A DNA stretch of 64,000 nt. It comes from Bacteroidota bacterium (GTDB lineage: Bacteria; Bacteroidota; Bacteroidia; B-17B0; Aurantibacillaceae). Below are positions 1 to 64,000 of the stretch, in pieces. The notes below the pieces were generated by a model. It was not told where the DNA came from. It worked only from the letters and a program-made list of their open reading frames with translations, and made no database searches. The stretch lies in contig JAFDXR010000009.1 of the NCBI GenBank assembly GCA_018267825.1, forward strand, positions 62,001 through 126,000. The letters run 5' to 3'. The first letter of the stretch is position 1. Every line of letters begins with the position of its first letter. Position numbers and translations under genes: made by a program.

Positions 1-114
1 ATGGTTTCAGTAACTTTTAGTAATCTTTAGTAAAAATTGCTCTGCCGCTTTTCCATTTGTATTTTTAATGTTTTTTCATTGTAACAGATTAATCCATTAA
101 AGAAAGCAGAGTTT

Positions 115-1098
115 ATGCATGTAGGCAATCATTATAAATTGAAGGAATTTATTCTCTGGACACGGCGTGATATATATAAGATTTTTGTTCTGGCAGTGAT
201 TCCGACACTGTTGTTTCAGTTGCTCGGACTCAAATGGCTGGCCATTCCCTGGGTACCCATTGCCATGATTGGAACGGCGGCAGCATTTATTGTGGGATTC
301 AAAAATACACAAACCTATAACCGCCTGTGGGAAGCCCGGCAGATATACGGTGCTATAGTGAATACAAGCCGGTCCTGGGGAATCATGGTTAAGGATTTTG
401 TAAGAGACCCCGATGCACATCGTGAACTCATATACCGGCATGTAGGCTGGCTTACAGCATTGCGATTTCAGTTGCGTGAACCCCGCAGCTGGGAAAACAT
501 GAACAAAAGTTACAATAAAGAATACCGTCGGTTTTATAAAGTAGCTGAATGGGAATCGAAGCTTGACGAGGAATTGAAAACCTATTTATCTGGTGAGGAT
601 CTGGCCTATGTGCTTGCCCGTAAGAACAGAGCCACACATGTTATCGGTCTGCAATCGGCCCGTCTTCGCGCATTGAAAGACCGCGGAGCCATTGATCCCT
701 TAGATTATGTGGAGATGGAAAACCTGCTTGTAAATCTGTACGAACAGCAGGGGAAATGTGAGCGTATCAAGAATTTCCCTTATCCCCGTCAGTTTGCATC
801 CATCAATCTCTTCTTTATCCGTCTATTCGTTATCATCGTTCCTTTTGGCCTGCTCAATGAGTTCCAGAAACTAGGCGACGTTTATGTCTGGTTGAATATC
901 CCTTTCAGCCTGGTTGTATGCTGGGTGTTTACATCTATGGAGCGTGTGGGCGAAAGTACGGAAAACCCTTTTGAAGGCAGTGCGAACGATGTACCCATTA
1001 CAAGCATGAGCCGCACGATTGAAATTGATCTTCGCGAAATGCTTGGTGAAACGGAACTTCCTCCCGCCATTCAGCCGGTAAATAATATCATTTTATAA
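115..1098 (+). CDS. Bestrophin-family anion channel-like membrane protein
   Basis: This 327-residue protein matches the bacterial bestrophin-like (UPF0187) family. Hydrophobic segments lie at about residues 20-40, 44-62, 225-250 and 255-275. The family-type motif ENPF is at residues 283-286, just after the last helix, and polar helical regions fill the middle. Bacterial bestrophins are pentameric inner-membrane channels, and eukaryotic ones pass chloride and bicarbonate. The ATG at 115 starts a clean first helix after a short basic N-terminus. The next gene, a carbonic-anhydrase-like protein, begins 35 bp downstream on the same strand, which suggests a shared transcript and a bicarbonate-related role. 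That role is inference; the ion cannot be read from the sequence. Confidence 0.88.
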   Translation: MHVGNHYKLKEFILWTRRDIYKIFVLAVIPTLLFQLLGLKWLAIPWVPIAMIGTAAAFIVGFKNTQTYNRLWEARQIYGAIVNTSRSWGIMVKDFVRDPDAHRELIYRHVGWLTALRFQLREPRSWENMNKSYNKEYRRFYKVAEWESKLDEELKTYLSGEDLAYVLARKNRATHVIGLQSARLRALKDRGAIDPLDYVEMENLLVNLYEQQGKCERIKNFPYPRQFASINLFFIRLFVIIVPFGLLNEFQKLGDVYVWLNIPFSLVVCWVFTSMERVGESTENPFEGSANDVPITSMSRTIEIDLREMLGETELPPAIQPVNNIIL

Positions 1099-1133
1099 AT
1101 GAATACCAATTGTTTTAAAATAACAGACAGCCC

Positions 1134-1877
1134 ATGAAAAAAAGAGAAAAACTGGCGATTATAAGGGCCTATTACCCAAATGCAATCACCACGATAGACA
1201 GTGTTAACCGGCTTATCGACTTTGTGGAAGAGAAGCTTGATCTTGAACCGGCACAGGTCATGCTGGCCGACAGCGTTTGCAGTGATGATGTCAACAGCAT
1301 TCAGTATCCTGCAAGAGCCCATGAATTTTTAGGCCCGTTTAAAATGGGTGGATTGGATGGATTTCCATTTACAGGACTCACCGGTATGGGTGCTTTTGCC
1401 AGTCATGTTCCTGATTCGGGAGCCGTATTTATTTATTACGGCCCGCATATTGGTATTACCAAAACGGGTGCTATTGGCGAAATACACAGGCTGGGCCAGC
1501 ACAAAAACTCCGGCTGCTGTGGAGCTGCCAAAGGAGCTTTACAAAAACTGATGAATAATGAGATTGTGGAAGGGAGAATGACGGATCTGGATTACCAGAT
1601 GAATACCATTGAACAGATTCTTTTGAGGCACAAAGACCGGATTCTTTCTTCAGATATTCCGCTTAAAGAAGCGACCAGCGTCATTTACGAAGCTATTGAT
1701 ACCAGGATTAACGAACTCGTGAATCAGACAAAGTACAAGTGTAAATATGTTATTTTAATGGGTGCGGTGCTTATTAACAGCGACTCTGACCTTGGCTCAT
1801 TTACATCCACGCAGCGTTTTGATGTGATCGATCAGCAGACCGGCGAACGCAAAGACCTGATGCAGGCCTATTTTTAA
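1134..1877 (+). CDS. LCIB-family (beta/theta-like) carbonic anhydrase homologue
   Basis: The 247-residue protein resembles the LCIB family, proteins of algal CO2-concentrating mechanisms with a beta-carbonic-anhydrase-like fold. The middle carries the family pattern: GxGAFxxHxPDxG at about residues 84-96, GPHIGI at 103-108, and an RxGQ..S.CCGAAKGAL stretch at 119-135. Candidate zinc ligands are C49, H91 or H105, and C128 or C129; D51 and R61 could form the Asp-Arg pair. A cytosolic location is likely because no signal peptide is present. It probably interconverts CO2 and bicarbonate, but some LCIB proteins are inactive, so activity is not assured. It follows the bestrophin gene by 35 bp. The family call comes from motif memory, without a profile search. 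Confidence 0.72.
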   Translation: MKKREKLAIIRAYYPNAITTIDSVNRLIDFVEEKLDLEPAQVMLADSVCSDDVNSIQYPARAHEFLGPFKMGGLDGFPFTGLTGMGAFASHVPDSGAVFIYYGPHIGITKTGAIGEIHRLGQHKNSGCCGAAKGALQKLMNNEIVEGRMTDLDYQMNTIEQILLRHKDRILSSDIPLKEATSVIYEAIDTRINELVNQTKYKCKYVILMGAVLINSDSDLGSFTSTQRFDVIDQQTGERKDLMQAYF

Positions 1878-1926
1878 TGCAATAGCGGATCATGGTTCGT
1901 ATACATTTTTGATATAAATTTAAAAT

Positions 1927-2382
1927 GTGAATATTGACTTTAAGAAACGCGTTATAGAGGCATGCCGCAAGGCGATAGGCTTACGTATTGAACGGGCCCA
2001 TCAGGCAATGCTTGCCTCGCAGGAATCGGCCAACAACGAAGATAAAAGCAGTGCCGGCGATAAATACGAAACTGCACGTGCCATGGGCCAGGCCGATCGC
2101 GACATGAATGCCCGCCAGTTGCAGGAAGCCCTGAACGAGCAAAAAATACTGGATGCCATCCGCGTCGACGAACTTTTTTCGGTGGTTGGTCCCGGTGCCC
2201 TGGTGGAGCTCGATGCCACGTGGTTTTTTGTGGCCATTGGCCTGGGGCCTTTGTCAGTAGATGGTGTCACGGTTATTGTGCTGTCGGCCTCCTCACCGTT
2301 GTACCAGCAGCTGCGCCTGAAGAAAAAAGGCGATGAGGTGATATTCCGGAATAAGCCTTCGCGCATTACCGCCCTTTACTGA
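1927..2382 (+). CDS. GreA/GreB-like small protein (often annotated 3-oxoacyl-ACP synthase)
   Basis: This 151-residue cytosolic protein belongs to a Bacteroidota family with a helical N-terminal half and a compact beta C-terminal half, like GreA/GreB transcript-cleavage factors. The hallmark SSAGDKYETARAM stretch is at about residues 40-52, and a Gre-C-like GDEVIFRNK segment is near residue 138. Databases often label relatives 3-oxoacyl-ACP synthase, which does not fit this size or fold. The start is GTG at 1927; the overlapping ATG at 1925 is followed at once by a stop. A role at RNA polymerase is possible by analogy but unproven. Confidence 0.65.
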   Translation: MNIDFKKRVIEACRKAIGLRIERAHQAMLASQESANNEDKSSAGDKYETARAMGQADRDMNARQLQEALNEQKILDAIRVDELFSVVGPGALVELDATWFFVAIGLGPLSVDGVTVIVLSASSPLYQQLRLKKKGDEVIFRNKPSRITALY

Positions 2383-2475
2383 AGAGGCATATCCGGGCGG
2401 GGTATGTATACATATTTTGCCCATTGGTATCTATTTCCATAGATTTCTGTAATTTGAAACTATATTTGGGCTGTT

Positions 2476-3540
2476 ATGGGCAACGAAAAAAGCCGGTCAT
2501 ATAGCATCTTACTCATTTCAGCACACCTGCTGTTCTGGATCGCCATTTACTTTGTGCCTTTTATTGTAAATCCGCGTGGTCCGGGGCATCCCCATGGGGT
2601 TCTGGATCCCAGGCTTATCATCAATCAGCTCCTGCTTATTTTCCTGTTTTATTTCAACAGCCAGTATCTGCTCCGCGGCTTTTACCGCAAATATGGTGTT
2701 ACACTCTACATCATCGGATTCACAGTATGCCTTGTTGTGGTGATCGGTATTTCGGCCCTGGGTCATGTGCCGCCAGGCCAGGGACCGCCGCCTGCCGACA
2801 TGCCTATGCCACCCGGTCCGCCACGCGACCCGCCTTTGCTGCCGGCTTCCTTTATTTTAATGGCTGGCTTAATCGGGGCCATCAGTATTATTTACAGGCT
2901 CATTGCCGACAGGCAGGAAGAGGAGCGCCTGCGCAAGGAAAAAGAAACACAGAATCTGCAGGCCGAGTTGTCTTTTCTGCGCTCACAGATCAACCCGCAT
3001 TTTATTTTCAATGCCCTCAACGGCACGCTCTCACTCATTCTCAAGAAGTCGGATAAAGCGGCCGACAGCCTGCTCAAGCTCTCAAACCTGATGCGTTATA
3101 TGCTGTATGAATCAGATGCAGACAAGGTTTTGCTGAACAATGAAATAGAGTATGTAAACGATTACATCGATCTGCAGACCCTTCGCTTTGGTAATACCAT
3201 TAAGATAGTGCGCGAGTTTGATACAGAGCTCCCTCTGGGCAAACAGATAGAGCCGATGCTCATTATTCCTTTTATTGAAAACGCCTTTAAACACGGTGCC
3301 GTGATGGTGGAGCAGCCCGAAATCAGGATCCGCCTAAGTGTGATCGATGAAACACTGCTTCTGCTTGTCGACAATAAATTTAATCCCGGCTCCAAAGAAG
3401 TGAAAGACAGGAATTCGGGGATTGGTCTGGTGAATGTGCGCCGGCGACTGGAGCTCCTGTACCCCGGCCGGCATGAACTGACGATAGGGGCCAGTGAAAA
3501 TTGGTATAAAATCGTTTTAAAGATTAATTTAGCAGTATGA
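2476..3540 (+). CDS. LytS/YehU-type sensor histidine kinase
   Basis: The 354-residue kinase has four predicted N-terminal membrane helices (about residues 10-30, 50-68, 75-95 and 122-142) and a His_kinase (PF06580) domain. The motif QINPHFIFNALN places the phospho-acceptor at H175. The ATPase part contains an IENAFKHG N-box near residue 265 and glycine-rich GIGLVNVRRRL near 315. The periplasmic loop before the last helix is very rich in proline and glycine (about residues 98-118). The stop overlaps the start of the LytTR regulator by 4 nt (ATGA), so the pair is translationally coupled. A TATATTTG element at 2461-2468 sits just before the start codon. The signal is unknown. Confidence 0.92.
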   Translation: MGNEKSRSYSILLISAHLLFWIAIYFVPFIVNPRGPGHPHGVLDPRLIINQLLLIFLFYFNSQYLLRGFYRKYGVTLYIIGFTVCLVVVIGISALGHVPPGQGPPPADMPMPPGPPRDPPLLPASFILMAGLIGAISIIYRLIADRQEEERLRKEKETQNLQAELSFLRSQINPHFIFNALNGTLSLILKKSDKAADSLLKLSNLMRYMLYESDADKVLLNNEIEYVNDYIDLQTLRFGNTIKIVREFDTELPLGKQIEPMLIIPFIENAFKHGAVMVEQPEIRIRLSVIDETLLLLVDNKFNPGSKEVKDRNSGIGLVNVRRRLELLYPGRHELTIGASENWYKIVLKINLAV

Positions 3541-4265
3541 TGAATTGCATCGCTGTGGATGATGAACCGCTCGCCCTTGATCTGATGACCACATACATCA
3601 GGCAGGTACCGGGCCTTCATCTGGTTAAGACCTGTTCCAATGCCGTAGAGGCTATGGAAGTGATGCACCAGGAACACATCGATCTTATTTTTCTGGATAT
3701 CCAGATGCCAGGTCTCACAGGTCTGCAGTTTGTACAGTCGCTCAAACAGAAACCCTTTGTTGTATTTACCACCGCCTACACCAAATACGCCCTGGATGGC
3801 TATGAACTGGATGTGCTCGACTACCTTGTGAAACCCTTTTCATTTGAGCGTTTCCTGAAATGTGTGAACAAAGCCACCGAAGCTCATAAACTCCTTACAT
3901 CGTCTACACCCTCGTCGCTCAAGGCACTGCCGCCCGACTACCTCTTTGTAAATGCCGACTACAGCCTCGTGAAAATAAATATCAGCGACATTGCCTATGT
4001 GGAAGGCCTCAAAGATTACATCAAAATTTTTACGAGTGGCAACAACAAAGCCGTAGTCACACGCATGAGCATGAAAGCCATCGAGGAACGCCTGCTGCTC
4101 ATGGGTTTCCGCAGGATTCATAAATCGCATATTGTGAACCTGAGTAAGATTAGTTCCATCAAGAAAAGCCGTGTGGTGATCGATGGTGTGGAGCTTACCG
4201 TGGGCGACAGCTATCGCAGCGGACTCTTCAAAAGCCTCGGACTCGATATCCCGGAATCCGAATAA
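3537..4265 (+). CDS. LytTR-family response regulator
   Basis: The 242-residue protein has a receiver domain (residues 1-120) with acidic pocket residues DDE near position 10, phospho-acceptor D54 in FLDIQMPG, a conserved T near 82 and K near 103 (VKPF). A LytTR DNA-binding domain follows from about residue 135 to 235, recognisable by YVEGLKDYIKI and FRRIHKSHIVN. It partners with the kinase whose gene it overlaps by 4 nt. LytTR regulators usually bind paired direct repeats at promoters. The next operon, at 4459, starts 193 bp downstream and could be a target, but I saw no clear paired repeat there. Confidence 0.93.
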   Translation: MMNCIAVDDEPLALDLMTTYIRQVPGLHLVKTCSNAVEAMEVMHQEHIDLIFLDIQMPGLTGLQFVQSLKQKPFVVFTTAYTKYALDGYELDVLDYLVKPFSFERFLKCVNKATEAHKLLTSSTPSSLKALPPDYLFVNADYSLVKINISDIAYVEGLKDYIKIFTSGNNKAVVTRMSMKAIEERLLLMGFRRIHKSHIVNLSKISSIKKSRVVIDGVELTVGDSYRSGLFKSLGLDIPESE

Positions 4266-4458
4266 TCCCATCGGATAAAGTCTACAAAAAAAGGGTATTG
4301 GTATCAGAATCCACTCCCTAAGTCTCATTCATTTTTATTGTTTCCTGAAGCTCATCATATTTGTATCAGAAATCAGTTTTGCATGATATAATTCTACTAC
4401 TCCATTTTACATAGGTAATTTTTTACAGAAAGAGTCAGTATTAATTAAATCATGTCAT

Positions 4459-5088
4459 ATGAAAATCGTAAAACACCTCAAACAGACAATACTCACCGGA
4501 GCTGTGGTATGTCTTCCATTTTTTGCCTTATCTCAAAACGATCCTCTGGTGCAGGCCTTCTCCAAAAGCTACCAGTATGAGAAGAGCTATGATTACACCA
4601 ATGCCATCAATTCACTCAAGACTGTTTACAATACCGCGTCTTATGAGCTGAACCTCCGCCTGGGTTACCTGAGCTACATGGCGGGTTTCCACAAAGAATC
4701 CATGGCGTATTATAAAGTGGCCATCGAACTCAATCCGAAAGCCGTGGAGCCTCGCTTCGGTTATGTATATCCGGCAGCAGCCCTGGGCCTCACCGATGAA
4801 CTGGTAACACAGTATACAGCCATTCTCCAGATCGATCCGCAGAATACCCTGGCTCTGTACCGCATGGGATATATTTATTTTCTGCGCAAAGATTTCCCGG
4901 CGGCCAAAACATATCTCGGCAAACTCGTGAGTCTCTATCCCTTTTCTTACGACGGCCTTATACTTTACGCCAAGACCGAACAGCAGCTGGGCGAGAAAGC
5001 AGAGGCTCTCAACCTGTTTAACCGCGTACTCCTGCTGTCACCTACCGATAAAGAGGCCAATGAAGCCGTGAAGCAGCTCAAACAGTAA
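4459..5088 (+). CDS. Secreted TPR protein, first gene of the PqqD/ATP-grasp cluster
   Basis: This 209-residue protein has a signal peptide (residues 1-25, ending in ALSQ), then tandem tetratricopeptide repeats over the rest. The LGYLSYMAGFHKESMAYYKVAIELNPKA-type spacing of A, Y and P is typical for TPR. It is probably periplasmic and serves as a protein-interaction scaffold. It leads a run of six same-strand genes with gaps of 42 bp or less, so it is likely part of the same unit as the downstream PqqD-like, ATP-grasp and PLP genes. It has no catalytic motif. Confidence 0.75.
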   Translation: MKIVKHLKQTILTGAVVCLPFFALSQNDPLVQAFSKSYQYEKSYDYTNAINSLKTVYNTASYELNLRLGYLSYMAGFHKESMAYYKVAIELNPKAVEPRFGYVYPAAALGLTDELVTQYTAILQIDPQNTLALYRMGYIYFLRKDFPAAKTYLGKLVSLYPFSYDGLILYAKTEQQLGEKAEALNLFNRVLLLSPTDKEANEAVKQLKQ

Positions 5089-5130
5089 TCCGTTTTTTTC
5101 GAACCGACTAACCCATTAAAAGCTTTCATT

Positions 5131-5376
5131 ATGAAAATCAATTCAAACTTAGCCATCAGCGACACAGGATTTATTTTTAATCCATCCAATGGCGACTCGT
5201 TTTCTACCAATGCACTTGGTGCCGATATTATCCGCCTGATGAAAGAAGGCAAAAAAACCGCCGACATCAAAAAAGCCATTTGCGAAAAATACGAGGTAGA
5301 TCCAAAAGTACTCGATAAAGACTACGACGATTTTATGTCTCATTTACGCGATCATTTTTTAGTAAGCCATGACTAG
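5131..5376 (+). CDS. PqqD-like protein (RRE fold)
   Basis: This 81-residue protein matches the PqqD family: an N-terminal beta hairpin (ISDTGFIFNPSNGDSFSTN), then a helical part with ALGADIIRLMKEGK and a winged-helix tail ending in DFMSHLRDHFLV. PqqD proteins are RiPP recognition elements that bind a peptide or carrier substrate and present it to a modifying enzyme. Here it overlaps the ATP-grasp gene by 8 nt, so the ATP-grasp enzyme is the obvious partner. No precursor-peptide gene is visible next to it. The substrate might lie elsewhere, or this copy might bind something other than a peptide. Confidence 0.78.
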   Translation: MKINSNLAISDTGFIFNPSNGDSFSTNALGADIIRLMKEGKKTADIKKAICEKYEVDPKVLDKDYDDFMSHLRDHFLVSHD

Positions 5377-6424
5377 TTCAAGTAAACCCAAAATTACGGT
5401 GGCTGTCACCGGCTTAAACGCAGTAGACAGCCCCGGACCGGGAGTTGCCGTGATACGGGGCATCAGAGATTGTGAAGATTTCGATGTCCGCATCATAGGC
5501 CTCTCCTACGAATCACTTGAACCCGGTATTTATATGCCGGGTATTGCTGATAAGGTATACCAGATTCCTTATCCGGCCGCGGGCACCGAAGCACTTCTGA
5601 ACCGCATCGAATACATTCACGACATCGAAAAACTGGATGTGATCATTCCGAACTTTGATGCAGAGCTACATAACTTCATTAAGCTGTCTTCACGACTCAA
5701 GGCCATGGGGATTCACACCTTCCTGCCAAGCATCGAACAGTTCGAGTCGCGCGATAAAGTGAACCTCTTTGAGTTTGGTAAAAAACACGGCATGCTGGTG
5801 CCCCGCGATAAAACCATTTACGATGTGGGTGAGCTCAACCAGATTACCAAAGATTTCGAATACCCCATTGTGGTGAAAGGCAAATACTACGAAGCTACAG
5901 TAGCCTATACGCTGGAGCAGGCGCAGAAAGCCTTTCATAAGCTCAATGCCAAATGGGGTCTTCCGGTGATTGTGCAGGAGTTTATTCAGGGTACCGAAGT
6001 AAACATTGCCGCACTGGGCGACGGACAGGGAAATACGATCAGTGCCATTCCGATGCGCAAACTGTTTATTACCGACAAGGGAAAAGCCTGGGCAGGCATT
6101 ACACTCGAGGACAAAACCCTGATCGACCTGGCGGAGAAATTTATCAGCGCCACGAAATGGCGCGGAGGTTTCGAGCTCGAGATCATGCGCACCACAGATG
6201 GCAAACCCTACATCATGGAAGTAAATCCACGCTTCCCGGCATGGATCTATCTCACTACCGGTGCCGGACAAAACCAACCGGCAGCCCTCGTGAAAATGGC
6301 CATGGGCGAAACGGTGAAGCCCTATACCACCTATGCAGTCGGAAAAATTTTTGTGCGTTATGCCTGGGACCAGATTACCGACGTATCGGAGTTCCAGAAA
6401 ATATCGGCCTTTGGTGAACTATAA
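5369..6424 (+). CDS. ATP-grasp ligase (CarB/biotin-carboxylase-like)
   Basis: The 351-residue enzyme has an N-terminal pre-ATP-grasp Rossmann-like part (residues 8-115; the start VTGLNAVDSPGPGVAVIRG could hold a nucleotide-like ligand) and an ATP-grasp domain at about 118-310. Visible features are VVKGKYYEA near 171, a metal-binding E284 and N286 in MEVNPRFPAW, and QEFIQGTEVNI near 205. ATP-grasp enzymes join a carboxylate to an amine or thiol through an acyl phosphate. The gene starts inside the PqqD-like gene and is followed after about 20 bp by a PLP enzyme, which suggests stepwise synthesis of an amide or a modified peptide. The substrate is unknown. Confidence 0.85.
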   Translation: MTSSSKPKITVAVTGLNAVDSPGPGVAVIRGIRDCEDFDVRIIGLSYESLEPGIYMPGIADKVYQIPYPAAGTEALLNRIEYIHDIEKLDVIIPNFDAELHNFIKLSSRLKAMGIHTFLPSIEQFESRDKVNLFEFGKKHGMLVPRDKTIYDVGELNQITKDFEYPIVVKGKYYEATVAYTLEQAQKAFHKLNAKWGLPVIVQEFIQGTEVNIAALGDGQGNTISAIPMRKLFITDKGKAWAGITLEDKTLIDLAEKFISATKWRGGFELEIMRTTDGKPYIMEVNPRFPAWIYLTTGAGQNQPAALVKMAMGETVKPYTTYAVGKIFVRYAWDQITDVSEFQKISAFGEL

Positions 6425-6444
6425 CCCCTTAAAAAACATTGTAT

Positions 6445-7812
6445 ATGAAAACGGAAAAATTAAAATATGAACGCCCGGCTATCCGCAAACTGAATACCGG
6501 CCTGATGAATAAATTTGGTACACGCACGGAATACGCGCCGGTGACACACATCGATGGTGTTTCGGTTCGCGAACTGATCAGTAAATACGGCTCACCTTGT
6601 TTTGTATTGTCGGAGCGCACCATCCGCAAAACCTACCAGAATGCCGTACGTGCCTTTAAAACACGTTACCCGAAAGTGCAATTTGCCTGGAGCTATAAAA
6701 CCAATTATATTGATGCTGTGTGTAACGTGTTTCACCAGGAAGGCTCCTGGGCCGAGGTGGTGTCTATTTTCGAATACACCAAGGCGCTGAACAATGGCGT
6801 ACCGGGCAACAAAATTATTTTCAACGGCCCCGAAAAGAGCAAAGACGATATGAAGCTGGCCATCGAAAATAATTCCTTCCTGCACATTGATCACTTTGAT
6901 GAACTGTACGACCTCATTGAACTGACCGAAACAATGAAGAAAAAAGCAAAGGTGGCCATTCGTGTCAACATGGATACCGGCGTATACCCGATGTGGGATC
7001 GCTTCGGCTTTAACTACGAATCGGGGCAGGCCTGGAATGCCATCACCAAGATTATGGCTACAGAATACCTCGACCTTGTGGGACTTCATTGCCACATCGG
7101 TACATTTATGCTTACCACAAGTGCTTATGCTGTGGCTGCTGCCAAGCTTTCTGACCTGGCGGTGAATATCAAATACAGTTACAACAAAGTGCTTCAGTAC
7201 CTCGATCTCGGCGGTGGATTCCCTTCCGGTAATACACTGCGCGGTTCATATCTGCCGGGTACCGATGTGATTCCATCCATCGATGAGTTTGCAGAAGCGA
7301 TTACATCCACCATTCTGAATTACGGTTACAAAAAAGATGAACTGCCTTTGCTGATCCTGGAAACCGGACGTGCACTCATCGACGATGCCGGCTATTTACT
7401 CGGTAGCGTGATTGCCAACAAACGTCTGAGCGATGGACGCCGCGCCACCATCATGGATTTCGGGGTTAATATTCTGTTCACCGCATTCTGGTACGAACAT
7501 AAAATTACGCCGGCTCAGGAGTTTTCGAGTCACACCGAAGATATGGTACTTTACGGACCGCTTTGTATGAACATAGATGTGGTGCGCCAGAGTGTGAACC
7601 TGCCGATGCTCAATAAGGGCGATCATGTGGTGGTACATAAAGTCGGAGCCTATAACATGACGCAGTGGATGCAGTTCATTGCCATGCGACCTAAAGTGGT
7701 GCTGATTGATACCGAAGGCAATGCTCATGTAATCCGCGAAAATGAAACCGTGGAAACACTCACGGTGATGGAGAGAAAACCGGAACACCTGAAAACGTTT
7801 AAGCTAGCCTGA
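6445..7812 (+). CDS. Fold-type III PLP-dependent decarboxylase-like enzyme
   Basis: The protein (455 residues from the ATG at 6445; an in-frame TTG at 6439 would add two) resembles diaminopimelate, ornithine or arginine decarboxylases. The PLP lysine is K85 in SYKTN, H215 and H217 lie in GLHCHIGT, a glycine-rich phosphate loop LDLGGGFPSG follows near 250, E306-x-G-R309 is the ETGRAL motif, and the active-site cysteine C374 lies in GPLCMNID. The C-terminal substrate-specificity segment (AYNMTQWMQF) is unlike that of LysA (SNYNSRPR type), so the substrate is probably not diaminopimelate. It follows the ATP-grasp gene by 20 bp and precedes the transporter fusion by 9 bp. Confidence 0.85.
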   Translation: MKTEKLKYERPAIRKLNTGLMNKFGTRTEYAPVTHIDGVSVRELISKYGSPCFVLSERTIRKTYQNAVRAFKTRYPKVQFAWSYKTNYIDAVCNVFHQEGSWAEVVSIFEYTKALNNGVPGNKIIFNGPEKSKDDMKLAIENNSFLHIDHFDELYDLIELTETMKKKAKVAIRVNMDTGVYPMWDRFGFNYESGQAWNAITKIMATEYLDLVGLHCHIGTFMLTTSAYAVAAAKLSDLAVNIKYSYNKVLQYLDLGGGFPSGNTLRGSYLPGTDVIPSIDEFAEAITSTILNYGYKKDELPLLILETGRALIDDAGYLLGSVIANKRLSDGRRATIMDFGVNILFTAFWYEHKITPAQEFSSHTEDMVLYGPLCMNIDVVRQSVNLPMLNKGDHVVVHKVGAYNMTQWMQFIAMRPKVVLIDTEGNAHVIRENETVETLTVMERKPEHLKTFKLA

Positions 7813-7821
7813 TTGTAATTT

Positions 7822-10029
7822 ATGACGGATCATAGCCTGTCATACACAAAACCACAGTATTGGCTGCGTAGCACAGTGAACAGCTATGCTGTGGTTTTTT
7901 TCTCCACCAACCCATGGTTCGGGGCCCTGCTCATCCTGGCCTCTTTTGTAAACCCCATGGCGGGGCTCTGCGGATTGCTCGGTACCCTGCTGGCCAATGC
8001 TTTTGCAACAGTCATCGGGCTGAATCAGGAACATGTTTACAAAGGCTATTACGGATACGATGCCATGCTTGTAGCCTGTGCACTCGGAACCTTTTACCAG
8101 GTGAACGCCATTTTGCTCGTACTCATTGTATGTGTGGCCATGCTCGCCGTTTTCCTGTCGCAGGCCATCAGTGGCATTATGCATAAGTATCAGCTGCCTG
8201 CCCTGAGTTTTCCGTTTCTGCTTACCATCTGGCTGGTGTTGCTGGCCATCGCCTCTGTTTCGGGAGTAGAAGTTATTGCGTTTCGCAGTTCCCTTGCACA
8301 TGCCGCCTTCGGCCTGCCACCCATGACCTGGGAAGCACTGGTGAACAGCCTCGATTCCTGGCAAATTCCTGCCCTGGTGAAAGTGTATTTCAAATCACTG
8401 TCTGCCTTGTTCTTTCAATCCAATGTGCTCAGCGGTGTGTTGATTACAGTGGGACTCCTGGCTTATTCGCGCATTGCATTTTCATTGTCTGTTGTTGGCT
8501 ACATGGCAGCATATTATTTTTACGGTCTGTTAGGTGGAAGTACTTCCGATTTTTACGAAAATTTCATCGGGCTCAATTTTATTTTCCAGGCTATTGCCAT
8601 CGGTGGGTTCTTCCTCGTTCCCTCACTTTACAGTTACCTGGCAACTATTGTGCTCACGCCGGTTTTAATCATTGTGGTATTTGCCTGCAATAAACTCATG
8701 GGTAATTTCGGGCTTCTCTCATATTCACTGCCATTCACAATCGTGACTATTCTGTTCTTGTATCTTCTCAAATTCAGAACGCATATCCGTTACTTACATC
8801 TGGTAAGCTATCAGACATTCAGTCCGGAACAAAATCTGTACAATTACCTGGATGCGAATTTGCGGATGCGTCTGTACCAGTTCTTCCCGGTGCATCTGCC
8901 TTTCTGGGGTGAGTGGATGGTGTCGCAGGCTCACGATGGAAAAATAACACACCTCGGACAGTGGAGCAAAGCTTTCGATTTTATTATCCTCGATGATGAA
9001 ATGAAATCGTACCGCAACCCGGGCTTGGCACTCAATGATTTCTATTGCTATGATAAACCGGTAGTAGCCTGCGGAGACGGCTATGTGGTGGCACTCGAAG
9101 ATAAAATTGATGACAACCTGGTGAATGATGTGAACACCATTCAGAACTGGGGAAATACCATTGTAATCAAACATACCGAAGGCCTCTTCAGTCAGCTGAG
9201 CCACCTCAAAAAAGATTCACTGAAAGTGAAGGTAGGCGATTATGTACGTCGCGGTGATCTGATCGCCCTCTGCGGAAATTCAGGACGTTCGCCGGAACCG
9301 CATATTCATTTTCAGATGCAGGCACAACCTGCTATTGGTTCCCCCACACTCGATTACCCGCTGGCATACTATATGGTGAAACACAGCGGTCGTTGGGAAT
9401 TAAAAACCTACGATAAACCCACCGAAGGACAAAGTATCAGCAGTGTGCAAACAAACACATTGCTGAAATCGGCGTTTAACCTCACACCGGGAACCCGGTT
9501 GAAATTTGTTGTGAAAGAAGAGGGCAGGGCTGAGAGTGAAACAGACTGGGAAGTATTTACCGACAGTTACAATTATTCGTATCTCTATTGCCATCAAAGC
9601 AAAGCCATTGCTTATTTCTACAACGACGGGAACCTCTTTTATTTTACAAATTACATCGGCGATACCGAAGCTCTGCTTTATTATTTCTACCTCGCACATT
9701 ACAAAGTGCTCCTCGGGTATTACCACGGTCTGCAGATCCGGGAGACATACCCTTCTGCCACGATCCGCCGGGGACTGCTGAGTTTTGTGCAGGATTTTAT
9801 CACGCCGTTTTACCGCCTCGTTCATACGGAGTACAGCATCCGTTATGTATCTATCGACGATGAAAATATAAGCTCTGAAATAAAGCTGGAGTCGGAGGCT
9901 GAGATCCGCGCTGTGGGTTTATCGCGTAAAGCCCTGGTGTTTCAGACCACATTGCGCGATCACAAAATTTCGGAATTTCAGATCCGTTTAAACCAACGAA
10001 AAATAACGGCCTTATGCGTCAATACCTGA
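7822..10029 (+). CDS. Urea-transporter domain fused to M23 metallopeptidase
   Basis: This 735-residue fusion has an N-terminal urea-transporter (PF03253-like) membrane domain, about residues 20-325, with repeated motifs such as GLYGYDAML-like YYGYDAMLVACALGTF. A LytM/M23 zinc-peptidase domain follows at about 365-500. Its ligands look intact: H377 and D386 (THLGQWSKAFDF), H461 (LSHL), and H494-I-H496. A further 215 residues of unrecognised sequence close the protein. M23 domains cut peptidoglycan cross-links or sense lysostaphin-like substrates; the transporter would move urea or a similar small amide. The downstream barrel gene overlaps by 16 nt. No frameshift separates the domains, so this is a true fusion. 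Confidence 0.87.
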   Translation: MTDHSLSYTKPQYWLRSTVNSYAVVFFSTNPWFGALLILASFVNPMAGLCGLLGTLLANAFATVIGLNQEHVYKGYYGYDAMLVACALGTFYQVNAILLVLIVCVAMLAVFLSQAISGIMHKYQLPALSFPFLLTIWLVLLAIASVSGVEVIAFRSSLAHAAFGLPPMTWEALVNSLDSWQIPALVKVYFKSLSALFFQSNVLSGVLITVGLLAYSRIAFSLSVVGYMAAYYFYGLLGGSTSDFYENFIGLNFIFQAIAIGGFFLVPSLYSYLATIVLTPVLIIVVFACNKLMGNFGLLSYSLPFTIVTILFLYLLKFRTHIRYLHLVSYQTFSPEQNLYNYLDANLRMRLYQFFPVHLPFWGEWMVSQAHDGKITHLGQWSKAFDFIILDDEMKSYRNPGLALNDFYCYDKPVVACGDGYVVALEDKIDDNLVNDVNTIQNWGNTIVIKHTEGLFSQLSHLKKDSLKVKVGDYVRRGDLIALCGNSGRSPEPHIHFQMQAQPAIGSPTLDYPLAYYMVKHSGRWELKTYDKPTEGQSISSVQTNTLLKSAFNLTPGTRLKFVVKEEGRAESETDWEVFTDSYNYSYLYCHQSKAIAYFYNDGNLFYFTNYIGDTEALLYYFYLAHYKVLLGYYHGLQIRETYPSATIRRGLLSFVQDFITPFYRLVHTEYSIRYVSIDDENISSEIKLESEAEIRAVGLSRKALVFQTTLRDHKISEFQIRLNQRKITALCVNT

Positions 10030-11342
10030 TAGTCCTTCTGTCTGTTTTGTGTAGCTTCATGTTGCGCTCACAATCGCTCATGACGCCGTCGAAAACGGAT
10101 AGCATATCCTATAGCCTCTACCTACAGGGCGATCACGCCTCTCATGAGCAACTCACCCATGAGGCACTGGAGCAGCATATCGATTTTTATTACCTGAGAA
10201 TACGGGCTGGTCTGCTCGACTATGGAGCGAAGAAATATTTCCTGGCGAGGAAACACCTCGAGCGGGCCTTGTTTTATTACCCGGCCGATACCATGGCCCA
10301 GGAATATCTGTTTTACACGTACCTCTACCTGGGCCGAAATCAGGATGCCGAAGAGCTCTATACTAAATTCTCGCCTGAGATGCGCCGGAAACTCGAGGCA
10401 TACCGTCCGCTGAATAATGCTGCCTATATAGAGGCCGGCTATTTTACAAGTAATGCTGCTTCTGTAGTTCCGGTCAATGAAATTCATGGTAAGCCACCGG
10501 TTATTTATTCCGAAGCCGATCATTCAAAAAATATCCAGTACTACCAGCTTGGTCTGAACACAAACTACACGAAAAAAACCTCGCTGTATTTTGGTTTTAC
10601 TTACCTGAACCTCTCCAAGGAAAAAGTGGCCTACTGGGGACCGCGCGATACAGCCAGCGATTACCATTACCACCAGTTTGAATATTACCTGGGGCTGAAT
10701 CACAATATGAAAAATGACTGGCAATTCCAGGCAGCTTTTCACTACCTCGATTATAAGTCGACGGTGATGTATTCGAAAAATGATACTGCAGCCAAAACAT
10801 TTAAGTTTTATAACACCGATGTGAAACAAAATAATGTGGTACTGAATGCAGGGCTCTCCAAAGAGATCAGGGGCTTTCTGAAACCCGCGCTAGACCTGTC
10901 TTACAGCAGCCTCAATAAAACGAACATTCTGCAGCTGAGCGGCAGGATCACCTATTACCTCACCGGTAATAAACACTTGTACGGGATGACAGGATATGCC
11001 ATGGGCTTTGATACCAGTGGCAGCCGTTGGGTATTTATGCAAAAAATAGGAGGAAGATTAGCACCTAAGCTTTGGCTCGAATGTTACGGCTATTTTGGAA
11101 ACCTCACCAACTTCAATGATGCCAATGCATTTCTGGTGTACAACGTGTCTGATAAAATAACCGGTAAATACGGGGCCTCCCTTTCGATATTGGCGACACA
11201 TCACCTGGATATTTCCATGCGTTATGATTTCATTATGCGCGAAGGTTCTTACGAGCAGATCAGTAAACCAAATAGCATACGAACCGTCAATTATAATTAC
11301 AATAACCAGGCTGTGATCGGCAGTATCCGCTGGAAATTCTGA
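10014..11342 (+). CDS. YaiO-like outer-membrane beta-barrel with N-terminal TPRs
   Basis: The 442-residue protein has a signal peptide (residues 1-20, LRSQS), a helical TPR-like region (about 35-125), then alternating hydrophobic beta strands to a terminal WKF, the aromatic end that outer-membrane barrels use for assembly. Such architecture fits the YaiO family. It overlaps the transporter/peptidase gene by 16 nt and ends 9 bp from a convergent gene. As last gene of the run it may provide the outer-membrane exit or anchor of the cluster; that is inference from position. Confidence 0.82.
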   Translation: MRQYLIVLLSVLCSFMLRSQSLMTPSKTDSISYSLYLQGDHASHEQLTHEALEQHIDFYYLRIRAGLLDYGAKKYFLARKHLERALFYYPADTMAQEYLFYTYLYLGRNQDAEELYTKFSPEMRRKLEAYRPLNNAAYIEAGYFTSNAASVVPVNEIHGKPPVIYSEADHSKNIQYYQLGLNTNYTKKTSLYFGFTYLNLSKEKVAYWGPRDTASDYHYHQFEYYLGLNHNMKNDWQFQAAFHYLDYKSTVMYSKNDTAAKTFKFYNTDVKQNNVVLNAGLSKEIRGFLKPALDLSYSSLNKTNILQLSGRITYYLTGNKHLYGMTGYAMGFDTSGSRWVFMQKIGGRLAPKLWLECYGYFGNLTNFNDANAFLVYNVSDKITGKYGASLSILATHHLDISMRYDFIMREGSYEQISKPNSIRTVNYNYNNQAVIGSIRWKF

Positions 11343-11351
11343 CGATGTTGC

Positions 11352-13751
11352 TTAAACACGGATGCCGATAACGGTAACGTCATCTACCTGCTCCAGTTTC
11401 CCGCGCCAGTTTTCGAAAGTTTCGTTCAGAATCCGGTTTTGTTCGGCAAGTGATTCCTGGCTGTGCTTCATGAGCAATTCTTCCAGCGGCTTGTATTTGA
11501 ATTTTTTTCCTCTTGGTCCGCCAAACTGATCGGCATAACCATCGCTCATGGTTACCACGAGATCGCCCGGCTGAAGCGCGATGGAGTATTGTTTGAATGG
11601 TTTGAGCTCCGTGCCGAAAATGCCCACTGGTTGTTTCTCACCGCGGTGCTCCGTAAGTACAATGCCATCCGCCGTTTTCCGGATCACACAGGCGTGATGG
11701 TTCGCTGCAGCATAGTTTAACTCCATAGTCTCACGATCAAGCACGCAAATAATCATGTCCATACCATCCTGGTTTTCGCCGGAAATACCTTTTTGTTTGA
11801 GTGCCGAAATTACTTTTTTACGCAGGCGGCTCAGGATCAGAGCTGGCTCTGTAAGGCTGTGCTCATTAATGATCTCACTTAAAAAAGATACGCCGAGCAT
11901 ACTCATGAACCCTCCCGGAACCCCATGTCCTGTGCAATCGGCCGTCACATAAATAACCTTGCCTTCTTTTTCCGTGATCCAGAAAAAATCACCGCTGATA
12001 ATATCCTTGGGTTTGAATAATACAAAAGCATCTTTGAAATACCCTGCAAACTCAGATTCCGTAGGCATCATCGCTGTTTGGATATTATAGGCGTATTTAA
12101 TGCTGTCGGTTATTTCCTGGTTCTTCAGGTGAATGATCTGGTTCTTCTGTTCGATCGTATGGTTCTTGTCATTGAGCTCCGAATTTTTTTCGGAGAGGCT
12201 GTTGTATGCTTTGGCGAGGCTTTGTTGCGATTCTGTTTTGAGTTTGTACTGGCGGAGAGCGATTATTAAAATGATGAGTAATATAATAATGGCGGCCCAT
12301 GAAATGCCGGTGATGCGTTTCTGGAGCCTGCTCTCCTGTTCTGCAGCCAGCCTGGTTTCTTCCTGCCTCAGTTTTTCCATGGCTTCTTTGCGTGCAAACA
12401 CATATTCCATTTCCTTGCGAGTGATCTCTTTCGTTTTTTCGATATTATAAATGCTGTCACGAAGGCTGATGAATTTTTTATAGTGATACAAAGCCTTATC
12501 AGGCTTGCCATTGACTGTATAAAGTTCACTGAGAATTTCATGCGCATCTTTCAGCAGTGTCGGCAAATGAAGTGCTTCGCTGTTGCTCAGGCCCCCTGTG
12601 GCATACACAAGCGATTCCCCCGGACGTTTATCTTTCAGGAGAATAGTGGCTTTTACAAGCATGGCACTGGTCTGACCTTCTTTGTCGCCAATGGTCTGGT
12701 TTATGGAAATACTTGTATCGATGTGCGCCAGGGCATCTTTCAGGTTATTGGTATTCAGGTATACGCGGGCAATGTTTTCGTGCACATGCGCTACGCGGTT
12801 TTTAATATTGATTTGTTTGCTGATGGCAAGGGCCCTGAAATGATATTCGAGTGCCAGTTTATATTCGCCCCGGTTCTGGTAGAGCTGGCCAATATTGGTC
12901 AGACGCCCCGAAACGCACTGCATGTCTTTCAGATCATCGCATATATCCAGGCTTTTGAGCTCTGACTGCAGGGCTTTGTCATACTCACCCATTTCATAAT
13001 AGAGCTTGTAGAGATTCAGGTACGAATTGGCGAGGCCGCGTTTGTCCTGGATCCGTTCACGAATCCCGATGCTGGTCTGCAACTGGCTGATGCCTTCCGA
13101 GTAGTTTCCGAGATGCGATTGATTGAGCCCGATGAACGAGTGGCAGGCTGCAATCCCCGCTTCATCGTAAAGTTCTTCTTTCAAACGAAGGCTTTTATTC
13201 GCCAGTTCGTTTCCTTTTTCATAAAGGCCACGGTCGCTATATGTCGAACCGGAAATATAGTAAGCCGTTGACAGCCCATAGAGATCTTTGGTTTTCTCAG
13301 CGGTTTCAATGGCCCGGCCAAGCGTTTTATCTGCTTCATCAAAGTGGTTCAGAGCAGCCAGTGCCTTGGCTTTTGTATTCAGTGCCCGAATACTGAATCC
13401 GTTTGTTTCTTTGATAATTCCCAATGCCGAGTCACAAAGAGAAATGGATAGATCGTATTTACTTTCATTATAAAGGATGTGCGCTTCGTAATTTAAAAGT
13501 GCCGCATAAAAAAGCGTATTGTTTTTGTGCTGCGATTTCAATTGAGCAATATGGACTTTGGCAGCTGGATAATTGCCATGCATCATACTGTCATATACTT
13601 CGCGCAGCGACTGTCTTGATACTTCGTCCGGAAATACCTGATTAATCAGGTATTTTACTTCTGCAGGGGGCCAGGCAGCCTGGGCAGAGATACATCGTGC
13701 GCCCATGATCAAAAAAAACAGGAATAGTATGTGCCTCCCAGGGTATTTCAT
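11352..13751 (-). CDS. TPR sensor with SpoIIE-type PP2C phosphatase
   Basis: This 799-residue protein has a signal peptide (1-23), about seven periplasmic TPRs (roughly 60-440), one membrane helix near 484-504, a coiled coil (510-560) and a cytosolic SpoIIE/PP2C phosphatase domain (about 580-799). Metal-binding acidic residues are visible in SGDFFW and TADCTGHGVPGGFMSM, and a second GDLVVTMSDGYADQFGG motif sits near the end. Such proteins dephosphorylate anti-anti-sigma or other serine-phosphoproteins in response to an envelope signal. Two other SpoIIE proteins occur in this window (32968 and 49760). It is convergent with the YaiO-like gene, 9 bp away. Confidence 0.9.
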   Translation of the reverse strand: MKYPGRHILFLFFLIMGARCISAQAAWPPAEVKYLINQVFPDEVSRQSLREVYDSMMHGNYPAAKVHIAQLKSQHKNNTLFYAALLNYEAHILYNESKYDLSISLCDSALGIIKETNGFSIRALNTKAKALAALNHFDEADKTLGRAIETAEKTKDLYGLSTAYYISGSTYSDRGLYEKGNELANKSLRLKEELYDEAGIAACHSFIGLNQSHLGNYSEGISQLQTSIGIRERIQDKRGLANSYLNLYKLYYEMGEYDKALQSELKSLDICDDLKDMQCVSGRLTNIGQLYQNRGEYKLALEYHFRALAISKQINIKNRVAHVHENIARVYLNTNNLKDALAHIDTSISINQTIGDKEGQTSAMLVKATILLKDKRPGESLVYATGGLSNSEALHLPTLLKDAHEILSELYTVNGKPDKALYHYKKFISLRDSIYNIEKTKEITRKEMEYVFARKEAMEKLRQEETRLAAEQESRLQKRITGISWAAIIILLIILIIALRQYKLKTESQQSLAKAYNSLSEKNSELNDKNHTIEQKNQIIHLKNQEITDSIKYAYNIQTAMMPTESEFAGYFKDAFVLFKPKDIISGDFFWITEKEGKVIYVTADCTGHGVPGGFMSMLGVSFLSEIINEHSLTEPALILSRLRKKVISALKQKGISGENQDGMDMIICVLDRETMELNYAAANHHACVIRKTADGIVLTEHRGEKQPVGIFGTELKPFKQYSIALQPGDLVVTMSDGYADQFGGPRGKKFKYKPLEELLMKHSQESLAEQNRILNETFENWRGKLEQVDDVTVIGIRV

Positions 13752-13791
13752 TCAAATAATTCCGGATAATTAAATATAAGCATAATCAAAT

Positions 13792-13818
13792 AAAAAGCCC
13801 CGGCTTAGTCGGGGCTTT
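13792..13818 (-). terminator. Rho-independent terminator after gcvP
   Basis: A 9-bp perfect stem, AAAGCCCCG (13794-13802) with CGGGGCTTT (13810-13818), closes a 7-nt loop. On the minus strand it is followed by a T-rich run. It lies 29 bp after the gcvP stop and before the next minus-strand gene. Confidence 0.9.
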
Positions 13819-13846
13819 GAAAATAAAAAACAAGTAAAAAATTACA

Positions 13847-16711
13847 TCAGGCAACGGTTTCTTCCATATAGGCCTCAATTGGCGCACAGGAGCATACCAG
13901 GTTGCGATCGCCATAAGCATTGTCGACCCGAGCCACACTTGGCCAGAATTTATTATCGCGAACCCATTTCAGCGGGTAAGCTGCTTTCTGGCGGCTGTAT
14001 GGTTTTTTCCAATCGTCGCTGACTACCAGCTTGGCAGTATGCGGTGCATTTTTAATCACGTTGTCGGCTTTATCAAATTTGCCATCCATGATTTCCTGGA
14101 TCTCTTTGCGGATTGAGATCATGGCTTCACAAAAACGATCGAGCTCAGCTTTACTTTCACTTTCAGTCGGCTCCACCATCAGGGTGTTCACAACCGGGAA
14201 AGCTACTGTAGGCGCATGGAATCCATAATCCATCAGACGTTTCGCCATATCGGCAACTTCAACGCCGCTGGCCATTTTGAAATCGTTGCAATCCAGGATC
14301 ATCTCGTGAGCGCAACGGCCTTTAACACCGGTATATAAAATTTTATAATGATCTTTCAGTACTTCTTTCATGTAATTGGCATTCAGGATCGCTGTTTTGG
14401 TAGCATCTGTGAGACCATCGCTGCCCAGCATTTTAATGTAGCCGTATGAAATAAGCAGGATCAGGGCGCTGCCATAAGGCGCAGCCGATACGGCATGTAT
14501 GCCTTTGTCGCCACTGGTATTTACAACCGGGTGAGACGGCAGGAAAGGCACGAGTTTTTCAACTACACCGATAGGGCCCATGCCGGGACCACCACCACCA
14601 TGCGGAATCGCAAATGTTTTATGCAGGTTTAGGTGACATACATCGGCACCGATGTTACCCGGGCTTGTTAAACCAACCTGTGCATTCATATTGGCGCCGT
14701 CCATATAAACGAGGCCACCGTTATCATGAATAATTTTTGTGATATCGGTAATGCCTTCTTCATACACACCATGCGTCGATGGATATGTTACCATGAGACA
14801 AGACAGATCATCTTTATGTTGTTCTGCTTTTGCTTTCAGGTCGGTAATATCAATGTTTCCTTTATCGTCGCATTTCACAACCACAATTGTCATACCTGCC
14901 ATAGCAGCACTGGCCGGGTTGGTACCGTGCGCCGATTGTGGAATAAGAGCCACATGGCGATGTGAATTACCCTGTGCAATGTGGTAAGCACGGATCACCA
15001 TCAGGCCGGCATACTCACCCTGAGCGCCACTGTTTGGCTGAAAGCTCATTTTGGCAAAACCGGTGATATCCGATAAATCCTTGTCAAGTGTGGCGATCAG
15101 TTCCTGGTAGCCCTGCGCCTGATCAACAGGTACGAAGGGGTGAATGTTGGCGAATTCAGGCCAGGTCAATGGCAGCAGTTCAGAGGCCGCATTCAGTTTC
15201 ATGGTACATGATCCTAAAGAAATCATGGAGTGTACCAGTGATAGATCTTTATTCTCAAGGCGTTTGATATAGCGCATCATTTCGCTTTCACTGTGAAAGC
15301 TATTGAAAATAGGGTGTTGCAGGTAAGCCGATGTTCTGGCAAGAGCCGATGAAGCAATTACTTTCGATACATTGCATGGAGCAGCGCCTGCTGTTTTATT
15401 GGCAGCCGATGCAAACACGGAAATGATATCATTCAAATCTTCTTCTTCCACAGTCTGATCGAGGCTGATGGCAATGCGGTCAGCAGATACATAACGGAAG
15501 TTAATGCCTTTTGCTTCGGCCAGCGGTTTCACGGTTGCAGCTTTGGCATCAACCACAATAGTATCGAAAAATACTTTGGAAGAAACGGTGTAACCTAATT
15601 TTTTGAGTTCATCCGCAACGAAAGCTGTCGCATCATGCACGCCCTGCGCGATGGCACGGATTCCCTGAGGACCATGGTACACCGCATACATACTGGCCAT
15701 GATCGCCAGCAGGGCCTGGGCTGTACAGATATTGGATGTTGCTTTGTCGCGTTTAATATGTTGCTCACGTGTTTGAAGTGCCATACGTAAAGCCTGGTTA
15801 CCTTCGGCATCAACCGATACGCCGATGATACGGCCCGGGATCAGGCGTTTGTAATCTTCACGGCAGGTAAAGAACGCAGCATGAGGACCACCATAACCCA
15901 GTGGAACACCAAAACGCTGTGAGTTACCAATCACGCAGTCGGCACCCCATTCACCCGGAGGTGTTAACAGGGCAAGGGCCAGCAGATCGGAGGCCACAGC
16001 TACCTGCATGCCTTTGGATTTGCAGGTGTCAACAAAAGCCTTGTAGTTATTGGCTTCGCCATTAATGTCGGGATACTGGATCAGGGCACCGAAATAGGAA
16101 TCGTCGAATGTGATGGTGTTGGCATTACCGATAACCACTTCAATGCCAACCGGCATGGACCGTGTTTTTACCACATCAATGGTTTGCGGGAAACAGCTTT
16201 CGCTGACAAAAAACTTATGGGCGTTCTGATGTTGTTTGCCACGGTTGCTGTGAAACATAAACATCGCTTCCGCTGCAGCAGTAGCTTCATCAAGTAATGA
16301 TGCATTTGCCAATGGCATGGCTGTGAGGTCCATTACCATGGTCTGGAAATTCAGGATGGCTTCGAGGCGACCCTGTGCAATCTCAGCCTGGTAAGGCGTG
16401 TAGGCTGTATACCAACCTGGATTCTCCAGCACATTACGCTGAATCACTGAAGGCAGAATTGTATTGTAATAACCGAGACCTATATAACTTCTGAACTGTT
16501 TGTTTTTTTTACCCAGTGCTTTCAGGTGTTTCAGATACTGAAATTCACTCATGGCAGCACCAACCTTCAAAGGCTGTTTAAGCCGGATAGCAGATGGAAC
16601 AGTTTGTTCGATCAGTTCATCAATACTGGAAACACCGATTTTTTTCAGCATTTCTTTTACTTCATGTTCACGGGGACCGTTGTGACGGGAAACGAATTTA
16701 TCAGTAGTCAT
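13847..16711 (-). CDS. gcvP: Glycine dehydrogenase (decarboxylating), P protein
   Basis: This 954-residue, single-chain P protein of the glycine cleavage system decarboxylates glycine and passes the aminomethyl group to lipoyl-GcvH. Both homologous halves are present. The PLP lysine is K698 in HLNLHKTFAIPHGGGG, and the N-terminal half contains YTPYQAEIAQGRLE near 118. The length is normal for the fused form. GcvT and GcvH are not nearby, so this is an orphan locus. A TAAATTTG element on the minus strand at 16743-16750 can drive it. The system supplies one-carbon units and fits with Kbl (51743) in glycine metabolism. Confidence 0.97.
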   Translation of the reverse strand: MTTDKFVSRHNGPREHEVKEMLKKIGVSSIDELIEQTVPSAIRLKQPLKVGAAMSEFQYLKHLKALGKKNKQFRSYIGLGYYNTILPSVIQRNVLENPGWYTAYTPYQAEIAQGRLEAILNFQTMVMDLTAMPLANASLLDEATAAAEAMFMFHSNRGKQHQNAHKFFVSESCFPQTIDVVKTRSMPVGIEVVIGNANTITFDDSYFGALIQYPDINGEANNYKAFVDTCKSKGMQVAVASDLLALALLTPPGEWGADCVIGNSQRFGVPLGYGGPHAAFFTCREDYKRLIPGRIIGVSVDAEGNQALRMALQTREQHIKRDKATSNICTAQALLAIMASMYAVYHGPQGIRAIAQGVHDATAFVADELKKLGYTVSSKVFFDTIVVDAKAATVKPLAEAKGINFRYVSADRIAISLDQTVEEEDLNDIISVFASAANKTAGAAPCNVSKVIASSALARTSAYLQHPIFNSFHSESEMMRYIKRLENKDLSLVHSMISLGSCTMKLNAASELLPLTWPEFANIHPFVPVDQAQGYQELIATLDKDLSDITGFAKMSFQPNSGAQGEYAGLMVIRAYHIAQGNSHRHVALIPQSAHGTNPASAAMAGMTIVVVKCDDKGNIDITDLKAKAEQHKDDLSCLMVTYPSTHGVYEEGITDITKIIHDNGGLVYMDGANMNAQVGLTSPGNIGADVCHLNLHKTFAIPHGGGGPGMGPIGVVEKLVPFLPSHPVVNTSGDKGIHAVSAAPYGSALILLISYGYIKMLGSDGLTDATKTAILNANYMKEVLKDHYKILYTGVKGRCAHEMILDCNDFKMASGVEVADMAKRLMDYGFHAPTVAFPVVNTLMVEPTESESKAELDRFCEAMISIRKEIQEIMDGKFDKADNVIKNAPHTAKLVVSDDWKKPYSRQKAAYPLKWVRDNKFWPSVARVDNAYGDRNLVCSCAPIEAYMEETVA

Positions 16712-16742
16712 AAATCGGTTTTATTAGATTAAAAAAGAAGAG

Positions 16743-16750
16743 CAAATTTA
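16743..16750 (-). promoter_or_regulatory. Bacteroidota -7 promoter element before gcvP
   Basis: The minus strand reads TAAATTTG here, matching the TAnnTTTG consensus, about 31 bp before the gcvP start codon. I see no good -33 TTG at the usual spacing, so the match is only partial. Confidence 0.5.
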
Positions 16751-16861
16751 CTGATTTTACAGCGCTTTACCATGCTTTTTATAAACAGCGTGTTTAAAAC
16801 TATTTTCTCAAAAATGGGCTGTCCCCCTTTCAAAGACTAAAAACTGGCTATCTTTAAAACC

Positions 16862-17506
16862 ATGAAGCATGTCCTTTTTTGCTTACTCCTGCTGAGCCTT
16901 GCGACGGGTTGTTATGCTCAGCAAAAAGATACCATCATACTCATGAACGGGCAGATGGTTGTTGAACGTGTTATCGATACGCTGCTTGGTGCAGTATCTG
17001 TCATGGACCCTGAAAAACCGGGAGAAAAGCTACACTATGAATATGAAGAACTGTACTGTGTAAAATACGCATCGGGTCTCAATGATTACTACTACTCGCA
17101 GGATACAGCCAATGGGAACTGGTTTACACGCGACGAAATGCTCTATTATATCAAAGGTGAGCGGGATGCCCGTAAAGGATTTAAAGCGCCCGGGGCTCTC
17201 TGGGGAAGCTTCACTGTCGGCCTTGTCGGTGGTGCTTCCGGTACTTTTTTCGGGCCTTTACTGCCATACGGATACCTGGCTTGTGTTGGAATTCCCAAAG
17301 TCAGAATCCGGCATTCCACCATTTCCAACCCGGCCTACATCGACCACGATCCCTATATACTCGGCTATGAACGCGTAGCACGTGGCCGCCGCAGGATCCG
17401 TTCGCTCATCGGTGGTACAGCCGGACTCGCCGTTGGTTACGGTATTTATTTTGCTGCACTGAAGAAGTATTTCGATAGCGCCAATTCATCCATTCAATTC
17501 AAATAA
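16862..17506 (+). CDS. Secreted hypothetical protein with glycine-rich helices
   Basis: The 214-residue protein has a signal peptide ending in GCYAQ; the cysteine at about residue 17 could also make it a lipoprotein. A soluble part of about 85 residues contains [20 protein letters not shown], like Bacteroidota domains that report an attribute path. Two glycine-rich hydrophobic stretches (about 118-140 and 180-200) then follow. I do not recognise the family. It ends 13 bp before purT on the same strand but shares no evident pathway with it. Confidence 0.6.
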
Positions 17507-17519
17507 ACTGATAAAAATC

Positions 17520-18692
17520 ATGCAACGTAAAATTTTATTATTGGGTAGCGGAGAGCTGGGAAAAGAACTGGTGATCGCTCTCCAACGCCTCGGACAATAT
17601 GTAATAGCTGTTGATAGTTATGCCGGCGCACCGGCCATGCAGGTAGCACATGCCTTCGAAGTGATCAATATGCTCGATGGTGATGCCCTGGATGCTGTGG
17701 TGGCAAAACACAAGCCGGATCTGATCGTTCCTGAAATTGAAGCCATCCGTACCGAACGCTTTTACGAATATGAAAAACAGGGTATAACCGTGGTGCCAAG
17801 CGCCAAGGCTGCTAATTTTACCATGAACCGCAAAGCCATCCGCGACCTGGCAGCCCGGGATCTGGGTGTTCGTACAGCCAGGTACCGCTATGCATCAGAC
17901 CTCGACGGATTCAAAAAAGCCGTTCATGAAATCGGGATTCCCTGTGTTGTGAAACCCCTCATGAGCAGCAGTGGAAAAGGTCAGAGTGTTTTAAAGACAG
18001 AAGCAGATATTGAGAAATCGTGGAACTACGCCATGGAAGGTTCCCGCGGCGATTACAAAGAAGTGATCGTTGAGGAATTTATAAAATTTCATGCAGAGAT
18101 CACCCTTCTAACGGTGACTCAGAAAAACGGACCCACCTTGTTTTGCCCACCGATCGGGCACCGCCAGGAGCGTGGCGATTACCAGGAAAGCTGGCAGCCA
18201 TGTGCCATCAGCACAGACGACCTGAAAGCAGCACAGGATATGGCGGCTAAGGTTACAAAGGCACTTAGCGGTGCAGGACTCTGGGGGGTGGAGTTTTTCC
18301 TGACAGACCAGGGCGTTTACTTTTCCGAATTATCACCGCGCCCACATGATACCGGTATGGTAACACTGGCCGGAACTCAGAACCTGAGCGAATTTGAACT
18401 GCATGCACGGGCTATTCTCGGTTTGCCTGTTCCGGCGATTACCCTCGAACGCACCGGCGCATCGGCAGTTGTGCTGGCTCATACCGAAGGTAAAATGCCA
18501 AGCTATACCGGGATCGAGAAAGTACTGGCCGAACCGAAAACAGATGTGCGTGTTTTTAATAAACCAACCACAAGACCTTATCGCCGCATGGCTGTAACCC
18601 TCGCTTACGATGTGCCGGGAGCCGATGTGCAGGCCGTGAAACAAAAAGCCATTGACCTGGCAAGATTTATTGAAGTAAAATGCGAAGCCTGA
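17520..18692 (+). CDS. purT: Formate-dependent GAR transformylase PurT
   Basis: This 390-residue ATP-grasp enzyme converts 5-phosphoribosylglycinamide to its formyl form with ATP and formate (step 3 of purine synthesis). Landmarks are the N-terminal [20 protein letters not shown] (residues 5-24), PEIEAIRT at about 76-83, [14 protein letters not shown] near 148-161, and a metal-binding [10 protein letters not shown] near 270. The length is that of E. coli PurT (about 392). The 3' end overlaps the next gene by 13 nt. It is independent of folate, complementing the folate-linked enzymes elsewhere in the window. Confidence 0.97.
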
Positions 18693-19261
18693 TTCAGAAT
18701 ATGATGCTGGCAGCCATGTTTATGGCATGCCTGGCACTGCATGCACAAAGCGTGAGCTTTCCGCCGCACCTGGCGAAAACGAATATTGCCAAAATGGTCT
18801 CCGGCGACTCTATTATTTATTACCAGTGCCATGTCGACCAGGCCACACAGGAGCTTGTTACCAGCAGCGGACAAAAGATCACATCAAAAGCCAAGAAACT
18901 GACCATCACCGAAAAATATGTGGTGACCCGCAGCGGCGATACATATAATATCCGCTATTACGTTTCAAGCTTCAACGATTATCCGAATAAGAAATTTGCT
19001 TACCTGACTTTGAAAGAGGTTGCGAACTGGGGCTTTGAGCTGAAATTCAGCGGCACACTCCCGGCTGAAGATGTGCAGATTATTGCCGCATTCGAAGATA
19101 AAACCCACGAGGTGACTTATTACGAACTGAAGGTCAATAAGAGTTGCACGAATGAAGCCATTATTGCGTATAAAAAAGAACGCAATCAGCTGATGGTGGA
19201 AGGCAACTACCTCCTCAGTAAGAATATCAAGGTGGTAGCTGCCTCCCAGGTTTCCAATTAA
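18680..19261 (+). CDS. Secreted hypothetical protein overlapping purT
   Basis: The 193-residue protein has a signal peptide (residues 1-21, LALHAQS) and a mature part rich in beta strands and lysine. It starts within the last codons of purT (13-nt overlap), so translation is coupled, although a purine function is not suggested. Its stop overlaps the stop of the convergent DinB-like gene by 4 bp. No domain was recognised. Confidence 0.6.
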
Positions 19262-19755
19262 TTAGTATCAGCGCTCGGGCCATAGGTTCCTGGTAGCGGA
19301 ACATTCAGCAAACGCAGGTAAACACCCAGTTGTGCACGGTGATGTACGGTGTGGTTGTAAACCCACTCGCGCAGCACATCGGATTTTGGCAGGGTGAAGA
19401 AAATGTTTTTACCATCGCGCATGGTCCAGGTATCATCCAGATCTTTTTCTGTTGTTTTTTCGAGGCGCTCAACTGCATCTTTCAGGGCCTTGTCAAAATT
19501 GGCCACAAGCTCTGTCGTTGAATGAAATGGTGTCGGATTGTAGGCTTCTTTCGAGAAGTCCAGTTCACTGGTGTTCAGCGTCAATGTCAGCCAGCTCGGT
19601 ATTTCAGATACGTGTATCGCCAGGTTACCAAGGCTCATGCTTTTTTCATGTGGTTTCCAGTCTTTCTGGCCTTCAGGAACGCGCTCCAGGATTTGCCTCG
19701 TTTTCTGAGCTTCATGTTTCAGCTCTTTCAATAATAAATCAATCTGATTTTTCAT
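19258..19755 (-). CDS. DinB-superfamily protein
   Basis: The 165-residue protein has the four-helix DinB/YfiT pattern. An H in NLAIHVSEIP near residue 48, and HTVHHRAQL near 135-143, form the three-histidine metal site typical of the family. DinB-like proteins include thiol-transferases such as BSH-dependent enzymes and maleylpyruvate isomerases, so the reaction cannot be named. Length and motif spacing are normal. Its 3' end overlaps the convergent upstream-strand gene. Confidence 0.85.
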   Translation of the reverse strand: MKNQIDLLLKELKHEAQKTRQILERVPEGQKDWKPHEKSMSLGNLAIHVSEIPSWLTLTLNTSELDFSKEAYNPTPFHSTTELVANFDKALKDAVERLEKTTEKDLDDTWTMRDGKNIFFTLPKSDVLREWVYNHTVHHRAQLGVYLRLLNVPLPGTYGPSADTN

Positions 19756-19838
19756 ATCGTATGTTTTTTAGATAAGGCAAAGAAACATAGGCTCACTGAC
19801 AACCTTATGGCAGTGTGTTTTTGGAAGGGTAAAAAAAA

Positions 19839-21506
19839 TTAAAAAAGAGTGATTCTAACCCGGCTATTCACACGCATTTTTATTTTGGCTTCTTCCTCTG
19901 TCGCGTCCATGAGCCACAAAACATCAGCCGGGTGAGCCAGTGCAGGGAACCAGGGCTGGGGCAAATGGTCCAGAATGTTCTCTATGCTGTGGTTAAGTCC
20001 CGGCACATCGGTCCGACCGGTCGAAACACTATCGATATGACCATTGCTATATACAATAAATGACAGTTTTATTTTTTGCAGGTTTGTGTTCTTGTATTCC
20101 GCTCGCTGCTTCAATGAATCTTCAATCAATGCCTTCAGGTAAGCCATACTGGCTTCATGGGTTTTGAATTGTTTAATATCATATACAGCCTGATTGGTCA
20201 GTGTTTTTGGGAACCGTGGCGACCAGTATTCCATTTTGTGGGTCTGCTTTCTGTATTTTTGTCCCTTGAACGGAAAGCTTTCGGCTGCTTTGCTTTTATC
20301 GCAGATCGCCCATGAAATGACCGGCTCAAGGGATTTGTCGGCATACTGACGAATACCCATGAAGCCACTGCAGGCTTCAATATTCATACTCCGGTTTTTA
20401 AAATAATCGTTCCAGGTGATATCAATTTTAGAAATGCCTCCCGGAATATTATCTGTTGAGAGATTCGATAAACAATAACTGTCCCGGTGTACAAATGGGT
20501 TTGGCACAAAGGTCTCCTTATACTTTGATGTGCCGGTTGTTTCATCATAATCCCCGTCAGGCTCCATTTTTTTGATGTAAGGAAATAATTTCAGACACCA
20601 GCCCGAGATAAAAAAGTTATTGTATTCAGAGATGCTCTTGTATATTGATTGCCAGAAAACGGGATCAGGACTTCCTTCATATACCTTTATGAACTCAAGG
20701 ATGACAGGCCTCAGATCATCTGCCCAGTCTTTCATGCCGAACTGCTCCAGAAGTTGCAATCTGTTATAGAGGTTTTGCCAGTCGGCTTTATTGCCCTTTA
20801 ATTTAATGACGGGAATCCCGCATCCTGATTCCCCCACATATTGAAAGCCTTTTTTATAGCTCTCCAGCATACATATGTTGTAAGCGGTTTTTTCGACCGG
20901 ACCACTGGTGCTGAACCCACCCGAAAAAAAGAGTCTCGCATTGTTCGTAGTGTAGACATCTGCCTGCGCCGATATGCTGTCGATCAGGGCCTGCCAGGCA
21001 TGTTCACCGAACTGTAAACTGTCATTGCGAACGACCAGTCTGTCGGGTTTGCCTTTTTTCAGTAAGCTTGATTTTAACGTGGCGAAGTGCTGATTGATAT
21101 GAATGGAAACACCCTGGCAAATGGTTAGCCACAATACATCCGGGCTTAATGTCAGGGGCCGGTGATCGTTATAGCAGAATTGAAGTGTTTGCAAAAAGGC
21201 ATTGTTGTATGTGCCGATCAGTTTTTGATGCCTGTGCTCAGCTGGCATGTAGAGAATCTGGTAGCTTAGTTTGTTTGAAAAAACACGGTAAGATGAATCG
21301 GTGTTAAGCAGGTATGAGGCAGGCACGACATCTGAAACGTGAAAACTAACGGAATCTGTTTGTTGGTTTTCATCAACCGGCGTAACGGCTGACGTGTCTG
21401 TTTTTTGCGGTGGTTTTTGTGTTTCATGAGCAGTTTCTTTGTGCTGATCATGACATGCACTCAGCAGAAAGAGGGATGCTACAGAGAACAAAAGAATACG
21501 GCGCAT
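19839..21506 (-). CDS. DUF4419-containing lipoprotein
   Basis: The 555-residue protein starts with a lipoprotein signal (LLSAC, cysteine at about 18), then a Thr/Gln-rich linker to residue 50. The main body contains the DUF4419 hallmark pattern, for example LTLSPDVLWLTICQGVSIHINQ at about 119-140, GW and SGFMGI motifs near 385. A C-terminal stretch (about 455-540) looks TonB-C-like (IKLSFIVYSNGHIDSV). The function of DUF4419 is not known to me. It follows a WYL regulator by 16 bp, which may control it. Confidence 0.72.
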   Translation of the reverse strand: MRRILLFSVASLFLLSACHDQHKETAHETQKPPQKTDTSAVTPVDENQQTDSVSFHVSDVVPASYLLNTDSSYRVFSNKLSYQILYMPAEHRHQKLIGTYNNAFLQTLQFCYNDHRPLTLSPDVLWLTICQGVSIHINQHFATLKSSLLKKGKPDRLVVRNDSLQFGEHAWQALIDSISAQADVYTTNNARLFFSGGFSTSGPVEKTAYNICMLESYKKGFQYVGESGCGIPVIKLKGNKADWQNLYNRLQLLEQFGMKDWADDLRPVILEFIKVYEGSPDPVFWQSIYKSISEYNNFFISGWCLKLFPYIKKMEPDGDYDETTGTSKYKETFVPNPFVHRDSYCLSNLSTDNIPGGISKIDITWNDYFKNRSMNIEACSGFMGIRQYADKSLEPVISWAICDKSKAAESFPFKGQKYRKQTHKMEYWSPRFPKTLTNQAVYDIKQFKTHEASMAYLKALIEDSLKQRAEYKNTNLQKIKLSFIVYSNGHIDSVSTGRTDVPGLNHSIENILDHLPQPWFPALAHPADVLWLMDATEEEAKIKMRVNSRVRITLF

Positions 21507-21522
21507 CAGGTAAAGATATAAA

Positions 21523-22212
21523 TTAATAATCGACCGGAAGCTGTTTCATATATTCGCTCAGCTCAATATGCTTTTCAAGCTGAAATGGCTGTTCTGTTTC
21601 AGACAGATTAATAATACGGGATACTCTGAAATCCCTGTAATCGCCCCGCATGTGGCACCAGCCAATCATGTGCCAGTTCATGGCATAAAAAATAAGGCCG
21701 ATTGGTTCAACAGTTCGCTTACTGACTTCGTCCTGGTTGTTTTTATACTCAAGATCAACAATGTGTTTATTACTGATGGCCTGTTGGATCTCCGACAGGT
21801 ACTCGTAGTCGTGGTTCACACAGGGCGGAAATTGCGAACGCATCGAATTATTAAGCCCTTCGAGTTTTTCTTTTTGTGTGGTGCGGAGTACAGCCTTTAT
21901 TTTATTAAGTGCATTAGAATAATGATTCTGAATGGAACGGTCTGCAAAAGCATACACGATTGTTTCCATGAGCAACATGGCATTGGCTTCCTCCGTGTTG
22001 AATGATACGGGTGGTAAGAAGTAACCGGGAACAACAAAATAACCTTTCTGCGATTCAAAACTTACAGGTATTCCCAGCTCGCCAAGCGCTTTCACGTCGC
22101 GGTATACAGTACGAACACTGATGTCAAACTCTTCAGAAATCTTTTCGGCCGGGACATATTTCCTGGATTGCAAAAGCGTGAGGATGCCGAATAGTCGGTC
22201 AATACGGTTCAT
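21523..22212 (-). CDS. YafY/WYL-domain transcriptional regulator
   Basis: This 229-residue regulator has an N-terminal winged HTH (residues 1-60; ISVRTVYRDVKALGELGIPV) and a C-terminal WYL domain (about 130-205) containing a WYL-like WHMIGWCHMRGDYRDFRVSRI. WYL domains bind ligands, including nucleic-acid fragments, and often control stress or defence loci. It is the first gene before DUF4419 (16-bp gap, same strand), so the pair is probably autoregulated. The activating ligand is unknown. Confidence 0.9.
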   Translation of the reverse strand: MNRIDRLFGILTLLQSRKYVPAEKISEEFDISVRTVYRDVKALGELGIPVSFESQKGYFVVPGYFLPPVSFNTEEANAMLLMETIVYAFADRSIQNHYSNALNKIKAVLRTTQKEKLEGLNNSMRSQFPPCVNHDYEYLSEIQQAISNKHIVDLEYKNNQDEVSKRTVEPIGLIFYAMNWHMIGWCHMRGDYRDFRVSRIINLSETEQPFQLEKHIELSEYMKQLPVDY

Positions 22213-22285
22213 GATACATAAAGTTGGATGAACTAATTTAAGAAAATAGAATCAACCGGGTGAGGCTAAAAGAAATTTAGCTGAA

Positions 22286-22639
22286 TCAATCGCCGATCAC
22301 AATAGAAACCCTATCGACCGGACCGTTCATGGGTGGCAGTAATTTAGTCACTTTTACAGTGCAGTGCTCCAATTGCGGAAAACCCTTTTGTATGCGATCG
22401 TAAATCCGTTTGCCAACATGTTCAATCAACTTGCTCCGAACAGCCATTTCCTCGCGGGCAATATTAAAGATATCGCAGTAATCAATCGTCTGTGAGAGAT
22501 CATCGCTCACAGCGGCTTCCATAAAATTGACAGTCATGCTCACATCAATAATGTATTCGCCACCGATCTTTCCTTCTTCTTCCAGGCATCCATGGTAACC
22601 ATACAGCCTGATACCTTCAATGTTAATAATATTGTGCAT
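22286..22639 (-). CDS. folB: Dihydroneopterin aldolase
   Basis: The 117-residue enzyme cleaves dihydroneopterin to hydroxymethyl-dihydropterin and glycolaldehyde in folate synthesis. It contains the family start INIEGIRLYGYHGCLEEEG with catalytic tyrosine Y13-H16 context, a conserved SQTIDYCDIF segment near 51-60, and VKVTKLLPPM near 98. The length is typical (about 120). It follows the OMP gene by 5 bp, which makes transcriptional coupling likely even though the functions differ. Confidence 0.92.
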   Translation of the reverse strand: MHNIINIEGIRLYGYHGCLEEEGKIGGEYIIDVSMTVNFMEAAVSDDLSQTIDYCDIFNIAREEMAVRSKLIEHVGKRIYDRIQKGFPQLEHCTVKVTKLLPPMNGPVDRVSIVIGD

Positions 22640-22644
22640 ACGAT

Positions 22645-25161
22645 CTATTTACCGAAATCCAAACCATCCTGGCTGCCCTGTCCGTCGCCCATACCTTTCA
22701 TCTGCTTGCCACGTTTGAAAATAGAGGCGTCCATTTTACCGAAGAGGTAAGTTACAGTGAAGCGTACATAACGTGTTTCCCGACGACGCGACAAATCCTG
22801 GATGTAATACGGTGTATCGTAATGCGTTCCCATGCGGCGGGTATTAAATGCATCGCTGAGGGTGGCATTGAAAATCCATTTGGTGCCGATCATTTTATTG
22901 AGCGATACATCCATCGAATAAATCGGCTTGCTGTAACCCAATAACAGGATCTTAGGTGATTCGTAGTTGCCGTTCACCTGCAGGGTAAACTGTTTCGGGA
23001 ATTTGTAGGATAATACGGCTTTGGCATTGTAGGCATACCCTTCGGCTTTTACCTCAGGCTGTGATGCTACCACCAGACCTTTGATGTAGATATAGAAAAC
23101 GTTCGCATTCAGTGTCACATCCAGGTTTTTGAAAAAGGTCCATTTAAACGTGTTCTCGAGTCCGTAACGAATACTGTTTTTGCCGTTAATGGTTGTATTT
23201 ACCAATACGCCTGTTTTGGTGGGGTCCGGATCCGGATAAGCTACATCGGTAATAGGCTGCTCCTCGTAGCGGAAATAACCCGAAGCGAGGTAACTACCCT
23301 TGGAGAAAATTTTGTTGTAGTTGACTTCAGCAATGTTTTTGAATTCAGGTTTCAGCTGAGGGTTACCGATCCTGTAGTTTTGTTTGTCGGCAAACATCAC
23401 AAACGGCATCAGCTGGAAGAAATTCGGGCGGTTGATTTTACGGCTGAAATTGATCTGGAACTCCTGATTCTTTTTCATTTTTTTAGACAGGTATATGCCG
23501 GGAAATAACGATTTCATAATGTCGTTGCCACTGCTCGGGTAGGAGTAGGAAAACGATTGTTTTTTATCGACAATGGTTCCTTTGTAATACGATTGTTCGA
23601 AACGGAGACCAGCCTGGTAATTGAATCCCCAGAAAGCACGATCCGAAAAATTGATATAGGCAGCATTCACCATATCATCGATCATGTAATGGTTACTCAT
23701 GATGCTGTCGTGTACATAAGAGTCTTCGTTGCCGGTTGCACGCGAGGTATTGTTCTGACTGTCTGATTTTTTGTAATAGGCTTTTATACCGTATTCCAGT
23801 TTACGTACATCGTTGAGCGGGTTCACATAATCGAGCTGGAATACATATTGATTGGAATTGCTGTAACCGATATTTTTCTGATAGGATGGTGTAATATAGA
23901 TTGGGGAGTTGCTGTTGGATGTGGCAGTAAATAAATAACCGTTGTCAGAGTCGGTATAGTTATGATTTGCATCGATAGTAAGTTCCTGTCCGGCTTTTGG
24001 CCAGGTTTTTTTGTAAAGTATCTGTGTGGTGAAGTTTTTAAATTGCGCATGCTGATCGTTTACCTGAGTTCCGTCAACAAAAGTTACTTTCGACGAATCC
24101 TGCAGGTTATAGGTTTGCAGGTCGCGGGTATTGAATTTTCCGCCAACAACCATTTCGCTGATCGTAATTGTATTCCGGTTGTTGATATTGTAATCGATTC
24201 CAAAGCGGCCGAAATTAAACTGGTTCAGCATCCTGGTCAGGTTATCCTGGTTGAAATACCCGGTAGTGTTTCCGGTGTTATAGTCGAGCTGTGTACGTCG
24301 TGTATAGCCCTGGTTGTTATTGATGGCCTGGTTGTAGGAATACATCATCGAGAAATTCCATTTGCCTTCTTTCACATTCAGGTTCCCCATTCCGCCATAA
24401 CGATCGCCTGTTCCGATATACGCCATGAGCATACCGTTGTATCCCGGCTTCATGTTTTTTTTCATCACCACATTCAGGATTCCACCTGTAGCGCTGGCAT
24501 CGTATTTCACAGAGGGATTGGTGATAATTTCCACACGGTCGATCTGGTCGGCCGGAATCTGTTGCAGGGTCAGGGTTGTGGGCCTGCCATCCACGTAAAT
24601 GGTTGGGGCCTGGTTACGCAATTGCGCATTTCCATCGGCATCTACCGTAACGCCCGGAATGTTTTTCATAACATCCACAGCGGTGCCGCCTTTTACAGAT
24701 AAATCCTTATCCACGTTATAGGTACGTTTATCGATCGAGAGAACCACTGCACTTTTCTCAGCGGTTACTTCCACTTCGTTCAATACTTTTTCATCAGTTT
24801 CGAGTTTAATATCGCCAAGGTCCTGGTCAATTTTATCCGGTGGAACAATATAAACCTTGTTGTTGTAGGTTTTATAACCGATAAACTGAATCCGCACACG
24901 CACCTGGCCAAAGGAAGGAAGTCCGTCTACAGCAAAATCGCCATTGCTTTTTACGAGGGTACCACCCAGTAAACTGTCTTTGCTGAACCAGAGTACCTGC
25001 ACCGAGGCATACTCTACCGGGAGTTTGGTTTTGGCGTCGATCACACGGCCATACACGCGCCCGAGTTTCGGATCTTTCATGTTTTTAGGCATTCCGCCGA
25101 ATTGCGCATTCAGCATCAGTGAAAAAAAGCACAGTAAGAGTGCGGTGTACAGACGTTTCAT
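22645..25161 (-). CDS. TonB-dependent receptor-like outer-membrane protein
   Basis: The 838-residue protein has a signal peptide (1-19), an N-terminal carboxypeptidase-regulatory-like domain (about 30-115; GRVYGRVIDAKTKLPVEYASV), a plug region (about 135-230; GGTAVDVMKNIPGVTVDADG, DGRPTTL) and a C-terminal barrel of the outer-membrane beta-barrel family 3 type. A terminal barrel strand YVRFTVTYLFGK precedes a 35-residue tail rich in lysine, glycine and glutamine. The substrate is unknown. Receptors of this type lacking a SusD partner import varied compounds. folB lies 5 bp downstream. Confidence 0.9.
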   Translation of the reverse strand: MKRLYTALLLCFFSLMLNAQFGGMPKNMKDPKLGRVYGRVIDAKTKLPVEYASVQVLWFSKDSLLGGTLVKSNGDFAVDGLPSFGQVRVRIQFIGYKTYNNKVYIVPPDKIDQDLGDIKLETDEKVLNEVEVTAEKSAVVLSIDKRTYNVDKDLSVKGGTAVDVMKNIPGVTVDADGNAQLRNQAPTIYVDGRPTTLTLQQIPADQIDRVEIITNPSVKYDASATGGILNVVMKKNMKPGYNGMLMAYIGTGDRYGGMGNLNVKEGKWNFSMMYSYNQAINNNQGYTRRTQLDYNTGNTTGYFNQDNLTRMLNQFNFGRFGIDYNINNRNTITISEMVVGGKFNTRDLQTYNLQDSSKVTFVDGTQVNDQHAQFKNFTTQILYKKTWPKAGQELTIDANHNYTDSDNGYLFTATSNSNSPIYITPSYQKNIGYSNSNQYVFQLDYVNPLNDVRKLEYGIKAYYKKSDSQNNTSRATGNEDSYVHDSIMSNHYMIDDMVNAAYINFSDRAFWGFNYQAGLRFEQSYYKGTIVDKKQSFSYSYPSSGNDIMKSLFPGIYLSKKMKKNQEFQINFSRKINRPNFFQLMPFVMFADKQNYRIGNPQLKPEFKNIAEVNYNKIFSKGSYLASGYFRYEEQPITDVAYPDPDPTKTGVLVNTTINGKNSIRYGLENTFKWTFFKNLDVTLNANVFYIYIKGLVVASQPEVKAEGYAYNAKAVLSYKFPKQFTLQVNGNYESPKILLLGYSKPIYSMDVSLNKMIGTKWIFNATLSDAFNTRRMGTHYDTPYYIQDLSRRRETRYVRFTVTYLFGKMDASIFKRGKQMKGMGDGQGSQDGLDFGK

Positions 25162-25242
25162 GAGAATGAAGGAATAGACGACAAAGGTAATAGATTTTGG
25201 ATTTTGGCTTCTGAATTCACCTCTGGAAACGTTAAAATAATC

Positions 25243-25277
25243 TAAAAAAATAAGGCCATCCGGATGGAAGGCCTTAT
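25243..25277 (-). terminator. Terminator after the Spy-like gene
   Basis: ATAAGGCCATCC and GGAAGGCCTTAT form a hairpin of about 10 bp at 25250-25277. Read on the minus strand it is followed by seven T. It lies 20 bp past the end of the Spy-like gene. Confidence 0.88.
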
Positions 25278-25296
25278 GGTGTGATAATCGGTAGAA

Positions 25297-25755
25297 TTAG
25301 TTGCCTGCAGGGGTAGAAACCGCAGGATCTTTCATTTTTTGAGCTTTCATCGCTTTATGTTTATCCATTTGCTCTTGTCGCATCTGGGCCCATTTGGTTT
25401 GCTGTTCCGGGGTCAGGATCCCATTCACGTTGTTGAAGAATTTATCCTTGTTGGCTTTCATTTCCTTGCGCAGGGCCTTTTTATCGGCATCCTGGGTCAG
25501 GCTCTTCTCCTTCTCGCGCAGGGCATTATTGGTTGTCGCACGCTCCAGGGCAAAGGCCTGTACTTTGGCTTTCTGATCATCGTTCAGCGAGAGCTCCCTG
25601 GCAATACGAATGGCATCGTGTTGCGCTACTTTATCGGGCGAAGGCGGTGTTTTCTGGGTTTTTTCAGGACCGCCCTGAACCGGTGTAGTTGTAGTCTGTG
25701 CCTGGCTGATACTTATAATGCTTAATGCAGCAAGAGATAAAATGAGCTTTTTCAT
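25297..25755 (-). CDS. Spy/CpxP-like periplasmic protein
   Basis: The 152-residue protein has a signal peptide (residues 1-19, SQA) and a helical mature part rich in lysine and glutamine. Two LTxxQ-like motifs are visible: LSLNDDQKAKVQ near residue 56 and ILTPEQQTKW near 113. This pattern fits Spy/CpxP-like chaperones or sensors of envelope stress. It has its own terminator and stands alone. The match is by motif only. Confidence 0.7.
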   Translation of the reverse strand: MKKLILSLAALSIISISQAQTTTTPVQGGPEKTQKTPPSPDKVAQHDAIRIARELSLNDDQKAKVQAFALERATTNNALREKEKSLTQDADKKALRKEMKANKDKFFNNVNGILTPEQQTKWAQMRQEQMDKHKAMKAQKMKDPAVSTPAGN

Positions 25756-25848
25756 GGTCTGTTTGGTTTAAGATTTACGGTATGATACCAAAACGTATTC
25801 CGGGTTTAAACCTGCCGCATGAAATTTTACGTTGTTTAACAATTCTGA

Positions 25849-26643
25849 TTACTTGACATCTGTGTTGGTCAGAATCTGTGGTGACTTGCCGTCAGTAATG
25901 ATGATCTTCGCATTAGGTGAATTCACAAGGCTTTTCAGCATTTCAATGTTATTGTATTGCAGGAGTTTTTCAGTGAGCGACTGATTAATGATGTCCTGGG
26001 CTTTTTTGATGGCCTCGGCTTCAATGATTTTCCGTTCCGCTTCTTTTTTCTGCTGTTCGATCACGAAATCCATTTTTAGTACAGCCTGCTCGGCATTTAC
26101 CTTATCCTGAATGGCCTGTACCATCTGTGGCGGAAGTATAATATCCTTAAGCAACACAGCATCCACTACAAAACCATATTGCGCAATGTGATTTCTTAAT
26201 TCCTCGGCAATGGCTTTCTCCACTTTATCGCGTTCTGTTGCATAGAGTTCTTTGGCATAGTAGCGGGCACTGATCTCACGGGCTGTTGCCCTGAAATTGC
26301 TGAGTACCATCACCTCTTCATAGCTTCTGCCGAATTTCAGGTATACATCGTTCGCAGCTTCCGGTTTAACGTGGTACAGTAAACTGATTTCAGCATTTAC
26401 ACTGAGACCTTCTTTGGTAGGAAGCGGTAGATTATTGAAGCTCTCGACAGTTCGCACATTGATTTTAACAATTTTGCTGACGAAAGGGTTATACCATCTG
26501 ACACCCTGTTGAATGGGCTTTCCTTTAATAACGCCAAGTTTTTGTTTAATGCCTATTTCTCCGGGTCTTACGACGGCACATTGTTGAAATAAAAAAGCTA
26601 CCGCCAGGAGGGCGGTAGCTTTTGAGAGACTTCCTGTTTTCAT
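25849..26643 (-). CDS. SPFH/prohibitin-family lipoprotein
   Basis: The 264-residue protein begins with a lipoprotein signal (FLFQQC, cysteine at residue 22). An SPFH/band-7 domain follows (about 25-205; RPGEIGIKQKLGVIKG, LSNFRATAREISARYYAKEL), then a long charged helix (about 175-235; QQKKEAERKIIEAEAIKKAQ). Prohibitin-type proteins form membrane-linked rings that protect or scaffold proteases. A lipid anchor in place of an N-terminal helix is noteworthy but not unique in Bacteroidota. Confidence 0.88.
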   Translation of the reverse strand: MKTGSLSKATALLAVAFLFQQCAVVRPGEIGIKQKLGVIKGKPIQQGVRWYNPFVSKIVKINVRTVESFNNLPLPTKEGLSVNAEISLLYHVKPEAANDVYLKFGRSYEEVMVLSNFRATAREISARYYAKELYATERDKVEKAIAEELRNHIAQYGFVVDAVLLKDIILPPQMVQAIQDKVNAEQAVLKMDFVIEQQKKEAERKIIEAEAIKKAQDIINQSLTEKLLQYNNIEMLKSLVNSPNAKIIITDGKSPQILTNTDVK

Positions 26644-26719
26644 GGTGAGTTGTTTTTTTCTATCTCAAAGGTCAGAAAATACCTGATCGAAAAAATAAAT
26701 TCACATTTTTTATGAGGGC

Positions 26720-27601
26720 TTATGAAGCAGCAATGCTGCCGAATTTCCCGGAATGAAAATCTTCGAAGGCCTGGATCAGTTCTTCCCGTGTATTCATTAC
26801 GAAAGGGCCGTAACGGGCCACTGGCTCATGAATAGGCTCGCCGCTGATGAAAAATACGCGGGCATCTTCGGTCGCTTCAATATGTATGTTTTCGGCATTG
26901 TGATCGAAAAGTACAAAGTCGCGGAACGATGCATCTGTTTTCTCGTTAATGCGGATTTTACCTTTCGTTACCAGCAGCATACTGTTGTGCGAAAGCGGAA
27001 TATCAAATCCGGTGGATGCGCCCGCGTTCAGTATCATGTCGTACATATTGACCGGCGTAAATGTTTTGGCCGGACCTTTTACACCGGCAAAAGATCCTGC
27101 AATAACCCTCACCACGCTTCCGAGCTCATCAAGTTTATAGCGGCTGATCATAGCATCGGTGAGGTTCTGGTAGGCAGCCGGAGTCGATTTATCTTTAGCC
27201 GGCAGGTTTACCCAGAGTTGGATCATGTGCTGTAGTCCGCCATTGCGCGACATCTCATCGGTCTGAAACTCGTCGTGAAGAATGCCATTGCCGGCCGTCA
27301 TCCATTGCACATCGCCCGGGCCAATAACCCCGCCGCCGCCGGATGAGTCGCGGTGCTCTATATACCCATCGAAAGCAATTGTCACCGTTTCAAATCCCTT
27401 ATGCGGATGTTCACCCACGCCTTTGCGGTTGGCCGATGGCGGAAACCGGAAAGGGGCGTTATAATCGAGCATCAGAAAGGGACTGGCATCATCCGTGAGA
27501 TTCAGACTTCCCGGAATATACTGGTATACCCTGAAGCCATCGCCCACCATGTTATGGCGCGTTTCGTGGCTTATTTTGCGGACGTTTTTGTAAGTGTTCA
27601 T
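26720..27601 (-). CDS. Pirin-family cupin protein
   Basis: This 293-residue bicupin carries the pirin motifs: HPHKGFETVTI at about 62-72, HRDSSGGGG at about 79-87, and GNGILHDEF at about 105-113. The three histidines and the glutamate form the metal site. Pirins include quercetin dioxygenases and redox-linked regulators, so the substrate is unclear. The MarR-family gene ends 50 bp upstream on the same strand, with palindromes in between, so pirin expression is probably under that regulator. Confidence 0.93.
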   Translation of the reverse strand: MNTYKNVRKISHETRHNMVGDGFRVYQYIPGSLNLTDDASPFLMLDYNAPFRFPPSANRKGVGEHPHKGFETVTIAFDGYIEHRDSSGGGGVIGPGDVQWMTAGNGILHDEFQTDEMSRNGGLQHMIQLWVNLPAKDKSTPAAYQNLTDAMISRYKLDELGSVVRVIAGSFAGVKGPAKTFTPVNMYDMILNAGASTGFDIPLSHNSMLLVTKGKIRINEKTDASFRDFVLFDHNAENIHIEATEDARVFFISGEPIHEPVARYGPFVMNTREELIQAFEDFHSGKFGSIAAS

Positions 27602-27614
27602 ATCGTTTTATTTT

Positions 27615-27633
27615 ACAACTGTTGTATATACAA
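27615..27633. promoter_or_regulatory. Overlapping palindromes, candidate MarR operator
   Basis: ACAACTGTTGT (27615-27625) and the perfect 12-bp palindrome TTGTATATACAA (27622-27633) share four bases in the gap between the MarR gene and pirin. MarR-type winged helices bind inverted repeats of about this length. The regulator would be its neighbour. Confidence 0.45.
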
Positions 27634-27650
27634 TAATCATGCTAAAAAAA

Positions 27651-28103
27651 TTATCCTCTCAATTTGTCAAGGAGTCTGCCAAGTTGTGCAGCTTCTTTAT
27701 CGGTGATATTGGCAGAAATGTCAGCTTCACTTTTTTTCATTTTCGGTTCAAGTTCTTCCAGGAGCTGAAGCCCTTTGTCGGTGATGGTAATTTCAACCTT
27801 CCGGCGGTTTTCTTCACAGGTAACACGTTTTACATAACCCTTGAGACGAAGTTTTTCTACCAGGCGGGTTGCATTACTCATTTTATGGATCATGCGGTCC
27901 TGGATCAGGAACAGGTTGGCCGGTTTTCCTTTCTGCCCACGTAAGATCCGCAGCACATTATATTGCTGCATGGAAATATCATAACTCTTGAAAAGCTCAT
28001 TGTTCTGGTCTTCCAGCCAATAGGCCGTAAAAATGATATTCAGGAAGGCACGCTGAAATTCAGTCCTGAATTTCTCCATTTTTAATTCGTCTTCGAGCTT
28101 CAT
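27651..28103 (-). CDS. MarR-family transcriptional regulator
   Basis: The protein has 150 residues from the ATG at 28103; an in-frame ATG at 28130 would add a hydrophobic nine-residue stretch that does not fit the family. A winged HTH sits at about residues 40-105 (QYNVLRILRGQ, IQDRMIHKMSNATRLVEKL, GYVKRVTCEENRRKVEITITDKG). MarR proteins bind palindromes as dimers and release them upon phenolic or oxidative ligands. Pirin is directly downstream, which suggests it is the target. Confidence 0.9.
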   Translation of the reverse strand: MKLEDELKMEKFRTEFQRAFLNIIFTAYWLEDQNNELFKSYDISMQQYNVLRILRGQKGKPANLFLIQDRMIHKMSNATRLVEKLRLKGYVKRVTCEENRRKVEITITDKGLQLLEELEPKMKKSEADISANITDKEAAQLGRLLDKLRG

Positions 28104-28214
28104 GTGTTTAATTGATAAACAAAAATACAATTTTTATCTGCCAAACACAGGCCCGGAACCGCAATTTCGATAGATGCTGCCGTTTTGCGGATGGATTTTA
28201 ACCGGATAGGGGCA

Positions 28215-28242
28215 CAAAAAAAGCCCCGGGAACCGGGGCTTC
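28215..28242 (-). terminator. Terminator after purL
   Basis: GCCCCGG, GAA and CCGGGGC form a strong 7-bp hairpin at about 28223-28239; on the minus strand a run of seven T follows. It is a few bases after the purL stop. Confidence 0.92.
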
Positions 28243-28245
28243 TTA

Positions 28246-30477
28246 CTAGTTCAGTTTGCTTTCAATGCTTGTGTTATAGGCATTGGCATAGTCTGCAACA
28301 GCACCGTAGTTTTCGCCATCGATCACGATGTTTTTACCTTTTACCGTGCCGAGTTTTTCAAACGATACACCGGCTTTTTTTAAGGCATCGGTTAATGCTG
28401 CCTCGTTGGCCGGTTTGATGCTTACCACCACGCGGCTCTGAGCTTCCCCAAACAGGAATGCATCTTTGCGTATGGCTTTGTTACTTGCTACGTCAACTCC
28501 CAGACCGTTAGTAAGACCGGATTCGAGCAATGTCATAAAGAGGCCGCCATCGCTCACATCGTGGGCACTCTGGATCAGGCCGCTTTTAATAATGGATTTC
28601 ACAGCCGCCTGCACATTGTATTCCTCATCGAGGTTGAAATAAGGAGCCGGTGTGTTTTTTATTTTATGGAACGAGTATACGTATTCTGAGGAGCTGATAT
28701 CGTTTCTGCTCTGACCGATGAGGTACACAAGATCGCCTTCCTGTTTAAAGTTCAGAGAAGTCTGGTGTGCTTTATCCTGCACCAGGCCAATCATGCCGAT
28801 GGTTGGCGTTGGGAATACAGGGCCTTCGTAGCTCGACTGGTTATAGAAACTGACGTTACCGCCTGTTACAGGGGTTTCAAATTTTTTGCAGGCGGCACTC
28901 ATTCCTTTAATGGAGCCTACAAACTGCCAGTATACTTCGGGGTTGTATGGGTTACCAAAATTGAGGCAATTGGTTACAGCACTTGGCTCGCCGCCACTAC
29001 ACACAATGTTACGCGCAGCTTCGCTCACGGCAATGGCACAGCCTGTTTCAGGGTCGGCATTCACGTAGCGGCTATTGCAGTCAACAGTCATTGCCAGGGC
29101 TTTTTTAGAGCCCTTGAGGTTCACAATAGCAGCATCGCTTGGTGTATTGGTACTCATGTTGATGGTGCCCACCATGCTATCGTATTGATTATATATCCAG
29201 CGTTTGCTGGCGAGGTTCGGGTGCGATGCCAGGTGAGTCATCACGGCTTTGTAATCGGCCGGTTCTTTCACGGCATCGATGTTGAATTTTTTCGATTCAG
29301 CGAAGTAGGCAGGTTCTTTATATTCGCGGTGGTATACCGGCGCATCGCCACCCAACACGAGGGTAGGAGCAGGGACATCGGCTACCATTTCACCATGCAT
29401 GTAATATTTTAAACGGTCTCCTTTTGTTACCACACCGATTTGCGAGCAGTTCAGGTCCCATTTATCGAACACGCGTTTTACTTCTTCCTCACGCCCTTTT
29501 TTTACGACGATCAGCATGCGCTCCTGTGATTCTGATAAAAGGATTTCGAAAGGGTGCATACCGGCCTGGCGGGTTGGCACTTTATCGAGCCATATTTCCA
29601 TGCCATGTTCGCCTTTGGCGCTCATTTCGCTGGTAGAGCAGGTAATCCCGGCCGCGCCCATATCCTGCATGCCGATAACGGCATCGGTTTTAATAACTTC
29701 GAGTGTTGCTTCGAGAAGGAGTTTTTCCTGGAAAGGGTCGCCAACCTGTACGGCTGGCAGATCTTTCGACGATTCTTCCGTAATATCTTTACTGGCAAAT
29801 GCAGCACCCGCGATCCCATCTTTACCGGTTGAAGAGCCCACAATAAACACAGGGTTACCTTCGCCGTAGGAAGTGGCACTCACGGTTTCGCCTTTGCGTA
29901 CAATACCTACGCTCATGGCGTTTACGAGTGGGTTTACATTGTAGCATTCATCAAAAAACACTTCACCGCCAACGGTAGGAATACCGAAGGCATTGCCGTA
30001 GTCGCCGATACCTTTCACAACACCTTTGAGCAGCCATTTGGTTTTTTCGGAATTGAGGTCGCCAAAGCGCAGGGAGTTGAGCTGGGCTATAGGGCGTGCG
30101 CCCATGGTGAAAATATCGCGGTTAATACCGCCAACGCCGGTGGCTGCACCCTGGTAAGGCTCAAGCGCACTCGGGTGATTATGCGATTCGATTTTAAAAG
30201 CACAGGCAAGCCCGTCGCCGATATCAACAAGCCCGGCATTTTCTTCACCGGCTTTTGCCAGCATATGCGGACCATCCTTTGGGAGGGTTTTGAGCCAGAC
30301 AATAGAGTTTTTATAGGAGCAGTGTTCACTCCACATGACCGAATAAATCGATAATTCCGTGAAGTTAGGCACACGTCCCAAAATGGTCTTGATTTTTTCA
30401 AATTCTTCCGGAAGCAAACCAAGGTCTTTGGCTGTATCAACGGTTGTTAACTGCTCACTGTATTTGATAGCGCTCAT
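28246..30477 (-). CDS. purL: Phosphoribosylformylglycinamidine synthase, PurL subunit
   Basis: This 743-residue, small-type PurL makes formylglycinamidine ribonucleotide from FGAR, ATP and ammonia. It shows YSVMWSEHCSYKNS near 43-56, CAFKIESHNHPSA near 91, GVGGINRDIF near 113 and HDVSDGGL near 635. It needs PurS and PurQ, which are not in this window. Length suits the separate-subunit form. A TAAATTTG promoter element lies at 30505-30512. A strong terminator follows. Confidence 0.96.
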   Translation of the reverse strand: MSAIKYSEQLTTVDTAKDLGLLPEEFEKIKTILGRVPNFTELSIYSVMWSEHCSYKNSIVWLKTLPKDGPHMLAKAGEENAGLVDIGDGLACAFKIESHNHPSALEPYQGAATGVGGINRDIFTMGARPIAQLNSLRFGDLNSEKTKWLLKGVVKGIGDYGNAFGIPTVGGEVFFDECYNVNPLVNAMSVGIVRKGETVSATSYGEGNPVFIVGSSTGKDGIAGAAFASKDITEESSKDLPAVQVGDPFQEKLLLEATLEVIKTDAVIGMQDMGAAGITCSTSEMSAKGEHGMEIWLDKVPTRQAGMHPFEILLSESQERMLIVVKKGREEEVKRVFDKWDLNCSQIGVVTKGDRLKYYMHGEMVADVPAPTLVLGGDAPVYHREYKEPAYFAESKKFNIDAVKEPADYKAVMTHLASHPNLASKRWIYNQYDSMVGTINMSTNTPSDAAIVNLKGSKKALAMTVDCNSRYVNADPETGCAIAVSEAARNIVCSGGEPSAVTNCLNFGNPYNPEVYWQFVGSIKGMSAACKKFETPVTGGNVSFYNQSSYEGPVFPTPTIGMIGLVQDKAHQTSLNFKQEGDLVYLIGQSRNDISSSEYVYSFHKIKNTPAPYFNLDEEYNVQAAVKSIIKSGLIQSAHDVSDGGLFMTLLESGLTNGLGVDVASNKAIRKDAFLFGEAQSRVVVSIKPANEAALTDALKKAGVSFEKLGTVKGKNIVIDGENYGAVADYANAYNTSIESKLN

Positions 30478-30480
30478 AAT

Positions 30481-30505
30481 AAAAAAGGGCTTTTTTTAGA
30501 AGCCC
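30481..30505 (-). terminator. Terminator of the PorE-like gene, next to the purL promoter
   Basis: On the minus strand GGGCTT, a short A-rich loop and AAGCCC are followed by TTTTTT. It lies about 50 bp after the stop of the 30556-32712 gene. The TAAATTTG element of purL touches its upstream edge. Confidence 0.7.
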
Positions 30506-30512
30506 AAATTTA
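30505..30512 (-). promoter_or_regulatory. Bacteroidota -7 promoter element before purL
   Basis: The minus strand reads TAAATTTG, a match to TAnnTTTG, ending 28 bp before the purL start codon. Transcription would start inside the terminator hairpin, so the purL RNA would contain only its 3' arm. I saw no good -33 element. Confidence 0.5.
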
Positions 30513-30555
30513 CAGATATTGTCGCGGTATTGAATTGTTTTTAATAAACAATTTA

Positions 30556-32712
30556 TCAATTGATGGATTTTCCGAGGAAGTTCACCATAATGAGCTCTTC
30601 GAGGGTATAGCGTTTGCCGTTGACAAAGGCTGTGATCCAGGCATCATTTTGCCCTTTGGCCATAATTTTCTGGCGGGCAGCCTCGGCATCTTTAATGGTA
30701 GAGAACTTAAGCTGGGTAAAACGTGTTACCCCATCCGGATAATTAACAATTTCGGGGGTTCCGAACTCTTTCAGGTGATCGTATTTGTAGTTTTCAGGAT
30801 GCCGGTAGGCTGCAATCTGAACCTTGAAGATCAGACCTTCGGCGCAGGTATTACCACCGATTTCGAGCAGTTTTTTATAAACCTCAGGGTCGTTCAGAGA
30901 TTTACCTTTGATGCTGCTGAAGTCGGGTGCAGGACCGCCATCGCATGGGGTGAGACTGGTAACCGGGTTGCTGTCGGTGGGTGTTGTTGTGTTGGTTTTT
31001 ACAGTTGTTTTTACCTCGGGGCTTACAGTACTGGTTGCTACAGGCTCGGTGGCTTTGCCAAGGAGACTATCGAGGATGGATTTAACTGTTTTCTGTTCTT
31101 TTTTGTGCTCAAAACCAGGAGAGTATACAAAGAAATCTTTACGGATCTCAACGAATTTGTCGAGTTTTTCCACGTCAATTTCCTCTTCTATAGGCTGATA
31201 ATTAGGTACAGTGATATGGATTGTGATTTTATAACCATTACCCGGGCTTAGTGCCATCAGGTATTTACCGGATTTGGAGTTGGAGTAATAGGGGCCAATA
31301 GATTCATTGGTTGCTGTTTTACGAACCTCAATTTTAGCTTCCGTCGGTTTATCGTCGGCATATACAGTGCCTTTCAGGAGGGCCAGGATCGGTTTTTCGC
31401 CGAGGATACCGGGTGTTACCGTATAAATATCCTGTTCTCCTTTTCCTCCGGCACCACCGCGGTTGGACGAGAAATAGCCTTTGTCGCCACGGGCGTTGAT
31501 TACATAATACCTGTCGTCTTCAGTGGTGTTGAGCGGAATACCCATGCTGATAGGCTCCAGCCAGTCGTTTTCCTTTTTGATGGAATACATGATGTCGTAA
31601 CCGCCAATGCTGCGGTGCCCTTTGGAACTGAAGAAAAGTGTAATACCGTCCGGGTGAATAAAAGGGGCATCATCGTCGTATTGTGTATTGATCTGTGGTC
31701 CCAGGTTTTTAGCCGGTCCCCAGTCGCCGTTTACTTTTTCGGATACATACAGGTCGCGTCCGCCAAGTCCGCCTTCGCGTTCCGAAGCAAAATACAGGTA
31801 TTTACCATCACCCGAAACCGAACAGCTTCCTTCCCAGGCATTGGTATTAATGTTTTTATTGAGTCGCACCGGTTTTCCCCAGGAGTCACCACTCAGGGTG
31901 CTCATGTAGATGTCGCCATTGTCGGCATTGGTACTTGTAAAAGTGAAAAGGGTATTGCCATCGGGGCTAAGAGCGATGGCCGCATCATTTCCTTTGGTAT
32001 TAATCACATTACTGATACCCTCGCCTGCACTGAATGTGGAGTCGTTGACACGTTTGGCAATGTATATATCTTCGTGGTAATAGCCTTCTTCCGAATCATC
32101 GGGTTTCAGATCGTCGTTCAGGCGTCCGCCTGTGGTTTTCTTTCCTACATATGTGTAAATCAGAATAGACTCGTCGGTCGAAATAACCGGTACATATTCA
32201 GATTCATCAGTATTTATGGGGGCTCCGAGGTTTTTAATATCGGCAATAACTTTTTTCTCGACGAGGTATTTCCCGTTCTCACAATTCATAATCCCCAGTT
32301 TGGCATCTTCTACCAGGGGTTTGTCTTCCTCTTTTATTTTGGTGCCGAGTGCAGTCAGATAGGCATTGTAGGTAGTAATCGCATCATCGAAACGGTAATT
32401 GATGTGGTAGGCTTTGGCCAGGTAATAATTGGCATCTGCCGATTTCTGGGTACGTTTCAGGTCTTCAAATATTTCAATGGCACGTTGTTTTTTTTCGGGA
32501 TAGAACAGACAGCAATAACCGAGGCAGAATTTATAGTCAATATTTTTAGGGCTTTGAGCACATAATTTATCATAGGCGAAATAAGCCTTCTGGTAATCCT
32601 TATTTTCGAAATAGTAAGCCGCTTCTTCCTTCAGTTCGCGTTTCTGGGCATGTGCTCCAAAGGCGAAAACCGCAAAAAGAATTACTAATACTGCTTTGTA
32701 GTGTTTAATCAT
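30556..32712 (-). CDS. PorE-like TPR/PD40 envelope protein with SPOR-like C-terminus
   Basis: The 718-residue protein has a signal peptide (1-22), TPRs (about 25-165), a WD40-like PD40 propeller (about 175-430; repeats such as LSPDGNTLFTFTS, GKYLYFASEREGGLGGRDLY), a carboxypeptidase-regulatory-like beta domain (about 445-520), a Thr/Pro linker, and a SPOR-like tail from about 630 (GLIFKVQIAAYRH). PorE of the T9SS has the same order but ends in an OmpA peptidoglycan-binding domain. Here a SPOR-like domain, which binds denuded glycan, would do that job. It may anchor T9SS or gliding components; that is inference. Confidence 0.8.
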   Translation of the reverse strand: MIKHYKAVLVILFAVFAFGAHAQKRELKEEAAYYFENKDYQKAYFAYDKLCAQSPKNIDYKFCLGYCCLFYPEKKQRAIEIFEDLKRTQKSADANYYLAKAYHINYRFDDAITTYNAYLTALGTKIKEEDKPLVEDAKLGIMNCENGKYLVEKKVIADIKNLGAPINTDESEYVPVISTDESILIYTYVGKKTTGGRLNDDLKPDDSEEGYYHEDIYIAKRVNDSTFSAGEGISNVINTKGNDAAIALSPDGNTLFTFTSTNADNGDIYMSTLSGDSWGKPVRLNKNINTNAWEGSCSVSGDGKYLYFASEREGGLGGRDLYVSEKVNGDWGPAKNLGPQINTQYDDDAPFIHPDGITLFFSSKGHRSIGGYDIMYSIKKENDWLEPISMGIPLNTTEDDRYYVINARGDKGYFSSNRGGAGGKGEQDIYTVTPGILGEKPILALLKGTVYADDKPTEAKIEVRKTATNESIGPYYSNSKSGKYLMALSPGNGYKITIHITVPNYQPIEEEIDVEKLDKFVEIRKDFFVYSPGFEHKKEQKTVKSILDSLLGKATEPVATSTVSPEVKTTVKTNTTTPTDSNPVTSLTPCDGGPAPDFSSIKGKSLNDPEVYKKLLEIGGNTCAEGLIFKVQIAAYRHPENYKYDHLKEFGTPEIVNYPDGVTRFTQLKFSTIKDAEAARQKIMAKGQNDAWITAFVNGKRYTLEELIMVNFLGKSIN

Positions 32713-32924
32713 ATTAACTGACGATTACGAGAGTTGAGTAAATTTCAACCTTTTTTATTATTGGGTTTAGATAAAAAAAACTGTTTTTAAACAAAGGGTC
32801 GTTAATTACGGATTTCCACTGCTTTATAATTTGAATTGGTCTTATAATTTCGACGATTTGTGGAATAAACAAGCCCCGGGGAATAATAATTATCGAATGG
32901 AAGCGTAAATTAGTATACAAATGA

Positions 32925-32932
32925 TACATTTG
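32925..32932 (+). promoter_or_regulatory. Promoter -7 element before the large sensor gene
   Basis: TACATTTG matches TAnnTTTG. It would start transcription near 32939 and therefore supports a start codon downstream, such as the TTG at 32968. A -33 element is not clear. Confidence 0.4.
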
Positions 32933-32967
32933 AAGTATACCAAACCACTTTTCTGACGGGGCCCGAC

Positions 32968-35900
32968 TTGAACCGGTGTTTATACATATTCTTTTGCTTT
33001 TTTCTGGGAGCACAGGTTTTTTCTCAAAAGCTCTATTTTGAGAATTATAACGTTAATAATAACCTCCCCAGTTCCCAGATCAATACCATTTATCAGGATA
33101 GCTATGGATTCGTATGGGTAGGTACCGCCGAAGGTGCACGCAAGTTCGATGGAGCCAATTTCAAGGAAATCTATTCCCTGGGTAATAAAGAGATCAGCGG
33201 GAATATCAACAGTATTGTAGAATCATCCCGGTTTATATATATCGTTTCCAATCGCTCTGTTTACAAGAGTTTCGGGAACTACTTCCAGGAAATCAGGTTC
33301 TATAAATCCGACCAGCCCGATTTCATCAATAAAGCCCTTATGGTTGATACCGAACTGGTGATCCTTTCGGATAACGGACTCTGGCACCTCGACGATACAG
33401 TGATTACAAAGTACAATACGCACTCCATTATCGACTTTGTAAAAATAAAAACAGCCCACTATTGCAAAAAGAAAAATGAACTCTGGCTCGGAACCGAATC
33501 CAATGGGCTCATTGTCTATAATCTGGGATCCCAGCACATTGTTACCACCAATGAGGTAGGCCTCATGGATATGTACAAAGACAAAGTGGTGGATATTGCC
33601 GAAGACGAAAACGGTGTGATTTATTTTGGTGTTACACAGAAAGGCATTTACCGGGTCGACGATCATAAAATAGAATTATTGAAACCACCTGCGGTAATAG
33701 ATCTGAAGCAGGTTACGGGTATTGCCACCGATAAGCAGGGGAGCTTGTGGATCACAACTCTGAACGACGGACTGATTCAGAAAACTACCGACGGATTTCG
33801 GAAAGTGGACAACCGGACGGGGCTTAACTGCACGGAATTTCTGTCTGTACTGATCGATAAGGAATTCAATGTATGGCTGGGATCCCTTAAGAGCGGCCTC
33901 TTTCAGTTGAAGAAAAGCCGTTTTGTGATTTATAATTCCCTGCATGGATTGCCTTCCGATAATATTATCTCCATCAAGGTATCGGGCAATAATATGTTTT
34001 ATGTGCTTACCGATAAGGGATTGTCGATGTACCGCAATAATACATTCGAAAATCTTTCCGGGCTGTTTTCAGGGATCGGGGCCCCATCCGTCATTTCGAC
34101 CGGTCCTGCAAACCTCATGGCAGCAGGAACATCAAAGGGGTATGCTATTATTTATGATAAAGAAACGAAGATAAAACAGGGAAAAATATGCGCCGGCGAA
34201 CTTACGGCCATTCAGTTCCTGTCGGGCGATGAACTCATTGCAGCCAATATCGACGGGGAGATTTATACGTACGACTTTATCCTGGAAGAGTCGACCCTGC
34301 TCACTAAACAGCTGGCAGGTATGCATATTTATGCCATCGACCGCGATAGTAAACGAAATGTATGGATCGCCACATCAAAAGGGATTTATGTATTGCGGAA
34401 AAATCAGCTGCTGAAACAATTTGATGATAATGAAAGTTTATCGCTCAGTGAGATTTATTCGCTCGAGATCAAGGATAATAAGGTGTTTATTGTACCCGAA
34501 TGCTGCGGGGTATGGATGTACGACATAGCTTCGGGTAAATTATTTTCGTTCGATAAACCCAAAGGCCTTTCCGGGAACTCAGCCCGGGCTATGTATGTAG
34601 AGAATGATCATGAAGCGTTTATTACAACCAATAACATGCTTAACCATGTTATTTTTGGTGATACCACCGACATAGTCAAGCAATATAAGGGCTATTCAAA
34701 CCAGGTATATACCGAGTTTTCAATCGGAGCCCTTCAGAAAGATGCTCTAGGAAATATACTGGCAGGAACGAATAATGGACTTCTTGTTTATAATGAAAAT
34801 GCCGACAGTCTTTCCAAAGTACCGCCGAAAGTGGTAATCGAGGAAATTATGCTCATGAACAAGCCCACCAACTGGGCGAAAAATTATGCCACCAATTTCA
34901 AAACCGGTCTGCCGAAAAACCTGGAACTCACCTACGAACAGAATGATTTATCGTTTGAGTTTATCGGGATCAAATTCAGCTCCAACGAAAAATTATATTA
35001 CTCCTATAAGCTTATTGGTTTCCAGGACGACTGGGTATATACCAATGAGACCAATAAGGCCATTTTCTCAAATCTGCCGGATGGAGATTACGAGTTCCTG
35101 GTGAGGGTTTCCAATAATAATGTGCTATGGTCGCAGGCATTGTCGTATAAATTCAAAATCGCTCCGCCATTCTGGAAAACAAAACTTTTTGTGGTTATTA
35201 TGATGATCACCCTGGCCCTGATCATTACACTTGTTTTCAGGAACCAGGTCACATTCAATAAAGACCTTATTAAAAACGATGCTGCCGAGGTTCCCGTAAA
35301 ATCCGCACGCATGATCATGCTCTTTATGGCCATCATTGTGCCGGCCGGAGGCTTCCTGTATTCGCTGGTAACGGGCGACCGGGGCTTTGTGGTACTCACG
35401 CATTTTATTATCGGGGCACTCGTGTTTATTATCGCAAGCCTCAGCTATATGTCGCGCTATGTGAAAGATAATATTGCTACATTCCTTCTTTACAGTTACC
35501 TCATTATCCTGGCCGGTTACCAGGTACTGATGGTGTTTTCGCACATCCACGCCTACATGGTTATTTCGCTCGTGATTGCTATTACCACGGGTAGTGCCAT
35601 CATCAATAAGCTCAGAACCTACCTGTTTATTTCCATGTTCCTGCTGCTGAGCAGTTTCTTTATTATATACATTGTTCAGAAACCGCTGCTCAATCCGTTC
35701 CTGTTCCTGTTTGCAGGTTTTTCTGCCACAACAGTGAGTATCCTTATTTTACTGGTGAAACTGAACCTTTCCGAGAAACTCATTTTTGCAGATTCGGTGA
35801 TCAACAAAGGGAACTCGCTCGTAGTGGCAGGTAATAAAAAAGGAGAAATTATATACGTGAGCGAAAACGTGAAACAGATTCTTGGCTACGATAAAGAAGA

Positions 35901-38289
35901 AGTGCTGGGAGATAAGTGGTGGCAGGTTACAGCCGAGAATAACCCCGATGTAAAGGATAAAACGTATAATAATACGGATGCCAACTCACCATACAGCCGA
36001 CAGATAAATCTGAAAACCGGTGGTAAAAAATGGATCCAGTGGGTGGATAAGAAATTTGACGAAAATCTCCTGGTTGGTATCGGCACCGATATCACGCTTC
36101 AGAAAGAATACCAGGACCGTTTCGAGTATATCGTTGAAAACGCCAATGATATTATTTACACAACAGATCAGCTGGGTTATTTCACTTATACCAACGAGGT
36201 AGCGCAACGCATTACGGGTTATTCCAAAGAAGAGCTGCTCATGATGAGTTTCCGCGATCTGGTGGTGGATTCGTCCAAGCGTCAGGTGGAATTATTTTAT
36301 GTAAAACAGCAGAAAGACAGAGTTGAGCAGTCATATTATGAATTTCCGATAACATCCAAACAGGGAAAACTCATCTGGCTCGGGCAATCGGTTCGTTACC
36401 TCTATGATCACAATAATACATTTGTGGGTGCGGAAGCCATTTGCCGTGATATCACCGAACTCGTTACAGCGCGTAATATTCTCGATAGCAACAATGCCCG
36501 CCTGCAATTGCTTAATCTTGCCAAGGAAAGAATATTGTCGGCGGCCAGTATTGAAGAGGTTTGTGAAAACATTCTGGAAGTGCTTGGGCAATATGCGCAC
36601 GTTTCGACGGTGATGAGTATTCATGTGAATTCCACACGGCGCAAAATGTCCTATGCTTTCGCTATCAATGAAAATAAACATATAGAGCAGATTCATTATC
36701 CGTATATCGACCTGGCTTTCCTGGATAGTTATTTCCCGGAACTGATTACCAGGCGGGAGATGATTCTGGATAAGGATAAACTCGACGTTTGGAGAGAGCT
36801 GTTTCACTATGTGGATGAAACTCACGTGTCGGCACTTATCGTGCCTGTATTCGTAGAGCGTGAACTGATAGGGCTTATTAATTTCTTTGCTACCACTGAA
36901 GGGGTTTATAATTCCGACGACACATGGGTACTCAATGATATTGCTATCGGGCTCAGCAGCTTTGTGACGTCTTACGAGCAGAAGAAAATTATTTCCGAAC
37001 GTAACATTGAGATTGAGATGTACAACTCACGTCTCGAAATACTCAATTATTCCAAGCGCCAGCTTATGCAGGCATCCGACCTGGCAGGTGTTTACCGTGA
37101 GCTTATCATGGTGCTGAAAGAGAAACTCGAAAATGTGTTCCGCGTAAGCGTCGGCGTTTTTGAATTGGATAAAGATATTGCCCGCATTTTTTACCTGAAT
37201 ACCATCACCAACCGGGTCGACAATAAAATGATCAATACGGGTTCAATGGACTCCATCAGTACATTACTCCGTGGTGAAATATACCATCAGCCGGAGTTTG
37301 TGCCTAGCGAGTGGAACGACGATGATAAGCACTGGTATAGTGTAGGTGTGAGAAGCGTATTTTATGTGCCCATTAAAGTAAACGGTGAAGTATACGGCAG
37401 CGTCAACCTGATGTCGTCGAAGCCTGATAATTTTACGGCGTCTTATCAGGAGCTGATCCGCGAGGTGGTAGAATCCTCATCCATTATTATAGAACAGCTG
37501 GTGTTCCAGAATATTATTGCTGCCAAGAACAAGGATATTACCGATAATATTCAGTATGCAAAATATATCCAGGATGCGATCATGCCCGATGAAAGCATTA
37601 TGCGTGCCAGCCTCGCCGATTCATTCCTGTATTTTATGCAGAAGGATATTCTCGGTGGTGACTTTTACTGGTTCGACACCATCGGCGACCTGACCTATAT
37701 AGCTGTGGGCGATTGTACCGGGCATGGCGTTTCGGGCTCCCTGCTCAGTATCCTGGCATCCAACTTCATCAAACAGGCCGTGCTCGAAATGCGCCTGACA
37801 GACCCTGCCTCTATCCTGGAATTTCTCAATGCGCATATTCAGTCTACACTGAACCAGTATAATGTGGGCAAGCAGATTATTGATGGTATGGACATTACAA
37901 TGATCATCATCAACAAGGCGCAAAACCTGCTTTATTTCTCATCGGCCATGCATACGGCATACATGATCCGCGATAATGAACTTATTGAACTGAAAGGGAA
38001 CCGCAAACCGATCGGCAGCGGCTATGATGCCAAAGGTATTTATTTTGCAACCCATATTATTACGCTGTATAAAGGCGACTGTATTTACATGACTACCGAT
38101 GGCTATATTGATCAGTTCCAGGGTGTGAGTGGAAAAAAATTCAGCCGGGCGCGTTTCAAACAGGCACTCCTGACAGTTTGCGATTTACCTATGCAGCAAC
38201 AAAAATTGTATATTGCAGACCAGCATCAGAAATGGCGTGGTGCCGAACAGCAAACCGACGACATTTGTATGATCGGTTTCCGTTATTGA
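32968..38289 (+). CDS. Giant propeller/membrane/PAS/GAF sensor with SpoIIE phosphatase output
   Basis: This 1773-residue sensor starts at a TTG (32968), which gives a clean signal peptide ending in VFSQK; no ATG fits in frame. In order it has a two-component-regulator propeller (about 20-620; repeated FVWVGTAEG-, LWLGTESNG-, VWIATSKGI-type motifs), a Y_Y_Y domain (about 645-725), one helix near 733-752 and a group of five or six helices (about 775-930). Two PAS domains (about 945-1040 and 1050-1165), two GAF-like domains (about 1185-1330 and 1345-1520) and a SpoIIE phosphatase (about 1540-1773; GGDFYW, VGDCTGHGVSGSLLSI) follow. No histidine-kinase core is present. It would sense a periplasmic ligand and control a serine-phosphoprotein. 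Confidence 0.9.
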   Translation: MNRCLYIFFCFFLGAQVFSQKLYFENYNVNNNLPSSQINTIYQDSYGFVWVGTAEGARKFDGANFKEIYSLGNKEISGNINSIVESSRFIYIVSNRSVYKSFGNYFQEIRFYKSDQPDFINKALMVDTELVILSDNGLWHLDDTVITKYNTHSIIDFVKIKTAHYCKKKNELWLGTESNGLIVYNLGSQHIVTTNEVGLMDMYKDKVVDIAEDENGVIYFGVTQKGIYRVDDHKIELLKPPAVIDLKQVTGIATDKQGSLWITTLNDGLIQKTTDGFRKVDNRTGLNCTEFLSVLIDKEFNVWLGSLKSGLFQLKKSRFVIYNSLHGLPSDNIISIKVSGNNMFYVLTDKGLSMYRNNTFENLSGLFSGIGAPSVISTGPANLMAAGTSKGYAIIYDKETKIKQGKICAGELTAIQFLSGDELIAANIDGEIYTYDFILEESTLLTKQLAGMHIYAIDRDSKRNVWIATSKGIYVLRKNQLLKQFDDNESLSLSEIYSLEIKDNKVFIVPECCGVWMYDIASGKLFSFDKPKGLSGNSARAMYVENDHEAFITTNNMLNHVIFGDTTDIVKQYKGYSNQVYTEFSIGALQKDALGNILAGTNNGLLVYNENADSLSKVPPKVVIEEIMLMNKPTNWAKNYATNFKTGLPKNLELTYEQNDLSFEFIGIKFSSNEKLYYSYKLIGFQDDWVYTNETNKAIFSNLPDGDYEFLVRVSNNNVLWSQALSYKFKIAPPFWKTKLFVVIMMITLALIITLVFRNQVTFNKDLIKNDAAEVPVKSARMIMLFMAIIVPAGGFLYSLVTGDRGFVVLTHFIIGALVFIIASLSYMSRYVKDNIATFLLYSYLIILAGYQVLMVFSHIHAYMVISLVIAITTGSAIINKLRTYLFISMFLLLSSFFIIYIVQKPLLNPFLFLFAGFSATTVSILILLVKLNLSEKLIFADSVINKGNSLVVAGNKKGEIIYVSENVKQILGYDKEEVLGDKWWQVTAENNPDVKDKTYNNTDANSPYSRQINLKTGGKKWIQWVDKKFDENLLVGIGTDITLQKEYQDRFEYIVENANDIIYTTDQLGYFTYTNEVAQRITGYSKEELLMMSFRDLVVDSSKRQVELFYVKQQKDRVEQSYYEFPITSKQGKLIWLGQSVRYLYDHNNTFVGAEAICRDITELVTARNILDSNNARLQLLNLAKERILSAASIEEVCENILEVLGQYAHVSTVMSIHVNSTRRKMSYAFAINENKHIEQIHYPYIDLAFLDSYFPELITRREMILDKDKLDVWRELFHYVDETHVSALIVPVFVERELIGLINFFATTEGVYNSDDTWVLNDIAIGLSSFVTSYEQKKIISERNIEIEMYNSRLEILNYSKRQLMQASDLAGVYRELIMVLKEKLENVFRVSVGVFELDKDIARIFYLNTITNRVDNKMINTGSMDSISTLLRGEIYHQPEFVPSEWNDDDKHWYSVGVRSVFYVPIKVNGEVYGSVNLMSSKPDNFTASYQELIREVVESSSIIIEQLVFQNIIAAKNKDITDNIQYAKYIQDAIMPDESIMRASLADSFLYFMQKDILGGDFYWFDTIGDLTYIAVGDCTGHGVSGSLLSILASNFIKQAVLEMRLTDPASILEFLNAHIQSTLNQYNVGKQIIDGMDITMIIINKAQNLLYFSSAMHTAYMIRDNELIELKGNRKPIGSGYDAKGIYFATHIITLYKGDCIYMTTDGYIDQFQGVSGKKFSRARFKQALLTVCDLPMQQQKLYIADQHQKWRGAEQQTDDICMIGFRY

Positions 38290-38384
38290 TGAATGGTGTA
38301 AACACCTGACAAAAGTGCCGTAACAGGCATTTGTTAAAAAAACGGACCCCATCCCCGCAGACCGTATTTTCCTATTTATTTTAT

Positions 38385-38392
38385 TACATTTG
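38385..38392 (+). promoter_or_regulatory. Promoter -7 element before the TonB receptor gene
   Basis: TACATTTG matches TAnnTTTG 20 bp before the ATG at 38413. A -33 element is not obvious. Confidence 0.45.
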
Positions 38393-38412
38393 TTAGCCTT
38401 ATTAAAAAAATT

Positions 38413-40776
38413 ATGCAACGTATTGTCCTTACATTTTTATGTGCCGTTACTACATTCATCCTTTCGGCTCAAACCGGTACCATTCGGGGGTTTGTTTACG
38501 ACAAAGCCAATGGTGAAGCTGTAGCATATAGCAGCGTGTACCTCAAAGGAACAACGATCGGAAGTTCCACCGATCAGAATGGTTTTTTCTCCATCAATAA
38601 AATCCCTCCCGGAGAGTATATCCTCATTGTAACCAACCTCGATTATGATACAATCGCGGAGAAGCTTTCTGTGAAAGCCAACGACATTATCAATAAGAAA
38701 TTTTATTCAACCAAAGGAGGCATTAACCTCGATGATATTAATGTAACAGCCGAGCAAACCGAGAAAATAGAAAACCCCGGCGTAGGGACTACAAAAATTG
38801 ACCCGGTGGTGATCAATAAGCTCCCAAGCGTTGGGGAACCCGACCTGGCGCAGTACCTACAGGTATTGCCAGGTGTTGTTTTCACCGGCGACCAGGGAGG
38901 TCAGCTGTACATCCGTGGTGGTTCGGCCATTCAGAATAAAGTGTTACTCGATGGGATGGTGATTTATAACCCTTTCCACTCCATTGGTTTATTCTCTGTG
39001 TTCGACAATGATATTATGCGTAATGCCGATGTATACAGTGCCGGATTTGGTGCCGAATATGGCGGACGTGTGTCATCTATCATGGATATTACCACACGCG
39101 ATGGAAATAAAAAACGCATTGCAGGCAAAGTAGCCGCCTCTACATTCGGGGCTAAACTTAACATTGAAGGCCCTCTGAAAAAATTACGTGAAGACGGCCG
39201 GGGAAGTTCTTCATTCCTCGTGTCCGGGAAAACGTCGTATTTACCGCAAACATCGAAAGTGCTTTATCCTTATGCCAACAAAGACGGATTACCGTTTTCA
39301 TACAATGACATTTACGCAAAAATGTCGTTCAATGCCAACAACGGAAGTAAGATCAATTTGTTCGGTTTCGATTTCTCTGACCAGGTAAATTATACGGGGC
39401 TGGCCAACTTCAAATGGAATTCATTCGGTGGTGGTAGTAACTTTATCCTTATTCCAAATAACTCAAGCCTCCTGATCGAAGGTGTTTTTGCGTATTCGCA
39501 ATATAAGATCGACTACAAAGGCCCGGAGGCATTGAACCTGAAAGGACAAATGCAGGCCAATCAAAAATCCAGCACCATCGGCGGATTCAATGGTGGCTTT
39601 AATTTTATTAAATTCTTTGGCCGCAACGAGTTCCGCTATGGTTTCGAACTCATTGGTACCAATACAGATTACACCATTCAGAACCCGAACTTTGTGGATG
39701 CCATCAACTACAGCAAAATCTCTACGGAAATTGCAGGATACATGAAATATAAATGGATTCTTGCCAATAAGCACATTGTACTCGAGCCAAGCTTCCGTTT
39801 ACACTATTATGCCACGTTCAACAACCTGTCTCCTGAGCCGCGCATGAGTGCCAAGATAAATGTAACACGCCGCTTCCGCCTCAAAGGTGCAGCGGGTATG
39901 TATAGTCAGAGTCTCATGAGTGCCAGTTCCGACCGCGATGTGGTGAACCTGTTCTACGGTTTCATAAATGGCCCGGATAACCTCCCGGATTCATATACCA
40001 ACAAAGACGGGAAAACACTTGAGGTAAAATCGCAGTTACAGAAAGCATGGCATGCTGTGGGTGGTTTTGAAGTGGACGTGTTCAAAGGCCTCGAAATTCA
40101 GGTAGAGGCATATGAAAAATTCTTTAACCAGCTTACCAACGTAAACCGCGATAAACTGTTTGACGATACCCCGGAAAATGCGAATAAACCGGATGCCCTG
40201 AAAAAGGATTTTGTGATGGAACAGGGTCGTGCACGAGGTCTCGACTTCGTGGCTAAATACGAAATGAAACGTTTCTATTTCTGGGCTGTATATTCACTTA
40301 CTTACAACGACCGCTGGACCGGTAATACGGCAGACGGGCAGGTATTTCATTATGCGCCTGTCTGGGATCGCCGCCATAACGTGAACCTCGTGGCGACCTA
40401 TACCATGGGTAAAAAACGGAACTTCGAAGCCAGTGTACGCTGGAACTACGGTTCCGGATTCCCGTTCACTCCTACACAAGGCTATTACCCTCAGATCAAT
40501 TTCGGAAACAGCGCCACATTCGATTATACCACAGCCAATGCCCAGTTAGGTTATATTGGTGGCGATTATAACTCACAACGCCTGCCTTCTTACCACCGCC
40601 TCGATGCCAACATCAAATGGAGGTATAAATGGACAGAACGTACCACACTCGAAGTAACCGCAGGTGCAACAAACATGTACAACCGCGAAAACATTTTCTA
40701 TTTCGACCGTGTTAAATATAAACGCGTGAACCAGTTGCCTATATTACCGAATGTGAACATCAGTATAACATTCTAA
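38413..40776 (+). CDS. TonB-dependent receptor with CarboxypepD-reg domain
   Basis: The 787-residue receptor has a signal peptide (1-19), a carboxypeptidase-regulatory-like domain (about 22-105; TIRGFVYDKANGEAVAYSSV), a plug (about 120-230; LPGVVFTGDQGGQLYIRGGS, DGMVIYNPFHSIG, RVSSIMDITTR) and a barrel ending in NVNISITF, which has the aromatic end of an outer-membrane barrel. Transport uses the TonB-ExbBD energy system. The cargo is unknown. The next gene, a cobalamin adenosyltransferase, starts 10 bp later, so B12 is one candidate cargo, but no cobalamin riboswitch precedes it. Confidence 0.93.
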   Translation: MQRIVLTFLCAVTTFILSAQTGTIRGFVYDKANGEAVAYSSVYLKGTTIGSSTDQNGFFSINKIPPGEYILIVTNLDYDTIAEKLSVKANDIINKKFYSTKGGINLDDINVTAEQTEKIENPGVGTTKIDPVVINKLPSVGEPDLAQYLQVLPGVVFTGDQGGQLYIRGGSAIQNKVLLDGMVIYNPFHSIGLFSVFDNDIMRNADVYSAGFGAEYGGRVSSIMDITTRDGNKKRIAGKVAASTFGAKLNIEGPLKKLREDGRGSSSFLVSGKTSYLPQTSKVLYPYANKDGLPFSYNDIYAKMSFNANNGSKINLFGFDFSDQVNYTGLANFKWNSFGGGSNFILIPNNSSLLIEGVFAYSQYKIDYKGPEALNLKGQMQANQKSSTIGGFNGGFNFIKFFGRNEFRYGFELIGTNTDYTIQNPNFVDAINYSKISTEIAGYMKYKWILANKHIVLEPSFRLHYYATFNNLSPEPRMSAKINVTRRFRLKGAAGMYSQSLMSASSDRDVVNLFYGFINGPDNLPDSYTNKDGKTLEVKSQLQKAWHAVGGFEVDVFKGLEIQVEAYEKFFNQLTNVNRDKLFDDTPENANKPDALKKDFVMEQGRARGLDFVAKYEMKRFYFWAVYSLTYNDRWTGNTADGQVFHYAPVWDRRHNVNLVATYTMGKKRNFEASVRWNYGSGFPFTPTQGYYPQINFGNSATFDYTTANAQLGYIGGDYNSQRLPSYHRLDANIKWRYKWTERTTLEVTAGATNMYNRENIFYFDRVKYKRVNQLPILPNVNISITF

Positions 40777-40786
40777 ATCAAAGCAC

Positions 40787-41341
40787 TTGTCTTTTAAGAT
40801 ATATACCAAAACCGGCGACAAAGGCCAGACTTCACTGATCGGTGGAACCCGGATTCCTAAGTTTGATACCAGGATCGAAGCCTATGGCACGGTCGATGAA
40901 CTCAACTCATTTATTGGTCTTATCCGCGATCAGGCGATCGACAATCATACCCGCGACCTGCTGATTGAAATACAGGATCGTTTATTTACCATTGGCTCCC
41001 TGCTCGCGGCTGATCCTGCAAAAAACAAAATGCAGCTGCCGCAGATTTCGGAGACCGATATAAAACTCCTGGAAAATGAAATGGACGACATGGACGGAAA
41101 GCTTCCCGAAATGAAATCCTTTGTGCTGCCGGGCGGACACACTACGGTATCGTTTTGCCACATTGCCCGCTGCGTGTGCCGCCGGGCCGAGCGTTGTGTT
41201 CTGAAACTGAATGAACGCGAACCGGTGGATGAACTCATTTATAAATACCTGAACCGTTTGTCAGACTATTTATTTATGCTTTCCCGAAAGATCACACAGG
41301 ATCTCGGGGCTACCGAAACCCCCTGGAAACCCCGCTTATAA
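40787..41341 (+). CDS. Cob(I)alamin adenosyltransferase, PduO type
   Basis: The 184-residue enzyme adenosylates cob(I)alamin using ATP. It carries the family N-terminus KIYTKTGDKGQTSLIGG at 4-20, R and D residues in DTRIEAYGTVDELNSFIG near 30-48, and the C-terminal VCRRAERCVLKL near 128-139. The start is TTG at 40787; the only ATG nearby is out of frame, and the conserved N-terminus fixes the start. It ends in TAATG with the next gene (1-nt overlap). Confidence 0.95.
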   Translation: MSFKIYTKTGDKGQTSLIGGTRIPKFDTRIEAYGTVDELNSFIGLIRDQAIDNHTRDLLIEIQDRLFTIGSLLAADPAKNKMQLPQISETDIKLLENEMDDMDGKLPEMKSFVLPGGHTTVSFCHIARCVCRRAERCVLKLNEREPVDELIYKYLNRLSDYLFMLSRKITQDLGATETPWKPRL

Positions 41342-41748
41342 TGCCCTCTCCATCCGAGATAACCAATGCCATGATGCAACACGACTACTTCAGCCAGTGG
41401 CTGGGGATTGAAGTGGTGAGTTCAGGTGAAGGAAGTGCTGTTCTGAAAATGAAAATCAGGCATGAAATGCTTAATGGTTTTGGTATTGCCCATGGTGGAA
41501 TTACCTACTCCCTGGCCGATAGTGCCCTGGCATTTGCTTCCAACTCTCATGGTCAGAAAAGTGTGTCGGTCGAAACCTCCATTTCGCATACACAATCCCT
41601 GCGCGAGGGCGATGAAATTGTAGCCATAGCCCGCGAGGAGCACCGTTCCAATAAAATAGCAGTATACAGTGTTCAGGTACTTTGTCATGATAAAGTCGTG
41701 GCCCTTTTCAAGGGAACTGTTTACCGTACTTCCGGACATTGGGAATAG
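41341..41748 (+). CDS. PaaI-family hotdog thioesterase
   Basis: This 135-residue single hotdog domain includes the family motif LNGFGIAHGGITYSLADSALAFASN (about 42-66), with H50 and G51 and the acidic catalytic D58. The length is typical of PaaI proteins, which cleave aryl- or acyl-CoA thioesters. It overlaps the adenosyltransferase by 1 nt, so the pair is co-translated, although no shared pathway is known to me. Confidence 0.92.
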   Translation: MPSPSEITNAMMQHDYFSQWLGIEVVSSGEGSAVLKMKIRHEMLNGFGIAHGGITYSLADSALAFASNSHGQKSVSVETSISHTQSLREGDEIVAIAREEHRSNKIAVYSVQVLCHDKVVALFKGTVYRTSGHWE

Positions 41749-41848
41749 TCTTTTTGCTTCCCTATAGAAATTTAAAGGTCTTTAACATCTTCTCATTAAA
41801 CCCTGAGTCGGGCTGAGGTGTCTTACCCATAGAGAAAAACACCGGCTT

Positions 41849-42322
41849 ATGAAAAAGCAAATTAAATCGGGCATCATACTGCCCCTGTTAATCATCCTGA
41901 TGACCTGCGGCTCGGTTCAGGCACAGAAAGTCATTGTCAAATTCGGAGGGCATCCCCGTGGTGGTTATGCCTATCATGGCGGTTACGGTCATGGCTTTGG
42001 ATACAGGCCCTATTACCGGCCTTATCGCCGGTATCCTTACTACAATAATGTGATCATTTACAAACCATACTGGCGCCCGGGTTATACATGCTATCGTCGC
42101 TGGATATATTTCCCGCAGTATAATGTGTACTGGGATAACCGTCGTAATGTATACCTTTTCTGGAATGGAAACGCCTGGTTTGCACAACCTGCTTTACCTC
42201 CGGCTATGGTAAACATCAACATCAATACAGCTAAAACCTATGAGCTTAAACCTTCCGACGACGATGTAGACGATGTGTATAAAAACAACAGCGAGCATCA
42301 GCAGGAGTATCCGAAGCAGTAA
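41849..42322 (+). CDS. Secreted tyrosine/arginine/glycine-rich protein
   Basis: The 157-residue protein has a signal peptide (1-26, VQAQK). An N-terminal stretch (about 33-65) is very rich in Gly, His, Tyr and Arg (GYAYHGGYGHGFGYRPYYRP), then an aromatic WRPGYTCYRRWIYF segment. The C-terminus is acidic. It could bind surfaces or metal, but no family is recognised. The composition alone is supported. Confidence 0.5.
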   Translation: MKKQIKSGIILPLLIILMTCGSVQAQKVIVKFGGHPRGGYAYHGGYGHGFGYRPYYRPYRRYPYYNNVIIYKPYWRPGYTCYRRWIYFPQYNVYWDNRRNVYLFWNGNAWFAQPALPPAMVNININTAKTYELKPSDDDVDDVYKNNSEHQQEYPKQ

Positions 42323-42377
42323 GTTTTTTGGGCACGCTTCAGCAATAAACGCGGCTATTTTTCGTATATTCGCATGA

Positions 42378-42986
42378 GTGAGAAATGGTTTGATTATAGC
42401 GTTGCTGTTCTTCTGTTCGTTGATTTCACAGGCCCAGCAGATAGTCCCTTACGATCCTAAGGAAGAGATTGTATACGATGGTAAGCGTTACCGCGTACAC
42501 AACAACTGGCTTTCGGCTGGTATGGGTTGGGCTGTTAATACGCATCGCGAGTTGGATCAGAAAACAGTAGCGGTTGACTATAACTTCCACATCAGGCGGC
42601 AGTATTTCCAGGCCGGTGCGTTCATGAGTGGAAATAATTTTACGCCCGGCAATAATTATAATTTTCATGTTGGTTTTGGCTTACGTAAAGAAACAGCCCG
42701 GTATAACCTGGCGGCTTTTGTAGGGCCATCCGCCTCATATTTCTACAGACCTTTGCCCGATACACTCAACTATGATATCAGCCGCCTTTACAACCGTGTT
42801 GGTGCGTATGCCAGTGTCCAGGCCGTATACAAGATAAAGTACGATGTTGGTATAGGGCTCGAGGTGTTTGGCGATTATAACCAGACTCAAAGTATTTTCG
42901 GAACGCGTATCATTTTATATTTCTCCGGTGCATACCGTGGTATTAAAAAAGGCCATTACATCGATTCCAAGAAGAGCAAAGGGTGA
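42378..42986 (+). CDS. Outer-membrane-like hypothetical protein
   Basis: The 202-residue protein has a signal peptide (1-19, ISQAQ) and alternating beta strands (about 55-185; YNFHIRRQYFQAGAFMSG, NYNFHVGFGLRKETARYN) as in small barrel proteins. The start is GTG at 42378; the ATG at 42374 is in another frame. The last codons overlap the FAD gene by 4 nt (GTGA). I cannot name the function. Confidence 0.6.
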   Translation: MRNGLIIALLFFCSLISQAQQIVPYDPKEEIVYDGKRYRVHNNWLSAGMGWAVNTHRELDQKTVAVDYNFHIRRQYFQAGAFMSGNNFTPGNNYNFHVGFGLRKETARYNLAAFVGPSASYFYRPLPDTLNYDISRLYNRVGAYASVQAVYKIKYDVGIGLEVFGDYNQTQSIFGTRIILYFSGAYRGIKKGHYIDSKKSKG

Positions 42987-44035
42987 ATGCAGACTTCATC
43001 ATAGTCGGGCAGGGTATAGCGGGAACAGTGCTGGCACACCGCCTCGAGGAATATAAGCAGCGCGTTGTTGTTATCAGCCATCCTTCACTATCTGCCTCGT
43101 CGGCTGTGGCTGCCGGAATCTGGAACCCCATTGTTTTCAAGCGTTTAACCAAAAGCTGGATGGCCGATGAAATCCTGCCGGAGCTACACGCATTTTACGG
43201 AAGCTGCGGACATAAACTGCATCAGAATTTTTTATCGGAACGCGCGATCATAAAACCCTTTACCGAAGTTCAGGAAGCAACACTCTGGCAGAAAAAATCC
43301 GCCGAAGGAAATCAATACCTCGACGGTAAAATATATTCGGACTTTGATTTATCGGAAAAGGACCATGCCACACGTTATTCAAAAGTGCTTGAAGCCGGTA
43401 ATCTTCATATGCAGGAGTTTCTGGAGCGAAGCCGGGAATATTTTATTTCCGGGGAATCATACCTCGAAGACAACTTCGAATTCGAATCACTGAGCACAAC
43501 GCCGGATGGCGTAAGCTATAAGCACATCCGGGCACGTTATATCGTTTTCTGCGAAGGACATCTTGTGCGGAAAAATCCATTCTTCGGCTTTATACCTATG
43601 AAACCGGCCAAAGGCGAAGTGCTGACTATTCATTGTAAAGGCATCAGGCTGGAAAAGGATATTTTCAATAAAAACCTCTTTATTATGCCGCTGGGCAACG
43701 ATTTATATAAAGTCGGCGCCACGTATGCCTGGGATAAACTGAATGATTTTCCAACGGATGAAGGGAAGGAGGAACTCCTGGCAAAATTGCAGCAGATACT
43801 TACCATTCCTTTTGAGATTATTCATCATCAGGCAGGCGTCCGACCTTCTGTTATTGACCGGCGACCTGTTCTCGGAAAACACGCATCGAATGAACGGGTA
43901 GCTATCTTTAACGGACTGGGTACCAAGGGGGTAATGCTGGCACCTTATTTTTCAGGAATCCTTACCGAACACCTTATTCATGGACAGCCGGTTCCGGCTG
44001 AGGTGGATATAAATCGATTTTTTGATGCTGTTTAA
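42983..44035 (+). CDS. FAD-dependent oxidoreductase, DAO family
   Basis: The 350-residue protein has an N-terminal FAD-binding motif (FIIVGQGIAGTVLAHRLEE, residues 5-23) and the DAO-family C-terminal pattern GVRPSVIDRRPVLGKH near residue 291, followed by NGLGTKGVMLAPY. Such enzymes oxidise amino acids or amines such as glycine or sarcosine. No partner is close enough to fix the substrate. The GTG start overlaps the previous stop. Confidence 0.9.
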   Translation: MNADFIIVGQGIAGTVLAHRLEEYKQRVVVISHPSLSASSAVAAGIWNPIVFKRLTKSWMADEILPELHAFYGSCGHKLHQNFLSERAIIKPFTEVQEATLWQKKSAEGNQYLDGKIYSDFDLSEKDHATRYSKVLEAGNLHMQEFLERSREYFISGESYLEDNFEFESLSTTPDGVSYKHIRARYIVFCEGHLVRKNPFFGFIPMKPAKGEVLTIHCKGIRLEKDIFNKNLFIMPLGNDLYKVGATYAWDKLNDFPTDEGKEELLAKLQQILTIPFEIIHHQAGVRPSVIDRRPVLGKHASNERVAIFNGLGTKGVMLAPYFSGILTEHLIHGQPVPAEVDINRFFDAV

Positions 44036-44068
44036 CAGTTGAAATCAGATTTATGTCGAAAATTTTTT

Positions 44069-44076
44069 TATTTTTG
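44069..44076 (+). promoter_or_regulatory. Promoter -7 element before the repeat-rich T9SS gene
   Basis: TATTTTTG matches TAnnTTTG, 20 bp before the ATG at 44096. It supports the choice of that ATG over an in-frame TTG at 44039. Confidence 0.4.
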
Positions 44077-44095
44077 GACACCTAAAAAAAACAAC

Positions 44096-46657
44096 ATGAA
44101 AAAACTGTTACTTCCTATTACGATTATGCTCTTTGGCGTGGCCACAGGTTTCGCCCAAAACAGGCAGGCAGGTTCAGATTTCCGGACCATACCAAATAAC
44201 CACGTTGGTAATGCCCTCCACAAAAACAGTGGACTAGCCCCTGTGCCTACCACCACAACCAGTACGTGTATGTCTATCAATACACCTTCTGTAGCCGGAT
44301 GGACCCCTACAATTTACGGCGCTCCAACCAGCTCTTCCTCTACCGTATTTGCAGATGGTGGCTTTGTGAATGGTAATAACTTCTACCTCGACAAAGAAAA
44401 AGCCATGTATTTCGATGCGTCGGCCTATTCCTTCACGATCCTGAACCAGGTTGATGTTTGGTTTTCGAATGCCTACACCACTACACCTACCAAGGTGGTG
44501 AATATGAAAATTTATGACGGTACCAGTGGTACACCTTCGGCCAGCGTTATCGCAACAGCTACTGTGTCTATGGCACAGATCATGAGCGATGTGTCCGGTG
44601 GTTATACAACATCATTCTTTTTCCCGGGTGGTATTACCATTCCGGCTTCCAAAAAGTTTTTTGCCAGCGTGGATGTCACCAACCTGCAATGGACAAGCAC
44701 CGTGCACGATAGCTTAAACGTGGTGAGTAATCAGGATCCACAGACAAACCCGGCTATGGCCTGGGAAAAACAAAGCAACAGCGTGTGGTATCGTTACAAT
44801 AATACCACATCTTCATGGGGCCTGAATATCTCTTTATACATTCAGCCTTTCCTGAGTACCGTGCCGATTACAGCAAGTCTTACAGCATCGAGCAACACCA
44901 TTTGTGCCGGACAAAGTGTAACCTATAACTCAGCCGGTTCTACTACCGGAGGCAGTTACTACTGGAGCTTCGGATCTACACCAACGCCTACATCGGCAAC
45001 CACAGCTACAGCCAGCGCAACTTACCCGTCTGCCGGTACCTATACAACGTACCTTGTGGTAGCAGATGCCTGCTCGGCTTATAAAATTTTAGGAAAAACA
45101 ATTACTGTTAATCCGACACCAACCGTTTCTGCAACACCTTCGTCGACTACGGTTTGTAGTGGTAAGCAGGTTGTTTTATCAGGTGGCGGAGCTACCAGCT
45201 ATGCATGGTCCGGAGGTATTACCAATGGTGTAGCCTTTACACCGGCAGCTTCAGGTAGTTATACAGTAACGGGTACAGGTGCCAACAGTTGTACCAATTC
45301 TGCAGTGGCTTCGGTTGTTGTAAATCCAACCCCGACTGTAACAGCCAATACATCTACCAATACGGTTTGTAGTGGTAAGCAAGTGACGTTAAGCGGTGGC
45401 GGTGCTTCTACCTATGTGTGGACCGGCGGCGTAACCGATGCGGTGGCCTTTACACCGGCATCCGGCGGATCTTACACAGTAACCGGAACTGCAGCCAATG
45501 GTTGTACCAATACGGCGGTAACGTCTGTAGCCGTGATCGCAACCCCAACTGTTTCTGCAACTCCTTCGTCTACTACCGTTTGTAGCGGAGCAAATGTAAC
45601 CCTGAACGGAGGAGGTGCTTCTACCTATGTATGGACCGGTGGTATCAGCAACGGGGCACCCTTTGCTGCAACTTCTACCACAGCATATACTGTAACCGGA
45701 ACTGCAGCCAATGGATGTACAAACACGGCAGTGGCCAGTGTCAATGTGAACGCCCTGCCTTCTGTTGTGGCCAATGCCTCATCTACAGTATCGTGTGCGG
45801 GTTCTAACGTAACACTTACAGGCTCTGGTGCATCAACATATACCTGGACCGGTGGCGTTACAGATGGTGTGGCTTTTGTGCCGTCATCTACCAATACTTA
45901 TACTGTATCCGGAACTTCGGCTGCAGGTTGTATAAATACAGCAACAGTGGGTGTAACTGTAGTAAGTAATCCAACTGTTACTGCCAATACAACGGCTACA
46001 GCTGTGTGCATGGGCATGCCTGTTACCCTGAGTGGTGGTGGCGCTTCGACCTATACCTGGACCGGCGGTGTAACCGATAATACAGCATTTACCCCTTCAT
46101 CTACAGCAACATATACTGTAACGGGTGCTGCGGGAACCTGCTCGGGATCTGCTGCTGTGACGGTCGTTGTAAACTCAAATCCGACAGTTTCTGCCAGTGC
46201 TACTGCCACTATGATCTGTTCAGGAGCCAATGTAACCCTGAATGGCAGCGGTGCATCAACCTATACCTGGACCGGCGGTGCAACAGACAATACACCTTTC
46301 GCGCCAGCTGCTACCGATACATATACTGTAACCGGAGCAGATGCCAACGGATGTACCGGAACTGCCACAGTAAGCGTTGTTGTGTCGACATGTACCGGGA
46401 TCAATGGATTGAGCAGCGCGCCAAATGCGATTGTATTGTACCCGAATCCGGGACATGCGGTGTTTACTGTTAGCAGCCATGGATTACCTGCAACGGCTGT
46501 TGTAGAAATCTATAATAACCTTGGCAAACTGGTTTATTCGGAAAACCTGACCCAGGAAAATCAACTGATCCAGGCAAACCTGGCCAATGGAATTTATTTT
46601 GTGAAAGTGACCGATAAGGGTACTGTTCTTAGCGTTCATAAATTCATTAGCCAATAA
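44096..46657 (+). CDS. T9SS type A-sorted protein with six 71-residue repeats
   Basis: This 853-residue secreted protein has a signal peptide (1-19, GFAQN), a roughly 250-residue N-terminal domain, a PKD-like domain (about 268-340; YYWSFGSTPTPTS) and six tandem repeats of about 71 residues, each with pattern TVCSGxxVxLxGGGASTYxWTGG...YTVTGTxxNGC. A T9SS type A sorting domain ends the protein (LYPNPGHAVFTVSS, YNNLGKLVYSENL, ANGIYFVKVTDKG). The cysteine pair within each repeat may be disulfide-bonded. It is probably a cell-surface or released adhesin-like protein. Confidence 0.9.
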   Translation: MKKLLLPITIMLFGVATGFAQNRQAGSDFRTIPNNHVGNALHKNSGLAPVPTTTTSTCMSINTPSVAGWTPTIYGAPTSSSSTVFADGGFVNGNNFYLDKEKAMYFDASAYSFTILNQVDVWFSNAYTTTPTKVVNMKIYDGTSGTPSASVIATATVSMAQIMSDVSGGYTTSFFFPGGITIPASKKFFASVDVTNLQWTSTVHDSLNVVSNQDPQTNPAMAWEKQSNSVWYRYNNTTSSWGLNISLYIQPFLSTVPITASLTASSNTICAGQSVTYNSAGSTTGGSYYWSFGSTPTPTSATTATASATYPSAGTYTTYLVVADACSAYKILGKTITVNPTPTVSATPSSTTVCSGKQVVLSGGGATSYAWSGGITNGVAFTPAASGSYTVTGTGANSCTNSAVASVVVNPTPTVTANTSTNTVCSGKQVTLSGGGASTYVWTGGVTDAVAFTPASGGSYTVTGTAANGCTNTAVTSVAVIATPTVSATPSSTTVCSGANVTLNGGGASTYVWTGGISNGAPFAATSTTAYTVTGTAANGCTNTAVASVNVNALPSVVANASSTVSCAGSNVTLTGSGASTYTWTGGVTDGVAFVPSSTNTYTVSGTSAAGCINTATVGVTVVSNPTVTANTTATAVCMGMPVTLSGGGASTYTWTGGVTDNTAFTPSSTATYTVTGAAGTCSGSAAVTVVVNSNPTVSASATATMICSGANVTLNGSGASTYTWTGGATDNTPFAPAATDTYTVTGADANGCTGTATVSVVVSTCTGINGLSSAPNAIVLYPNPGHAVFTVSSHGLPATAVVEIYNNLGKLVYSENLTQENQLIQANLANGIYFVKVTDKGTVLSVHKFISQ
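45112..46387 (+). repeat. Six tandem 213-bp coding repeats
   Basis: Six in-frame repeats of about 213 bp encode 70 or 71 residues each within the T9SS type A protein. Motifs such as the GGCGGT-rich core encoding TGGV recur at equal phase. Several neighbouring copies differ by only a few residues. Confidence 0.85.
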
Positions 46658-46680
46658 GGCTTATTCATACATTACATAAG

Positions 46681-46712
46681 AAATCCTCTGCCACGGGCAG
46701 GGGATTTTTTTA
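46681..46712 (+). terminator. Terminator after the T9SS type A gene
   Basis: AAATCCTCTGCC and GGCAGGGGATTT form a stem with a short loop, followed by seven T, 24 bp past the stop. Confidence 0.92.
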
Positions 46713-46753
46713 TTGTGTACATCTAAAGAAACTTGTAAATTAACAATTGCTTA

Positions 46754-47209
46754 ATGACCTTGTTAAATCCCAATATTAAATTAATTGGCCGTAGGGAGTA
46801 CATTGATCTTCCATGGCTGAACCTGAATCATATTGAAGCGAAAGTAGATACAGGTGCTTATACCTGTGCCATACATTGCGAATCGATTGCAGTGATGATT
46901 GAAAACCAGAAACAGGTATTGTGTGTGAAATTACTGGATGCCAACGGAAGCGATTATAAGTTCAGCGAGTTTACACTGAAAAAAATCAAGAACTCTTTCG
47001 GTGAAATGGAAGAGCGGTATATTATAAAAACATTGATCCGTATCGGGCGGAAGAAAATCCGGACCACGATTTCCCTGAGCGATCGCGGCAATATGCGTTA
47101 CCCGGTGCTGATTGGGCGGCGTCTGCTGAAAGGCAAATTTATTGTGGATGTAAGCCAGGTATATACAAACGGAATCAGACTTAATAAACTAATGAGACAG
47201 AAGAAATGA
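46754..47209 (+). CDS. RimB-like ATP-dependent-zinc-protease (PF05618) family protein
   Basis: This 151-residue protein has the retropepsin-like core with D32-T-G-A in [13 protein letters not shown], and the family pattern [14 protein letters not shown] near 118. In pseudomonads RimB acts with RimA and RimK to trim glutamates added to ribosomal protein S6. The Bacteroidota version is short and cytosolic. It overlaps rimK by 4 nt (ATGA), supporting the same pathway. Confidence 0.85.
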
Positions 47210-48096
47210 AAATTGCGATTTTGTCGAGGAACCGAAACCTCTATTCAACCCGCAGACTTGTAGAGGCTGCCGAAGCACGCGGACATGAAGTGGTTGTGCT
47301 GGATCATCTGAAATGTGTATTGGTGATTGAGCAGGGACGACCGCACATATACTACAACGGGAAGGAAGTAACCGACATCAATGCCGTGATACCGCGTATC
47401 GGTGCCAGCGCTACATTTTATGGATCGGCGGTTGTGCGCCAGTTCGAAATGATGAAAATATTTACGGCTGTAGAATCGCAGGCTCTTGTGCGTTCGCGCG
47501 ATAAACTGCGCAGCCTGCAGATCCTGGCCAGGGCGGGTATCGGTATTCCGAAATCGGCCTTTGCCAATGAACCGAAAGATATTGAATCGGTTATTGCCAG
47601 TATCGGTGGAGCTCCCTGTGTGGTGAAGCTTCTCGAAGGAACCCAGGGCATCGGCGTGATCCTTGCTGAAAATGACAAAGCGGCAAAATCCGTGATCGAA
47701 GCCTTTTTGAAACTCGATGCCAACATGCTCGTTCAGGAGTTTATCAAAGAGGCCAAAGGGGCCGATCTGCGCGTGTTTATTGTAGATGGCCAGGTGGTAG
47801 GTGCTATGAAGCGCCAGGCAAAAGAAGGCGAGTTCAGAAGTAATCTGCATCGCGGAGGTTCGGCAAGCATTGTTACATTAACACCCGAAGAAAGAGCCAC
47901 CGCTGTAAAAGCCGCTAAAAAACTGGGACTTGGTATTGCCGGGGTCGATTTGCTTCAGTCGGACCGCGGACCGTTAGTGATGGAAGTAAACTCCTCGCCG
48001 GGCCTCGAAGGTATTGAAGGTGCTACAGGAATTGATATTGCCGGTAAAATCATCGAATATGTTGAGCGGAATGAATTTAATACGCCGGGCCAGTAG
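47206..48096 (+). CDS. rimK: RimK, ribosomal protein S6--L-glutamate ligase type
   Basis: This 296-residue ATP-grasp enzyme adds glutamates to the C-terminus of ribosomal protein S6 in characterised bacteria. It carries [19 protein letters not shown] near 142-160, an RRQ-like [14 protein letters not shown] near 200 and the metal motif [12 protein letters not shown] near 263. Length is normal. It overlaps the RimB-like protease and is followed after 2 bp by an AstE/AspA-like hydrolase. Other RimK-type enzymes act on different acceptors, so S6 is the likely but not the only substrate. Confidence 0.92.
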
Positions 48097-48098
48097 GT

Positions 48099-49043
48099 AT
48101 GTCAGACTTCATTATTAACAACCAAACCATTCCCGTTGGTGAAAATAAACAGATCGTACTGAATGCATATGAGCTACACACCAAAACCAGTATAGAAATT
48201 CCGGTGTTTGTTTTCCGGAGTAAAGAGCCGGGGCCTACCATTTTGCTCAGCGCCGGTATGCATGGTGAAGAAACAAATGGTATTGAAATCATCCGGAAAG
48301 TGATTACCCGCGAAGAGATTAAATCGCTCAAATGCGGCAGTCTCATTGCCATTCCCGTTATCAATATTGTATCGTTCCTCTTTGGAAGCCGCGATCTGCC
48401 GGATGGCAGGGATTTGAATCGCTGTTTTCCGGGAAATAAAAACGGATCTTTTGGCAGCCGTATCGCCTACGACCTCATGAAATATGTATTACCACTGGTC
48501 GATTTCGGTATCGATTTTCATACCGGTGGCGCCAAGATCAATAACTTCCCACAGCTGCGCTGTGTGTTCGAGTTCCCCGATAACCTGGAACTGGCGGAAC
48601 GTTTTTCGCCACCACTTATTATCGATAGTTCCTACCGTGATGGTACATTCCGTAAAGAAGCCGCCAAAAAAGGCAAACCCATACTGGTGTATGAAGGTGG
48701 TGAAAGCATGCGCTTTAATTACATTGCCATTAATGAGGGGGTAAACGGATGTCTTCGGTTGATGCGCTCATACAACATGCTTGATGTAGATGTGCCGAAT
48801 AACCCGGCTGTAAAACTCATGAACGATACCTGGATCCGGGCGGGCGTAAGCGGCCTTTTTCACTTAATTGCCAACAACGGAGCTCATGTGCGTAAAGACG
48901 ATTTGCTGGGAGTGGTTTGCAATCCTTACGGAAACATAGAACATAAAATTCTGTCACCGAAAGACGGCTATATTATCGGCGTGAATAATCAACCGGTGGT
49001 TAACCAGGGTGATGCCCTTATCCATCTTGGGCTGGAAGAGTAA
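48099..49043 (+). CDS. AstE/AspA-family (M14-like) zinc hydrolase
   Basis: This 314-residue protein belongs to the succinylglutamate desuccinylase/aspartoacylase family. Zinc ligands are H55 and E58 (GMHGEETNG) and H141 (DFHTGG). The family-type arginines lie in RDLNRCFPG near 105. It hydrolyses N-acyl or glutamyl amides. It begins 2 bp after rimK. A role in removing or processing glutamyl tails is plausible by position but unproven. Its stop is 1 bp from a convergent gene. Confidence 0.9.
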   Translation: MSDFIINNQTIPVGENKQIVLNAYELHTKTSIEIPVFVFRSKEPGPTILLSAGMHGEETNGIEIIRKVITREEIKSLKCGSLIAIPVINIVSFLFGSRDLPDGRDLNRCFPGNKNGSFGSRIAYDLMKYVLPLVDFGIDFHTGGAKINNFPQLRCVFEFPDNLELAERFSPPLIIDSSYRDGTFRKEAAKKGKPILVYEGGESMRFNYIAINEGVNGCLRLMRSYNMLDVDVPNNPAVKLMNDTWIRAGVSGLFHLIANNGAHVRKDDLLGVVCNPYGNIEHKILSPKDGYIIGVNNQPVVNQGDALIHLGLEE

Positions 49044-49044
49044 A

Positions 49045-49749
49045 TTACTGTTTTGATTTTCGATACAATCTGTAAATTTTGTTACCTGATTTGAGCGTAG
49101 CTTCCTGATAGTACTTTCTAAATTGGATAGAGTAAAGGCCGGGAGCTATAAAATCAGCTTTTCTTGAAGCTTTATTTTTGTTTTGCAGATCAAGTTTTTT
49201 GTTATTCAATTGCCACACCAGGCTATCTTTCATAAGCAGGCAGGATAGGTCCTTGTTGAAATGAATACGTGGACAATCTATACACGATAGAGTGTTGGCA
49301 TTATCAACCACCCACTCTCCATAGAGGTATTCCGGTTTATAGAATATAAGTGAATCAGGGTCAGGTTTAAGCGACACAATTACATTCAGCACAGAGTTTA
49401 TATTCTTATTGTTTTCGGTTGCGGGTTTGAACACAGGCATCCGTTTAATGACCTTTATCATTTCATCTTTGCATGCATCGCAGTTGGCATATATATCCTG
49501 GCCTGTGATATGCCCTGTACTATCAATCCTGAGGTTGCAGCGGATAAAGCCATTTTTGAATCCGTTTTTAACGGAATCCGGTACACTGATGTTTTTGTAA
49601 ATAAACGTATATAGTTCCTTTTTTCCACCGGGAAATTCGGCAGGAATCGGCAATTGCGAGGATGTATGATAGGATGTGGTTTGCGCGTGATAATAATGGT
49701 AAAGCAGGAATAGAAAAGCAAAATAAAGTATACGGAGGCGGAACTTCAT
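49045..49749 (-). CDS. Secreted TonB-C-like protein
   Basis: The 234-residue protein has an N-terminal signal or anchor helix (1-22) and a TonB C-terminal-like domain at about 35-130 (FPGGKKELYTFIYKNI, RCNLRIDSTGHI, MPVFKPATENN). A cysteine-bearing C-terminal part follows. It lacks a long Pro-rich span, so it may not energise a receptor. The next minus-strand gene upstream is the SpoIIE phosphatase, 10 bp away. Confidence 0.72.
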   Translation of the reverse strand: MKFRLRILYFAFLFLLYHYYHAQTTSYHTSSQLPIPAEFPGGKKELYTFIYKNISVPDSVKNGFKNGFIRCNLRIDSTGHITGQDIYANCDACKDEMIKVIKRMPVFKPATENNKNINSVLNVIVSLKPDPDSLIFYKPEYLYGEWVVDNANTLSCIDCPRIHFNKDLSCLLMKDSLVWQLNNKKLDLQNKNKASRKADFIAPGLYSIQFRKYYQEATLKSGNKIYRLYRKSKQ

Positions 49750-49759
49750 AGGAAGCAGT

Positions 49760-51736
49760 TTATATTTTTATCCCGATGATCAATACATCATCCACCTGTT
49801 CAAGGGCAGCTTTCCATTCCTGAAATGTGCGATCGAGTACCTGGTATTGTTCATTCATCGGCAAGTGATGGATCTTTAGCAGAAGTTCTTTCAGCGAAGA
49901 GTATTTATATTTCTTTCCTTTCTCACCACCAAACTGATCGGCGTAACCATCAGTGTACATGTAAAGGCAATCGTCGGGCTGCAACTCGATGAATGTTGAT
50001 TTGAAAGGTGTTTCGTGTCCTTCATGCTGGCCGATGGGTTGTTTGTCGGCTGCAAATTCCTGCAAGGCATTATCCCGGATCAGGTAGAGACCGTTATTGG
50101 CACCTGAAAATTCAACCCGTTTCATGTCCGGGTCAAAACCAAGAATGGCCATATCCATACCGTCACGCTGTTTGGTACGGCCATCCCGGAGTTTAAAAGC
50201 GGTTTTGATTCCCTCGCGCAATTCATTCAGAATATTGGCAGTGCCCGAAATCTTTTTTTCGTTCACGATCTGGTTCAACAGCGAGGAGCCGATCATACTC
50301 ATCATAGCACCCGGAACCCCATGTCCTGTACAGTCTACAGCAGCAATGTAACGCCTGTCGGGTGTGTCGCAACACCAGTAAAAATCACCACTCACGATAT
50401 CGCGGGGTTTGAAAAGAACGAATACGTTTCCTAAAACCTTTTCCAGTTCTTCTCTTTCGGGGAGAATTGCATGTTGGATTTTTTGTGCATAATTAATGCT
50501 GTCGGTAATGTCTTTATTTTTTTCTTCGATGATGGCGTATGCTGTTTCCAGTTTGTGGTTGGCTTTTTGTTTCAACTGATAGCGGCTGTAAAACACAAGG
50601 GCAAGAACCAATAGTAAGAGGGCACCACCAACCGATGAGAAAATAATGGTTTGTTGTTTTTCCAGTTTTATATCCTGTGTTTGAAGTTTCTGATTACTTA
50701 GTTCCAGTTCTTTTTCTTTTTTATCGGTTTCATAAATGGTTTTAAGTTCATTTAACTGGCGACTATTCTCCTTACTCATCAGGCTGTCTTCGAGTGTTTT
50801 GTATTTTTCGTATGCATCATAGGCCTCCTTGTAGCGGCCTGATTCATAATAGGCTTCAGACAGGCACAGGTAGTTTTCCGATACATAATCAAGATTTTTC
50901 AAATCCTGGGCCAGTTGTATACTCTCATTAAAATAGACTTCCGCTTTTTTAATTTGTCCCATGTGTCCGTATGTACGGCCGGCATAATAATCCAGGAACA
51001 TTTTATTTTCTTTGTTGTTGAATTTTTCAGCCAGTTTCATGCCTTTTTCAATAATGGATAAGGCATCGTTATAACGTTTGTCATCTGAATAAACCAGGGC
51101 GAGATTACCATAGACGCTATTCAGCAGGTCATAATCTTTGGTTTCTTCGGCCAGTTTTTCTGCCTGGTGATAATAATGATAGCATGTTGTAAAGTCGCCG
51201 GAATTATAATTTTTAGTGTAATAGATATTTCCAAGGTTCATAAGCACAGCACCCAATTTTTTGGTATCATGCGCGTCTTTATATATGTCGTAGGCTTTGG
51301 TGAAATATTCCAGGGCCATGTCATATTGCTTGAGGTAAGCAAAGGAGTTGGCAATGGAATTGAAGATGCGGGCCTTGATATGATAATCAGCTATATTTTC
51401 AGCCAGTTTCAAAGCCTTAAAAAAGTAAACAGAGGCTTTCTGATAGTCGCTCCTGTTTTGGTAGGTAATGCCGATTTTAAGGTACGCATTACTGATCAGT
51501 GCATTTTTGCCCGTTTTTAGAGCTATGTCGAGTGCCGAGTTTCCAACAATGATTGATGTGTCTGTGTCTTCATTGTCGCAATACTCCGACAGGATGATCA
51601 GCTGCATGACCTTCGCACTGTCTGTCTTAACTGTGGGGAGTGCACGTAAAACATCCTGCCTGCTGTTTTGTGCCGATACTGTTTTGATCAGAGCGACAAG
51701 CAGGATGGTGCAAAGAGTATATTTGAAATATGACAA
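49760..51736 (-). CDS. TPR sensor with SpoIIE-type PP2C phosphatase
   Basis: The 658-residue protein has a signal peptide (1-22), periplasmic TPRs (about 35-320), a membrane helix near 365-385, a short coiled coil and a cytosolic SpoIIE phosphatase domain (about 430-658). The metal motifs SGDFYW and VDCTGHGVPGAMMSMIG are intact. It is shorter than the paralogue at 11352 by fewer TPRs. Gene order suggests it may act with the TonB-C-like protein downstream. Confidence 0.92.
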   Translation of the reverse strand: MSYFKYTLCTILLVALIKTVSAQNSRQDVLRALPTVKTDSAKVMQLIILSEYCDNEDTDTSIIVGNSALDIALKTGKNALISNAYLKIGITYQNRSDYQKASVYFFKALKLAENIADYHIKARIFNSIANSFAYLKQYDMALEYFTKAYDIYKDAHDTKKLGAVLMNLGNIYYTKNYNSGDFTTCYHYYHQAEKLAEETKDYDLLNSVYGNLALVYSDDKRYNDALSIIEKGMKLAEKFNNKENKMFLDYYAGRTYGHMGQIKKAEVYFNESIQLAQDLKNLDYVSENYLCLSEAYYESGRYKEAYDAYEKYKTLEDSLMSKENSRQLNELKTIYETDKKEKELELSNQKLQTQDIKLEKQQTIIFSSVGGALLLLVLALVFYSRYQLKQKANHKLETAYAIIEEKNKDITDSINYAQKIQHAILPEREELEKVLGNVFVLFKPRDIVSGDFYWCCDTPDRRYIAAVDCTGHGVPGAMMSMIGSSLLNQIVNEKKISGTANILNELREGIKTAFKLRDGRTKQRDGMDMAILGFDPDMKRVEFSGANNGLYLIRDNALQEFAADKQPIGQHEGHETPFKSTFIELQPDDCLYMYTDGYADQFGGEKGKKYKYSSLKELLLKIHHLPMNEQYQVLDRTFQEWKAALEQVDDVLIIGIKI

Positions 51737-51742
51737 ATGCTC

Positions 51743-52930
51743 TTATTTGATAACCCCCAGCTCTTTACCGACTTTGGCAAAGGCGGCAATCGCTTTATCG
51801 AGGTGTTCTTTTTCATGTGCCGCCGAAAGTTGGACACGGATACGGGCCTTGTCCTTTGGTACAACCGGGAAGAAGAATCCAATCACATAAATGCCTTCTT
51901 GCAATAATTTGTCGGCAAATACCTGCGATAGTTTAGCATCGTAAAGCATCACCGGCACAATAGCTGAATCGCCCTCCCTGATTTCGAGACCGGCCGCTTT
52001 GATACCTGCTTTAAAATAATTGACGTTCCACTCGAGCTTGTCGCGCAATTCGGTTGTTTCACTGAGCATATCAAACACGGCGATGGATGCACCTACAATA
52101 TGCGGTGCCAGGGAGTTGGAGAAGAGGTAAGGACGAGAACGCTGTCTCAATAATTCGATCACTTCTTTTTTTCCGGTGGTAAAGCCTCCCATGGCGCCAC
52201 CAAGGGCTTTGCCGAGAGTTCCTGTGATAATATCCACGCGGCCCATCACGTTTTTGGCTTCGATGGTGCCACGGCCTGTTTTGCCGATGAAGCCTGTGGC
52301 ATGGCTTTCGTCGACCATCACCAGTGCATTGTACTTGTCGGCCAGGTCACATATTTTATCAAGTGGCGCCACAAAACCGTCCATGCTGAATACGCCATCT
52401 GTTACGATGATGCGATAACGCTGCGCCTGGGCTTTTTTAAGTTGTTCTTCCAGGTCAGCCATGTCGCAGTTTTTGTAACGATAACGCTGTGCTTTACACA
52501 AGCGTACTCCGTCAATAATAGAAGCATGGTTTAATTCATCCGAAATGATAGCATCTTCTTCGCCGAAGAGTGGTTCAAACACGCCACCATTGGCATCAAA
52601 GGCGGCGGCATATAAAATAGTGTCTTCTGTTCCCAGGAAACGGGCAATTTTTTGTTCCAGTTCTTTATGTATATCCTGTGTGCCGCAGATAAAACGCACC
52701 GACGACATGCCATAACCATGAGAGTCCAGTGCTTTTTTAGCACCGTTAATGACTTTCGGGTGCGACGACAAACCGAGGTAGTTGTTTGCGCAGAAAATGA
52801 TAACATCCTTTCCGTTTACCTTTACAACGGCGCCCTGTGGCGTAGTAATAACACGTTCTCTTTTAAACAGGCCATTCTGTTCGATCTCTTGTAACTGGCT
52901 TTGGATATGCTCCAGGAAAGTTTTTGACAT
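51743..52930 (-). CDS. kbl: Glycine C-acetyltransferase (2-amino-3-ketobutyrate CoA ligase)
   Basis: This 395-residue PLP enzyme converts 2-amino-3-ketobutyrate and CoA to glycine and acetyl-CoA in threonine breakdown. Family features are [12 protein letters not shown] near 46-57, [17 protein letters not shown] near 207-223 and the PLP lysine in [13 protein letters not shown] near 243. Length matches E. coli Kbl (398). Threonine dehydrogenase is not in the window. The neighbouring SpoIIE gene starts 6 bp downstream on the same strand. Confidence 0.96.
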
Positions 52931-53027
52931 AGTAATTGATTTAGGGGTATAGAATCCGGTTTAAATATACAAACTCAAATAATTGAAGGGATATATGTTT
53001 AAAAATTTAGAAAATCAGAAAAATTAG

Positions 53028-53035
53028 TATATTTG
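53028..53035 (+). promoter_or_regulatory. Promoter -7 element of the tRNA-Leu operon
   Basis: TATATTTG followed by TAGCC is a good TAnnTTTG match, about 70 bp before the first 153-bp unit. Transcription from here would cross both units before reaching the tRNA genes. The -33 element is weak. Confidence 0.5.
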
Positions 53036-53104
53036 TAGCCCCAATTACGGTTTATGACCTTTTTTGGACGTTCTTTTGAAAAAATAAATGGAGTTCTTTA
53101 ATAC

Positions 53105-53410
53105 GCGGATGTGGCGTAATTGTCCCGTCAAACCAGAAATTTATAATTTCGTAGTTTGACGAGGATCCACGAAACACTAACAAATCGGAGATTTGAGTGT
53201 TTCGGGAGTAGCCGCTGAAACGAAACATAATTAAGTTCTTTTAGAATTTTTTAATACGCGGATGTGGCGTAATTGTCCCGTCAAACCAGAAATTTGTAAT
53301 TTCGTAGTTTGACGAGGATCCACGAAACACTAACAAATCGGAGATTTGAGTGTTTCGGGAGTAGCCGCTGAAACGAAACATAATTAAGTTCTTTTATAAT
53401 TTTTTAATAC
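53105..53410 (+). repeat. Two 153-bp tandem units carrying a broken tRNA-Leu 5' end
   Basis: Units 53105-53257 and 53258-53410 differ at only two bases I could find. Each starts with GCGGATGTGGCGTAATTG, identical to the first 18 nt of the tRNA-Leu(TAG) gene that begins at exactly the next phase (53411). An 85-bp insert (53123-53207 and 53276-53360), bounded by TCCCG and CGGGA, then interrupts the D-arm. GTAGCCGC, the next 8 nt of the tRNA, follows the insert, after which sequence departs into an AT-rich leader. The anticodon and 3' half are absent from the units, so they are not functional tRNAs. Each insert folds into two long hairpins: CGTCAAAC with GTTTGACG, and CGAAACACT with AGTGTTTCG. 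The stretch from 52931 to 53104 shows only the promoter element. Confidence 0.9.
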
Positions 53411-53492
53411 GCGGATGTGGCGTAATTGGTAGCCGCACCAGACTTAGGATCTGGCGCTTCACGGCGTGGGGGTTCGAGTCCCTTCATCCGCA
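53411..53492 (+). tRNA. tRNA-Leu (anticodon TAG)
   Basis: The acceptor stem is GCGGATG with CATCCGC, the anticodon stem CCAGA/TCTGG encloses CTTAGGA (anticodon TAG), a long variable arm CGCTTCACGGCG marks the leucine type, and GTTCGAG lies in the T-loop. Length is 82 nt with no encoded CCA. It is the intact counterpart of the broken copies upstream. Confidence 0.95.
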
Positions 53493-53527
53493 CTAAAGGC
53501 CCGTCGCAGCCTTTTAAAAAGTAAAAT

Positions 53528-53610
53528 GCCCACGTGGCGAAATTGGTAAACGTTGCGGTCTCAGAAGCCGTTGGAGTCTATCCTTGGGAGTTCGAGTCTC
53601 CCCGTGGGCA
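53528..53610 (+). tRNA. tRNA-Leu (anticodon CAG)
   Basis: Acceptor stem GCCCACG pairs with CGTGGGC, the anticodon loop CTCAGAA gives CAG, a long variable arm follows and GTTCGAG lies in the T-loop. It is 83 nt long, 35 bp after the first tRNA-Leu gene, with no encoded CCA. Confidence 0.95.
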
Positions 53611-53612
53611 CA

Positions 53613-53645
53613 CAAAAAAAGGATCCTGAAAAGGATCCTTTTTTA
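53613..53645 (+). terminator. Terminator of the tRNA-Leu operon
   Basis: AAAAGGATCC and GGATCCTTTT form a perfect hairpin around a short loop, followed by T-rich sequence, directly after tRNA-Leu(CAG). Confidence 0.9.
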
Positions 53646-53680
53646 TTTTCAGGCAATTCGGCCGTATCTTTAACGTCATC

Positions 53681-55570
53681 ATGGATTTCCCGAACCTGCA
53701 TTACCCTTCTTTACGTGCTTTTATGGGCCGTGTCAGAGCATTGCATGCAGAACCCGATGAAATCTTTAACAGCAGGCTCGGGGCTGTTTTGTTCGAAAAG
53801 CAAAACGACGAATTATTCAAAACAGAACTGCAGGCCTTTGTGTCTGAGGTATTCGATCATGCCTTTTTTGTGAATGCCTTTACCGATTGCGGTATTCATT
53901 CCAATCGCGGTTTTTTTACGGAAGTATACAGCCGTTTAAAACACAAGGTACTTCCAGTGCATGTGCCGGATAATGAACTGAGCGTTTTTATCCGTTACAC
54001 CTTTCCGCAACCAAAAGACGCTCAATGGATCCGGAAAATAAATGAAGAGAACTGGTCCTTGTTTTTCGGAATGATTGATGCCGCCACCCTGGCCGGTCAT
54101 TCTGAAAAAATAGCCACACAGCTGCACAATGCCATTATTATACTATGTCACAGGCTTACCACTATTGGTATTGATCCATACTTCGTTAATAAACTGAACA
54201 CAGCAGATGATAGTGATTCACCATTTTTTGAACTGAATCATGCCGTTTCTCTTTTTGTAAAAAAGCACCTCCACGACAAAACGCTGGAAGTGGATTACGA
54301 TGAATTGCGGGCCGTACATGCGGTGATAGATACCTGTGAAAAAATTCTGGCAGAGGTGCAGGAAAAGAAAGATGAAACAGGAACCAGTTTGCATCTCACA
54401 TTTATTCTGAAACGTGGCCAGCAGCATATAGACCGTATCCGGCTGTTGTTGAACCTCTATATCACCCGCCAGTATAGTGGCCGGATGGCAGCTTCATCGC
54501 GGCTTATCACAGAACTGGTTCAGGCGGAGCATGAGAAAAACAGTGTCCGTAAATTTATTGCCGAAAACTCTGCCTTGCTGGCTTACCGGATTGTAAGCCA
54601 TACCTCCGAAAAAGGCGAACATTATATCGGTTTTTCTAAAGCTGAAAACCGCAAACTGCTTTTGTCGTCGATGGGAGGTGGACTGGTTGTTGTACTGCTG
54701 GTGTATATAAAGCACTGGATTCATGGCCTGCATGTGTCTTTGTTTTTTGAAGGCTTATTGTTCGGTCTCAACTATGGCTTCGGCTTTGTGTGCATGCACC
54801 TGGTGCATTTTTCACTGGCCACCAAGCAGCCCGCCATGACAGCCTCGTACATTGCCGAAAGTATTGAAAATCACGATAGCCGAAAAGCCCCGCCGTGGCA
54901 GGTATTCCGGCAGATCATCACCAGCCAGTTTTTGTCGCTCGTAGGAAATCTTATTATTGTGTTGCCGCTTTGTTTTTTATCGGCCGTGGCCATCCGCTAC
55001 TTTTTTGGAGAGCCGGTTTTCCACGACAAAGAAGCCTATGCGAGCATGATTTGCAATCACCCGTTCTATAGCGCATCACTCATTTATGCTGGTTTTACAG
55101 GTGTTTTCCTGACCCTATCCAGTCTTTTGACGGGGTATGTCGATAATAAAGTGGTGTTTTCCGAAATCCCGAAACGGATTATGTTGCATCCTGTATTGAG
55201 GCATCGCTGGTCGCTCGAAAAACGGAAGAAACTGGCCGGATTTGCAGAGCGCAACCTTGGAGCCATCCTGGGTAATCTCTTTCTTGGTTTTTGTCTTGGT
55301 ATGGCCGGAAACCTCGGGAAGTTCATTGGAATCCCTTTCGATATCCGGCATATCACGATTTCGGCCGGCAATTTCGGAATTGCAACGGGCAGTTCTGATC
55401 AGCTCGGCTGGCCATTGATTGTTACGGTTTTTGCAGGCGTGTTGCTTATCGGGATTATCAACATCATATCCAGTTTCCTCATATCATTTGGGGTGGCCTG
55501 CAGGTCCAGAAATCTTTCGCCGGCACAATCGCTGCGTATACTCCTGCCGTTTTTGCAAAAAAGGAAATAA
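53681..55570 (+). CDS. Gcr-family (PF10136) membrane protein, named site-specific recombinase
   Basis: The 629-residue protein has a long helical N-terminal region (about 1-320) and six hydrophobic helices (about 325-350, 352-380, 410-440, 452-485, 525-550 and 565-600). The motif GLNYGFGFVCMHLVHFSLATKQPAMTASYIAE near 362-393 is typical of the family labelled site-specific recombinase after Neisseria gcr. I see no tyrosine or serine recombinase catalytic motif, and the membrane topology argues against direct DNA recombination. It is transcribed from its own start after the tRNA terminator. Confidence 0.78.
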   Translation: MDFPNLHYPSLRAFMGRVRALHAEPDEIFNSRLGAVLFEKQNDELFKTELQAFVSEVFDHAFFVNAFTDCGIHSNRGFFTEVYSRLKHKVLPVHVPDNELSVFIRYTFPQPKDAQWIRKINEENWSLFFGMIDAATLAGHSEKIATQLHNAIIILCHRLTTIGIDPYFVNKLNTADDSDSPFFELNHAVSLFVKKHLHDKTLEVDYDELRAVHAVIDTCEKILAEVQEKKDETGTSLHLTFILKRGQQHIDRIRLLLNLYITRQYSGRMAASSRLITELVQAEHEKNSVRKFIAENSALLAYRIVSHTSEKGEHYIGFSKAENRKLLLSSMGGGLVVVLLVYIKHWIHGLHVSLFFEGLLFGLNYGFGFVCMHLVHFSLATKQPAMTASYIAESIENHDSRKAPPWQVFRQIITSQFLSLVGNLIIVLPLCFLSAVAIRYFFGEPVFHDKEAYASMICNHPFYSASLIYAGFTGVFLTLSSLLTGYVDNKVVFSEIPKRIMLHPVLRHRWSLEKRKKLAGFAERNLGAILGNLFLGFCLGMAGNLGKFIGIPFDIRHITISAGNFGIATGSSDQLGWPLIVTVFAGVLLIGIINIISSFLISFGVACRSRNLSPAQSLRILLPFLQKRK

Positions 55571-55583
55571 GTGTAAATAATAG

Positions 55584-55601
55584 GGGAGGCAATTGCCTCC
55601 C
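55584..55601. terminator. Possible bidirectional terminator between convergent genes
   Basis: GGGAGGCAATTGCCTCCC is a perfect 18-bp palindrome between the ends of the convergent genes at 55570 and 55615. The T-run is short on both strands, so activity is uncertain. Confidence 0.5.
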
Positions 55602-55614
55602 TCTTCATTTTGAA

Positions 55615-56583
55615 TTAATCGTTGGTCTTTACCACACGTGTATGTGTCTGAAATCCGCCATCGCTCACCACAAGCAGGTAAGAGCCTGCTGGAAGTGTTC
55701 GTACTGGTATTTCGCTATCGTTACCGGTGAACCCTGCTGTATGGTAAACACATGCCCCAAGCGTATTAAACAGGTCGATGGTTTTGGTTTTCCCGTTGGC
55801 AAAGCCGCTGCAATGTACAGAGAGTTTATCCTGGCATGGGTTAGGCGAAACCTGCAGGGATGCCTGTTCCGTTGGTATTGTCTCAATGCCTGTTGTATTG
55901 GAGCCTGTGATGGTAATGTCATCAATACTCATACCCGGATCAACGGGTGAACTTGTGGTTGCATTTACAAACTGAAACCCGAAGCGAAGTGTGCTTTGAT
56001 TAGCAAAAGCCGGCGAGCTGACGGAGGTTTGCTGCCAGGTTGAGGCACTGGCAGAGTAGGTAACCGGCGTTACATTCCACGTGCTGCCACCATTGGTACT
56101 GTAATAAAGCTGCCCGTAATCTTCGGCACTTCCACCGCATAACCACCAGAAATTAATGCTGACACTGGAATAGCCCACAGTGCTTATATCGCTGCTCATG
56201 GCTGCAAAATAATTTTCGTCCATGGTGCAAAGCCCATCGGCCGCTGCATAACAGGCACAGCTGATGCTGCTCGACATAGCTGCCGCCGATACAATATGCA
56301 GGTAATTGCTTGTCGGGTTTCCGGTGATGCCGGCAGGCTCTTGCGTGGTATTCGAAATAGAAAAGGAAAACGGGAAGCCTAAGCAAACCAAACTGCCACT
56401 GCCACCCGTATAGCTGTTGTTGATGATCCAGGAATTTGCTCCGGATACTGTACAGCCGTTATCTGCAGTATTGAGTGTGAAAGTAGAAGAGCTTCCGTTG
56501 AAATTTTCGGTATAAAGCGGGACCTGGGCCTGCATTTTCTGTAAAAGACATAAAGAAGCAATCAGGAGTAAAATGTGTTTCAT
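55615..56583 (-). CDS. T9SS type A-sorted secreted protein
   Basis: The 322-residue protein has a signal peptide (1-19, QKMQA), an N-terminal region with a MAM/jelly-roll-like beta composition (about 25-225; repeated Cys pairs, SINFWWLCGGSAEDYGQLYYS) and a C-terminal type A sorting domain from about 238 (LQVSPNPCQDKLSVHC, LFNTLGACVYHTAG, LPAGSYLLVVSDGG). It is probably bound to or released from the cell surface. The role is unknown. Confidence 0.87.
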   Translation of the reverse strand: MKHILLLIASLCLLQKMQAQVPLYTENFNGSSSTFTLNTADNGCTVSGANSWIINNSYTGGSGSLVCLGFPFSFSISNTTQEPAGITGNPTSNYLHIVSAAAMSSSISCACYAAADGLCTMDENYFAAMSSDISTVGYSSVSINFWWLCGGSAEDYGQLYYSTNGGSTWNVTPVTYSASASTWQQTSVSSPAFANQSTLRFGFQFVNATTSSPVDPGMSIDDITITGSNTTGIETIPTEQASLQVSPNPCQDKLSVHCSGFANGKTKTIDLFNTLGACVYHTAGFTGNDSEIPVRTLPAGSYLLVVSDGGFQTHTRVVKTND

Positions 56584-56660
56584 AGGTTTGGGTTTACGAG
56601 GGTTTTATCAAAAATACTGTTTATGTATTGAAGTTCAGTGCATTAGCGCTTAAATAAATC

Positions 56661-56691
56661 TTGTCAGTCAAAGGATTATTAACTATCTTTG
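56661..56691 (+). promoter_or_regulatory. Bacteroidota promoter of the trigger-factor gene
   Basis: A -33 TTG (56661-56663) lies 20 bp before a -7 TATCTTTG (56684-56691), close to the spacing of the Bacteroidota consensus. The tig ATG is 30 bp further on. Confidence 0.65.
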
Positions 56692-56721
56692 CCACCCTTA
56701 AACTGAAAAAAAGTGAATACG

Positions 56722-58062
56722 ATGAATATTGTTAAAACAGATATCGATAAGCTCAATGCTGAGTTGAATATCACTGTAGGCCCGGCCGATTATGAAGAAA
56801 GAGTGAATAGCGCCCTGAAGCGTATTCAGAAACAAGCCGCACTTCCTGGTTTCCGCCCGGGTAAAGTACCTGCCAGTTTGATCAAAAAGCAGTATGGCAA
56901 GTCTATCCTGGTTGACGAACTCAACAAGCTGCTGAATGATACACTGCACAACTATATCACCGAAAATAAGATTGAAATCCTCGGTAATCCAATGCCAAAA
57001 GAAGATCACCTCGTGGATTTTGACCATGGTACGGAATTTACATTTAAATATGAATTGGGATTGGCTCCTGATTTCGATTTCAAAGTGGATTCAAGCAGCA
57101 CCTTCACTTACAATACAGTAAAAATCGACGACGAACTCGTTGAGAAATACCTGAAAGATGTTAAACGTAACTATGGTAAACCTTCGAACCCGGATGTGGC
57201 TGAAGAACGCGACGTTCTTTATGTAGACATCGTGGAACTGGATGCCGATAATAACATCGTACCGGGTGGTGTTTTCAAATCAACCAGCATTGGTATTGAG
57301 CGTTTGAAAAACGATGCAGCCAAAAAGAAACTGGTTGGAATCGCCAAAGATGCAAAAGTGATTATTCCTGTAAATGAACTTTACGATACTGCTGTAGATA
57401 AATCCATTTCATTGGGTATCGACAAAGATGCGGCTGAAAACTTTAATGCCAATTTACAACTTACTGTTCGTAGCATTGCCCGCATGGAAGATGCTGAACT
57501 GAACCAGGAGTTATTCGATAAGATTTACGGTGCCGGTGTTATCAACTCAGAAGAAGAATTCAGAAATAAAGTAAAATCCGAGCTGTCGCTGATGTTTGCA
57601 CAGGATACAGATCGTAAATTCTTTAATGACGTGGAGAAAGCATTGGTTGATAAACTGAACCTGCAATTACCGGATGCGTTCCTGAAACGCTGGTTAATGG
57701 CGGTAAACGAAAAACCGATCACCAAAGAACAACTCGAGGCGGAGTACCCAAGCTATGCTAAATCCATGCAATGGAAACTCATCGAGAATAAAATCATCAA
57801 AAATCACGAGATCGTTGTTACAGCCGATGAGGCAAAAGAAGAAACCCGTGGTTTTGTTCGCTCACAGTACGCCCGTTACGGCCAGACACCAACAGAAGAT
57901 GAGGTGACAAAAATCGCAGATTCTATCCTTCAGAAAGACTCTGAAGTACAGAAGATCTTCGAAAATCTCTACAGTAAAAAAGTGCTTGACCTGATGAAAA
58001 GCGGCTTTAAACTCGAGAACAAAGAAGTATCATACAACGATTTTTTCGGAACCAATAACTAA
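56722..58062 (+). CDS. tig: Trigger factor, ribosome-bound chaperone
   Basis: The protein has 446 residues from the ATG at 56722; an in-frame GTG at 56713 would add three. The ribosome-binding motif PGFRPGKVP lies at about residues 40-48, then a degenerate PPIase-like middle part (about 150-250) and a helical C-terminal chaperone domain. The protein binds nascent chains at the ribosomal tunnel exit. The N-terminal alignment favours the ATG start. A promoter and a strong terminator frame the gene. Confidence 0.92.
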   Translation: MNIVKTDIDKLNAELNITVGPADYEERVNSALKRIQKQAALPGFRPGKVPASLIKKQYGKSILVDELNKLLNDTLHNYITENKIEILGNPMPKEDHLVDFDHGTEFTFKYELGLAPDFDFKVDSSSTFTYNTVKIDDELVEKYLKDVKRNYGKPSNPDVAEERDVLYVDIVELDADNNIVPGGVFKSTSIGIERLKNDAAKKKLVGIAKDAKVIIPVNELYDTAVDKSISLGIDKDAAENFNANLQLTVRSIARMEDAELNQELFDKIYGAGVINSEEEFRNKVKSELSLMFAQDTDRKFFNDVEKALVDKLNLQLPDAFLKRWLMAVNEKPITKEQLEAEYPSYAKSMQWKLIENKIIKNHEIVVTADEAKEETRGFVRSQYARYGQTPTEDEVTKIADSILQKDSEVQKIFENLYSKKVLDLMKSGFKLENKEVSYNDFFGTNN

Positions 58063-58077
58063 GAAAATCATATCCAT

Positions 58078-58111
58078 AAAAAAACCCGGCTGTTTTCAGC
58101 CGGGTTTTTTT
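58078..58111 (+). terminator. Terminator after tig
   Basis: AAAACCCGGCTG and CAGCCGGGTTTT form a 12-bp stem with a short T-rich loop and a following T-run. Confidence 0.93.
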
Positions 58112-58125
58112 ATGTGTTTAATGGT

Positions 58126-58704
58126 CTATTTGTTTTTCTCGATGTGTTCTGCAGCCAGCTCCAGCTGTTTGTACCACTCTTTCCCATATTTTTCAATAAG
58201 CGGTTCTTTCAGAAATTTATATACAGCAACATTCAGTTTTTTGCCGCATTCGCAGGCAGGCTTGCAAATGGCCCACTTATGGTAATTCACGGCATCGTAG
58301 GTTTTGTGTTTGGTAATCCGTACCGGGTAGAGGTAGCATGAGATAGGCTTGCGCCATTTTACTTTTCCTTCGCGATAGGCTTGTTCAATGGCACATTTGG
58401 CGATTTTCTGTTCATCAAAAAATACAAAAGCACACTCTTTTCCGGCTGCAACGAGGGTGGTCGTATAGTCGCCATCGCCATCCACCACATAAGTGCCGTA
58501 TTTCTCCACGGCCTTAATGCCTTTTTTGGTCATGTAGGGTTTTACCTTTTCCAGTACGCCATCCAGCTTCTCCAGTTCTTCTTTGTCGAGTGGGGCTCCG
58601 CTGTCGCCTTCGATACAGCAGGCACCTTTGCAGGCGTTCAGGTCACACACGAATTTTTTGTCCAGCAGGTCTTCAGAAATAAGGGTATTATCGATCGCAA
58701 TCAT
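58126..58704 (-). CDS. DUF3109-family cysteine-rich protein
   Basis: The 192-residue protein contains the conserved cysteines of the family: CDLNACKGACC near 19-29 (C19, C24, C28, C29), C90 in KECAF, C101 in AKCAIEQ, and a further pair in ISCYLYP and ICKPACECGKK. The pattern could hold a metal or an Fe-S cluster. A cytosolic location is likely. The function of DUF3109 is unknown. It is read toward the trigger-factor terminator. Confidence 0.88.
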   Translation of the reverse strand: MIAIDNTLISEDLLDKKFVCDLNACKGACCIEGDSGAPLDKEELEKLDGVLEKVKPYMTKKGIKAVEKYGTYVVDGDGDYTTTLVAAGKECAFVFFDEQKIAKCAIEQAYREGKVKWRKPISCYLYPVRITKHKTYDAVNYHKWAICKPACECGKKLNVAVYKFLKEPLIEKYGKEWYKQLELAAEHIEKNK

Positions 58705-58947
58705 GCGTATAAATACTTATGTAGGTTATTAAAACGGGAGAGATCAGGATTATATGACCTCATTTTTGCCCGGTTAAGTTAGTTATATATTTCTGAATCC
58801 TGAAAAGACCTGTGAAACACACATCCGGTGAATGTGGCTCAAAGTGCGGCCAATTCAGAGTCTGAACGAGTAAAATTAGTCTTTTTTTAACAATAATTCG
58901 CTCATATTTAACGTTTTAAAATATACCTTTATAAAGGAATCCCGTGA

Positions 58948-61398
58948 ATGTTAATTCGTAAAATCAGATACATTTTTTTCTTCCTGCTGTTGGGCATTTT
59001 TGCCAAAGCACAGTTGTTAGTATCACCTAATTCGAATGCATCCACCCTGGTTAACCAGATCGTTGGCAACAATGTAACCATTACCAATGTTTCATTGAAT
59101 TGTAATTCCCAGGGTTCCGGTATATTCCTTTCCAATGGTTCCAACATTGGTCTCACAACAGGTATTCTTTTAACCACAGGCCTTGCCCAAACGGCCATGG
59201 GGCCTAATAACCAGACTGGTGCCGGTACAGGACTGGCCAGTTGTTCAACATGCCCAAACTTTAGCGATGGCGACCTGAGCTCTATAGAGCCCCAGGCCAA
59301 ATACGATGGTTGCCGCCTCGAATTCGATATTAAACCGATCTGCAACAAACTCCAGATCCGTTACGTGTTTGCTTCGGAGGAATACCCCGAATATGTGGGA
59401 CATAATTTCAACGATGCCTTTGGTTTCTTTATCTCCGGACCCAATCCCGGTGGTGGTAGTTATAGCGGATACAACATTGCACGGCTTTCAAACGGTACAC
59501 CCGTATCTATCGATAACATCAACTCCGGATCAAACGGGAGTTATTATGTTGACAACACCGGCGGTGCAACGGTGCAATACGATGGCTTTACAACGCCTTT
59601 AACCGCCCTGGCAGATGTTGTGCCATGCGCTACCTATCACCTCAAACTTGTAATTGCCGATGCCGGCGACGATATTTATGACTCCGGCGTATTTCTGGAG
59701 TACAAGGGGATCGGCTGTGCCAACAACTCTACACCGTCTATCAATACGGCAACGACGGTTTCCAAATGCGACCTCAATAACGGATCGGCATCAGTGGCAG
59801 TAAGTAACTACACGGGTGCTGTGACGTATGCATGGAGTCCCGGCGGACAAACATCGGCAACCGCCACTGGCCTCGCCCCCGGTAATTATACCTGCAGCCT
59901 GAATTTCCAGCAACCTTGCCCGAATACCCAGACAGTATCGGTAACCGTACCTCATGATGCAGGATTCACATACAGCACTTCCATCACAAACATTAAATGC
60001 CCGCAGGATGCCAATGGCTCTGCGACCATCACCGTAAACGGCGGTACCACACCATACAGCTACAACTGGAACAGCAGCCCGGCGCAATTCACCAATATCG
60101 GATCCAATTTTTCAATGGGACAGTATGTATGCACCATTACCGATGCTTCGGGTTGCGTGAAAAAAGATACGGTTAAAATTTTTGCAACGACAACCTTAAC
60201 CATGCATCCCACATCTTCCACGGCATTGTGTAACAACCCTACAGGCTCGGCTCAGTCCAATGCCAGTGGCGGAGTGCCTGCCTATACCTATACCTGGAGT
60301 ACCATGCCCGTGCAGACCACGGCAAATGCGACCAGTTTACTGCCGGGTACCTATAGTGTGACAGTTACCGACAATGATGGCTGTAAACTCACGAATACGG
60401 TTGTAGTCAATAATTTTATACCGGTTATTTCCATCAACGATAGTCTTATTGATCCAACCTGTAACCAGCAGAACGGGGCCATTTATATTTCATCTGTCAC
60501 AGGAGGTACAGGTCCGTATACCTACACATGGTCTACCACACCGGCACAGAATACACAGAATGTCACGGGGCTTCTGCCGGGAACATACACCGTGCAGGTA
60601 AATGATGTAAACCATTGCCCGGCCACCGAATCCTATACGCTGGTAAATCACAGCTCCCTGCCTTTAATTCCTCAGAAAAAAGACGATAAATGCGATCAGC
60701 AGAAAGGCTGGGCTTCAGCTATTGTACTTGGAGGTTCTCCGGGCTTTACCTATGCCTGGAACAATGGGCAGACCACTCAAACGGCCACCGGACTGGGACA
60801 GGGTAAGTACTGGGTCGATATTACAGATGCCGTAGGCTGCAAGGCAACCGATACCATTCGGATATTGAATCATAACGATGTATTCAACGGTTCGGTAGAA
60901 TTGGATCCTAATGAGCCGGAAGTCAATAATCCATTCACCGTTACCTTGCATCCTACATCGGTATGGAACCTGAATTATGCATTTGAGAGCGATGGCCTCA
61001 TTACCAATGATACGCTGAATCGCTTCAATTACCAGGATTACGGTTGGTATAATATTACATATTACATGGTCAGCGATGACGGATGCAGGGATACTTTACG
61101 TTACGATTTCTTTGTGAAGGATTTCATGACACTGTATGTGCCTAATACATTTACACCGAACGGCGATCTCGAAAATGATATCTTCTTTGCCAAGGGCACA
61201 CTGATCCGTGAATTCAAGATGTATATTTTTGATCGCTGGGGTCAGCTCGTGTTCAAGAGCGATGCCATCGAAAAAGGCTGGGATGGTACCTATAAGGGAG
61301 GCATGGCCCCGATAGACACATACGTGTACAAGATCATTGCCAAAGATTATTACAATCGCGAACAGACCTTTGTGGGTCATGTGAATCTTATCCGATGA
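58948..61398 (+). CDS. T9SS type B-sorted protein with choice-of-anchor L and SprB-like repeats
   Basis: This 816-residue surface protein has a signal peptide (1-22, KAQLL), a choice-of-anchor L domain (about 25-255; GIFLSNGSNIGLTTGILLTTG, FVFASEEYPEYVG-like RYVFASEEYPEY), then about five SprB/PKD-like repeats (about 265-640; TYAWSPGGQTSATATGLAPGNY, YTYTWSTTPAQNTQNVTGLLPGTYTV) and a T9SS type B (gliding-motility-associated) sorting domain from about 725 (YVPNTFTPNGD, FDRWGQLVFKS, GWDGTYKG). It resembles SprB-type gliding or adhesion proteins. It overlaps the next gene by 4 nt. Confidence 0.92.
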   Translation: MLIRKIRYIFFFLLLGIFAKAQLLVSPNSNASTLVNQIVGNNVTITNVSLNCNSQGSGIFLSNGSNIGLTTGILLTTGLAQTAMGPNNQTGAGTGLASCSTCPNFSDGDLSSIEPQAKYDGCRLEFDIKPICNKLQIRYVFASEEYPEYVGHNFNDAFGFFISGPNPGGGSYSGYNIARLSNGTPVSIDNINSGSNGSYYVDNTGGATVQYDGFTTPLTALADVVPCATYHLKLVIADAGDDIYDSGVFLEYKGIGCANNSTPSINTATTVSKCDLNNGSASVAVSNYTGAVTYAWSPGGQTSATATGLAPGNYTCSLNFQQPCPNTQTVSVTVPHDAGFTYSTSITNIKCPQDANGSATITVNGGTTPYSYNWNSSPAQFTNIGSNFSMGQYVCTITDASGCVKKDTVKIFATTTLTMHPTSSTALCNNPTGSAQSNASGGVPAYTYTWSTMPVQTTANATSLLPGTYSVTVTDNDGCKLTNTVVVNNFIPVISINDSLIDPTCNQQNGAIYISSVTGGTGPYTYTWSTTPAQNTQNVTGLLPGTYTVQVNDVNHCPATESYTLVNHSSLPLIPQKKDDKCDQQKGWASAIVLGGSPGFTYAWNNGQTTQTATGLGQGKYWVDITDAVGCKATDTIRILNHNDVFNGSVELDPNEPEVNNPFTVTLHPTSVWNLNYAFESDGLITNDTLNRFNYQDYGWYNITYYMVSDDGCRDTLRYDFFVKDFMTLYVPNTFTPNGDLENDIFFAKGTLIREFKMYIFDRWGQLVFKSDAIEKGWDGTYKGGMAPIDTYVYKIIAKDYYNREQTFVGHVNLIR

Positions 61399-61742
61399 AT
61401 ATAGAAGAGCTCCGCGAGTACTGCCTTTCCAAAAAAGGTGTTGAAGAAAGTTTTCCCTTTGATAATGAAACACTGGTGTTTAAAGTGAAAGGTAAAATTT
61501 TTCTCCTCAGTGGCATTTCCCGCAATCCTTTACAGTTTAATGCCAAGTGTGATCCCGATAAAGCCATTGAACTCCGTGAAACATACAGCTGCGTGATGCC
61601 CGGGTATCACATGAATAAAGCGCACTGGAATACCATAGTATGCGATGGCAGCGTTTCCAAAAAACTGATCCTGGAATGGGTCGATCATAGCTACGACCTT
61701 ATTGTGAAAAGCCTGCCCAAAAAACTACAGGCAGAATTATAA
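61395..61742 (+). CDS. MmcQ/YjbR-family protein
   Basis: This 115-residue protein fits the MmcQ/YjbR (cyaY-like fold) family: KKGVEESFPFDNETLVFKVKGKIFLL near 14-39 and a C-terminal PGYHMNKAHWNTIVCDGS with a helix. Members are described as DNA-binding or tetracycline-resistance-related, but the role is not known. Its start overlaps the T9SS gene stop by 4 nt (ATGA) with no clear functional link. Confidence 0.88.
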   Translation: MNIEELREYCLSKKGVEESFPFDNETLVFKVKGKIFLLSGISRNPLQFNAKCDPDKAIELRETYSCVMPGYHMNKAHWNTIVCDGSVSKKLILEWVDHSYDLIVKSLPKKLQAEL

Positions 61743-61747
61743 CCGGG

Positions 61748-62983
61748 TTACTCCTCTTTAAACGGATTCCGGGGGATCCACTCCGAAGGTTGAAGAAATG
61801 TGCAGAAAGGTTTCAGTACCAGTTTTGACAAGGTATTCTGAGGTCTTACATAGCAGTGCAGATCATAAGCTTTGGCGCCTACCGTGCTTTTGATTTCGCT
61901 GGCAGTTCTTCCCAGGTTTACCCGTTTGATTCGTCTCTCGATAGCCAGCTCAATGTATTTATACAGCAGATTCTGATACAGCTCAAGTTCTTTATTGATG
62001 CTGTAATCAACACCGATGTAGTGTGCCTCAAGTTCGTGTTCCAGCCTGATGGCACTTAAAAACGATACCAGTTTTCCATCCCTGAAATAGCCCACCATGA
62101 TGAAGCGCTCGCGGAAGATCTTCTTCATTTCGTAGAAATAACGCGCATCGAGCTTGGCGAGTTTGAATTTGGCATTGTTGTAAACCTGCTCATACAGCGC
62201 AAAAATAGCGTCGTAAAGAGCCAGGATTTCTTGTTCGTTCAGTTCACGAACTTCGAGTGCCGATCCGGCTTTCAGGATTTGTTTGGCCCTGTTGCGGTAT
62301 TTTTTGGAAAAGCAGCCGATGTATTCGGTGAGTGAACTGACCTGGTCCGGAATATCTACAATCATATTGGGCTCTACTTTGAACTCCATATAATTGCTGG
62401 TGCCAAACATGCATTTCGAAAGTGGCAGCGGACTGTAAAAATCCTTGATAAGCATACCGCTGATCCGTCCGCGCAATTTTTCTTTTTTTGCAACTTCCGC
62501 TATCAGGCGTTCGAGAATGTCGAGCTTAAGTGTTTCCTGTAAGCTTGAATCAAATAAAAAACCATGTTCACCACTGACGTAATTATTTCCGCAGGTCAGC
62601 AGGCGCATCAATACGCTGTTGTTGTGCTTCTGTAGCTTTGCCTGGAACAGGCTCAGCTTTCCCTTGCTCAATGCATTGAACTGTGTTTCTATAAGCTTAC
62701 CAAACAGGCTGGCCGTGAAATCACTTACCTGGAAATAAACAACCCCGATGGGTTGATGTTTGCGGTAAACAATGGCATAACGAAAATAATTCTGATCGGC
62801 TTTCAGTTCTTCAACACACTTCAGGTAACGGTAATCAAGAAAGAAGTTTTTATATGGCAGCGCCGCTTCCCATTCCTCCTGCCCGAAATCGTGAATTGAC
62901 GTGTAATAGGCATAACTGAATTCCTTATGCAAAGGTATTGTGAGTGCAGAAGTGGTTGTTTTCTTTTCGGTATCGTATAGCAT
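61748..62983 (-). CDS. BioF2/GNAT-like acyltransferase
   Basis: The 411-residue protein has an N-terminal half (about 25-195) and a C-terminal BioF2-like acetyltransferase domain (about 210-375; MVGYFRDGKLVSFLSAIRL and VNLGRTASEIKSTVGA). The fold is that of two GNAT repeats as in FemAB-like proteins, which move aminoacyl or acyl groups. The substrate is unknown. The kinase CysC lies immediately upstream (5 bp), suggesting a common cell-surface or metabolite function. Confidence 0.75.
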   Translation of the reverse strand: MLYDTEKKTTTSALTIPLHKEFSYAYYTSIHDFGQEEWEAALPYKNFFLDYRYLKCVEELKADQNYFRYAIVYRKHQPIGVVYFQVSDFTASLFGKLIETQFNALSKGKLSLFQAKLQKHNNSVLMRLLTCGNNYVSGEHGFLFDSSLQETLKLDILERLIAEVAKKEKLRGRISGMLIKDFYSPLPLSKCMFGTSNYMEFKVEPNMIVDIPDQVSSLTEYIGCFSKKYRNRAKQILKAGSALEVRELNEQEILALYDAIFALYEQVYNNAKFKLAKLDARYFYEMKKIFRERFIMVGYFRDGKLVSFLSAIRLEHELEAHYIGVDYSINKELELYQNLLYKYIELAIERRIKRVNLGRTASEIKSTVGAKAYDLHCYVRPQNTLSKLVLKPFCTFLQPSEWIPRNPFKEE

Positions 62984-62987
62984 GCGC

Positions 62988-63590
62988 TTATAACAAAACT
63001 AAGGGGTAAATATCATCAAATAGTATATCAACACATTCAGCGATACTTAGTTCACTGGTATCCAGGCTGAAGATGGCATTCGGTGGAATTTCAAAAGCGT
63101 CGGAAATACCTGTAAAATGGCTTATTTCACCGGCTCTGGCTTTTTTGTAATGCCCTTTGATGTCGCGTTTTTCGCAGGTGTCAAGGGGAGTGGAGATGTG
63201 ATAAAGGATAAAACGTTCAGGGCCCAGAATATCTTCGGCCAGTTTCCGCAGATCGTTGGTGGGCGTAATCAGGCTGCAGATCACAACCATGCCGCAATCC
63301 GCCAGGATCTTTGCCATTTCGGCCGTACGGCGTATGTTTTCTGTACGTTCAGCACTTGTAAAACCCAGGCCGCGATTCAGGCCTTTTCGTAGCGTATCAC
63401 CATCCAGTACCCTGGTCAGAATGTCTTCGTCATACAATCTTTTTTCGAGTGCATAAGCCAGTGTTGTTTTACCTGAACCAGGCAAACCAGTCATCCAGAT
63501 CACCATCCCTTTATGACCGGTGAGTAGTTCTTTCTCATGCGGACTTACCTGCGGTTCAGCGCCTTCACTCAAAAAAGGATTAGTTGACAT
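62988..63590 (-). CDS. cysC: Adenylylsulfate kinase
   Basis: This 200-residue enzyme phosphorylates adenylylsulfate to PAPS. The P-loop is GLPGSGKTT at about 34-42, with DGDTLRKGLN at about 62-71, RTENIRR at about 81-87 and a basic KARAGEI near 148. The length is normal for a single-domain CysC. CysD, CysN and CysH are absent from the window, so it is an isolated locus and PAPS may serve sulfotransferases, which is inference. Confidence 0.95.
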   Translation of the reverse strand: MSTNPFLSEGAEPQVSPHEKELLTGHKGMVIWMTGLPGSGKTTLAYALEKRLYDEDILTRVLDGDTLRKGLNRGLGFTSAERTENIRRTAEMAKILADCGMVVICSLITPTNDLRKLAEDILGPERFILYHISTPLDTCEKRDIKGHYKKARAGEISHFTGISDAFEIPPNAIFSLDTSELSIAECVDILFDDIYPLVLL

Positions 63591-63657
63591 AACACTTTAA
63601 AAATACAATTAATTATCTTAATTTTAGTGGATAATAATCATTTAGTGTTTTTTAACG

Positions 63658-64000
63658 ATGTATCCAGATCTAAGTAATTCGCCGGTTGTAGACCAGGTAG
63701 GTATTGAAGAACGTGTGGCGAGATTTAACACCCGAAGCATAAAAAAAGAAACCAAATTGCAGGGCTTGAAACTGGCATTGAATATGATCGATCTGACCAC
63801 CCTGGAGGGTAAAGATACCGAAGGAAAAGTGGAGCAGATGTGTTACAAGGCCATGCATCCTGCCGACGATATTCCTGGTTTACCAACTGTAGCTGCTGTG
63901 TGCGTATACCCAACACACGTAAAAACCGCACGCCGTGCCCTGCAGGGAAGTTCGGTTAAAATAGCGTCTGTGTCAACAGCATTTCCAAGCGGAAACTCTA
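63658..64000 (+). CDS. deoC: Deoxyribose-phosphate aldolase, 3'-truncated by window end
   Basis: The first 114 codons are visible. The DeoC pattern DLTTLEGKDTEGKVEQMC (about 44-61), CVYPTHVKTARRAL (about 81-94) and KIASVSTAFPSGN near the edge are clear. The enzyme splits deoxyribose 5-phosphate to glyceraldehyde 3-phosphate and acetaldehyde. The ATG at 63658 lies 67 bp from the divergent cysC. The rest is beyond the window. Confidence 0.93.
   Translation, partial: MYPDLSNSPVVDQVGIEERVARFNTRSIKKETKLQGLKLALNMIDLTTLEGKDTEGKVEQMCYKAMHPADDIPGLPTVAAVCVYPTHVKTARRALQGSSVKIASVSTAFPSGNS

Follow-up and report, generated by a model that had tools for sequence, protein, structure and literature searches.

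The window analyzed here, a 64,000-nucleotide stretch of a Bacteroidota contig, carries six ORFs (A–F) at positions 4459–11342, all on the plus strand (Table 1). Coordinates and spacing agree with the preliminary description, which reported six same-strand genes with gaps of 42 bp or less or short overlaps. A and B are separated by 42 bp, B and C overlap by 8 nt, C and D are 14 bp apart with the TTG start of D at 6439 and 20 bp apart with the ATG at 6445, D and E are separated by 9 bp, and E and F overlap by 16 nt. In the sampled loci, neighboring genes at the B-C, C-D, and E-F junctions mostly overlap or lie tens of bases apart. Pfam and NCBIfam models assign A to TPR proteins, B to PqqD, C to ATP-grasp_3/ATPgrasp_Ter, D to Orn_Arg_deC_N with a C-terminal sheet domain, and E to UT plus Peptidase_M23. 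The labels proposed earlier (TPR, PqqD, ATP-grasp, fold-III PLP enzyme, and UT/M23) thus hold with the exception of YaiO for F, since no YaiO model matches any of its 46 members (F and 45 relatives).

Table 1. Positions of the genes, domains, and upstream regulators within the window.
Feature	Position	Strand	Remark
LytS-type histidine kinase of the upstream two-component pair	2476..3540	+	
LytTR response regulator of the upstream two-component pair	3537..4265	+	
A: TPR protein, signal-peptide-like N-terminus, 209 aa	4459..5088	+	TPR models
B: PqqD-family RRE, lasso-peptide B1 type, 81 aa	5131..5376	+	PqqD 6.9e-12
C: ATP-grasp carboxylate-amine ligase-like enzyme, 351 aa	5369..6424	+	ATPgrasp_Ter 1.4e-12, ATP-grasp_3 1.7e-10
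D: alanine-racemase-fold (fold III) PLP decarboxylase by modeled fold, 455 aa from ATG	6445..7812	+	TTG 6439 start also possible
D, N-terminal tail, residues 1–30	6445..6534	+	leader-like YERPAI at 6466–6483, then NKFG block
E: urea-channel, M23 metallopeptidase, and C-terminal beta-rich domains, 735 aa	7822..10029	+	
E, UT channel domain, residues 16–316	7867..8769	+	PF03253 8.6e-57
E, M23 peptidase domain, residues 353–517, predicted cytosolic	8878..9372	+	
E, C-terminal beta-rich domain, residues 531–735	9412..10026	+	AF2 model confident there
F: secreted TPR protein, probable C-terminal outer-membrane barrel, 442 aa	10014..11342	+	

The LytS-type/LytTR pair upstream is the likely regulator of the operon. 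Its kinase matches Pfam His_kinase (1.5e-24), its partner matches Response_reg and LytTR, and in the closest relatives B is immediately preceded by a LytTR gene. The same place is taken at other loci by hybrid kinases, HMA-AraC regulators, or sigma/anti-sigma genes, and because the regulator type varies among loci, it points to no one inducing signal. A follows F at the 3′ end in most other loci. Both A and F have signal-peptide-like N-termini, and TPR models match many relatives of F. A few of these relatives match OMP_b-brl, BBP2_2, DUF2490, or OMP_TP0733, and F itself ends in ...IRWKF; F probably carries a C-terminal outer-membrane barrel, although its sequence has diverged too far for the barrel to be assigned firmly.

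The six genes form a real conserved system, far from a chance arrangement. Among 296 genomes drawn evenly across Bacteroidota, 27 carry D, and E is found in those 27 and no others, an outcome with a probability of ~1e-38 under independence with shared ancestry ignored, which bears out the earlier proposal of a co-occurring set. In a second set of 150 relatives, D is found in 23 of the 37 genomes with E and in 0 of the 113 without it. The remaining 14 E genomes carry a fold-I decarboxylase (X) instead of D, which sits with an ATP-grasp enzyme (Y) beside E-A-F. We refer to this arrangement as form 2; it constitutes one clade nested within form 1, and none of the E genomes examined holds both the C-D and the X-Y pair. 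X belongs to the Rv2531c family (full-length match to 9n0o, 882 bits over 890 positions) and Y is a PRK06524 ATP-grasp; the Rv2531c family has no assigned activity even in M. tuberculosis (PMC12910592). In this clade, a comparable but unrelated ligase-decarboxylase pair has replaced B-C-D. The set consists of two modules, [B-C-D] and [E-F-A], upholding the split between synthesis genes and envelope genes made in the preliminary description. In four genomes, B-C-D are adjacent to each other yet apart from E-F-A, and both modules persist. In another (L109), E-F-A stand alone at the locus with the form-2 pore residue, and X and Y are found elsewhere in the genome. No description of the gene set, and no pathway with it, was found in the open-access literature. 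The system is widely conserved and probably undescribed.

The two enzymes of module 1 are distinct from their housekeeping relatives. C, whose mean column identity is 68%, reaches 29 bits against the CarB/CPSase large-subunit model, which has a cut-off of 1027. By its modeled fold and PLP-site residues, D is an alanine-racemase-fold decarboxylase. Its nearest solved sequence is N-citrylornithine decarboxylase (7kh2, 1.5e-72), followed by DAP decarboxylase, and structure comparison gives Z scores of 40.8 to 1twi and 39.7 to 7kh2. Residues K87, R175, H219, GGG258–260, R311, and C376 are invariant, as in FigC, and the Cys-Met step of D matches FslC, in place of the Cys-Glu of DAP decarboxylase. 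D scores 220 bits against the LysA equivalog cut-off of 298, and the genome has a separate lysA-like gene after an aspartokinase-like ORF, so D is not LysA. The possibility that D and C are LysA- and CarB-type housekeeping proteins with independent neighbors, named earlier as a refutation, fails. Nor is D assigned to FslC/FigC (232 bits against a model cut-off of 500). The operon has no match to an NIS synthetase and holds an ATP-grasp enzyme instead.

The N-terminal tail of D is a candidate ligand of B. The solved structures nearest to B are TbiB1 (5v1u/5v1v, 1.7e-7) and TfuB1 (6jx3), and B is present wherever the contig spans C and its upstream side, except at one locus (L169), where it was not picked. 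Lasso B1 proteins depend on Tyr(-17), Pro(-14), and Leu(-12) of the leader (PMC10368454). The tail of D carries [YF]xxPx[ILV] in 91/91 homologues, a count to which common descent contributes as well as constraint, the motif being short. Residues 1–27 are predicted to be disordered (AF2 pLDDT under 50), conservation of the tail equals that of the D core, and the Lys of NKFG and the Gly are invariant among homologues. The glycine spacing of lasso leaders is not kept, the Gly lying two residues later. We propose that B grips this leader-like tail and not a peptide.

E fuses a urea-channel domain to a metallopeptidase domain, with Pfam UT and M23 both present in 32/32 members. Its AF2 model (pLDDT 91) reproduces the UT fold over residues 3–347 (Z 36.9, 316 residues aligned) and the M23/LytM fold over residues about 353–517 (Z about 14), where the structural matches are peptidoglycan hydrolases. 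The M23 residues His377, Asp386, His461, His494, and His496 are invariant in 78/78 sequences. The C-terminal domain has no Pfam match above cut-off, and no structure match aligned to that domain alone. The UT loop charges show the normal N-in/C-in bias, by which the M23 domain is predicted to be cytosolic, and the model contains no extra transmembrane helix. Against this placement, almost all M23 domains hydrolyze peptidoglycan outside the cytoplasm. The position of dvUT Glu187 is occupied by Ala, Gly, or Ser, and that of Gln24 by Gln in most form-1 members, Val here, and Leu in 14/14 form-2 members. Judged by these residues, E departs from the pore Gln24/Glu187 pattern (dvUT numbering) of a functional urea transporter.

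Our best explanation, held tentatively and at somewhat less than an even chance, is a two-module system that makes a small metabolite (B-C-D) and moves it (E-F-A). Module 1 would be cytosolic, and in the reaction order that we infer, C would join a carboxylate and an amine, after which D would decarboxylate the resulting amide conjugate; B would bind the leader-like tail of D and thereby dock D to C, with no peptide presented. In module 2, the envelope part, the predicted cytosolic M23 metallo-hydrolase domain of E may act on the conjugate, for example by freeing the product, which would presumably cross the inner membrane through the repurposed UT pore. F and the secreted A could carry it across the outer membrane or be anchored there. 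The product is probably a small amide- or amine-type metabolite passing through a repurposed urea channel. In form 2, the role of module 1 would fall to the unrelated X and Y, and the pore mouth differs. Against this explanation counts the presence of the X family in genomes without E, where it stands with a PRK06524 ATP-grasp beside GABA-transaminase/SSADH-like genes.

Less likely than the metabolite model are readings of the operon as a RiPP pathway, a cell-wall system, or a means of urea assimilation. The preliminary description had considered a modified peptide. In a RiPP pathway, B would recruit a precursor encoded elsewhere, C and D would modify it, the M23 domain of E would cut the leader, and F would export the product. 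In favor of this, the sequence of B marks it as a true RRE, graspetides are products of ATP-grasp ligases (PMC8939145), and leader removal would be within reach of an M23 peptidase. However, the short precursor ORFs suggested for syntenic copies did not appear: none of the 778 small ORFs in 63 loci is a conserved motif-bearing ORF, the only motif matches being D's own tail on a broken frame and one unconserved chance match. The exact YERPxIxK motif is encoded once in the whole genome, in D; the leader motif resides on the decarboxylase, and form 2 keeps E-F-A without any RRE. A RiPP, with its precursor gene away from the locus, is improbable. The tail of D might instead act as a carrier, to which C, guided by B, adds an amino acid (e.g., at the invariant NKFG Lys) and on which D decarboxylates the tethered residue, as in BtrJ/BtrK/BtrI or LysX/LysW. 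In keeping with this, the tail is predicted to be disordered and its Lys and Gly never vary, and the related BtrK decarboxylates a carrier-tethered glutamate (PMC7857480). Form 2, however, lacks such a tail, and a carrier role for the tail has only a small chance of being correct. We also know of no enzyme tail acting as a carrier in this way, which tells against it.

The envelope genes invite two other readings. Cell-wall action, also raised earlier, would place the M23 domain of E in the periplasm to remodel peptidoglycan; the product of C and D would be a ligand that gates it, and A and F would be its partners in the envelope. The invariant M23 Zn residues, the peptidoglycan hydrolases among the structural matches, and the signal-peptide-like N-termini of A and F are in line with this; UT homology, loop charges, and the lack of an additional helix in the model predict a cytosolic C-terminal side, and a periplasmic hydrolase is unlikely. 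Urea uptake for nitrogen is far less credible still. The UT domain is full length and its fold is close to that of urea channels, but the pore Glu is lost, the Gln position differs by form, and urease occurs in 1 of the 150 relatives, a genome without E.

Taken as a whole, the proposal is that an RRE gave up peptide presentation and now docks a metabolic enzyme, or guides its modification, by way of a leader-like tail, that a UT/cytosolic-M23 fusion releases and moves a new small metabolite, and that an unrelated ligase-decarboxylase pair was swapped in within one lineage; we regard this combination as possible, and short of probable. If true, the role of RREs would extend beyond peptide presentation to protein docking in general, and RRE-based genome mining would overlook enzyme clients and take loci of this kind for orphan RiPPs. 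The proposal would further establish an offshoot of urea channels with a fused cytosolic hydrolase and offer a tractable route to a new metabolite whose genes are present in about 9% of an even phylum sample. Because one enzyme pair stands in for the other, the chemistry can be approached from two independent sides, and the exchange is also relevant to the unassigned Rv2531c family.

Several known systems share parts of this architecture. The lasso B1 RREs are the closest PDB relatives of B, and the spacing of Tyr, Pro, and the aliphatic residue in their YxxPxL leaders recurs in the tail of D. In contrast to lasso systems, the motif here lies on an enzyme N-terminus, no precursor was found, and the six genes include no match to a B2 protease or an asparagine-synthase-like lasso cyclase. 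E shares the full fold and the N-in/C-in charge pattern of dvUT (3k3f) but has changed pore residues and fused M23 and C-terminal domains, and the E genomes tested lack urease. The Rv2531c-family decarboxylase and PRK06524 ATP-grasp stand for the C-D pair beside the same envelope genes, although the decarboxylase fold is unrelated and the pair is also found without E. Butirosin BtrJ and BtrK likewise pair an ATP-grasp enzyme with a decarboxylase of the alanine-racemase fold whose substrate is a protected amino acid, whereas the present system has an RRE and no acyl-carrier protein. FslC/FigC, which works with FslA in rhizoferrin synthesis, resembles D in fold, catalytic residues, and the Cys-Met step. 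D differs in scoring below the FslC cut-off and in its leader-like tail, an ATP-grasp enzyme stands in for the NIS synthetase, and an envelope module is added. The logic of FslA and FslC, to ligate and then decarboxylate the conjugate, is what we propose for C and D.

The six genes put forward earlier as a candidate new system do form one, since D (the PLP decarboxylase) and E (the urea-channel/M23 fusion) share an identical set of 27 genomes in an even 296-genome sample of the phylum. The fold-I decarboxylase X is present in none of these 27. Among 150 relatives, E is full length or nearly so in 37; D occurs in 23, every one an E genome, and X is carried by the remaining 14, with D and X found together in 0 of the 37. 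In four genomes with E-F-A (the envelope module) and no nearby D, D was located elsewhere, adjoining B and C, indicating a linkage that goes beyond operon hitch-hiking. The L109 genome has neither enzyme pair near E, its E protein bears the form-2 pore residue, and a later search located X elsewhere in the genome with Y beside it. Two more genomes with neither pair near E (small assemblies, 1.9 and 2.7 Mb) yielded neither D nor X.

The coordinates and overlaps of the six same-strand ORFs were both confirmed in the window. In gene maps covering 40 genome loci, 80 named loci and additional deep relatives, the genes usually run B-C-D-E-F-A, unlike the window, where A is placed first. The YaiO label proposed for F had to be dropped, as no YaiO model matched F or its 45 relatives, among which TPR models are frequent and general barrel models rare. 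A bacterial bestrophin and an adjoining LCIB-type carbonic anhydrase lie just upstream of the two-component regulators and are possibly a bicarbonate/CO2 handling pair. A recurrent neighbour, immediately 5' of B in about a dozen loci (including L044, L047, L052, L094, L131, L141 and L147), is an AraC-type regulator of 200 aa whose N-terminal region is HMA-like, which hints at metal or thiol sensing. Some Bacteroidales copies (L092, L102, L113, L121) have a 302–318 aa protein, eIF2B/MtnA-type isomerase-like by eye, between D and E.

Features of the window and of form-2 loci (families of A–E from Pfam and NCBIfam)
Feature	Position	Strand	Length	Family or remark
Bestrophin and LCIB-type carbonic anhydrase	115-1874			Bacterial bestrophin
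A	4459-5088	+		TPR
B	5131-5376	+		PqqD
C	5369-6424	+		ATP-grasp
D	6445-7812	+		Orn/DAP/Arg-type PLP decarboxylase; start probably ATG 6445
E	7822-10029	+		Urea transporter + M23
F	10014-11342	+		Weak TPR match only
TPR/SpoIIE-type phosphatase fusion	11352-13751	-		Convergent with F
DUF4419 protein	19839-21506	-		Function to be assigned
X	form-2 loci		about 913 aa	OKR_DC fold
Y	form-2 loci		about 490 aa	PRK06524-type ATP-grasp

The ligase-decarboxylase pair was apparently swapped once for another that is of broadly similar type yet unrelated. Form-2 loci have X, Y and a divergent VOC-like protein flanking E-A-F, and X belongs to the family that includes Rv2531c of M. tuberculosis, a protein with a solved cryo-EM structure and an activity still to be assigned (PMC12910592). 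Form 2 is a single clade nested inside the E proteins of form 1, the loci with the B-C-D module (SH-aLRT 93, quick tree method), which points to a single replacement. Read most simply, the envelope module would depend on what such a pair makes. In genomes lacking E, 4 of 5 loci read have X and Y alongside GABA-transaminase-, SSADH- and C-N-hydrolase-like genes, hinting at amine or amide chemistry. This operon is conserved in L163, L165, L166 and L167, which have no UT-M23 gene, and most of these copies also hold a C45 hydrolase; it is a candidate for amine/amide catabolism and may disclose the Rv2531c substrate.

The AF2 model of E (pLDDT 91) matches urea channels at residues 3–347 (Z 36.9) and M23/LytM domains at about 353–517 (Z about 14) in structure searches. 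The N-terminus, the C-terminal linker and the 66–77 loop carry positive charges, the 144–183 and 237–249 loops negative ones. This is the N-in/C-in pattern typical of urea channels, so the M23 domain, in which His377, Asp386, His461, His494 and His496 are invariant, would be cytosolic. In HMM alignments, the Glu187 position of the solved channel dvUT is Ala, Gly or Ser in E proteins, and at the Gln24 position most form-1 proteins have Gln, the window's E has Val and 14 of 14 form-2 proteins have Leu; thus the pore mouth changed at about the same tree point as the enzyme pair. Urease is almost absent among relatives. In L173, where the break is near the UT/M23 boundary, and in L068, E is divided between two neighbouring ORFs; these may work as separate chains, or the gene may be broken.

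The best solved relatives of B are the lasso recognition elements TbiB1 and TfuB1, and the wider lasso leader motif is YxxPxLxxxG (PMC6856326). A precursor peptide was looked for among small ORFs around the loci, as the preliminary description advised, and none was found. D itself carries [YF]xxPx[ILV] within its first 60 residues in 91 of 91 proteins examined, from several classes of the phylum, mostly followed by an NKFG-type conserved block; the exact coding of its YERPxIxK form occurs at one site in the entire genome, D itself. The mean majority-residue fraction is 0.78 for both residues 8–27 and the catalytic core. Residues 1–27 have AF2 pLDDT under 50, the confident core starts at about residue 31–35, and alignments with solved relatives mostly begin only there. 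Conserved yet predicted disordered, the tail looks like a docking motif, which B may bind.

Gene content, co-occurrence, the pair swap and the conservation of tail and residues are direct observations. In the model, which we infer as regards docking, topology, the sequence of reactions, the direction of transport and the product, B would dock C and D, these two would carry out ligation then decarboxylation in the cytosol, the M23 domain would perform a hydrolysis step, the UT pore would be the passage route, and A and F would act at the outer membrane. No description of this gene set was found in the open-licence literature, to which the search was confined, and its novelty is subject to that. 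D as the housekeeping LysA is ruled out by a separate lysA-like gene, immediately 3' of an aspartokinase-like ORF in the source genome, and by a score below the LysA cut-off; D also scores under that of FslC. The active-site residues (K, H, GGG, R, C) are retained. By fold, D is nearest to M. jannaschii DAP decarboxylase and N-citrylornithine decarboxylase, about 1 Z apart, and by sequence to the latter. Among known enzymes, FigC has been grouped with decarboxylases of conjugated amino acids, including BtrK, whose substrate is glutamate tethered to a carrier (PMC7857480).
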